This document shows, in pieces, positions 1 to 35,514 of a stretch of DNA of 35,514 bases. The notes beneath the pieces were generated by a model that did not search any database, had not been told where the DNA came from, and saw only the letters and a program-made list of their open reading frames with translations. The stretch is from Candidatus Roizmanbacteria bacterium CG_4_9_14_0_2_um_filter_35_15 (GTDB taxonomy: Bacteria > Patescibacteriota > Microgenomatia > UBA1406 > GWC2-37-13). The DNA is taken from positions 1 to 35,514 of the forward strand of contig PFRZ01000038.1 in the NCBI GenBank assembly GCA_002788805.1, given 5' to 3'. Positions within the stretch are counted from its first letter, which is position 1, and each line of letters begins with the position of its first letter. The position numbers were made by a program, and so were the translations under genes.

Positions 1-660
1 ATGGAGTTTTAACCTTCCGTTTTCAATCGTAAGATATTGAGCAAATCCATAGAGAATTATTCCGGTAGCGGCAAAGTGATTTTTTTCATCAACTTCGCCG
101 AAATGATTATGTCCAATAATATAAATTTCATTATCTTTAGGACTATACAGTTTTTTAATTTTTATCTTAGCGAGGTAATTTCGGTAAGCAAACCAGATGA
201 TAAAAAATCTTCCAAATATTTTAATTAAAAGTTGACGAAAGAAGTGGCTTATTTTTACAAAAAAAGGAATAATCCAACTTAACTTAAAAAAATCCATTTT
301 TAATAAGACTTCTGGTGTTATTCTAATCTTTTGACCATGTTCAAAATAAAAAATTATTTTATTAATTTTTAATTTATACTGATCAGTTTGGATATCAGAA
401 AAAAGATTAACACGTTTATCAGATATTTTTTTCGGATCATGATTTCCATAAATATAAACAGCTCTTCTTTTTTTTAGCAAAGGAAAAAGTTTATTCCATT
501 GAGACTTGACGAAATCATTAAAGCTTATTATATAACCATCAAAAAAATCACCATTAATGATTACCCGGTCAGCTGAAGAGATAATTTTTTTTAGAAAGTT
601 AAATTTTCTTTCCTCATATGGAAGATAAAGGTGAGTGTCGGAAAAGACTAAGATATTCAT
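1..660 (-). CDS. Calcineurin-like metallophosphoesterase (3' end outside window)
   Basis: This gene is missing from the ORF track because it runs off the left edge. Reading the minus strand from an ATG at 660 gives 220 uninterrupted codons to base 1. The start reads MNILVFSDTHLYLP. The metallophosphoesterase metal-site signatures appear in order: DTH (residues 8-10), GDFFD (37-41), GNHD (72-75) and a late GHNH. These residues hold a two-metal centre that hydrolyses phosphate esters. An LpxH-like or general calcineurin-like enzyme fits best, but the substrate cannot be read from sequence. A basic, hydrophobic stretch in the second half could touch the membrane. The gene lies downstream of fusA behind a long inverted-repeat spacer. 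The 37-228 plus-strand ORF is its shadow. Confidence 0.85.
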   Translation of the reverse strand, partial: MNILVFSDTHLYLPYEERKFNFLKKIISSADRVIINGDFFDGYIISFNDFVKSQWNKLFPLLKKRRAVYIYGNHDPKKISDKRVNLFSDIQTDQYKLKINKIIFYFEHGQKIRITPEVLLKMDFFKLSWIIPFFVKISHFFRQLLIKIFGRFFIIWFAYRNYLAKIKIKKLYSPKDNEIYIIGHNHFGEVDEKNHFAATGIILYGFAQYLTIENGRLKLH

Positions 661-663
661 TGT

Positions 664-794
664 TAAATCTTAAATTCCAAATCCTAAGCTCCAAATAAAC
701 TCTAATATCTAAATTCAAAATTCTAAACTTTATTTATTATTTAGTATTTTGGATTTATGATTTATTTGTAATTTGAGATTTAGAATTTAGGATT
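664..794. repeat. AAATCCTAAATTCTAAATC-type inverted-repeat spacer after fusA
   Basis: The whole spacer between fusA and the phosphoesterase is built from a drifting word of about 8-10 nt (AAATCCTAAATTCTAAATCT on the minus strand). It then returns as its complement (TTTAGAATTTTGAATTTAG ... TTAGGATTTGGAATT). The result is an imperfect hairpin of about 120 nt. The same word occurs after prfB at 17731-17830. No ORF or RNA gene is visible. It could act as an mRNA 3'-end structure, but there is no GC-rich stem with a T-tract as in a classic terminator. Confidence 0.7.
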
Positions 795-2894
795 TTATTT
801 ATTCAACATTGTTTGAATAATATTCCTTGGTACTTCTTCGTAGTGAGAAGGTTCCATATAAAAAATTCCCCTGCCCTCGGTAAGAGAACGAAGGATAGTA
901 GCATAACCTGATAGCTCAGCTAAAGGAACATAGCCTTTAATAATAACGGCGCGGCTTCTTTTTTCAGTGCCGATAATCTTTCCTCGTTTTGAGGAAATAT
1001 CGCCGATGACCACTCCCATAAAGTTTTCTGGCACTGTCACCTCAAGCTTCATAATCGGCTCTAAAAGAGTTAAGCCGGCTTTTTTAGCCGCGTCTTGAAG
1101 AGCAATACTCCCTGCAATCTTAAAAGCAATATCCGATGAGTCAACGTCATGATAGCTACCATCAAGCAAAGTAACCTGAAGATCAACCATGGGAAAACCT
1201 AAGAGCACTCCTTTATCCATCGCCTCGACTACCCCTTTTTCTACCGGGGGGATAAACTCTGAAGGAATAGCGCCACCTTTGATTTTATTAACAAACTTAA
1301 AACCTTCACCTCGACCCAAAGGCTCGATCTTTATCACGCAATGACCATACTGGCCATGGCCGCCGGTTTGTTTAATATATTTACCTTCAACATCGTCGAC
1401 AATTTTTGTGACTGTTTCTTTATAGGCAACCTGGGGTTTACCAACATTAACATTCATTCCCATTTCCCGTTTCATCCGATCAACTAGGATTTCAAGGTGA
1501 AGTTCACCCATTCCAGACATAATCGTCTGGCCGGTTTCATGGTTTATCTTTACCTTAAAAGTTGGATCTTCTTCAGACAGTCTTTGTAAAGTATAAGAAA
1601 GTTTTTCTTGATCAGCTTTAGTTTTCGGCTCAATCGCTAAAGAAATTACTGGTTCGGGAAAGATAATTTTTTCTAAGATAAGAGGATAAGCGGGATCGGC
1701 TAAAGTGTCGCCGGTTCGGGTTTCTTTCGGTCCAACGAGGGCAACAATTTCTCCGGCAAAAGCCTCATCAACTTCCTCTCTTTGGTTGGCGTGCATGAGA
1801 AGAACCCGACTAACCCGTTCCTGTTTATCTCGATTAATGTTGTAAACATAGGTTCCAGATTTAAGAACACCTGAATAAATTCTTGTATAAGTTAATTTAC
1901 CAACATGAGGATCAAGTTGAATTTTAAAGGCTAAAGCAGCGAATTTTTCTTCAGGAGTAAGCTTTCTTTTTTCCTCTTCGGCGTTTACTGGATGAAGACC
2001 TTTAATCTCTTTTAGGTCAGCCGGTGAAGGTAGATAGTCAATGATGGCGTCTAAGACTGGTTGGACCGCCTTATTTCTTAATGATGTTCCACAAAAAATC
2101 GGAATCAATTTATAAGAAATAACTGCTTTTCTTAAGGCTTTTTTTAACTCTTCAACTGATATTTCCTGGTTATTAAGATATTTATCCAAAAGCTTATCAT
2201 CAGTTTCAGCTACGTGTTCAACTAGTTTAGCCCTCATTTTTAAAACTTTATCTTTTAGATCAGGAGGAATTTGATCCGAGATAGAATACTCAATTCCTTG
2301 ATCATCTTTATCCCAGACAAGAATTTTTAAAGTCAAAAGATCTACTATTCCTTTAAAATCCTGTTCTTTACCAATGGGATAGGTCATTACTGCTGGATTA
2401 GCTCCCAATCTTTCCTTGATTTCTTTGACAGTCGCTTCAAAATCAGCTCCCAGTTTATCCATCTTATTAATAAAACAGATTCTTGGCACTCTATATTTAT
2501 CAGCTTGACGCCAAACAGTTTCCGACTGGCTTTGCACTCCTTCTTCAGCATCAAAGATGACCACGCCACCGTCTAAAACGCGCAAAGACCGTTCCACTTC
2601 AGCAGTAAAGTCAACATGACCAGGAGTATCAATAATATTGATTCTTACGCCTTTCCAAAAGGTGGTGGTGGCGGCGGAAACAATAGTAATTCCTCTTTCT
2701 CGTTCTTGAGGCATCCAGTCCATCTGGGTTGTTCCTTCGTCAATGTCCCCAATTTTATAGGTACGGCCAGTATAAAAAAGAAACCGTTCGGTAGTAGTGG
2801 TTTTTCCCGAGTCGATATGGGCGATAATGCCGACGTTACGGATTTTATCAAGGGGGACGTTTCTGTTTTTAGTAATAATCGATAGTTGTGCCAT
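795..2894 (-). CDS. fusA: Elongation factor G
   Basis: This is the GTPase that moves tRNAs and mRNA through the ribosome after peptide transfer and helps recycle ribosomes with RRF. The 699-aa length is normal. GTPase motifs are clear: AHIDSGKT (25-32), RERGITI (switch I, about 65-71), DTPGH (89-93) and NKMD (143-146). Domain IV begins near GGHGQYGH, and the C-terminal EF-G domain V follows. The P-loop has Ser where many EF-Gs have Ala (HIDAGKT), a tolerated change. It is the last gene of rpoB-rpoC-rpsL-rpsG-fusA. The ATG has no Shine-Dalgarno; upstream lies a repeat hairpin. The stop codon is directly followed by the AAATCCTAAATT repeat. Confidence 0.98.
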
Positions 2895-2906
2895 AATTTA
2901 AAACTA

Positions 2907-2996
2907 GATGATAGAGGGTAGAAAGTAGAAAAAAATAATCTATCATCTATCTTCCAACTTCAAAAAACCATCTTCTACTTTCTATTATCTACCGTC
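2907..2996. repeat. Inverted repeat between rpsG and fusA
   Basis: Two arms of about 24 nt (2907-2930 and 2973-2996) are complementary. The inner 12 nt are perfect: TAGAAAGTAGAA at 2919-2930 and its reverse complement at 2973-2984. A third, related block (ATCTATCATCTATC) sits in the loop. Transcribed as part of the operon, it would fold between the rpsG and fusA cistrons. It is not GC-rich and has no T-run, so read-through is expected. Confidence 0.7.
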
Positions 2997-3001
2997 AAGC
3001 C

Positions 3002-3475
3002 TTACCATTTTAGGTGGGAAAAGGCTTTATTGGCTTCAGCGAGTTTTTCTGTTTGCAATTTTTTAGCTACCGCATTACCTTGATTTTTCGCTGCCTCCAA
3101 GATTTCCGTTAATAGTTTTTTATCAAAACTATGATATTCTTTATTGCTTTTTGATCGAGCCGCTTCAATAAGCCAATTTAAGGCTAAAAACAGCTTTCTT
3201 TCCCGTCTTACCTCAATCGGCACGAGATAAGAAGCGCCGCCTAGTCTACGGGGTTTGACCTCATGAAGCGGTGAGACATTGTCAATGGCTTGACGCAAGA
3301 TTTTTAATGGTTCATGACCTTGTTTTTGAATATCCTCTAAGGTCTGATAAACAATCCGTTCAGCAACGGATTTTTTACCATCAATCATCAAATAATTAAT
3401 CAGTTTCATTACCTCATAACTTTTATACCACTGATCTGGCTTGATTTTTATTTTTTTATAAGAATGTCTTGGCAT
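3002..3475 (-). CDS. rpsG: 30S ribosomal protein S7
   Basis: S7 is the primary assembly protein of the 30S head and contacts the 3' domain of 16S rRNA near the exit site. The 157-aa length is normal (about 156). Typical blocks are visible: the MPRHSYKK start, an NYLMIDGKKSVAERIVY helix, KPRRLGGASYLVPIEVR, and the C-terminal AEANKAFSHLKW. It lies between rpsL and fusA in the usual str order. The ATG follows the ATAAAGTTTATAAAG repeat and has no recognisable Shine-Dalgarno, so translation may rely on an unstructured AU-rich leader. Confidence 0.97.
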   Translation of the reverse strand: MPRHSYKKIKIKPDQWYKSYEVMKLINYLMIDGKKSVAERIVYQTLEDIQKQGHEPLKILRQAIDNVSPLHEVKPRRLGGASYLVPIEVRRERKLFLALNWLIEAARSKSNKEYHSFDKKLLTEILEAAKNQGNAVAKKLQTEKLAEANKAFSHLKW

Positions 3476-3482
3476 AAAATTA

Positions 3483-3557
3483 GTCTATAAAGTTTATAAA
3501 GTCTTTAAAGTTTATAAAGCAGTTTTCTTTATAGACTTTACGACTTTATGACTTTAA
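3483..3557. repeat. ATAAAGTTTATAAAGTC repeat between rpsL and rpsG
   Basis: The spacer is made of tandem and inverted copies of an 8-10-nt word (AAAGTTTATAAAG, CTTTATAGACTTTACGACT). Bases 3523-3556 are identical over 34 nt to 7762-7795 in the rpoB-rpoC spacer. Left and right halves are complementary and can pair as a hairpin. Confidence 0.75.
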
Positions 3558-3563
3558 AATTTA

Positions 3564-3986
3564 CTATGTTGTTTTTGTTGGTTCTGCTTTGGCTCCGTAT
3601 TTGCTTCTTGATGATTTTCTTGCCTCAACTCCAGCCGTATCAAACTTTCCTCGAACAATATGATACTTGACTCCTGGAAGATCTTTTACTCTTCCACCTC
3701 TGACTAAGACAATGGAGTGTTCTGCTAAGTTATGACCAATTCCTTGGATATAGGCGGTCACCTCCATTTTATTTGACAATCTCACTCTAGCGACTTTTCT
3801 TAAAGCCGAGTTTGGTTTTTTCGGAGTCATAGTGCGAACAATAGTACAAACACCCCTTTTAAGAGGATTATTTACTCTGACATACCTTCTTTTTAGAGAG
3901 TTAAAATCGCTTTTTAAAGCAATTGACTTGGACTTTTTATTTCTTGTCTTTCTCCCTTTTTTCACCAATTGGTTGATCGTTGGCAT
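3564..3986 (-). CDS. rpsL: 30S ribosomal protein S12
   Basis: S12 sits at the decoding centre and affects fidelity and streptomycin response. The 140-aa sequence has the family core [35 protein letters not shown] and a basic [10 protein letters not shown] tail. Both lysines tied to streptomycin resistance in E. coli (K42 in TPKKPN and K87 in RVKDLPG) are conserved, so no target-based resistance is predicted. Compared with E. coli S12 it carries about 15 extra residues before the GVCT segment. The first 50 nt lie inside the 3' end of rpoC in another frame. The start [10 protein letters not shown] matches the family start, so the overlap looks real. Confidence 0.97.
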
Positions 3987-6900
3987 ATTTACTTAAAAAC
4001 TTACCATAATATTTCTCGATTAACTCACGAGTAACGGGAATTAATCTGCCAATTATAACATTTTCTTTTAGACCCAACAAGTAATCAATATTGCCTTTAA
4101 TTGCCGCACTACTTAAGACGCTGGTTGTTTGTTCAAAGGAGGCAGCTGACAGCCATGAATCAGTATAGATGGCGGCTCTGGTAATCCCTAAAATAGAGAT
4201 TTTTCCTGTCGCTGGTTTTTCTCCTTTAGCTAAAACCCGTTTATTTTCTTCTTTAAAACGAATCTTGGAAACAACTTCATCTTTAATAAAAGCGGTATCA
4301 CCTTCATCTTCAATAATAACTTTATCACTCATCTTTCTTATAATCACTTCGAAATGCTTATCATGAATAGTGATTCCTTGAGATTCATAGACTTTTTGGA
4401 TTTCGTCCAAAAGATAGATTTGTGCCGCCCTCAATCCTTTAATAGTTAAAATATCGTTAACATCGAGATAACCTTCAGAAAGAGGTGTGCCGGCAACAAT
4501 TAAGTCACCATCTTTTATTTTAAGTTTTTGAGAAACTGGAATAATAAATTCTTGTTCTTTTATCAATGAGTCTTTATTGCTTGAGGTGATTTTAATATTA
4601 AAAACTTCTTTTTCCGTATCTTCTTGAACGGTCGCCTTGCCATTAATTTCCGCAATTGGGGAGACAATTTTTGGTGTCCTGGTTTCAAACAACTGTTCTA
4701 CTCGAGGCAAACCTTGAGTAACGTCAGAAATAACAATTCCTCCAAAATGTCTTACTCTCATCGTCAGTTGCGTTCCTGGTTCGCCAATTGATTGGGCGGC
4801 AATGACGCCAACAGGCACACCAATCTCAACGATTTTACTGGTGGCAAGATCGGTTCCATAACATTTCTGACAGATTCCATAAGGAGATTGACAGTAAAGA
4901 GGTGAACGTACCACTACTCGGTTAATTTTATTTTTTTCAAGAAGAGAAATCTTTTCTTTATCTAAAAGTTCATCAGCTTTAATAAGTACTTCTTTATTAG
5001 CCAAGACGACATCAAAGGCAAGATAACGGTCTTTAATTCTTTCTTTAAACTTTTCACCGCGACTACCTTCAAAGAAGATTGATAATCCTTCTTTTGTTCC
5101 ACAGTCTTCCTCTCTAACGATCATGTCGTGACTAACATCAACCAATCTTCGCGTTAAATAACCAGCATCAGCTGTTTTCAGAGCAGAATCGGTTAGACCT
5201 TTTCTTGCTCCTCGAGCCGAGATGACATACTCAAAGATTGACAATCCTTCTCGATAGTTTGATTTGGTGGGTACTTCAATAATTTTTCCTAAAGGATCAA
5301 CAACTAATCCTTTAATAGCAGAAAGTTGTTTTAATTGTTCGCGAGAAGCTCGAGCTCCTCCTGATTTAATGATAATCTTCACGGGATTTTCTTCATCTAG
5401 AGCCGCCCAAGTTTTATTAGCTAATTTTTCAGTCGCTTCAATCCAGATTTTATTTGAATAACGTTTTTTTTCTTCATAAGACAACAGTCCCTGTTCATAA
5501 TTTTTTCTAACTTTATCAATCTCTTTTTCTGTTTCTCTAAGAAGCGATTGTTTTTCTTTGATGATTTTACAATCAAAAATTGAAACTGATAATCCACCAG
5601 AAACAGTGGCTGCCCAGAAGCCGATTTCTTTTAGACGATCTATTAATTCGCCTACTTTTTGCTTATCGAACATCTTCATTGCCACCATGACCAGATTTTT
5701 TAAATCGCTGGCTTTAATATCCTGATTAATATATTTTAGTTCATCAGGTAAAGCTTCATTAAAGATAACTCGACCAACTGAAGTTTTTATCACTTGATTT
5801 TTTATTTTGAGTAGAATTGGTTCTCTTAGATTAATTTTTCTTAAGAGATAGACATTGATAGCTAAGTCTTCATTAGCAAAGATCTTTAACTGAGCATCTT
5901 TTCTATTAACGAAATTATTATCAAGAGTCGTTAGGTAATAACAACCAAGAGCCATCTCTTTATTAGGAAGAACAATTGGAGAACCATCAGCTGGTTTTAA
6001 TAGATTATGATAAGGAAGCATTCTTTCTTTGACTTCAGTGATCGCCTGGTTCGATAGTGGTAAAAAGACGCCCATAGCATCACCATCAAAGTCAGCGTTA
6101 TAGCCAGCGCAGACGGTTGGATGAAGTTTAATGGCATAGCCATCGGTTAAAACAGGATAAAAACCTAAAATAGAAAGTTTATGGAGAGTCGGCGCTCGGT
6201 TTAGTAACACCGGATGCTCTTTGGTGATTTCCTCAAGAATATCGTAAACTACCGGCTCCTTTTTTTCCAAAAAATTTTTGGCGCTTTTAATATTAGGAGC
6301 TAAGCCGCGAATAATTATTTCATGAAGTAAAAAAGGCTTGAAAAGCTCAAGAGCCATTTCTTTAGGAATACCTACTTGGTCCAACTTTAACTCCGGTCCG
6401 ACGATTATCGTTGATCGACCGGAATAATCAACTCTTTTTCCCAAGAGGTTTTGACGAAATCTTCCTTGCTTCCCTCTTAAAATATCAGAAAGTGATTTTT
6501 GGATTTTTGAAGCCGCTCCGCCAGTTCTTGTTCTTCCTCTTGATTTTTGAAGATCGATAAGAGAGTCAACTGCTTCTTGGAGCATCCTTTTTTCGTTACG
6601 GAGAATAATTTCTGGCGCTCCTAAATCAATCAGTTGTTTAAGACGATTGTTTCTATTAATTACTCTTCGATAAAAGTCATTTAAATCTGAAGTAGCAAAC
6701 TTTCCTCCTGGCAGTTGAACCACTGGTCGTAGATCAGGAGGAATCACTGGTAGGACGGTTAAAATCATCCATTTAGGATCAATCTTAGCTTTAATAAAAG
6801 CTTCAAGAGTACGAGTTTTTTTTAGAAGTTTATTTCTTTTATCTCCTTTAGCTTCACTTAAATTTTTTAAGGTTTCGGCATATTTTGTTTGCAGATTATA

Positions 6901-7731
6901 AGAGGATAGAATCTCATATAATACCTCACTGCCCATTCCGACCGTTAAAAAATCTTCAACATTTTTTTCCTTAAGATAAAGATAATCATCTTCTTCGATG
7001 ACATCAAAAGATTTAATTGTTTTGATTAATTTCGTCAGTCTTTCAAAAAAAGCCGTAGTTTTCGCTTTTTTTTCGATAAAATTATTGGACAAAATTTTTA
7101 ACTGTTCTCTTTCTTTAAAATCCAATTCTTGGTGAGTAATTTCCCACTGTTCTTTATTATTGATTTTTTTTTCGAACTCCAAATACTGTTTATTAAAGTT
7201 TTTCTTGACGGCTTCTTCTTCTTTTTTATTCTCTTCTTCAATTTTTGTTATTTCCGTTTTTTTAACTTCCTCGACAGTTTTTAGGGCGTTTTTTTGCCTG
7301 TCTTTATCAACCTGCTGAACTAGGTATAAAGCATAGTAAACGATTCTTTCCAATGATTGAGGAGAGATGTCAAGGATAATACTTAAAACCGAAGACGACC
7401 CTTTAAAATACCAAATATGAGCGATTGGAGAAGCAAGTTTGATATGGCCCATTCGTTCGCGACGAACAGCTGATGTAATGATTTCTACGCCACAGCGATC
7501 GCAGACGATGCCTTTATAATGCATTCTTTTATATTTACCGCAGTAGCATTCATAATCTTTAGTGGGACCAAAAATTCTTTCATCAAAAAGACCATCTTTT
7601 TCCGCACGAAAAGTGCGATAGTTAATCGTTTCTGGTTTAATTACCTCGCCGTGAGACCACTTTATAATTATTTCTGGCGAAGCAAGACTAATTCTCAGGC
7701 CGGAAAAATCAACTAGATTGATGTCATCCAT
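3937..7731 (-). CDS. rpoC: DNA-directed RNA polymerase subunit beta'
   Basis: This is the large catalytic subunit of RNA polymerase. The 1264-aa sequence contains the N-terminal zinc ribbon (C62, C64, C77, C80), a charged coiled-coil insert at roughly 150-230, the metal-binding loop NADFDGDAM (about 543-551), the bridge helix region [17 protein letters not shown], a second zinc site (CGTKEG ... [11 protein letters not shown]), and the trigger-loop region with [15 protein letters not shown]. All three catalytic Asp are present. Two usually fixed elements deviate: GDAMGVF replaces GDQMAVH, and MRVRHFGG replaces MRTFHxGG. The ATG lies 68 nt after rpoB behind a repeat hairpin with no Shine-Dalgarno. 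The 3' end overlaps rpsL by 50 nt. Confidence 0.98.
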
Positions 7732-7741
7732 AATATTTAGT

Positions 7742-7796
7742 TTTTAAAGTTTATAAAGAATTTTTCTTTATAGACTTTACGACTTTATGACTTTAT
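7742..7796. repeat. ATAAAGTTTATAAAGTC repeat between rpoB and rpoC
   Basis: This is a second copy of the rpsL-rpsG spacer repeat. Bases 7762-7795 match 3523-3556 exactly. TAAAGTTTATAAAG at the left pairs with CTTTATAGACTTTA to its right around an AT-rich loop. It fills nearly the whole rpoB-rpoC spacer and would be transcribed. Confidence 0.75.
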
Positions 7797-7799
7797 GGA

Positions 7800-10700
7800 C
7801 TACTTTATGTAGTCAATTGATAATCCTAAAGCATTAAGCTCTTTTATTAAGACATGGAAAGATTCAGGCACTGACGACTGGGGAATGTCCACGCCTTTGA
7901 TAATTGCTTCAAAAGCTTTGGTTCTTCCTCGGACATCATCGCTTTTAATGGTTAAAATTTCTTGTAAGGTGTAGGGAACTCGATGTGATTCTAACGCCCA
8001 GACTTCCATCTCGCCAAATCGTTGTCCTCCTAGTTGAGACTTTCCTCCAAGAGGTTGTTGGGTGACAAGCGAGTATGGGCCGATACTACGAGCATGGAAT
8101 TTATCTTCGACCATATGAATCAACTTCATAATATAAGCTGTGCCAACAAGCACTTTTCTTTCATAGGGAAGGCCAGTTAGACCATCATAGAGGGTGATTT
8201 TGTTGTCAATCGGTAAACCGATTTTTTCTAACTCAGAAATAATGAACTCTTCTTTGATTTTCTCAAAGACAGGAACAGAAATATTCGCCCCAATTTTACT
8301 GGCAATTGCTCCCATTAAGGTTTCAAACAGTTGGCCGAGATTCATCCGTGAGAGGATGGAAAGTGGAGAAAGAATGACGTCAACTGGAGTGCCGTCTTTA
8401 AGGTAGGGCATGTCCCAAGCAGGTAAGATTTTCGAAATCACTCCCTTATTACCATGGCGCCCAGCTAATTTATCACCAACCGAGATCTTTCGTAGTTGGG
8501 CAGTATTAACAATAATTCTTTTTAAAACACTTGGTTCAAGTTCATTAGGATCTTTTTTTCCATCAATAGTTTCAATATTAACAACATAGCCGCGTTTTCC
8601 ATAAGGCATTCTCAGCGAAGTATCCTTAATATCTTTAGCTTTTTCACCAAAGATGGCTCGCAACAACCTTTCTTCGGCGGTTAGTTCTTTTTCTCCTTTG
8701 GGTGCAACTTTACCAACAAGAATATCTCCACCATTAACTTCTGTTCCCAGTATAATCATTCCTTCATTATCTAGGTTTTGTAATACTTCTTCTCTGACAT
8801 TAGGAATATCGCGAGTAAGTTCTTCCGGACCGAGTTTTGTATCAACTAAATCGGCAACAAACTCTTCCATTGTCACTGAAGTTAAGACATCTTCTTTTAC
8901 CAAACGATCAGAGATAACAAAGCCGTCTTCGTAGCCTAAACCATTAAGAGAAGTGTAGGCAACGACAAGATTTTGTCCTAAAGCTAACTTGCCCTGGTTA
9001 GTTGATGGGCCGTCAATAATCACGTCACCTTTTTTTATTCGCTGGCCTTTTTCTACGAGAGGTTTTTGATCAAAAGCAACATTTTTATTAGTTCTAATAA
9101 ATCTTTCTAGTTGATAATAATAGAGTTTGCCGCTTTTTCCTTTAAAAATAATTTTTTGACCATCAACATATTTAATTAAGCCATCTTCTGGAGCTTTAAT
9201 CGTTCTTCCTAAAGCAAGACTGATTTTGTCTTCCATTCCTGTGCCTACTAAAGGCGACTTTGGTTTTAAAAGAGGCACTGCTTGGCATTGCATGTGGGTA
9301 CCCATTAAGGCTCGTGAGGCATCATCATTTTGTAAAAAAGGAATAAGAGCCGCTGAAGCACCGACCACCTGTCTCGGAGAAACATCAATTAAGTCAGCTT
9401 TTTCTACCGGGATTTCAATAATCTCTCCATGGTGACGAACAACGACTGTTTCGTCGACTAAGTAATCTTTTTTATCAATATTAATATTATCAGAAGTGAT
9501 AAAATGTTCTTCTTCATCGTCGGACTGAAGATAGATGATGTCATTGGATATTTTTACCTTGGTTTTCCCACCAGCTTTAATCTTTTCTAATTTTCTATAT
9601 GGAGCTTCAAGGAATCCATATTGGTTAATTTTGGCGTATAAGGCCATATAAGTAACCACACCAATATTTGGTCCTTCCGGACTTCTAATTGGGCAGATTC
9701 TTCCATATTGAGAAGAGGAGATATCGCGGATAGAGAAAGAAGCTCTTTCTTTTTTAATACCGCCAGGGCCACCGACGGTTACTCTTCTTAGATTATCCAG
9801 TTCAGCTAAAGGATTAGTTTGATCAACGATAGTTGACAGCTGACTGGTTCGATAAAAAGAATTAATCGCGACAATTAACGGCTTAGAATTAACTACTTGT
9901 GAAGGAACAACATTGGTTTCGCCACCAATTAAACTCATTCTTTCCTTGATTTCGCGGTTAACACGAACCATTCCTACTCGTATTCCATACATTCCGATAA
10001 GTTCACCTACCGTTCGTAATCGACGATTACCCAAATGATCAATATTATCAAAGGTTCCTTGGTTATTAGTTAAATCAATCAAATATTTAATGGTTTCGAT
10101 AATATCAACTTTTTGCAGTAGATGATTTTCTTTATTAATCTCAAGATTAAGACCTAGTTTTTTATTAATTTTGTATCGGCCAACATCAGCTAACGAATAT
10201 CTTTTTTGATTTAAAAAGAGATTATTAATGGTTTCATAGGCATTGTCTAAGATTAAAGGTTCTCCTGGTCTTACTTTACGGTAAATTTCTAAGACAGCTT
10301 CATCTTTATTTTTAGTTTGATCTTTTTTTAAAGTTGGTAGTAAATACTTTTCCAACAGACTTTTATCAAGGGAGTTAAAGTAGGATAAGATTTGGTTGTC
10401 GTTTTCGCCATCATAAGCTTTAATGAAAACCGTCGCTAAAAACTTCCTTTTCTTATTCACCTTCATCTCAATAAGATTGTTTTTATTAATGGTGACATCG
10501 AGCCAGGCTCCAATATAAGGTCTTACTTCAGCATTATAAAGAGTCAGGCCAGTTGTTTTATCTATTTCAGCCGTAAAGTAGACGCCGGGAGACCTCACAA
10601 GTTGGTTGATAATCGCTCTTTCGATACCATTAATAATAAAAGTTCCTCTTTCAGTCATCTTGGGAAGATTAAAGAAATAGACGTCTTGTTTTTTCTCTGA

Positions 10701-11048
10701 CCCGGTTTTTTTATTCAAAAGTCTAAATTTTAAATAAACTGGGGTATCGTAAGTGAGTTTTTTTTGAAGACAGAGAGCTAACGGATAACGCGGTTTATCA
10801 AAATAAAGATCATCGAAAAAAAGAGTGAATTTTTTTCCTGTATAGTCATCGATGGGAAAGAATTCATTAAGAATATCTTTTAAATCTTTCTCAATAAATT
10901 TTTTCCATGATTTTTTCTGTACTTCTATCAAGTCAAACTCTTTTATTAAAGGGTCGCCCTTTCCTAGAAATATATTTTTTGGGAGTTTAATCTTTGATTT
11001 GTCAAGTTTACTCATCGGTTGAGAAGGAAAAAATAGTTTTACTAACAA
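7800..11048 (-). CDS. rpoB: DNA-directed RNA polymerase subunit beta
   Basis: This subunit carries half of the RNA polymerase active-site cleft and the rifampicin pocket. The 1082-aa sequence has family blocks: FYRTSQLSTIVDQTNPLAEL, CPIRSPEGPNIG, MGTHMQCQAVP, GYEDGFVIS, KISVGDKLAGRHGNKGVIS and a C-terminal GGQRFGEMEVWALE. Key rifampicin positions differ from sensitive enzymes (see findings). The start is TTG at 11048, chosen because AGGAGG lies 6 nt upstream; the alternative ATG 11 codons later (MSKLDKSK) has no Shine-Dalgarno but could be used. A strong promoter and a Shine-Dalgarno-covering hairpin precede it. The usual rplKAJL genes are not upstream, so this operon starts at rpoB. Confidence 0.98.
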   Translation of the reverse strand: MLVKLFFPSQPMSKLDKSKIKLPKNIFLGKGDPLIKEFDLIEVQKKSWKKFIEKDLKDILNEFFPIDDYTGKKFTLFFDDLYFDKPRYPLALCLQKKLTYDTPVYLKFRLLNKKTGSEKKQDVYFFNLPKMTERGTFIINGIERAIINQLVRSPGVYFTAEIDKTTGLTLYNAEVRPYIGAWLDVTINKNNLIEMKVNKKRKFLATVFIKAYDGENDNQILSYFNSLDKSLLEKYLLPTLKKDQTKNKDEAVLEIYRKVRPGEPLILDNAYETINNLFLNQKRYSLADVGRYKINKKLGLNLEINKENHLLQKVDIIETIKYLIDLTNNQGTFDNIDHLGNRRLRTVGELIGMYGIRVGMVRVNREIKERMSLIGGETNVVPSQVVNSKPLIVAINSFYRTSQLSTIVDQTNPLAELDNLRRVTVGGPGGIKKERASFSIRDISSSQYGRICPIRSPEGPNIGVVTYMALYAKINQYGFLEAPYRKLEKIKAGGKTKVKISNDIIYLQSDDEEEHFITSDNINIDKKDYLVDETVVVRHHGEIIEIPVEKADLIDVSPRQVVGASAALIPFLQNDDASRALMGTHMQCQAVPLLKPKSPLVGTGMEDKISLALGRTIKAPEDGLIKYVDGQKIIFKGKSGKLYYYQLERFIRTNKNVAFDQKPLVEKGQRIKKGDVIIDGPSTNQGKLALGQNLVVAYTSLNGLGYEDGFVISDRLVKEDVLTSVTMEEFVADLVDTKLGPEELTRDIPNVREEVLQNLDNEGMIILGTEVNGGDILVGKVAPKGEKELTAEERLLRAIFGEKAKDIKDTSLRMPYGKRGYVVNIETIDGKKDPNELEPSVLKRIIVNTAQLRKISVGDKLAGRHGNKGVISKILPAWDMPYLKDGTPVDVILSPLSILSRMNLGQLFETLMGAIASKIGANISVPVFEKIKEEFIISELEKIGLPIDNKITLYDGLTGLPYERKVLVGTAYIMKLIHMVEDKFHARSIGPYSLVTQQPLGGKSQLGGQRFGEMEVWALESHRVPYTLQEILTIKSDDVRGRTKAFEAIIKGVDIPQSSVPESFHVLIKELNALGLSIDYIK

Positions 11049-11052
11049 GAAA

Positions 11053-11079
11053 AACCTCCTCCAATTATAAGAGGAGATT
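11053..11079 (-). promoter_or_regulatory. Hairpin covering the rpoB Shine-Dalgarno
   Basis: In the rpoB leader, CTCCTC pairs with the GAGGAG of the Shine-Dalgarno across a 9-nt loop. Three weaker flanking pairs (A-T, A-T, T-G) extend the stem to 9 bp. The Shine-Dalgarno would be hidden when folded. GTTTTT follows the stem, so a weak intrinsic terminator is an alternative reading. Confidence 0.6.
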
Positions 11080-11093
11080 GAAAAAACTATAAT

Positions 11094-11122
11094 ATAATAC
11101 TAGAACTAGTTAAAAAAGTCAA
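11094..11122 (-). promoter_or_regulatory. Sigma70-type promoter of the rpoB operon
   Basis: On the minus strand, TTGACT (11122-11117), a 17-nt spacer and TATTAT (11099-11094) give one mismatch to consensus in each box. The -35 box overlaps the stop codon of the upstream small gene. The predicted start near 11087 gives a leader of about 39 nt, consisting almost entirely of the hairpin. Confidence 0.75.
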
Positions 11123-11403
11123 CTGAATTTAGATTCTTTTACAAAGTATTTCTTAGTTTTTTCATGGGGAGAAGAAAGACTAGTGATTTTATTTAAAATA
11201 GAAAAAATACTATCCGCTTTTTTCTTGTTGACTTTTTTTGCTTTAAGGGGGTTATTATCTTCATCGTCATCAAAATAATCATTGGTTTTTATGATTAATT
11301 TTCTTATGGCGCGGAGAACGCTGATTAATTGAATACCAATAAAAACAATAATAATAGTAGTAATAACAATTGCTGCCGATAGTAGTAATTGAGTGTTATC
11401 CAT
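11119..11403 (-). CDS. Small membrane-anchored protein of unknown function
   Basis: I do not recognise this 94-aa protein. An N-terminal transmembrane segment (about residues 8-30, rich in Ile and Val) is followed by an acidic patch (DDDEDNN) and a basic, Lys-rich cytoplasmic or periplasmic tail ending ...KKYFVKESKFS. It lies 2 nt after the nucleotidyltransferase gene and so is probably cotranscribed with it. Its stop codon overlaps the -35 box of the rpoB promoter. Base use is like its neighbours. Confidence that it is a real gene is good; function is unknown. Confidence 0.65.
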   Translation of the reverse strand: MDNTQLLLSAAIVITTIIIVFIGIQLISVLRAIRKLIIKTNDYFDDDEDNNPLKAKKVNKKKADSIFSILNKITSLSSPHEKTKKYFVKESKFS

Positions 11404-11405
11404 CT

Positions 11406-12143
11406 TTATAATTCATGATTTTTAATCTTGTCAGCGACGAGATTATTAGCTCTTAATAACTCGTCAAAGGAAGTGCCGGCGTCAACCCACCAGTCAAGAA
11501 GATAGCATTTTAGCGTTCCTTCTTTTAGATAAAGGTTGTTTAGATCGGTGACTTCTAGCTCACCGCGGTTTGAGGGACTTAGATTTCTAATGAAGTCAAA
11601 AACACGATTATCATACATATAGATGCCAACCTGAGCAATATCGGATTTAGGATGTTCTGGTTTTTCCTCAATAGAAAAGACACGGTTTTTTTTGTTAAGT
11701 TCAATAACACCATATTGTTTAGCAGTATTAGGCATCCTTACACCATAAACAATTGCTCCTTTTTCCTGTTTTTCGAATTTTTTTATTGTCGGTTTGAGAT
11801 TATGATTAAAGATATTATCACCCAAAATGACTAAAACTTTTTCTTTTTGGGTAAATTCTTCAGCTAGGCCGATGGCGTTAGCGATTCCTCCCTTAGGATT
11901 ATTTTGGATTGAGTAGTAAAGATGAACTCCAAAATCAGAACCGTCTTTTAATAAATTAGCAAAGTCACCGGCATGATCAGGCGAGGTAGAGACTAATATT
12001 TCTTTTATACCAGCTTTGACCATTGACTCAATTGGATAAGAAATCATTGGTTTATTGTAAATAGGAAGCAGATGTTTGTTGGTTACCCAGGTTAAGGGAC
12101 GGAGTCTCGTAGCTAGTCCACCGGCCAAAATGATTCCTTTCAT
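11406..12143 (-). CDS. Sugar-1-phosphate nucleotidyltransferase (RmlA/RfbA-like, short form)
   Basis: This probably couples a sugar-1-phosphate with an NTP to give an activated sugar and pyrophosphate, supplying the glycosyltransferases. The nucleotide-binding signature GGLATRLRPLT is at residues 8-18, with the catalytic-type Lys in NKHLLPI (K23), PKGGIANAI and the metal-binding LGDNIF (D109). The family resemblance is to glucose-1-phosphate thymidylyltransferase, but 245 aa is shorter than the usual 290, so the C-terminal oligomer/allosteric segment is missing or reduced. That pattern is common in archaeal-like and CPR homologues. Which sugar and which NTP are used cannot be read. Spacers of 6 nt and 2 nt to its neighbours suggest one operon. 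Confidence 0.85.
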   Translation of the reverse strand: MKGIILAGGLATRLRPLTWVTNKHLLPIYNKPMISYPIESMVKAGIKEILVSTSPDHAGDFANLLKDGSDFGVHLYYSIQNNPKGGIANAIGLAEEFTQKEKVLVILGDNIFNHNLKPTIKKFEKQEKGAIVYGVRMPNTAKQYGVIELNKKNRVFSIEEKPEHPKSDIAQVGIYMYDNRVFDFIRNLSPSNRGELEVTDLNNLYLKEGTLKCYLLDWWVDAGTSFDELLRANNLVADKIKNHEL

Positions 12144-12149
12144 ATACTT

Positions 12150-12431
12150 CTATGGCAGGATTAAGATTTTTAACAAAAACAATATGGTAAAACCAATAAG
12201 AATATATTCTACCACATTTTTTAGATGGAGCGAGTCTTCAAAAAGATGATGGTAAACCCCCCAAATGATATAGAAAAATATATATAGTAAAACGATAAAA
12301 AACTCAAGAAAACGTTCTCCTCTAAAACTGTTTAAAATGATTAAGAAAAAAATTCCTGCCGTTACCAATAAAAGATAATCAAAGAAATGAGTATAAAGTT
12401 CTTTTTTCAAATATGTTTTTAAATGGTTCAT
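12150..12431 (-). CDS. Small three-helix membrane protein, unknown function
   Basis: This 93-aa protein has about three hydrophobic segments (residues 17-34, 42-61 and 73-92) separated by short charged loops (FRGERF; HHLFEDSLHLK). No catalytic motif is visible. It sits between the CAP-domain gene (6 nt upstream) and the nucleotidyltransferase (6 nt downstream), which places it in the same envelope-related operon. The amphipathic N-terminus carries several Lys residues, which would favour a cytoplasmic N-terminus. It is a hypothetical protein, supported as a gene by its tight packing. Confidence 0.65.
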   Translation of the reverse strand: MNHLKTYLKKELYTHFFDYLLLVTAGIFFLIILNSFRGERFLEFFIVLLYIFFYIIWGVYHHLFEDSLHLKNVVEYILIGFTILFLLKILILP

Positions 12432-12437
12432 AAGAGT

Positions 12438-13268
12438 TTATAAAATTACTCCTCGAGAGATAATTAACAAACTAGTAATAATAAAAATAATAAAGAGAAA
12501 ATGACCGATATTTTTACCAGCGACTCTAATAATATTGAATTTAGAAGCAAAATAAAAATCTAGGGCTAAAATAATTAAAAGGAAAGTTAAGAAAACAAAA
12601 TTAAGATGATAAGGAAAGTTAACAGATTTTTTTTCAACTGGCAGCTGTTTTTTAGCTAATACTTGAGGAACCATCGGTTGATTTTGGATGGCTAAAGATG
12701 AAGAGATAAGTTTTCCAAACATCTGAACAACAAGAGTAGTCTGTTCTCCGTTTAAAATTCCATTGACGACGGCTAAACCAACATCGCTATATTCCTTTTT
12801 TAAGAGATTTTCTCGATGAACTGGTGAAGTCATCCAGGCAGAAACTACACCATCACTGAATAAAAAATTTTTGGCGAGATTTTCTCCGGCATATTCATAT
12901 TTATAACCGGAGCTTAAGATAAAATCCCAAGGGGTTTTCCCATCAGGAGCATAGTGAGACCAGTAGTTTTTCTGGAACATATCTTGGGCTTTTTGATAAG
13001 CGGCTTGGGAAAGTTGATTATTATAAACAAGATCCGGTAAATTATTTTTTTCTCTTTCCTGATTGGTTAATTGGTAGAGTTTCTCTATGGAAATATCAGT
13101 AGCAAAACTTAAAACATTGGTTATCCCAGTTCGATTGAAGACAACCGCTAAAAAGAAAGCAATTACTAAATACAGGCTTAAAAAATCAGGGTGAAGAGAT
13201 TTGGCGCGGTAGTTATTTTGCTCGTTAGGAATGAAGAAATGAAGAAAAATTTTTTTTACCTTTTCCAT
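12438..13268 (-). CDS. Membrane-anchored CAP/SCP-domain protein (YkwD-like)
   Basis: The 276-aa sequence has one N-terminal transmembrane segment (about 28-48), an extracellular CAP domain (about 60-185), and two C-terminal transmembrane segments (about 210-233 and 252-274). CAP signatures are present: LTNQEREKNNLPDL, the His of YWSHYAPDG, the AGENLAKN motif and SPVHRENLL. In bacteria such domains occur in exported proteins of mostly unclear role, with wall binding, proteolysis or stress proposed. Three membrane anchors around one CAP domain is less usual than a simple secreted form. Its first 44 nt overlap the 3' end of the lamin-tail gene. The ATG has no Shine-Dalgarno, fitting translational coupling. 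Confidence 0.85.
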   Translation of the reverse strand: MEKVKKIFLHFFIPNEQNNYRAKSLHPDFLSLYLVIAFFLAVVFNRTGITNVLSFATDISIEKLYQLTNQEREKNNLPDLVYNNQLSQAAYQKAQDMFQKNYWSHYAPDGKTPWDFILSSGYKYEYAGENLAKNFLFSDGVVSAWMTSPVHRENLLKKEYSDVGLAVVNGILNGEQTTLVVQMFGKLISSSLAIQNQPMVPQVLAKKQLPVEKKSVNFPYHLNFVFLTFLLIILALDFYFASKFNIIRVAGKNIGHFLFIIFIITSLLIISRGVIL

Positions 13269-14442
13269 AAGATAATTTAATTTTAAGAGAAACTGAAACG
13301 ATAGTCAAAAGAGAATAGGAAAAGGAAATTATTAAGAAAGAATTAACTAATTTATTATTAGTAGATTTTATAATCTGTTTATTTTCAGTGTAAGCTCCGA
13401 GAACTTGACTATCATTAGTGTACAGTTGATTAATCAATTGTACATTTCCTGGTCGAGGAGGAGAAAAAGTAGTTGGAGAAAAAAATAAAGTAGGAGTAGG
13501 GACAGGTTTTGTTGTTAAGCTAACAGTTGGAATAGGGTTAAGACAGCCATTGTTTATTGCTTCGTATGAAGGTTCTTGAAGACAGAAATCATCATTATCA
13601 AATGTCGTTCGGCCAAAAGTTTTTTCTTTAGTTGAGGATTGATATTCAAAACTGTCTTTGGTATTTTTGTTAAAATCCAGCAAACTGACGCTATCGGCAT
13701 CGTTATTAAACATTGAAGAAGAAAGATTAAAGACTCGGTAGCCTTTAGCAGGGATTTCTAGAGAAAAAGATTTTGGAGATGAGCCGGCGTTTTCAATATC
13801 ATCTAGATACCAGTTAGATAAAGTTACACTAAAATCGTTATCATTGTAAATTTCTACCCACTCATTACTTCCAGATTCAGGATTAACCATGACTTCGTTT
13901 ATAAAAATATTATTGTAGGAAATCGGCGTTGGTTCTGGTATTTCTGTCGGTTCAAAACTCACTATGGGAGTAATCGTAGGTGATAAAGATATTGTTTCGG
14001 TTGGAGTCGGTGTTGGCTCAAAAACTAAAAGAGCGGTAGATGATGAATCATAATTTTTTCCATTTTTATTAATTCTAATAACTAATAAATTATTTTCAAT
14101 AAAAACGGTTTGGTTAACTCGTAATTTAGCCGACGCAGTAGCAATAGTGTCGTTATTAAAATTTATTATTGGAAAGCTGTCCCAAGATGAAGTATCTGAC
14201 AACCAATTATTAGTGGTTGGATTATAGGTTTCTCCTTTATTTAAATTAGCAGAAGTGCTACCAATCCGACCTTTAACATAATAACCGTCTGAGGAAATAA
14301 AATCATTGATTATGTTAAAGACAACACTAAATTCTTGATTAGGGTAAATTTGTAGGGGATAATCCTGAATAGTTACTTTAGTTGTTGCCCAAGCATTCCG
14401 AGCAAATAGACAGAATAAAAGAATAACAATTATTTTTTTCAT
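13225..14442 (-). CDS. Exported lamin-tail-domain (LTD) protein with C-terminal membrane anchor
   Basis: The 405-aa protein starts with a signal peptide (MKKIIVILLFCLFARNAWA). It continues with a beta-rich domain (about 20-145), a Pro/Thr/Glu linker with repeated PTPT and EPTP words (about 146-180), and an LTD domain (about 182-300) marked by INEVMVNP, NEWVEIYN and LSNWYLDD. A second Pro/Thr linker and a hydrophobic segment with a basic tail (about 368-405) follow, consistent with a surface protein held in the membrane. LTDs are immunoglobulin-like folds often found beside nucleases or in surface proteins; no nuclease domain is visible here. A well-formed promoter precedes the gene. It is probably the first gene of the operon down to 11119. 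Confidence 0.85.
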   Translation of the reverse strand: MKKIIVILLFCLFARNAWATTKVTIQDYPLQIYPNQEFSVVFNIINDFISSDGYYVKGRIGSTSANLNKGETYNPTTNNWLSDTSSWDSFPIINFNNDTIATASAKLRVNQTVFIENNLLVIRINKNGKNYDSSSTALLVFEPTPTPTETISLSPTITPIVSFEPTEIPEPTPISYNNIFINEVMVNPESGSNEWVEIYNDNDFSVTLSNWYLDDIENAGSSPKSFSLEIPAKGYRVFNLSSSMFNNDADSVSLLDFNKNTKDSFEYQSSTKEKTFGRTTFDNDDFCLQEPSYEAINNGCLNPIPTVSLTTKPVPTPTLFFSPTTFSPPRPGNVQLINQLYTNDSQVLGAYTENKQIIKSTNNKLVNSFLIISFSYSLLTIVSVSLKIKLSYGKGKKNFSSFLHS

Positions 14443-14443
14443 G

Positions 14444-14465
14444 GTTTATAAAGCTCTTTATAAAC
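14444..14465. repeat. Perfect palindrome GTTTATAAAG-CT-CTTTATAAAC
   Basis: This has 10-bp perfect arms with a 2-nt centre, and an outlying copy (AACTTTATGAACTA) follows to 14477. The same word family makes up the rpoB-rpoC and rpsL-rpsG spacers. Here it overlaps the -10 box of the lamin-tail gene promoter, so it could act as an operator or be a repeat remnant. Confidence 0.65.
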
Positions 14466-14485
14466 TTTATGAACTAATTTGTCAA
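14457..14485 (-). promoter_or_regulatory. Sigma70-type promoter of the lamin-tail/CAP operon
   Basis: TTGACA (14485-14480), a 17-nt spacer and TATAAA (14462-14457) on the minus strand form a near-consensus promoter. The -10 box ends 14 nt before the ATG at 14442. The expected leader is about 8 nt, too short for a Shine-Dalgarno, and none is seen. Confidence 0.75.
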
Positions 14486-14504
14486 CGGACTATAGTCTAC
14501 AAAA

Positions 14505-15683
14505 CTACTTAAAAGTGGCAGCAGAACAAATATTTCCGTAATGAGAGCTGAATTTTAGATCTGGACCGAAAACAGGATCATGCATAATATAGTCATTACC
14601 TTCTTTTTTAGTTAAGATGATAAAATGACTACCGCCGTAACTACCGCAGTTGCCGACACCGACAATGACATAGTTTCCGCTAGCTAGCTCTTGATCAATG
14701 TTTACACCTCCAGAGTAACTTCTTCCTGCTACTGCTTCCCAAGGAAGTTTCATGTAAGCGGTATTTCCAAAAAATCTATTAACATCTGAGGCAATATCAA
14801 AAGGAGTGACATTGGCGCCGTATTTTTTAGCGAGCATTGCCACTGAGGTTAATAAGCATCCTACATTCAATATGTTTTCTGACGAGTAACCAATAGTTTG
14901 ACCGGCCCAGCGTTCATCCCTTTGAGAAAAATAATTACCGTCTGATCCTGTCCCAAATTGATTAGCGCTAATAATTCCCGCTCCAACACTGGTAACAAAT
15001 GATTTAAAACCAGCCAGTTGAGCTTGAGCCTGAGTCAATAGTCTCTGATAATTAGTTTCGTCATTTTGAGTATCGGCCAATAATTTTTGCTTTTGGACTT
15101 TTTGTGTATCAAGAGACTGTTTTTGGCTGTTTAAAGTTTGAGTTAATTGATTGAGTTCCGCCTTTTTTTCCTCTCTCAATTTTTTTTGCTCTTCATAGTT
15201 AGATTTGGCTTCTTGCACTTGAAGTAATAATTTTTGATTATTATCTCTCGCGGTTTTAACATATTTTATTTTTGTCAAGAGATCGTTGGCGTTTTCACTA
15301 TCAAAGAGAAGACTGAAAAGAGATAGAGTTCTTTGTTTGTAACTTTCGACAATCTTTTGGATAAGAAGCTTTAATAAAGTGTTTAAAGATTGATCTAAAC
15401 CCTCTATCCGTGTTCCTAAAATATCAATCTCTTTTTGTGTTGATATTATCTTTTGCTCAGTACTTTCTATCTGTAAGGTTGTTAAATAGATTTGCGTATC
15501 CATATATTGAATCTGTTGTGATAGAGTATTTTTTTGCTGACGTAGTTCAGAGAGTTTAGTTTGATACTCAGCAATTTTTTTTTGTAAATCTGATATTTGA
15601 GGATTTTCTTGAGCCAGGGTGGAGAAAGCAATATAACAATATAGCAATATAACAATTAAGACAAGGATTTTCTTAAGATTCAT
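14505..15683 (-). CDS. Exported coiled-coil protein with C39-like cysteine peptidase domain, candidate FtsEX-dependent wall hydrolase
   Basis: The 392-aa sequence has a signal peptide or N-terminal anchor (about 1-25). A long Gln/Lys/Leu-rich coiled coil (about 28-220) resembles the regulatory coil of EnvC, PcsB and CwlO. A C-terminal C39_2-like domain (about 245-392) follows. The expected Cys-His-Asp triad is visible: C278 in NVGCLLTSVAM, H353 in GGSHFIIL and D369 in IMHDP. It lies 7 nt after ftsX. In characterised bacteria FtsEX binds the coiled coil of a peptidoglycan hydrolase and switches it on at the septum. The same arrangement here suggests that role, with a C39-type domain in place of CHAP, NlpC/P60 or LytM. 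Peptide or wall substrate is inferred. A TATAAT 6 nt before the ATG suggests a separate leaderless promoter. Confidence 0.8.
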   Translation of the reverse strand: MNLKKILVLIVILLYCYIAFSTLAQENPQISDLQKKIAEYQTKLSELRQQKNTLSQQIQYMDTQIYLTTLQIESTEQKIISTQKEIDILGTRIEGLDQSLNTLLKLLIQKIVESYKQRTLSLFSLLFDSENANDLLTKIKYVKTARDNNQKLLLQVQEAKSNYEEQKKLREEKKAELNQLTQTLNSQKQSLDTQKVQKQKLLADTQNDETNYQRLLTQAQAQLAGFKSFVTSVGAGIISANQFGTGSDGNYFSQRDERWAGQTIGYSSENILNVGCLLTSVAMLAKKYGANVTPFDIASDVNRFFGNTAYMKLPWEAVAGRSYSGGVNIDQELASGNYVIVGVGNCGSYGGSHFIILTKKEGNDYIMHDPVFGPDLKFSSHYGNICSAATFK

Positions 15684-15689
15684 ACTTTA

Positions 15690-15695
15690 ATTATA
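15690..15695 (-). promoter_or_regulatory. -10 box just before the coiled-coil/C39 gene
   Basis: A perfect TATAAT overlaps the ftsX stop codon and ends 6 nt before the ATG at 15683. Transcription from it would start at or next to the ATG, giving a leaderless message. No good -35 box is evident. Confidence 0.45.
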
Positions 15696-16587
15696 CTTTC
15701 AGGTATTTCCTTGTGGCAAGGAAAGATGAAATAATGGAAATAAAGCAGCCAAACAAAGAAGACAAGAAAAAGACAATTATTAAAAAAGAAAAGTTTATTG
15801 GCCAGACTTTTAGACCTAAGTCAAAAATTTTAATCTCCAAAACAGGAATTCCTTTAAGATAGGAAGAGAGAAAAGGATTAAGATAGAAAAAAATCAAAAG
15901 AAGGATAATAAAAGAAACCAAAGAAGCCACTAGGCCGAGGAATACACCTTCCTGTAAAAAAGGTTTACGGATATAAAAATTAGAAGCGCCAATCAAACGC
16001 ATCAATTCTATCTCATCTTTTTTTAAAGCAATCTTAAAAAGAGTCGTCGTGGTTAAAACAATAGTCGACATTAAAAGAAGGTAGACAAAAAATAGAAGGC
16101 TTAACTTTCTCAAAACATTAGTAAGATTAAGGAGACGATCAACAATATCTTTTTGAAACTGGACCTCATCGACCCCTCCCTGTTTTTTTAGAAACTCAGC
16201 AATTTCTGGTAGATAGACCGGCTTTTTCGCATAGATTTCTAAAGATGAGGGGAGAATATCAGCGGAAACCATCTCTAAAAGTAGAGGGTCGTTTTTATTA
16301 ATATTTTTATAGATATTAAAGGCTTCTTGTTGGGAGATATATTTAATTAATATTACTTTCCCAGAATTATTGAGTTCATCCCTGATTTTAAAGATTTCTT
16401 TTTCCGGAGTCGAGGTTTGGAAGTAAACGGTCACTTGCGGTCGGCTTTCCAAATAACCCAAGACCCCATGAAGAAAGGTTAAGGAAACAAAAAGAATCAT
16501 TGATAAAAAAAGCGTTAAAAACAACACTAAAAAAGCAGTTAATGTTTGGTATGGTGCCCTTTTTATTGAGGTGAAAAGTTCTTTCAT
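15691..16587 (-). CDS. ftsX: Cell-division ABC transporter-like permease FtsX
   Basis: FtsX is the membrane half of FtsEX, which does not transport but passes ATP-driven shape change to wall hydrolases outside the cell. The 298-aa sequence has one transmembrane segment near residues 18-40, a large outer loop (about 45-160) that in other species binds the hydrolase coiled coil, and three further membrane segments in the C-terminal half. The FtsX signature KKDEIELMRLIGAS before the second segment is clear. The start overlaps the ftsE stop as ATGA, and AGGAGG lies 9 nt upstream inside ftsE. The downstream coiled-coil/C39 gene is the probable partner. Confidence 0.93.
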   Translation of the reverse strand: MKELFTSIKRAPYQTLTAFLVLFLTLFLSMILFVSLTFLHGVLGYLESRPQVTVYFQTSTPEKEIFKIRDELNNSGKVILIKYISQQEAFNIYKNINKNDPLLLEMVSADILPSSLEIYAKKPVYLPEIAEFLKKQGGVDEVQFQKDIVDRLLNLTNVLRKLSLLFFVYLLLMSTIVLTTTTLFKIALKKDEIELMRLIGASNFYIRKPFLQEGVFLGLVASLVSFIILLLIFFYLNPFLSSYLKGIPVLEIKIFDLGLKVWPINFSFLIIVFFLSSLFGCFISIISSFLATRKYLKV

Positions 16588-17261
16588 ATTTCATAACCTC
16601 CTTTTCTTTGGTCTTTAATAATTTTACCCTCTTTTAAAGCAATGACTCTTTTTTTAAAACTGTTGACAATATCGGTATTATGAGTAGCGATAACAATCGT
16701 TCTTTGCCCTTCGAGTTTTTTGAAGACTCTCATAATCTCCCAAGCTGTTTTTGGATCAAGATTGCCGGTTGGTTCATCGGCTAAGATGATTTTTCTTTCT
16801 CCGACAACCGCTCTGGCGATGGCGACTCGTTGCAATTCGCCAGCAGAGAGTTGGACCGGAAAAACCTCTTCTTGTTTGGAAAGACCGACGAGCTGTAAAG
16901 CTTCTTTGACTTTTGATTTTATTTCTATTAAAGGCGAGTTCATTACTTTTAATCCCAGAGCAATATTTTCAAAAATGTTTTTATCGCTAAGAATCTTAAA
17001 GTCTTGGAAGACAACGCCAATATTTCTTCGAAGAACTGTCGTTTGAGAAAAATTTTTGCTGGCAATATCAAAGTCATCAATCATAATCGAACCAGAAGAA
17101 GGAAGAATTTCTCTAAGAATAAGTTTGATAACAGTGGTTTTTCCGGCGCCAGAAGGACCAACTAAAAAAAGAAACTCGTTGTCTGTGATTTCAAAAGAAA
17201 CATTATTAAGAGCAACGGTTCCTAAAAGGAATTTTTTGGTGACATTGTCGAATTTAATCAT
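16584..17261 (-). CDS. ftsE: Cell-division ATP-binding protein FtsE
   Basis: This is the cytoplasmic ATPase that drives FtsX at the division site. The 225-aa length is typical. Motifs: Walker A GPSGAGKTT (35-43), Q-loop (VVFQDFKIL), ABC signature LSAGELQRVAIARA, Walker B IILADEPTGNLD and a switch His in IVIATHN. The signature has LSAGE rather than the commoner LSGGE, which is within the range of FtsE proteins. It starts 2 nt after the stop of the small anchored protein and ends in UGA overlapping the ftsX ATG, so the three or four genes form one unit. Confidence 0.96.
   Translation of the reverse strand: MIKFDNVTKKFLLGTVALNNVSFEITDNEFLFLVGPSGAGKTTVIKLILREILPSSGSIMIDDFDIASKNFSQTTVLRRNIGVVFQDFKILSDKNIFENIALGLKVMNSPLIEIKSKVKEALQLVGLSKQEEVFPVQLSAGELQRVAIARAVVGERKIILADEPTGNLDPKTAWEIMRVFKKLEGQRTIVIATHNTDIVNSFKKRVIALKEGKIIKDQRKGGYEI
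16597..16602 (-). promoter_or_regulatory. Shine-Dalgarno AGGAGG of ftsX
   Basis: A perfect AGGAGG lies inside the 3' end of ftsE, 9 nt before the ftsX ATG. It fixes the ftsX start and shows that this genome uses the canonical anti-Shine-Dalgarno for at least some internal cistrons. Confidence 0.8.
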
Positions 17262-17263
17262 GA

Positions 17264-17698
17264 TTATTGAAGCACCTCAACTAAACCAACATCCATCAGC
17301 CAGCCAGCCTTTTCTCCTTGAAAAGTTTCTCCCCAGACTCTCACTTTTTTGCCGAGGAATTTAGATAGATCAACAGCTGTAGAGGTAAGATAGACGTTTT
17401 GCGACTCTCCACCCGTTCTTTGCAAATGAAAATTTCCTTCGCCGTCGATTCCTCCTTCTTTTAAGACTCCTTCGGCTTGATCTTTAAAGGTTTTTTTATC
17501 AGCGATACCAACCATTTTTTCCTTGGAAACGGTTTTTGTGGTTGAGGTAGTTCTTGAAAGCTTCGAGGGGATGAAACCAATAGCGATTCCGAAAATGACT
17601 GCGATAGCCACAATAAGAAAAAAACTAAGATAAGACATTCCGCCAGTTTCCTTTTTCTCTTCAATTTGGTGAATAAAATTATTATTAATATTTTCCAT
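17264..17698 (-). CDS. Small membrane-anchored protein upstream of ftsE, possible OB-like domain
   Basis: This 144-aa protein has a charged N-terminus, one transmembrane segment (about 22-43), a Thr/Lys linker and a small outer domain (about 65-144). That domain contains LSKFLGKKVRVWGETFQGEK, the sort of beta-strand pattern seen in OB-fold-like domains. I do not recognise a named family. It begins the ftsE-ftsX-hydrolase unit, 2 nt before ftsE, so a link to division or the wall is reasonable but only contextual. A weak TATTCT sits 8 nt before the ATG. Confidence 0.7.
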   Translation of the reverse strand: MENINNNFIHQIEEKKETGGMSYLSFFLIVAIAVIFGIAIGFIPSKLSRTTSTTKTVSKEKMVGIADKKTFKDQAEGVLKEGGIDGEGNFHLQRTGGESQNVYLTSTAVDLSKFLGKKVRVWGETFQGEKAGWLMDVGLVEVLQ

Positions 17699-17730
17699 AT
17701 AAGATTAGAATAGCAAGATTTTAAGAAAAT

Positions 17731-17830
17731 ATCAAATTATAAATAACAAATAACAAATAAATTTTAAAAGTTTAAATATTTAAAATTTAAAACTTATTTG
17801 AGATTTGGGATTTAAGATTTAGGATTTTTT
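17731..17830. repeat. AAATCCTAAATC-type inverted-repeat spacer after prfB
   Basis: The left block (AAATTATAAATAACAAATAA) and right block (TTTGAGATTTGGGATTTAAG) are imperfect complements around an AT-rich centre with TTTAAATATTTAAA. This is the same family as 664-794. On the minus strand it begins inside prfB: the last codons (KNPKS-stop) read AAAAATCCTAAATCTTAA, which is the repeat word. Confidence 0.7.
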
Positions 17831-18822
17831 AAGTATGCTTCAATAAATCCCTCAATTTCTCCATCAAGGACTTTATCGGTATTAGTTTCTTCATAGTTAG
17901 TTCTCAAGTCTTTAACTAATTTGTAAGGATGAAGAACATAGCTTCTGATCTGTCTGCCCCAAGAGGCAATATGACCGGTTTTAAAGCCTTTGATAGTTTT
18001 TGCTTTTTTTTCTTGCTCAATCTGCCATAGTTTTGCGCGAAGGATTTTTAGAGCATTTTCTCGATTAGCCCCTTGATATCTTTCTGTCTGACAAGAGACG
18101 ATGATACCGCTAGATTTATGAATGAGACGAACGGCAGTGGCTACCTTATTGACATTTTGTCCACCTTTTCCTCCGGATCGATAAAACTGCCATTCCAACT
18201 CATCTTCTCTAACTTCAATTTCTTTATCTTCTATCATCGGCAAAACTTCGACTAAACTAAACGAGGTCTGCCTTAATTTATCAGCATTAAAAGGGGATTG
18301 GCGAACCAGCCGATGGACGCCGGCTTCGCATTTTAAATATCCGTAAGCAAACTGACCTGAGACATTAATAGTGGTGCTTTTAATACCGGCCTCCTCACCA
18401 GGAACCCGGTCAACTTCCTCAAAATTCCAGTCTTTTCTTTGGAAGTATCGGGTATACATGCGAAAAAGCATTGACGTCCAATCCATTGCCTCGGTGCCGC
18501 CTTGGCCGGCATGGATGGAAAAAATCGCATCACCTTGATCATAAGAGCCTGCCAAAAAAAGAAGAACCTCGTATTTTTTTATCAATTTCTCTGCTTCATT
18601 AAGACTATTTTCTTCAAATAAAATCTGCATCATTTCAATGTCTTCTATTTCTTTTTTCAAATCGTTAATTTTTTTCATTATCTTTGAAGCGTTTTGGGAG
18701 TCGGACCAAAAATCAGGAGCTAATGACTGTTTTTCCAAGTCAGCAATTTCTTGCTTTTTGATTTTTAAATCAGCTTTAGCAAGAATACTATCTATTTTTT
18801 TCTTTAATTCTTCTTTTTCCAT
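17812..18822 (-). CDS. prfB: Peptide chain release factor 2
   Basis: RF2 recognises UGA and UAA and triggers release of the finished protein. The 336-aa sequence carries the stop-recognition tripeptide SPF (176-178) and the catalytic GGQ (220-222) in RSGGKGGQNVNK. The N-terminal helical domain is about 15-25 residues shorter than in E. coli, and the programmed frameshift found in many prfB genes is absent: the frame is open from a single ATG. Its presence agrees with UGA acting as a stop in this window. The C-terminus ends in repeat-derived codons. Upstream is the 119-bp palindromic element; a weak AAAGG precedes the ATG. Confidence 0.96.
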   Translation of the reverse strand: MEKEELKKKIDSILAKADLKIKKQEIADLEKQSLAPDFWSDSQNASKIMKKINDLKKEIEDIEMMQILFEENSLNEAEKLIKKYEVLLFLAGSYDQGDAIFSIHAGQGGTEAMDWTSMLFRMYTRYFQRKDWNFEEVDRVPGEEAGIKSTTINVSGQFAYGYLKCEAGVHRLVRQSPFNADKLRQTSFSLVEVLPMIEDKEIEVREDELEWQFYRSGGKGGQNVNKVATAVRLIHKSSGIIVSCQTERYQGANRENALKILRAKLWQIEQEKKAKTIKGFKTGHIASWGRQIRSYVLHPYKLVKDLRTNYEETNTDKVLDGEIEGFIEAYLKNPKS

Positions 18823-18834
18823 ATTGTGCCTTTC

Positions 18835-18953
18835 TTGTCATCCCGAGGACCCCGCTCAGCGGGGGACGAAGGATCTAGAAGTCGAAGACTTCGTAACCTT
18901 ATTATTTACGCTTCGCTAGATTTCTCACCCGCTAAGCGGGTTCGAAATGACAA
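18835..18953. repeat. 119-bp REP/MITE-like palindromic element with TTGTCAT ends
   Basis: The element starts with TTGTCAT and ends with ATGACAA. Each half holds a GC-rich stem: CCCCGCT-C-AGCGGGG on the left and ACCCGCT-A-AGCGGGT on the right. Between them is GAAGTC-GAA-GACTTC. The halves are also complementary to each other, so the whole can fold as one long hairpin. Bases 18904-18951 are identical over 48 nt to 27417-27464. GC content is far above the surroundings. No transposase is present, so it would be non-autonomous or a nucleoid/mRNA-structure repeat. Confidence 0.85.
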
Positions 18954-19103
18954 CAATGAAGATATTATATAAAATTAAATCTTAATATGGATTACCATCA
19001 AAAAAATCATCTTCAACGCCGGAGATCGTCGCTATTCAATCGCAATGAAGTCAGAAGATTACAAAAAAATAGTAAATTTCAAAGTAGTCAATATTACTTA
19101 AGC
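18954..19103. other. Spacer between the palindromic element and the toxin gene
   Basis: The prfB-toxin spacer is 281 nt in all, of which 119 is the repeat. The remainder is AT-rich. It contains a short plus-strand reading frame without a start codon that would read ...IIFNAGDRRYSIAM..., and an overlapping frame with an ATG at 18988 that runs into the toxin gene. Neither has a Shine-Dalgarno or family match, so I call no gene; a decayed fragment is possible. Confidence 0.4.
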
Positions 19104-19520
19104 TTAAGACTTAATAAGATAAGATTTAATAAATTTCTCAACACCGGCGACGACTTCATTTTTTAATTTTGCCGGACTTCCGGCTACCCAGACGGCAAAG
19201 TTATAGAGTTCCTGCCCATCTACTTTGAGCCATTTTTTATTCTTATAAAGAAAAACAAAAAGAGTGGTCATAGCAATTCTTTTATTGCCGTTTTGAAACG
19301 GATGATTTTTTATCATAAGATAAAAGAGAATCGCGGCTTTCTTTGTTAAACCCGAATAGACGTCTTTTTTAGTAAATTTTTGAAAAGGGACAGCTAAGCA
19401 ACTTTCCAGAATATTGGGAAAACGGCTGGAAAAGTCAGGAATCGGTTCGTTAAACTCCAATTTTTCTTTAGCTAATCGAAAAGCTAGATATTCAACTTCA
19501 GCAATCGATATAGTTTTCAT
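19104..19520 (-). CDS. Doc/Fic-family toxin (death-on-curing type)
   Basis: The 138-aa protein has the Fic/Doc motif HPFQNGNKR at residues 73-81, in the Doc form (NKR instead of the GNGR of AMP-transferring Fic enzymes). Phage P1 Doc phosphorylates EF-Tu and stops translation; the same chemistry is plausible here but untested. The conserved His and the phosphate-binding Asn/Lys/Arg are all present, so it looks intact. The ATG directly abuts the antitoxin stop codon (no spacer), the usual antitoxin-first arrangement. The partner is an HTH protein rather than a Phd-type antitoxin. Confidence 0.88.
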   Translation of the reverse strand: MKTISIAEVEYLAFRLAKEKLEFNEPIPDFSSRFPNILESCLAVPFQKFTKKDVYSGLTKKAAILFYLMIKNHPFQNGNKRIAMTTLFVFLYKNKKWLKVDGQELYNFAVWVAGSPAKLKNEVVAGVEKFIKSYLIKS

Positions 19521-19778
19521 TTACTCATTGCCTAATTTTTTTAACACCTCGCCATATTCTTTAACGGTTTTTTTAACTCCTTCATTAATAATTGTTTTCT
19601 GTGAAGAATTAAGATTATGACCAAGGATATTTTCTAGTTCATTTTTTGCGATAGCAAAATTACGGCCGATTCTACTGGCTTTTATTTCTCCCTTTTTTAC
19701 TTTTTTATAAACAGCGATCCGACTCAAGCCTAATATGGATGAAATCTGTGGGATTGAATAAAAGTTTATTTTGTCCAT
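19521..19778 (-). CDS. HTH (excisionase/MerR-like) antitoxin, probable autorepressor
   Basis: The 85-aa protein has an N-terminal winged-helix-type DNA-binding domain (about 5-52): YSIPQISSILGLSRIAVYKK then KGEIKASRIGRNFAIAKNEL. This is the HTH_17/excisionase-like pattern. The C-terminal 30 residues (EGVKKTVKEYGEVLKKLGNE) form a charged helix likely to bind and neutralise the Doc toxin. It is the first gene of the pair. The promoter region contains three GTTAAC sites that this protein could bind. A role as a plain regulator is possible, but the immediate coupling to the toxin supports antitoxin. Confidence 0.82.
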   Translation of the reverse strand: MDKINFYSIPQISSILGLSRIAVYKKVKKGEIKASRIGRNFAIAKNELENILGHNLNSSQKTIINEGVKKTVKEYGEVLKKLGNE

Positions 19779-19787
19779 AGTTTTTTT

Positions 19788-19821
19788 GTTAACTTATAAA
19801 AAAATGTTAACATAGGTTAAC
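19788..19821. promoter_or_regulatory. Three GTTAAC sites, probable operator of the toxin-antitoxin pair
   Basis: GTTAAC, itself a palindrome, occurs at 19788-19793, 19806-19811 and 19816-19821. The second covers the -10 box and the third lies in the promoter spacer, so bound antitoxin would block polymerase. The spacings are 18 and 10 bp; the 10-bp pair lies on one face of the helix. Confidence 0.65.
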
Positions 19822-19832
19822 TAAAATGTCAA
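19804..19832 (-). promoter_or_regulatory. Promoter of the toxin-antitoxin pair
   Basis: TTGACA (19832-19827, perfect), a 17-nt spacer and TAACAT (19809-19804) lie on the minus strand. Predicted start is near 19797, about 18 nt before the antitoxin ATG. The weak -10 and the overlapping GTTAAC sites fit tight autoregulation. Confidence 0.65.
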
Positions 19833-19853
19833 GAGAAACAATAATAAAGTAGA

Positions 19854-21281
19854 TTACTTAAAATCCCTACCAACGATGAGAATTAAGTCGGCGGTTGAGG
19901 AGGCATCAAGCGCAGATTCTTTGAAATCTGTCAAATAATCTTTAAGATCAGTTTTTAACATTGAGACGGCCTGAGAATAAAATTTTTTAATCTGAACCTC
20001 GGTTTTTACATAATCAAAGCTGTCAGCATTATCGGTAATAATCTCTCCATAGCCTTTGTCTTTTAAAATATTTTTTACATCGGTGGCTTTACCGGCGATA
20101 CCTGAGCCGTTTAACACTTTAATCTTCAACTCTTCCTTTTTGAAGCTAGAAGTGGGAATGGGAGTATGAGTAGGAATGGCGGTTGGCTCTGGCTTTTTTA
20201 TTAAAGGAAGTTTCAGATTAAACTTAATATTAGAGATGATAACAAAGATTAAAAAAGAAAGGATAAAAGAACCTAGAAAAAGCAATACTGGTTTTTTGGG
20301 CAGAGTTAATTTTGGCAGAAAAAGAGGTTTTCTTAAAGAAATTTTAGCCGCCTCTTTTAATAGAGAAAAGTCAGGATTTTCCAGATGAAAGATAAAAGCG
20401 CCAAAACAGACATCAAAACGAAGTATAGGAAAAGATTTTTTTCCTTCAACCACTAACATTTTCAAATATTCGTCATAAAAATTTGGAATAATTCTTTTTA
20501 GAGGATTGGTCCAAGCCCCCACTGCTTTGGTAAAAGTATCCTGTCTGATTTTTTCTGAAGCTTCACCAGAAAGAATAATCCGATTCAACCTAATTTTGTT
20601 CTCAGCCATATTTTCGACTTCTTCTTTAAGAACTTTTTCCAGCTTGTCTTCTTCTTTAATCTCCAGGATCAGTCTCTTTTCTTCTAACAGACCAAAAGTA
20701 TCAAAAAGATAGCCGGATAGTCGGTTATTTTCAAAACTACCATAAAGAATAATTTCCCTTTTTTCCCGTCTTAATGTCTTTTCGAAAAGTTTGAATAAAG
20801 CAAGAGTCTCAGAAATTACCGAGGAGATTTTTAGATCAATCAAAGATAAGACCTGTTGATATTCATTGAAAACTTCTTTAGACAGACCAAAAAAACTGAC
20901 TACTTTTTGTTCGTTAGCTTCCTGAATAAAAGAACCTGTCAAACAAAGATCAGGATCAAGAGGAAAGATTGAACGTGCCTTATCTTTAATAAAAGAAGTC
21001 AGAGCTGAGGGAGCGATGTCTCCTGGCACTTCGGCTCGGAAAAAATAAAAAGCTTCTTGAGGAAGGATAAGAAAAACCTGATTATCGCTTGATGAACCAG
21101 CTGAAAGAGTAGTTACCTCTTTGATGGCCGAAGCCAAAAGATCGATATTAATCACATGACCATCTTTTAAAAGATCGGTTTCATAGGTTTTTTCATTAAA
21201 AGAAGTTTCTTGTTGGCCAAGAAGGGTTTTTTTCAGATAAAGTAGTTTAATCGTGTTGCGGTCTAGATAAAGATAGATCAT
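19854..21281 (-). CDS. PilM/GspL-like actin-fold protein fused through a membrane segment to a LytR_C domain
   Basis: In this 475-aa protein, residues 1 to about 310 resemble PilM/GspL. They show a MIYLYLDRNTIKLLYL start, LLKDGHVIN, VFLILPQEAFYFFRAEVP and an SIFPLDPD segment, matching the pilus-assembly actin-like fold. A transmembrane segment follows (about 336-360), then a Pro/Thr linker (PEPTAIPTHTPIPT), then a C-terminal LytR_C-like domain (about 388-475) beginning KIKVLNGSGIAGKA and ending ADLILIVGRDFK. GspL has the same order of cytoplasmic actin-like part, membrane segment and periplasmic alpha/beta domain, but with a different outer domain. No other pilus gene lies in the window. Possible roles: pilus platform component or a wall-sensing scaffold. 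Domain calls come from motif pattern only. Confidence 0.7.
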   Translation of the reverse strand: MIYLYLDRNTIKLLYLKKTLLGQQETSFNEKTYETDLLKDGHVINIDLLASAIKEVTTLSAGSSSDNQVFLILPQEAFYFFRAEVPGDIAPSALTSFIKDKARSIFPLDPDLCLTGSFIQEANEQKVVSFFGLSKEVFNEYQQVLSLIDLKISSVISETLALFKLFEKTLRREKREIILYGSFENNRLSGYLFDTFGLLEEKRLILEIKEEDKLEKVLKEEVENMAENKIRLNRIILSGEASEKIRQDTFTKAVGAWTNPLKRIIPNFYDEYLKMLVVEGKKSFPILRFDVCFGAFIFHLENPDFSLLKEAAKISLRKPLFLPKLTLPKKPVLLFLGSFILSFLIFVIISNIKFNLKLPLIKKPEPTAIPTHTPIPTSSFKKEELKIKVLNGSGIAGKATDVKNILKDKGYGEIITDNADSFDYVKTEVQIKKFYSQAVSMLKTDLKDYLTDFKESALDASSTADLILIVGRDFK

Positions 21282-21285
21282 ATAA

Positions 21286-21353
21286 TCTAATATAAAATAT
21301 TAAATATTAAATATCAAATATAAATTAGAAGATAAAGAAGATAGAAAATTAAT
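21286..21353. repeat. AT-rich word repeat between two envelope genes
   Basis: The spacer contains tandem AAATATTAAATATTAAATATCAAATAT-like words followed by AGAAGATAAAGAAGATAGAA, two of the word types seen in other spacers. No gene or clear hairpin is visible. Confidence 0.5.
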
Positions 21354-22208
21354 TTATGGACTCAATCTTAAACAATATTTTTTTTCTCCAAGGTATTTAA
21401 CGGTTTTATTGGTGTTTTTATCATATTCCATTAATTCAATATAAATATTCTGGATGGATCCAATAGTTTTGTTTATAAAATATTTTTTATCTCCATCAAT
21501 AATATAATATTCTATAAACTGGCGATCACCATCAAATATTCTTTCAGTTGTAATTTTAACGCTGTCAAATACCTTTATAGGTTCATTAATGGTTAATATT
21601 GATTTAAATTCAGACGAACAAGTATTTGATACACCATAATCACCGCTAGCATAAATAGTTATTCTTACTTTATAGTTTGGTGGATTATCATGAAAAATAT
21701 AAAAAACAGACCTTAAATTTGTATAGAATTCCCCACTGACTTCATTATCATTACTATCTATAGTAATGGTTCGATTAACATAAGCAGAAGTTGGAGTAGG
21801 TATAGGGGTTGATGTAGGAGTTTTAATAAAACCACCTGATTTACTCACATACTTAGTCTTAGGGGAAGGAATGTTTTTTTCTCCTTTACAAAGTCCAGAG
21901 CTTTGATCACAACCTAAAAAACAGAGTTTAGCAGTCTTTGATTTGCAATTAATTGAATAAGTTAATACAACTCCGCTCATACAAGATATTTCTGGTCGAT
22001 TTCTACAACAGAGGTCTGAAAGTACTTGTTTTCCGTTCTCATATTTTATCGTGCAAGAAGAGCCGAGTTTTGTTTCAGCTGCTTTAGTTCTATAACCCCA
22101 GGATTCTGAAGAATTTATAAATAGAATTATTCCAAGAATAAATATTACTCCTAACAAAATTAAACCAATTGACTTCTTAGAAATACAAATAGAGTTGTTT
22201 TTCTTCAT
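21354..22208 (-). CDS. Membrane-anchored cysteine-rich protein with Pro/Thr linker, unknown function
   Basis: The ORF track begins at a TTG (22250) inside a repeat. I prefer the ATG at 22208 (MKKNNSICISKKS), giving 284 aa with a basic N-terminus and one membrane segment (about 13-33). An outer cysteine-rich domain follows (about 45-110, with about ten Cys including DLCCRNRP and LCFLGCDQSSGLC), then a linker TPTSTPIPTPTS. A beta-rich domain (about 145-284) follows with two more Cys (SNTCSS, KKYCLRL). The paired cysteines suggest disulfides formed outside the membrane. I do not recognise a family. It stands alone between the PilM-like gene and divergent dnaG. Confidence 0.65.
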   Translation of the reverse strand: MKKNNSICISKKSIGLILLGVIFILGIILFINSSESWGYRTKAAETKLGSSCTIKYENGKQVLSDLCCRNRPEISCMSGVVLTYSINCKSKTAKLCFLGCDQSSGLCKGEKNIPSPKTKYVSKSGGFIKTPTSTPIPTPTSAYVNRTITIDSNDNEVSGEFYTNLRSVFYIFHDNPPNYKVRITIYASGDYGVSNTCSSEFKSILTINEPIKVFDSVKITTERIFDGDRQFIEYYIIDGDKKYFINKTIGSIQNIYIELMEYDKNTNKTVKYLGEKKYCLRLSP

Positions 22209-22267
22209 ATAAAAATAATAAATAATCAATTGATAATAATCAATAATCAATTATTTTTATTATTTAT
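22209..22267. repeat. AATAATCAATTGATAAT inverted repeat between divergent genes
   Basis: AATAATAAATAATCAATTGAT and its near complement (ATCAATAATCAATTATTTTT) form an AT-only imperfect palindrome between the cysteine-rich gene and dnaG. It fills the divergent promoter region. The ORF-track TTG start of the cysteine-rich protein lies inside it and is rejected. Confidence 0.55.
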
Positions 22268-22272
22268 CGTGA

Positions 22273-22278
22273 TAGAAT
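22273..22278 (+). promoter_or_regulatory. Extended -10 box of dnaG
   Basis: TGATAGAAT is an extended -10 form (TGn plus TAGAAT) that ends 7 nt before the dnaG ATG. Transcription would begin at or one base before the ATG, predicting a leaderless dnaG-rpoD message. No Shine-Dalgarno precedes the ATG. Confidence 0.5.
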
Positions 22279-22285
22279 AAGATAG

Positions 22286-24055
22286 ATGGAAAATCCAGTT
22301 GAGGAGATAAAAAAGAGATTAGATATTATTGAGTTTATCGGCAGTTTTATTACTTTAAAAAAAGCCGGCAGAAATTTTAAAGCGGTCTGTCCTTTCCATC
22401 AAGAAAAAACCCCTTCGTTTATCGTCTCGCCCGAGCGGCAGATTTGGCATTGTTTTGGTGCTTGTGGCGAAGGTGGTGATGTAATTCGTTTTTTGATGAA
22501 ATGGGAAAATATCACTTTTATTGAAGCCTTAAGAGAACTAGCAAAAAAGACCGGAGTGGTTTTAAGAAAAGTCAGTTTTGAAGACCGTCTCTGGAAAAAA
22601 AGAGAAAGATTTTTTAACATGAATTTTCTAGCGACTGAGTTTTTTCAGTATGTCTTAAATAAAACTAGATTTGGCAAGAAAGGATTAGACTATCTCAATT
22701 CGAGAGAGGTTAATTCATCAATCGCTAAAAAGTTTCAACTTGGTTATGCTCCAGATTCATGGGATTCCTTAAAGTCATTTTTAAAAAGAAAAAAGTTTGC
22801 TGAAGAGGAAATTTTAGAAAACGGACTGATCATCAAGGGAGAAAGCGGACGTTATTACGATCGTTTCCGCGGACGACTAATCTTTCCTCTTAAAGACGCC
22901 CGTAATAATGTGATTGCTTTTTCTGGGAGAACACTTGATGAAAATGCCAAAGAGGCAAAGTATATTAACAGCCCGGAAACAGCGATCTATCACAAACGAG
23001 AAACTCTTTTTGGTATTAATTTAGCTCGCGAGTCTATAAAAAAGGAAAACAACGTCTATCTCGTTGAAGGAGAGTTTGACATAATTACTCCCTATTCACA
23101 TGGTTTTAACAATTTTGTCGCCATAAAAGGTTCTGCTTTGACTTCTGAACAGTTGATGCTTTTGAAGCGCTACACCGATAGAATCACCTTATTTTTAGAT
23201 GCGGATACGGCCGGAGAGGAAGCAGTGAAAAGAGGTATAGATGAGGCTGAGAGATTTGATTTTGACATTAGAGTAGTTAGTCTTGATTTTGCCAAAGATC
23301 CTGATGAGGCAATAAAAAAAGATTTGAAAAGTTTCAAAAAAGTCTTAGAAAAACCGGTAGCAATCTATGACTATTTGATTAATTTAGCAAAAAAAAGATA
23401 TCCGAGCGACTCGGCTTTTGATAAAAAGAAAATCGGTGATGAAATTATTCCTTATTTAGAAAAGATTTCCAATCCCATTGTTCGCTCTCATTATGTCAAA
23501 AAACTAGCAAAGTTACTTTTGGTAACCGAAGGAAGCATTGAAAATCTAATTACTAAACTAAAAAGAAAGAAAAAAATTCTTGCTTCTTATAAACCAATAG
23601 TTAGTCATCAACCAAAAGAAGCAAGAGAGCTGGTGATTGAGAAATATCTTTTAAGCTGTTTATTCCAAGAGGAGGATAATAAACAACTATTTAAAAAAAT
23701 CTTTTCCGTTTTAACAGCTGGCGATTTTTATCTACCAGCTGATCAAAAAATTATCAGACAGTATGTTGAATTTAAAAATTTAAAGAAAGATAGTCTTAAA
23801 ATCAATAATTTTATTAATCAACTTGCCGCCGAGTTAAAGCCAATCTTTGATGAAGTTTATCTTTATGCCTCAATTGAAGAAAAACTTAATGAAGAAAGTT
23901 TAGAAAAAGTAATCTATGAGATAAAAACATTCTCTCTTAAAAGGCAGATGAAAAAAATTTTATTAGAGGAAGAAGAAAACCCGGATAAAAACAAGCAGTT
24001 AATTTCCTTAAATCAAGCTTTAAAAGAGGTAGAAAAAAAACTGGTTTCGTTATAA
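22286..24055 (+). CDS. dnaG: DNA primase
   Basis: Primase makes RNA primers for replication at the fork. The 589-aa sequence has an N-terminal zinc ribbon (C35, H38, C56, C60), a catalytic core with the primase signature GRLIFPLKDARNNVIAFSGR, and a TOPRIM domain with EGEFD (about 260-264) and LDADTAG (about 302-308) holding the catalytic acids. A helical C-terminal domain (from about 430) should bind the helicase. The zinc ribbon reads CFGACG, a C-x3-C pair instead of the usual C-x2-C (CFGCG), and the TOPRIM Glu motif is EGEFD rather than EGYMD. The gene leads the rpoD operon, as in many bacteria. Confidence 0.97.
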   Translation: MENPVEEIKKRLDIIEFIGSFITLKKAGRNFKAVCPFHQEKTPSFIVSPERQIWHCFGACGEGGDVIRFLMKWENITFIEALRELAKKTGVVLRKVSFEDRLWKKRERFFNMNFLATEFFQYVLNKTRFGKKGLDYLNSREVNSSIAKKFQLGYAPDSWDSLKSFLKRKKFAEEEILENGLIIKGESGRYYDRFRGRLIFPLKDARNNVIAFSGRTLDENAKEAKYINSPETAIYHKRETLFGINLARESIKKENNVYLVEGEFDIITPYSHGFNNFVAIKGSALTSEQLMLLKRYTDRITLFLDADTAGEEAVKRGIDEAERFDFDIRVVSLDFAKDPDEAIKKDLKSFKKVLEKPVAIYDYLINLAKKRYPSDSAFDKKKIGDEIIPYLEKISNPIVRSHYVKKLAKLLLVTEGSIENLITKLKRKKKILASYKPIVSHQPKEARELVIEKYLLSCLFQEEDNKQLFKKIFSVLTAGDFYLPADQKIIRQYVEFKNLKKDSLKINNFINQLAAELKPIFDEVYLYASIEEKLNEESLEKVIYEIKTFSLKRQMKKILLEEEENPDKNKQLISLNQALKEVEKKLVSL

Positions 24056-24071
24056 AATGTAATCTATTCTT

Positions 24072-25163
24072 ATGACCAAACATCGGCTGCCACGATCATT
24101 AAAGGAACTCCTTAATCAAGGAAAAGAAGATGGTTTTTTAGTTCAAGATGATATTTTATTAGTCTATACTGAGCCGGAAAAACATATTGAAGAGATTGAT
24201 AATTTTTTTAATGAAGCTTTGGAAAAAGGCATTGATATTTTTGAGACGGTTTCCACTCGTGAAGAGTCAGAGGCAAGAAAATCTGCCGAAGAGATAGAAA
24301 AAGAACTTGAACAGTTGGTGGTTTTAAAGCATGGCGAGTCTTTAGATCCTATAAAAATGTATTTAAAAGAAATTGGCAAGACGCCACTTTTAACCTTTGA
24401 TGAAGAAATCTCTTTAGCTAAGAGATACGAAAAAGGCGATAGAAAAGCAAAGAATAAATTAACCAAAGCTAATCTTCGATTAGTTGTTTCCATTGCCAAA
24501 AAATATCTTGGCCGTCGACTGTCTTTTCTCGATCTAATTCAAGAAGGAAATAAAGGTTTGATTCGTGGAGTGGAAAAGTACGACTGGAGAAGGGGATATA
24601 AATTTTCTACTTATGCTACTTGGTGGATTAGACAGGCGATTACTCGGGCGATCGCTGATCAGTCAAGAACGATTAGAATTCCGGTTCATATGGTTGACCA
24701 TATTAATCGTTTTTACAAAACGCAAAGACGGCTAACGCAAAAATTAGGAAGAGAACCGATTGTTAAAGAAGTCGCCCGGGAGATGCAAATGACTACTAAT
24801 GAGATAGAAAATTTAATGAAGATTTCTCAACAACCAAGATCATTGTCGACTCCGGTTGGAGACGATAAAGAAGCAACCCTTGAACAGTTTGTCGCTGACG
24901 TTAATCAACCTAGTCTTTATGATAAAGTTTCTCGTGAGCTTCTTAAAGATGCTCTCAATCAAGTTTTGGAAACACTTTCTCCGAGAGAGAAAAAAGTCTT
25001 AGTAATGAGGTTTGGATTAGAGGATGGTAAACCGAAAACTCTTGAAGAGGTGGGAAGAGAGTTTCGGGTGACCCGGGAAAGGATTCGTCAGATAGAAGCT
25101 AAGGCGATAAGAAAACTTAAACACCCAACCCGCGCTCGCAAATTAAAAGATTTTTTGGAATAA
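24072..25163 (+). CDS. rpoD: Primary (housekeeping) sigma factor, sigma70 family
   Basis: This factor directs RNA polymerase to -10/-35 promoters such as those proposed in this window. The 363-aa sequence has a region 1.1-like start ([17 protein letters not shown] ... EKGIDIFE), region 1.2 ([16 protein letters not shown]), region 2 with the -10-melting helix ([19 protein letters not shown]), region 3, and region 4.2 with [20 protein letters not shown] for the -35 box. The long non-conserved insert of proteobacterial RpoD is absent, as in SigA. It follows dnaG by 16 nt. Presence of region 1.1 and the full set of regions supports the primary factor rather than an alternative one. Confidence 0.96.
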
Positions 25164-25170
25164 TATTATT

Positions 25171-25836
25171 ATGAAAGAAAAAATTACTCCAACTCAACGA
25201 GCATTAAATCTCTGGGCGGTGATTTTAATTGTCTGGGCTTTTTATCGAAGTTATCTAAAAATGCCTTTATGGTTTGACGAATTTATTGCTAAGCCGATTG
25301 TTTTCGTTTTGCCGGTATTTTATTATGTAAAAAAAATCGATAAAAAGAAAATTTTCGACTACTTTCGTTTGAAACTTAGTTTAAGAGAGATATTAAATGA
25401 TTTTTTATATAGTTTAGGAATAGGTCTAGTATTTTTTGTTACTGCTATTTTATCTTCTTATTTCCGATCTGGAAAATTTATTTTTATGGGTAAATTACCG
25501 ACGATTTCGGGTTTTATTTTTATAATTATTACCGCTTTAGCTACTGGCATAACAGAGGAAATACTTTCGCGAGGTTTTATCTTGAGAAAACTTTACGAAG
25601 AATCTAAAAATGTTTTGTCTTCGATTTTTTTTGCCAGTTTACTTTTTTTCTTTCTTCACGTGCCGATTCTTTTTACTAATATAAAAATAACCGGCAATAT
25701 GCTATTGATGTTTATGGCAACCGATATGCTTTTAAGCATGGTTAACGGACTGATATTTTTACAAAAAAGAAGTCTAACGATTCCTATATTTATTCACGCT
25801 TTCTATAATATTATTATCGGTTTGACTTTTATTTAA
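25171..25836 (+). CDS. CPBP-family intramembrane metalloprotease (CAAX protease/Abi-like)
   Basis: The 221-aa membrane protein has about seven hydrophobic segments and the CPBP motifs: EEILSRG (EExxxR, about 129-135), a His in FFFLHVPILF (about 162) and a third in FIHAFYNIIIG (about 209). These residues form the putative intramembrane zinc or general-base site of the Rce1-like fold. Bacterial members process membrane peptides or protect against bacteriocins; the substrate here is unknown. It starts 7 nt after rpoD in the same direction, so it is probably cotranscribed. Its 3' end overlaps the convergent GT39 gene by 8 nt, leaving no room for a terminator. Confidence 0.88.
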   Translation: MKEKITPTQRALNLWAVILIVWAFYRSYLKMPLWFDEFIAKPIVFVLPVFYYVKKIDKKKIFDYFRLKLSLREILNDFLYSLGIGLVFFVTAILSSYFRSGKFIFMGKLPTISGFIFIIITALATGITEEILSRGFILRKLYEESKNVLSSIFFASLLFFFLHVPILFTNIKITGNMLLMFMATDMLLSMVNGLIFLQKRSLTIPIFIHAFYNIIIGLTFI

Positions 25837-27403
25837 CTTCTTTAATTAAGAATATTGTTTCGTTTCCTGATTTAATTTCTTTTAAAGAGGGTTTTTCAAT
25901 CGCGGAAAAATCGTCAGGGAACCCAATAACTACAGAATTTTTTACCTCTTCTTTTGGCAAGTTAAAAACAAATTTATCAAATGACTCTACTTGGCCGAAA
26001 CCATATTCGTCAGGAGGAGTCAACTGGGCGGTTTTTTGATAGAGGGCAGGTGGATATTTTAGATAAAAGAGAAAAAAAATATAAGGTTGACCATTTTTTT
26101 TGGTGACATAAAATTTATCAAAACCATTATAGTTTGTTTTTACATAATCTAACAACTCCTTATAACCACACTGCCAACCACGAATAACAGTTGGTCTTTT
26201 TGGATAATGATTTAAATAAAAATCCCAACTGTAGAAAACAAAAAACAGGTAACAGATAATAAATAACAAAATGACTCCTAGAGATTTTTTCTTTAAGAGA
26301 GAAATTATTCCATAGCTAGTGATCATTAAAATAGGAATGAAGATAAAGATTGATCTAGTAATTGATACTCCATTCCAAGATAGAAAAGCAGATACAGGGG
26401 AAAATAATACCATTGATAGGATTAAAAAACGTTGTTTTTCTTTATTCTTAAAAAGAAAGTATAAACCTATGAAAAGAAATAAATACTCAATTGTTGTCAC
26501 TGGTGAAACACCTGAGAAACCAAAACGATGGTTTTCATCACCGTTTATGACTAAAAACTGAGGAGAGAAATATTTAAGATATTCAAAAATTAAATCTTTT
26601 ATTCCAATGGTCAGTTTATTATAGAATAGGCGATTACCACCCTCTGCTCTTAATTCATTAATCTTCAAAGAAAAGCCAATATTTTTAAAAAAAAGGAGGT
26701 TTTGAAGCCGAGTGGGACTATTGGTTAAATCGCTAATCCCAAATATTAGAATTACTGCCAAAACTCCTAGAATATAAAACAGTTTTATTTTCTTTTTGAT
26801 AATAAGATAGATAAAAATCAGAATAAAGAAACCAGCCCAAAGACGGGAAGAGTGATAACCAAATAAGGTCAATGAAAAATTAAGAATGAAAATTAAAAAA
26901 TTTAAGAGAGTCTGTTTTTTTAAAAATTTTAAGAATAGATAAAAAGATAAAGTTAAGAAAAAAGCGGTCATGTATCCTTCATGAGCTTGGCGGCCGAGAA
27001 GTTGTAAGCCGGGAGAAAAGGTAGCTAAAAAAGCCGCTAGAAGGCTAACTGATTTTTTATTAAACAGTTCTTTTGTTAATAAGTAAACTACGATTGGAAA
27101 AAAGAAAACAAAAGGAAAATTGACCATTCTAATCCCGAATTCATTTAATCCGAATATTTTTATGAAAGGAATGGCGATATAAGTCAAAAGTGGTAATTTG
27201 TAATCACCGAAAGATTCAAATCGCAATGGCAAAAAATTACCATATTGATCTTTTCCAGTTTTTAAAATCGAGTAGGCATCATAACCGTTAGTTGCTTCGT
27301 CGGCATTGAGACATGGGGGAGAAGAGGTTAATTTATATAGGAATAAACTTACTGATAATAAACTGATTAAAAAAACCAGAATAATCGGCCAATATTTTTT
27401 CAT
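25829..27403 (-). CDS. GT39/ArnT-like multi-membrane glycosyltransferase
   Basis: The 524-aa protein has an N-terminal membrane segment, then NADEATNGYDAY with the acid pair D35-E36 in the first outer loop. It carries about ten further membrane segments and a soluble C-terminal domain of about 120 residues. The acidic first-loop motif is the catalytic hallmark of the PMT/ArnT (GT-C) fold, which moves a sugar from a polyprenyl-phosphate donor to an acceptor on the outer side of the membrane. Acceptor and sugar are unknown; surface protein or glycan modification is likely. Its ATG lies 14 nt from the palindromic repeat at 27417-27464. Confidence 0.88.
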   Translation of the reverse strand: MKKYWPIILVFLISLLSVSLFLYKLTSSPPCLNADEATNGYDAYSILKTGKDQYGNFLPLRFESFGDYKLPLLTYIAIPFIKIFGLNEFGIRMVNFPFVFFFPIVVYLLTKELFNKKSVSLLAAFLATFSPGLQLLGRQAHEGYMTAFFLTLSFYLFLKFLKKQTLLNFLIFILNFSLTLFGYHSSRLWAGFFILIFIYLIIKKKIKLFYILGVLAVILIFGISDLTNSPTRLQNLLFFKNIGFSLKINELRAEGGNRLFYNKLTIGIKDLIFEYLKYFSPQFLVINGDENHRFGFSGVSPVTTIEYLFLFIGLYFLFKNKEKQRFLILSMVLFSPVSAFLSWNGVSITRSIFIFIPILMITSYGIISLLKKKSLGVILLFIICYLFFVFYSWDFYLNHYPKRPTVIRGWQCGYKELLDYVKTNYNGFDKFYVTKKNGQPYIFFLFYLKYPPALYQKTAQLTPPDEYGFGQVESFDKFVFNLPKEEVKNSVVIGFPDDFSAIEKPSLKEIKSGNETIFLIKEVK

Positions 27404-27416
27404 AGTTCTTCCCGTA

Positions 27417-27464
27417 ATTTACGCTTCGCTAGATTTCTCACCCGCTAAGCGGGTTCGAAATGAC
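27417..27464. repeat. Half copy of the TTGTCAT palindromic element, providing the 3' end of a glycosyltransferase gene
   Basis: These 48 nt are identical to 18904-18951 and include the ACCCGCT-A-AGCGGGT stem and the GTCAT end. On the minus strand the element enters the GT2 reading frame: the last codons (SHFEPA) and the TAG stop at 27445 come from the repeat. The native end of that gene was probably replaced. Confidence 0.85.
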
Positions 27465-28341
27465 TTAAAATTTCTTTATCGCCTTTCTTAAACAATTTTA
27501 CTATTTTCTTTCTTGAATTTAAAACCTTCGGTAATCTGACTAAAGCATCAAAAAATCCAGGAATCAATACATATCTAGGTAAATTAATTAGATGTTTTAT
27601 TAATAAATCCTTATCGGTTAAATTCTTCCATTGGAAAATCAATTGATTTCTAAAGGCAGTTTTTAAAATCCGTGAATTATCAAAATATTTGCTAATTGTT
27701 GATTCATGGTGATGTTCAACAATAATTAACGGATCAAATAATATTTTGTATCCGGCTTTCCATGATCGATACGACAGATCAATGTCTTCCCAATAAAAAG
27801 GATTGTAAAGTTCGTCAAGCATGCCAAGTTGAAGAAATAGTTTTCGTTTAAAAATCGAGGCGCCGCCTTCAACCCAGAAATTAGGAGTTAGGTGGTAGGA
27901 GTTAGGAGTTATGCGGGAGGAATGGTTGATAAGACCGTTTTTAAAGTAGCCGCGATTGGCACCGACGATTTTTCCATCTCGTTCTTTCTGGGCGAAACCG
28001 ACCGCAAAAAGTTTTCGATCTTTTTTAAAATATTCCAAGGCTTTTAAAAAAGAATTATCTTTTAAAACCACATCAGAGTTCATTAAAAAAACATAATTTT
28101 TTTTTGCTTTTAACACTCCTTTATTGATGTTTCCGGCAAAGCCGAGATTTATTTTGTTATTAATAATATTTGCTTGCGGATAAATCTTTTTTACCGGTTT
28201 GTTAATATTTTCTTGCGGATAGTCATTCATAATAATTACTTGACAACCCTCAAAATATTTTTTGTTAATTTCAAGATATTCATAAAACATCTGATAGTTC
28301 TTATAGACGGGGATAATGATCGCAACAGGACATTTTTTCAT
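27445..28341 (-). CDS. GT2-family glycosyltransferase (rhamnosyltransferase-like)
   Basis: The 298-aa cytoplasmic or membrane-edge enzyme has a GT-A fold. It starts VAIIIPVYKNY, has NLGFAGNINKG, the DxD-type metal site LMNSDVV and the acceptor-side motif FYWEDIDLSYRSWKAGYKI, then IVEHHHEST, as in WbbL-like transferases. It adds a sugar from a nucleotide donor to a growing glycan. Two oddities are present: residues about 141-154 (SRITPNSYHLTPNF) are encoded by a tandem TTAGGAG/TAACTCC repeat, and the C-terminus with its stop comes from the palindromic element. The ATG overlaps the preceding GT4 stop (ATGA). Confidence 0.9.
   Translation of the reverse strand: MKKCPVAIIIPVYKNYQMFYEYLEINKKYFEGCQVIIMNDYPQENINKPVKKIYPQANIINNKINLGFAGNINKGVLKAKKNYVFLMNSDVVLKDNSFLKALEYFKKDRKLFAVGFAQKERDGKIVGANRGYFKNGLINHSSRITPNSYHLTPNFWVEGGASIFKRKLFLQLGMLDELYNPFYWEDIDLSYRSWKAGYKILFDPLIIVEHHHESTISKYFDNSRILKTAFRNQLIFQWKNLTDKDLLIKHLINLPRYVLIPGFFDALVRLPKVLNSRKKIVKLFKKGDKEILSHFEPA
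27881..27920. repeat. Tandem TTAGGAG/TAACTCC repeat inside a GT2 gene
   Basis: The sequence TTAGGAGTTAGGTGGTAGGA continues with two more TTAGGAG-type units. On the coding strand it gives ITPNSYHLTPN-type codons with no stop or frameshift. It resembles spacer word repeats more than the surrounding gene. Confidence 0.7.
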
Positions 28342-29435
28342 AATAATTCAAATACTTTTTCTTTAAAAACTTGGTAACTGAATCTATTTTTAATTATAAT
28401 CCTTCCCTTCTCTTTGACTTTTTTTTGGAGAAGAGGATTTTTTTCAACGGCAATCATTTTTACTATTAATTTTTCTTGATTGTCAAACAAAAACCCTGTT
28501 TCACCTTCAATAACAAAGTCTTTTGGTCCGCCGGAAGAATGGCAAAAAGTCAGGCAACCAGAGGCAATTGCTTCCAAAGGAGCAATGCCAAAGTGTTCGA
28601 CCCCTTCGGGATGTTTGTTTTCGTCAACTCCCAAACCAGTAAAATGCCAAAAATAGTTTGAAAGTTTATAAAGTTCATAAAGTTCATAAAGAGGAATATT
28701 AGTTTTGAAAATAATTGAAGAATCATTTCTAACAACTGACTTTAATTGATTAAAGTATTCTTCGTCCTCTTTTTTTAATCCGCCGGCCAAAATTAATTTA
28801 TAGTCTTTAAAACTAGGGTTTGAAAGTTTTAAGAGTTTAAAAGTTTCAATAATTTTTTCCTGGTTTTTACTGTGAAGATGAGGAAAAAATCGACCAACAG
28901 AAAGAATTATTTTTTCTTTTTTTGATTCTTTATCAATAAAGAATTTATCATCAACATAAGGTGGAATAGCAATGGAGTTGACTCCCCATTTTTTCAGCCA
29001 TTTTTGAGTAAAGGTTGAGTTAGAGATAAATTGCCAGTTCCAAAGTTTTAAGCGGTTTAAAAGATTTAAATTATAAAGTTTCTTATCTGGTACCATGGCA
29101 AAAACAAAGTTTTTTTTAGCCGAAGAAAAAAAATAACTGCCGTCAGTGACGTAAAAGAAATAATCATAAGTGACCTTTAGGTCATCCTGAGCGAGCGAAG
29201 CGAGTCGAAAGATCCTATTACCAATAGACCTATGCTTAAAAATATTAGGTGACCATTTCCACAAATAAACAGAACGAATCGCAAAACGATTTCTGATTTC
29301 ACGGTTTAAGTTTTTATCCCAAAAGATACTTATTTCATAACCCAGTTCGGCTAGAGCATCCATTATCGAAAGAATATGTTTTTCACCTCCACCTAAGGTA
29401 TCAAGGAATGGATTATAGAGACCGATTTTTTTCAT
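28338..29435 (-). CDS. GT4-family glycosyltransferase (GT-B fold)
   Basis: The 365-aa protein has an N-terminal acceptor domain starting KKIGLYNPFLDTLGGGEKH. A donor-binding domain contains LSVGRFFPHLHSKNQ, VEHFGIAPLEA (the E-x7-E-type motif) and SGGPKDFVIEGETGFLF. These fit retaining GT4 enzymes that use nucleotide sugars; similarity to Alg11-like mannosyltransferases is possible. Residues about 74-88 (RIFRLASLAQDDLKV) come from a palindromic repeat. Residues about 248-258 (LYELYELYKLS) come from a CTTTATGAA word repeat. The frame is kept through both. It overlaps the downstream GT2 gene by 4 nt (ATGA) and the upstream GT2 gene by 23 nt. Confidence 0.9.
   Translation of the reverse strand: MKKIGLYNPFLDTLGGGEKHILSIMDALAELGYEISIFWDKNLNREIRNRFAIRSVYLWKWSPNIFKHRSIGNRIFRLASLAQDDLKVTYDYFFYVTDGSYFFSSAKKNFVFAMVPDKKLYNLNLLNRLKLWNWQFISNSTFTQKWLKKWGVNSIAIPPYVDDKFFIDKESKKEKIILSVGRFFPHLHSKNQEKIIETFKLLKLSNPSFKDYKLILAGGLKKEDEEYFNQLKSVVRNDSSIIFKTNIPLYELYELYKLSNYFWHFTGLGVDENKHPEGVEHFGIAPLEAIASGCLTFCHSSGGPKDFVIEGETGFLFDNQEKLIVKMIAVEKNPLLQKKVKEKGRIIIKNRFSYQVFKEKVFELL
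28661..28691. repeat. CTTTATGAA tandem repeat inside the GT4 gene
   Basis: Three 9-nt units (CTTTATGAA, CTTTATGAA, CTTTATAAA on the minus strand) encode LYELYELYK. The word matches the ATAAAGTTTATAAAG spacer repeats of the rpoB operon, suggesting a common origin. A 9-nt unit keeps the frame. Confidence 0.65.
29171..29215. repeat. Palindromic GTCATCCTGAGCGA element inside the GT4 gene
   Basis: The element reads GTCATCCTGAGCGAGCGAAG followed by CGAGTCGAAAGATCC, next to the small palindrome TGACC-TTTA-GGTCA (29171-29184). It belongs to the same family as 29862-29889 and is related to 18835-18953. It is GC-richer than the gene and is read in frame as IFRLASLAQDDLK. Confidence 0.8.
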
Positions 29436-30111
29436 ATAAAAATAAATAGGTAATTGTTTTTGAAAAAGCCTGATAGATCGATTCTATAATTCCTATTGTC
29501 CCGTCTAAAAAACCCAAACCTTTAAACATTCTTCGATAAAGTTCGGCAAAGTACTTTCTGAAGAATATCGGTGTATTAGCAGTTTTTCCGGCTTTATATA
29601 AAAGATCGGATTCAATGTCTTCAAAGACAATCGTTTTCTCAACCATTTTATTAAGATCTCCATGGAAATAGTGTATCAGCGGATTTTTTAAATAACCATA
29701 ATTGCCTTTTATCTGAGGAGTGGAATGGATTCGTTTTGGCCAACCAATAAAATATTTCCTATTGATTAATCTTATTTGATAGTCTGGCCACCAACCGCCA
29801 TGTTTTAACCATTTTACACCGGCAAAGATATTTTTACGGGGGATTTTATAATATCCCACCCTGTCATCCTGAGCGAAGCGAAGGATCTCTTTTATTTCCT
29901 TAGCTAATTCTTCCGTCAATCTCTCGTCGGCATCAAGGATAAGAACCCAATCAGTTTTTACTTGTTTAATCCCAGATTCACGGACTGTCTCGACAAAGGT
30001 CGATGTGGGGAAAACTAGAATAATATTTTGAGTCAATAATTGAGCTGATTTAATGCAATCTTTAATATTTTCATCGTCTTTAGGCGTAAAAATAACAACA
30101 GTGATAGACAT
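29413..30111 (-). CDS. GT2-family glycosyltransferase (WaaE/LgtF-like)
   Basis: The 232-aa enzyme has a GT-A fold with the metal site LILDADERL (DADE at 60-63) followed by IPRKNIF and GGWWPDYQIRL. These are hallmarks of the beta-1,4-glucosyltransferase-like group. It is a paralogue of the gene at 33917-34786, which shares PRKNIIFG and RWWPDYQTRV. Residues about 75-83 (EILRFAQDD) are encoded by a palindromic repeat, and the paralogue lacks that stretch. The start is shortened compared with the paralogue. The ATG lies 8 nt from a TATAAT, so the message may be leaderless. It is the first gene of a three- or four-gene unit. Confidence 0.88.
   Translation of the reverse strand: MSITVVIFTPKDDENIKDCIKSAQLLTQNIILVFPTSTFVETVRESGIKQVKTDWVLILDADERLTEELAKEIKEILRFAQDDRVGYYKIPRKNIFAGVKWLKHGGWWPDYQIRLINRKYFIGWPKRIHSTPQIKGNYGYLKNPLIHYFHGDLNKMVEKTIVFEDIESDLLYKAGKTANTPIFFRKYFAELYRRMFKGLGFLDGTIGIIESIYQAFSKTITYLFLYEKNRSL
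29862..29889. repeat. Palindromic TGTCATCCTGAGCGAAGCGA element inside a GT2 gene
   Basis: This 28-nt copy of a short palindrome (GATCCTTCGCTTCGCTCAGG on the minus strand) is read in frame as EILRFAQDD. Variants of this sequence occur in many bacterial genomes as short intergenic repeats. The paralogous GT2 at 33917-34786 has no equivalent at this place. Confidence 0.85.
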
Positions 30112-30119
30112 TAAGTATA

Positions 30120-30125
30120 ATTATA
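30120..30125 (-). promoter_or_regulatory. -10 box of the leftward GT operon
   Basis: TATAAT on the minus strand ends 8 nt before the ATG at 30111. Start of transcription is predicted at or next to the ATG. No Shine-Dalgarno is seen. Confidence 0.5.
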
Positions 30126-30146
30126 CTATTAAGATCGGACAATTGT

Positions 30147-30152
30147 TATAAT
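30147..30152 (+). promoter_or_regulatory. Extended -10 box of the rightward GT39 gene
   Basis: TGTTATAAT is a perfect extended -10 ending 10 nt before the ATG at 30163. The leader would be about 4 nt. With the box at 30120-30125 it forms a compact divergent pair in a 51-nt gap. Confidence 0.6.
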
Positions 30153-30162
30153 AGTCTAAAGT

Positions 30163-31428
30163 ATGAAGTTAAAAAATCTACACTGGGCTATCTTCTTTTT
30201 AATATTAATTATTGGTCTTTATCTGAGATTCTGGGGTATAGAATCGGCTCAAAGTTTTGGCTGGGATCAAGGTAGAGATTCCTGGTTAGTGAGGGATATC
30301 ATCGTGAAAAAGACTTGGGTTTTGAATGGTCCTAGAACCGGAGTCGGTCATTTTCATCTTGGCCCTTTATGGTATTACTTACTGGTGCCATTTTATTATT
30401 TAACCAACCTCGATCCGACAGGGGCAAATTATCTGAATATACTGATAAATATTCTTAATTTTTTGGCTATTTTTTGGGTGACACTAAAGATATTTAACAA
30501 AAAAGCTGCCTTATTTACAATTTTTATTTACGCCACCAATAAATATCTGATAGAAATAAACCGAACTCCATGGAATGTCTCTCTTGTTTCCGGGATTGCC
30601 GCTTTGATTTTTTACGGAATATATCAAATTATTTTTAAAAAAAACTACTACTGGATTTTCATAGTCAGTTTTTTGACCGGGTTATTTTTTCACGCTCATT
30701 TTTCCGTGATATTTTTACCTTTGATTATTATTCTTTCTTTCATTCTGACAAAAGACAAAAAAAAGACTTTAATTTATTCATTATTAAGTTTTCCATTATT
30801 TTTTATCTGGCTGACACCAAACATAATCTATGACTGGCAAACTAAATACAATAATCTGAACCTATTCAGTAATTTTTTTAAAGACTATCTCATCGATGGT
30901 TTTCATCTCCGTTTTTTTATATATAGGCTTTACGATGCTTTTATCCAGTTTCAGACAATCTTGTCATTACCAAAGGTAAACAGATTTGTTGTCCTTATAG
31001 TCCCGGTTGTATATTTTATTTTCCTTCTCTTTGAAAAAAATAAAAAGCAGAAAGTTTTGGGTTACCTGATATCGCTGTGGTTTCTTGTTCCTGCTTTTGG
31101 CTATTCTTTTTACGGAGGGTCAACTTCGGAATACTATATGTTAATGAATTCGGTTTTAGTAATATATATAGTTTTCTATATTCAAAACAGGTTACTTAGA
31201 TTCCAATTCAAACCTCTACTTTTACTATTAATTGTTTTTTGGTTAGGTTTTACTTATTTTCAAACCAAAGATCTTTGGGTAAAAGATGACACTAATGGCT
31301 TGAAAAAACAAAAGGAAGAAGTCAGACAGAGGATACGTAATAACAATAAAATAAATTTTAATGAGGGAGATATTCAATCTTATTTATGGCAGATTTGGGT
31401 GGAAGACAAAAAAAATAAACTACATTGA
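30163..31428 (+). CDS. GT39-like multi-membrane glycosyltransferase
   Basis: The 421-aa protein has an N-terminal membrane segment (about 8-24) followed by the outer-loop motif SFGWDQGRDSWLVRDI with D35 and D39, the likely catalytic acids of the GT-C fold. GHFHLGPLWYYL and roughly nine further membrane segments come next. It lacks a large C-terminal soluble domain, so it is shorter than the GT39-like proteins at 25829 and 31499. It probably transfers a polyprenyl-phosphate-linked sugar outside the membrane. It is the only plus-strand gene in this locus and is read from its own extended -10 promoter. Its end converges with 31499-33106 across 70 nt that contain no obvious terminator. Confidence 0.82.
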   Translation: MKLKNLHWAIFFLILIIGLYLRFWGIESAQSFGWDQGRDSWLVRDIIVKKTWVLNGPRTGVGHFHLGPLWYYLLVPFYYLTNLDPTGANYLNILINILNFLAIFWVTLKIFNKKAALFTIFIYATNKYLIEINRTPWNVSLVSGIAALIFYGIYQIIFKKNYYWIFIVSFLTGLFFHAHFSVIFLPLIIILSFILTKDKKKTLIYSLLSFPLFFIWLTPNIIYDWQTKYNNLNLFSNFFKDYLIDGFHLRFFIYRLYDAFIQFQTILSLPKVNRFVVLIVPVVYFIFLLFEKNKKQKVLGYLISLWFLVPAFGYSFYGGSTSEYYMLMNSVLVIYIVFYIQNRLLRFQFKPLLLLLIVFWLGFTYFQTKDLWVKDDTNGLKKQKEEVRQRIRNNNKINFNEGDIQSYLWQIWVEDKKNKLH

Positions 31429-31498
31429 CCAAGACTCAACCTGTTCTTTTATAAATATTTTTTTCTTTGTAATTAATGCCATTTTTATCTTCAAAAAA

Positions 31499-33106
31499 TT
31501 ATTCAAGAAGAAGGTATTTTGACGAAAGAGAAGTTTCTGGTAAAAAAAGCGGTTTACTTGTAAACACTTTTTCATTTATTGGACATCTTTCGGAGTGAAT
31601 GATTTGAATAATATTATTTATTTTTTTTTGGGGGCATTCTGCTGAAAAATAAATATTTTCGTAGTTTAATTTGTTTTTAGACAAAATTTTTTTTATTTCC
31701 TCCGGATTTTTATTTTTATAAAAAAGATAAAGTAGTAGGGTTTCTCTTGGGCCGTTAACATAAACAATAATTTTTTTATTTAATCTGGTTTTTATTTCAT
31801 TAATCTTATCCGCAAGTATTTTTTCATTGATGTGCCACTGGTCAGCGGAAGTATACCGAATGGTGGTAGTAAAAGTTGAGAAGAAATGAGCAAAAGATAG
31901 TAAATAAATTAAAACAATAATTGGAAAAGTTATTCTTCTATTTCTAAGTAAATGAAAATAAATATAATAGATTCCACAACTAATAAAAAAAGCATAACCA
32001 AGAATCATTGGATAGCCTCTTAAGGAAATGGTTGCCCCATCAATAGTTATTCCGATAGCAACAGGCGTCAATATTAGTAAAAGAAAAAAGGGAATAGTGA
32101 TCAGCCAGTTTTTTTTGAATAAATTTGTAAAAAAAATTAGACCAAGAATGAGAAAGACAAAATCAAATAAATAGAAAAGACCGTAATAATATGTTCCGTA
32201 TATCGGATGACTATCACCTTTATAAAAAAGTAGATACGGGTTAAAAACCTGCATGTATCTTTCTAAGAACATACTTGATGTCACAGTAAGTTTATTAAAA
32301 AGAAGATAACGGACGATTTTGGGTCCTTTTGACAGTTCTCTTAGAGAATCAACATTTTTTGCTATTAAAGATGGATTAAGTAGAAAGATTTTGTCGGTTA
32401 GTCGAGATTTGAAAAATTTTGAAGAAGGAGTGTTTAAACTTATGAGAAAAAAAATTAGAAAAATTACAGCTGAAATCAAGAAATCCTTTAAGATCTGTTT
32501 AAAAAAAAGTTTTTCTTTTTCATAGATTCTTTTAGACATAAAAGCTATAAAAACCATAAATAAAAAAATCGTTTTTATGCCCATGTAGGAATTAAAAGAC
32601 AAAAAAGAAAAACCCAAGAACAACGAATATTTAATAAAGGGTTTAATGTCGGTTAATAAAACATAAAAACCCATAAGAAACAGGACTAAAGCCGTCGGCG
32701 CGTCGATTGCCGAAAGCGAAGAAAGAAAGGAAAACCAAGGTGAAAAATTTAATACAGTAAATCCTATAAGAGAGAAAACTTTACTTCTAGTAAGTTTAAC
32801 TAAAATCAAGTAAAACAAAACTGGAATTAAAGAATTCATAATGGCATATGGCAGTCTCCCGGAGATAACCGATTTTTCAAAAAAAAGATATACAAAACTA
32901 CCTAAGTAAACAGGAATACTTGAAGTTGCATTAAGTATTCCAGAAGTCAAAAAAAACTTCTGATTATAAATGTCAGAGCCTGTTTTGGCCAAAAGATAAC
33001 TGTTGATAAAATAATCAGCTTCGTCGTGGGTGACTGAAGGATAACCAAAATAGAGAAAGACGAAACGAGTAAGAAAAGAAATTAAGAATAAAATAATTTC
33101 TGTCAT
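31499..33106 (-). CDS. GT39-like multi-membrane glycosyltransferase
   Basis: The 535-aa protein starts with a membrane segment and the motif YPSVTHDEADYFINSYLL, in which D28-E29 are the expected catalytic acids of PMT/ArnT-type GT-C enzymes. About eleven membrane segments and a soluble C-terminal domain of about 130 residues follow (KIIVYVNGPRETLLLYL ...). It is a distant paralogue of 25829-27403 (shared DEA motif). It starts 1 nt after the stop of the GT2 gene at 33108, so it is translated in the same unit. Sugar and acceptor are unknown. Confidence 0.85.
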   Translation of the reverse strand: MTEIILFLISFLTRFVFLYFGYPSVTHDEADYFINSYLLAKTGSDIYNQKFFLTSGILNATSSIPVYLGSFVYLFFEKSVISGRLPYAIMNSLIPVLFYLILVKLTRSKVFSLIGFTVLNFSPWFSFLSSLSAIDAPTALVLFLMGFYVLLTDIKPFIKYSLFLGFSFLSFNSYMGIKTIFLFMVFIAFMSKRIYEKEKLFFKQILKDFLISAVIFLIFFLISLNTPSSKFFKSRLTDKIFLLNPSLIAKNVDSLRELSKGPKIVRYLLFNKLTVTSSMFLERYMQVFNPYLLFYKGDSHPIYGTYYYGLFYLFDFVFLILGLIFFTNLFKKNWLITIPFFLLLILTPVAIGITIDGATISLRGYPMILGYAFFISCGIYYIYFHLLRNRRITFPIIVLIYLLSFAHFFSTFTTTIRYTSADQWHINEKILADKINEIKTRLNKKIIVYVNGPRETLLLYLFYKNKNPEEIKKILSKNKLNYENIYFSAECPQKKINNIIQIIHSERCPINEKVFTSKPLFLPETSLSSKYLLLE

Positions 33107-33107
33107 T

Positions 33108-33920
33108 TTATTTTCCTAATAAATAATTTTTAATCAAATGAATTTTGGTTCTTAAAGGAGCGTATTTGAGTCCGAAAATGAGGCGGTTTTTTCGCTGATA
33201 TTTTTGATGAAGAGGTGAGCCGCTGCCACCGGTTGACTGGGCGTTTTTGTGATAGATAATGATTCCCGGATTATAATAAAGTTTAAATCTAGCTCTTTTG
33301 GCCCGTTCGCAAAAATCAGAGTCTTCATAATATAGAAAATAATTTTCATTCCAGAAACCAATGGTGTCGACGACTTTTTTACTAAAAAACAACATACAAC
33401 CAGTGATGAAATCTGTTTCCTTTTCTTTATCATATTGACCAATATCAACTTCGTCGACTCCACGGTGAATGGTGACGACATTTTTCCAGTCATTAACTCC
33501 GCCGGCATACCAGAGAACTTTTCCTAATTCTTCTTTTTTGTATTTTTTATGATATTCAAATCCCGGAGCATAATAGATCTTTCCGCCAAAAATATCCTTC
33601 TTTTTAAAACTTTTTTCTGCTTCAAGCAAAAAGTTATTATCGAAGAAAATGTCGTTGTTGATAGCACAGAACTGATTGAATTTCCTTTTTAAAAAATACT
33701 TTACTCCCTGATTAATTCCATAGGCATAACCGTGATTAGAAAGTAGCTCTACCTGTATCTTAAAAGGATATTTTTTTAAGAGTTTTAAATCCTCTTTTTT
33801 AGAAGAGACATCGGCGATAAAGATTGAACAATTTTGAGAATTTTTTACAGAAGCTAAAGAATCAAGAAATTCGCGAGTGAGTTGATATTGGCTGTAATTA
33901 ACGGTTACTAAACCAATCAT
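33108..33920 (-). CDS. GT2-family glycosyltransferase (rhamnosyltransferase-like)
   Basis: The ORF track begins at a TTG at 33968, but I choose the ATG at 33920 (MIGLVTVNYSQYQL). It gives the usual GT2 N-terminus and an ATGA overlap with the upstream GT2 stop, where the TTG start would give an unexplained 52-nt overlap. The 270-aa product has SNHGYAYGINQG, the metal site AINNDIFF, the FITGCMLFF strand and acceptor motif YFLYYEDSDFCERAKRARF, then IYHKNAQSTGGSGS, typical of dTDP-rhamnosyl-type transferases. It sits between another GT2 and a GT39-like gene in the flippase-led operon. Confidence 0.9.
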   Translation of the reverse strand: MIGLVTVNYSQYQLTREFLDSLASVKNSQNCSIFIADVSSKKEDLKLLKKYPFKIQVELLSNHGYAYGINQGVKYFLKRKFNQFCAINNDIFFDNNFLLEAEKSFKKKDIFGGKIYYAPGFEYHKKYKKEELGKVLWYAGGVNDWKNVVTIHRGVDEVDIGQYDKEKETDFITGCMLFFSKKVVDTIGFWNENYFLYYEDSDFCERAKRARFKLYYNPGIIIYHKNAQSTGGSGSPLHQKYQRKNRLIFGLKYAPLRTKIHLIKNYLLGK

Positions 33921-34786
33921 AGGATTTTTTTCAAAATCGATTCTTTCAAAGTTCTCTTTTTTTTCCAATAAAGAGTTTCTTTTAGTCCTTGTCTAAAGAA
34001 GAGTTCTGGTTTTATGGTTTTATCATCTTTAAACTTCATCATCTCAAGATAATAAAAATAGACCAAAAAGTAATAAATCATCTGAAAACAGGATAGGACA
34101 AAGCCTTGCATGCCGTCTTTATATCCTTCAGCGGCAAAGTAGCGACTGACAAGTTCGTTTATGGCGCGACGAACGGTTTCTCCAAAGGTTAACAGCTTTT
34201 TTTCTAGGATAAACTCTTTAGCCTCATATTTGGCATAGCGTTTAGCTTTATCCAAGTACTCATCTAAGTCTCGGTAGTTATGGTGAATAAGAGCCAGTTC
34301 TTCTTTTGGTTCGACTCTAAAACCGGTTCCGCTAACTTTTGGCTGGCGGTGGATAATCTTTGGCCAGATGACTTTGTCTTTTTTGAAAACTCTAGTTTGG
34401 TAGTCAGGCCACCAACGGCAGTGCTTGATCCAGCGGCCGAAGATGATGTTTTTCCGCGGCATAGAGAGATAGTCATAAAACTCTGTCTTTTTTTCAATGA
34501 TTTGTTTTAGTGCCGGAGGGATAACTTCATCTGGATCAAGAAAAATCAGATAGTCACTGTTGGCAAACGATTTTGTTTTTTCTCTTATTAATTCTACATA
34601 AGGGACCGCTTCTTTAATTTCCACTAATTTAATTTTTTTGTTTCTCACTAAAATGTCTTTAAGATTAGGATCGATGCCAATATCAACAATAATGATTTCT
34701 TGGACTAAGTCATCAACTGAAGCAATGGTTTTTAATAAAAAAGGAGGACTGTCTTTGACGACAATGATGCTGGTTAGTTTAGCCAT
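33917..34786 (-). CDS. GT2-family glycosyltransferase (WaaE/LgtF-like)
   Basis: The 289-aa enzyme has a GT-A fold: the start LTSIIVVKDSPPFLLKTIAS, metal site FLDPDEVIPP (DPDE at 84-87), PRKNIIFGRWIKH and WWPDYQTRVF. It is a paralogue of 29413-30111 and useful as its repeat-free reference. The C-terminal helical part (about 190-289) contains a hydrophobic segment (FQMIYYFLVYFYYLEM) that may hold it to the membrane. It ends in UGA overlapping the ATG of the next GT2. The first 8 nt overlap the flippase 3' end. Confidence 0.9.
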   Translation of the reverse strand: MAKLTSIIVVKDSPPFLLKTIASVDDLVQEIIIVDIGIDPNLKDILVRNKKIKLVEIKEAVPYVELIREKTKSFANSDYLIFLDPDEVIPPALKQIIEKKTEFYDYLSMPRKNIIFGRWIKHCRWWPDYQTRVFKKDKVIWPKIIHRQPKVSGTGFRVEPKEELALIHHNYRDLDEYLDKAKRYAKYEAKEFILEKKLLTFGETVRRAINELVSRYFAAEGYKDGMQGFVLSCFQMIYYFLVYFYYLEMMKFKDDKTIKPELFFRQGLKETLYWKKKRTLKESILKKIL

Positions 34787-35514
34787 TTTTGTTTAATAAC
34801 AGTTTAATTTCCTCAAACAGATTGACCTTAAAAATCAGCAAAAGTGTCAATCCGTAGGTAATTATACCGATTAAGATAGCAACAAGCAAAGTCAAGGTTA
34901 AATTAAAAGGCAGTCGGAAGCTGAGATTGGTAGCGGCCACCATAAGACAGGAAGAAATAAAAGCAGGAAAAACATTCTTTATCACTTGGAATTCCAGATA
35001 TTTTTTTGCCTGTTGGATGACAAGCAAAAAAGTTGAGGAAAGAATAATCAAGGTAAAGGGAAAACCATAGAGGCTATAAGTCTTGGTCAAAAGCGGGGTG
35101 AGAATCCAGGTTAAAGCAGTCCAAAAAATCATAAAATAAAAAGAAATCTTTACCTGGCCGAGTCCATTTAAGAGGTTGATAAAAGGAGTTGAGTAAGAGG
35201 AAAAAAGAGCCGATAGGCAAAAAAGATAAAACAAAGGCAGGGCTGGCTGCCAGCGGAGATATTTGGGAATAATCTGGATGAATTTATCCATGGTCAAAAC
35301 CAAACCAAAGGTAGCGGGCACAATAAAAAGAGACTGATAAAAAATCGCCTTTTCTACTAAACGAGTCAACTTTTGTTTTTCTCTCTGGAGGCGGGAAAAT
35401 AAAGGAAAAAGAATCCGATTAATATTATCCATGATAATTCTGATTGGCGCCTCAGCCCATTTTTTTGCCCAGCCGATATAGCCTAAGAATTGGAAACCTA
35501 ACACTTTACCCAGA
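34779..35514 (-). CDS. Wzx-like polysaccharide/lipid-linked glycan flippase (5' part outside window)
   Basis: The ORF track starts at a GTG (35504), but the frame stays open to the right edge (codons for LGK precede it), so this is the C-terminal part of a longer gene. About 240 residues carry six or seven membrane segments. RIIMDNINRILFPLFSRLQ and PFINLLNGLGQVK match the Wzx/MATE-like flippase family (PST), which moves polyprenyl-linked sugars across the inner membrane. The family is usually 400-480 aa, so roughly half is missing here. It heads the minus-strand glycosyltransferase unit and supplies the logical export step for that locus. Confidence 0.85.
   Translation of the reverse strand, partial: LGKVLGFQFLGYIGWAKKWAEAPIRIIMDNINRILFPLFSRLQREKQKLTRLVEKAIFYQSLFIVPATFGLVLTMDKFIQIIPKYLRWQPALPLFYLFCLSALFSSYSTPFINLLNGLGQVKISFYFMIFWTALTWILTPLLTKTYSLYGFPFTLIILSSTFLLVIQQAKKYLEFQVIKNVFPAFISSCLMVAATNLSFRLPFNLTLTLLVAILIGIITYGLTLLLIFKVNLFEEIKLLLNKNG

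Follow-up and report, generated by a model that had tools for sequence, protein, structure and literature searches.

A C39_2-like head on the FtsX-linked coiled-coil protein of a Microgenomates bacterium, and its exchange for other hydrolase heads among Patescibacteria

FtsEX is a widely conserved switch for septal cleavage, and each lineage studied seemed to own one type of hydrolase under its control. Which enzyme would FtsEX control in Candidatus Roizmanbacteria bacterium CG_4_9_14_0_2_um_filter_35_15, one of a group of bacteria that are tiny and uncultured? The window, by which we mean the whole 35,514-nucleotide stretch of DNA analysed, holds ftsE, ftsX and a gene for an exported 392-aa coiled-coil protein in one unit led by a 144-aa protein. 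An earlier note, made from the sequence, had described this layout, and the open reading frames and their spacings confirm it (Table 1). Along the minus strand, prfB is followed after a 113-bp gap by the 144-aa gene and, after a further 2 bp, by ftsE; ftsE and ftsX overlap by 4 bp, and 7 bp separate ftsX from the 392-aa gene. Because the order prfB, 144-aa gene, ftsE, ftsX, 392-aa gene recurs in relatives, the arrangement is not a product of chance.

Table 1. Features of the ftsEX locus and its neighbours, with positions in the window
Feature	Position	Strand	Basis
prfB (release factor 2), upstream neighbour	17812..18822	-	ORF named from its translation; position conserved in relatives
144-aa single-pass anchored protein with small extracytoplasmic domain	17264..17698	-	conserved between prfB and ftsE
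ftsE, 225 aa	16584..17261	-	TIGR02673 E 8.1e-75
ftsX, 298 aa	15691..16587	-	PF18075 FtsX_ECD E 1.5e-14, PF02687; TIGR00439 E 3e-44, full-length
392-aa exported protein, predicted FtsEX-partner hydrolase: signal peptide, coil and C39_2-like head	14505..15683	-	profiles, alignment, AlphaFold2, Foldseek
Coiled coil of the 392-aa protein, residues ~26-235	14979..15608	-	EnvC profile match, CC_PcsB match, segment analysis
Putative FtsX-docking tip of the coil, residues ~106-150	~15234-15368	-	segment analysis
Coil base, residues 191-234		-	tracks head type; segment analysis
C39_2-like cysteine peptidase head, residues ~236-392	14508..14978	-	invariant residues (n=25); PF13529 in orthologues; AlphaFold2
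Lamin-tail-domain protein, downstream neighbour kept in relatives	13225..14442	-	PF00932 E 1.6e-12
CAP-domain (YkwD-like) protein, downstream neighbour kept in relatives	12438..13268	-	PF00188 E 3.5e-19

The 144-aa gene also precedes ftsE in the longer loci across the class, a conserved position that does not by itself support the earlier suggestion that its product may be a further partner. Its product carries a domain with the pattern GGxDGEG...YLTSS...VDL...GKKVxVWGET...AGWLMDVG, in which G77, E87, G88, R94, W133, M135 and D136 are invariant; Pfam and PDB searches with it gave no convincing relative.

Searched alone, the 392-aa protein matches the C39 (E 0.0028) and C39_2 (E 0.008) families below the Pfam cut-offs. 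Profile scores are modest for heads this short. The assignment of the head as C39_2-like is nonetheless well supported, because orthologues pass the PF13529 cut-off (E 6e-13, 8e-12 and 1.6e-9). All 25 aligned orthologues share Q254, C276, H353 and D369, the last followed by an equally invariant P370, so that the catalytic Cys-His-Asp set and the oxyanion Gln are complete throughout, as the earlier note had proposed for the triad. An AlphaFold2 model built with the orthologue alignment has a mean pLDDT of 88.4, with ten-residue blocks of the head at about 86-98. This confident model, together with the PF13529 matches, identifies the domain as C39_2-like rather than an unrelated fold. A solved C39 domain, that of an exporter peptidase, is among the Foldseek matches. 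We rejected a bacteriocin-exporter C39, since the head is C-terminal, exported, unfused to an ABC transporter domain and carried on a coil of EnvC/PcsB type.

C39 peptidases belong to the papain-like clan CA. A papain fold is also described for the CHAP domain of PcsB (PMC11627006), and a papain-like one for NlpC/P60 (PMC6403190). The C39 head thus differs from CHAP and NlpC/P60 in family but not in fold, whereas M23 would be a different fold, and the earlier suggestion of a different catalytic fold for wall cleavage has to be dropped. To our knowledge, Peptidase_C39_2 proteins are not known as heads controlled by FtsEX, and we found no paper in the open-access literature that links C39 to FtsEX. 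As far as that literature shows, C39_2 is a new head family for this role, on a fold that is not new.

The rest of the 392-aa protein is built for export and, by several comparisons, resembles the coils of known FtsEX partners. It begins with a hydrophobic signal, MNLKKILVLIVILLYCYIAFSTLAQ, that ends in LAQ and has a predicted helix at residues 3-19, as judged by eye. Residues 27-220 match the NCBIfam EnvC model (E 2.4e-9), and a profile of the C39-type orthologues searched against the PDB finds the EnvC coil over residues 25-229 (E 8e-10); CC_PcsB matches residues 107-165 weakly, below its cut-off. With the whole model as query, the leading relevant Foldseek matches are the RipA coil, Vibrio EnvC-FtsEX, PcsB, RipC (8idc) and E. 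coli EnvC-FtsX, at E-values (0.006-0.09) that are weak, as is expected for a long coil with a small head, and with unrelated coil proteins ranked in between. EnvC residues 114-160 contact FtsX (PMC11627006). In a near-colinear alignment this stretch maps to residues ~109-155 of the 392-aa protein and lies around Y115, which is invariant, and Y141, which is invariant or nearly so.

A protein search with the 392-aa protein gave matches in 52 of 57 related genomes, the named relatives (Roizmanbacteria, Shapirobacteria, Microgenomates) all being Patescibacteria. Many of these matches are restricted to residues 1-235, and the C-termini of the relatives fall into two clusters, one C39-like and the other M23-like with reversed motif order. 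Across 205 genomes of the class, in 44 families, the full-length coil with a C39 head occurs in about 59 genomes from 20 families, the full-length coil with a permuted M23 head in about 130 genomes, and both head types together in few. Among distinct genes that had enough sequence upstream, ftsX is the immediate upstream neighbour of 64 of 72 C39-type genes and 52 of 59 permuted-M23 genes in the class. The gene is therefore conserved beside ftsX, and neither outcome that the earlier note named as refuting its reading, an unrelated or bacteriocin-exporter head or a lack of such conservation, has come about. Eight of the 72 C39-type genes lie elsewhere, and in one family (f15) the sequence stretches examined held no ftsX; counted only in loci that hold ftsX the figure rises to 65/66, but 64/72 is the fairer one. 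The gap between ftsX and the coil-protein gene has a median of 8 bp in the loci holding ftsX. Most relatives are metagenome bins; a chimeric assembly could account for a single locus, but not for dozens of independent loci in conserved gene order.

Outside this class, Patescibacteria also encode a coil protein behind ftsX, and its head may be C39, permuted M23, conventional M23 or CHAP. Some loci carry tandem copies: C39 with permuted M23 (L143/L216), CHAP with two C39 (L196), and CHAP with M23 and C39 (L197). The M23-type alignment, used as a profile against the PDB, likewise finds the EnvC coil (E 3.6e-16).

The M23-like heads have the motifs of conventional M23/LytM domains with the halves reversed: HLHF stands directly after the coil, and HxGxD...YLH lies at the extreme C-terminus. 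The Pfam M23 model matches them in two stretches, of which profile positions 61-96 come first in the protein, and the usual order, HxGxD then HxH, is reversed in all 49 testable loci. Compared with a conventional M23 model of 129 positions, the native heads have a median best-domain score of 34 bits and cover a median of 74 positions; with the halves rotated, these medians become 70 bits and 125 positions. The rotated form outscored the native one, and a single full-length M23 match was restored, in 49 of 49 loci. Judged by sequence, the reversed head arose by natural circular permutation of M23 and has its new termini behind the YxHx strand. A circular permutation has already been recorded in NlpC/P60, which is likewise a family of wall hydrolases (PMC6403190). 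For a permuted M23 or LytM domain we found no paper in the open-access literature; since our search was limited to such papers, priority is not proven.

The two kinds of head are not sorted by lineage. Members of a single genus differ in whether this ftsX-linked gene bears a C39 or a permuted M23 head, contrary to the earlier proposal that this lineage couples FtsEX to C39. On a tree of FtsX from 116 loci, made like our other trees by a quick method, the head label requires 30 changes, at least 20 of them forced by well-supported branches, compared with 37.7 when labels are shuffled. Sister loci with unlike head types have FtsX proteins 77-90% identical and heads just 21-30% identical. Subtypes of the C39 head also cross families: that of locus L010 (family f1) groups with those of L077 (f31) and L128 (f19), and that of L081 (f22) falls inside an f1 group. 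Both the FtsX tree and these crossings contradict the idea that the C39 head entered one lineage in a single transfer.

Different parts of the coil have different histories. Identity at the tip (residues 106-150) tracks that of FtsX (rho 0.62), whereas identity at the base (residues 191-234) does not (rho 0.07) and instead tracks head type, with 0 of 1000 permutations as high. The exchanged unit therefore appears to be the head plus the coil base, while the tip stays with the operon. Simple wholesale replacement of the gene is not favoured by this difference between tip and base, although the tip signal could reflect selection. The tip correlates equally with the outer domain and the membrane part of FtsX, which indicates shared inheritance rather than contact, and covariation gave no proof of contact.

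These results lead us to favour, with some reserve, a picture in which the FtsEX effector of Patescibacteria is a modular chassis. Its heads (C39, permuted M23, conventional M23 and CHAP) would have been recombined between lineages at a frequency well above what a division protein leads one to expect, perhaps because phage, host or wall chemistry exerts diversifying pressure, and one of the most common of them would be a natural circular permutation of M23/LytM that had not been reported before.

What does the C39-headed protein do in its own cell? The genome, 91% complete, encodes FtsZ (E 1.8e-50), and family searches found no detectable Amidase_3, M23, NlpC/P60 or CHAP in it; the same searches were positive in 4 to 11 of 14 control genomes. 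With FtsZ present and no other standard FtsEX head detectable, the 392-aa protein is probably a wall hydrolase controlled by FtsEX, and from operon position, coil and head we consider it likely to be the peptidoglycan hydrolase that FtsEX controls in this Microgenomates bacterium. Precedent in PcsB, RipC and EnvC (PMC11627006), together with the exchange of C39 with other wall-hydrolase heads, leads us to infer wall cleavage and drive by FtsX. The tip of the coil (residues ~106-150) would dock on the outer loop of FtsX, the ATP cycle of FtsE would act through FtsX on the coil to free or position the C39 head, and the Cys-His pair of the head would cleave the septal wall at a peptide (or amide) bond, as do the CHAP and NlpC/P60 heads of PcsB and RipC. 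Across the phylum, the docking coil probably serves as the chassis, its head and adjoining base being swapped repeatedly and its FtsX-facing tip remaining with the ftsX operon.

Comparison with known systems is consistent with this proposal. PcsB of Streptococcus pneumoniae, a coil with a CHAP head that is controlled by FtsEX through the FtsX outer loop, shares with the 392-aa protein export, a coil that matches it weakly by CC_PcsB and also in Foldseek, and a papain-fold cysteine head; CHAP-headed versions of the 392-aa protein's own family even occur in other Patescibacteria. Here, however, the head family is C39_2 and the gene lies directly behind ftsX. RipC of Mycobacterium and CwlO of Bacillus, each a coil with NlpC/P60 under FtsEX control, are laid out alike and probably share the mechano-transmission, but have a different head family, and their NlpC/P60 domain is one not detectable in the Roizmanbacteria genome. 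The coil closest by sequence is that of EnvC from E. coli and Vibrio, an amidase activator with a degenerate LytM domain; unlike EnvC, the 392-aa protein has a C39 head with an intact active site, and an Amidase_3 partner was not detected in its genome. Head family and catalytic residues are shared with Peptidase_C39_2 (PF13529) proteins. The 392-aa protein probably resembles PcsB and RipC, as a papain-like hydrolase driven directly by FtsEX, while its coil is EnvC-like.

The closeness of that coil raises the alternative that the head, rather than cutting the wall itself, switches on a separate amidase, as would befit a relative of EnvC, whose own LytM head is inactive (PMC11627006). The EnvC head has, however, lost its zinc ligands (PMC11627006), whereas the catalytic residues of the C39 head are all invariant and the permuted-M23 relatives retain their zinc-ligand motifs. 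Since Amidase_3 is not detectable in the organism's own genome, an EnvC-like role as amidase activator is unlikely, and with the invariant residues counted in we rate it as very improbable. Classical C39 peptidases cut the double-glycine leaders of bacteriocins, and this habit, with the solved exporter peptidase among the Foldseek matches, could point to a peptidase that processes surface proteins or leader peptides and is released or positioned by FtsEX. At the same locus, though, C39 alternates with M23, and in the phylum with CHAP, both typical of wall hydrolases; such alternation suggests the same class of substrate and leaves protein processing a very improbable role.

A direct wall hydrolase might also be aimed at the wall of a host or prey rather than at the cell's own septum, with host diversity driving the exchange of heads. 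Two papers infer an episymbiotic life for Patescibacteria (PMC13059738, PMC12102498), and the rate of head exchange is unusually high for a housekeeping gene. Against this, the gene is tightly linked to ftsE and ftsX and its product has a docking coil of EnvC type, both of which point to regulation by the FtsEX of the cell itself; the genome, moreover, has no other detectable standard FtsEX hydrolase head. Of the three alternatives we consider a host or prey target the least probable.

Repeated exchange of heads and a permuted M23 head are the less expected results of this analysis. The same docking coil bears four kinds of head, and unrelated cysteine and zinc chemistries are swapped within one genus. 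Such swaps amount to natural domain-swap experiments and suggest that FtsEX control acts through the coil. They also bear on how cells with very small genomes, and with few other recognised wall hydrolases, separate from one another.

In relatives of the Roizmanbacteria genome, the M23/LytM metallopeptidase domain occurs naturally as a circular permutation in which the HxGxD half comes after the HLHF half, and rotating the halves regained one full-length M23 match. This permuted head sits on the predicted FtsX-docking coiled coil in about 130 genomes of the class. Behind ftsX, two or three coil-hydrolase genes also stand in tandem arrays with differing heads (CHAP, C39, M23 and permuted M23). 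Among the sequence stretches examined, coil-plus-C39 genes without adjoining ftsX were found at loci L121/L222 (genome G112), L126/L226 (G097), L117 (G144) and L123 (G213); linked to ftsX in G144 and G213 is a copy of the permuted-M23 type instead. Many relatives also encode members of another family of coiled-coil proteins, ~560-680 aa long, whose similarity to the coil is weak (E ~1e-4 to 1e-7).

Features of the window and of relatives' loci (L) and genomes (G, with contigs C)
Feature	Location	Strand	Remark
Tandem coil-hydrolase arrays	L196:3205-8068; L197:1845-6239; L208; L216:1375-3654; L220		
Permuted-M23 coil gene, examples	L040:5995-7149; L020:1501-2661; L045:5539-6690		
Second coiled-coil family, examples	G004:C12; G043:C55; G054:C1:345228-345842; G026:C1:1093306-1093998		
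Membrane-anchored protein	window 17264-17698	-	between prfB and ftsE; conserved across class
Lamin-tail-domain and CAP (YkwD-like) proteins	window 12438-14442	-	downstream of hydrolase

The membrane-anchored protein carries a small domain with AGWLMDVG at its end, for which searches of Pfam and PDB returned no convincing relative. The lamin-tail-domain and CAP proteins likewise keep their place 3' of the hydrolase in many relatives, and perhaps belong with it to one envelope unit.
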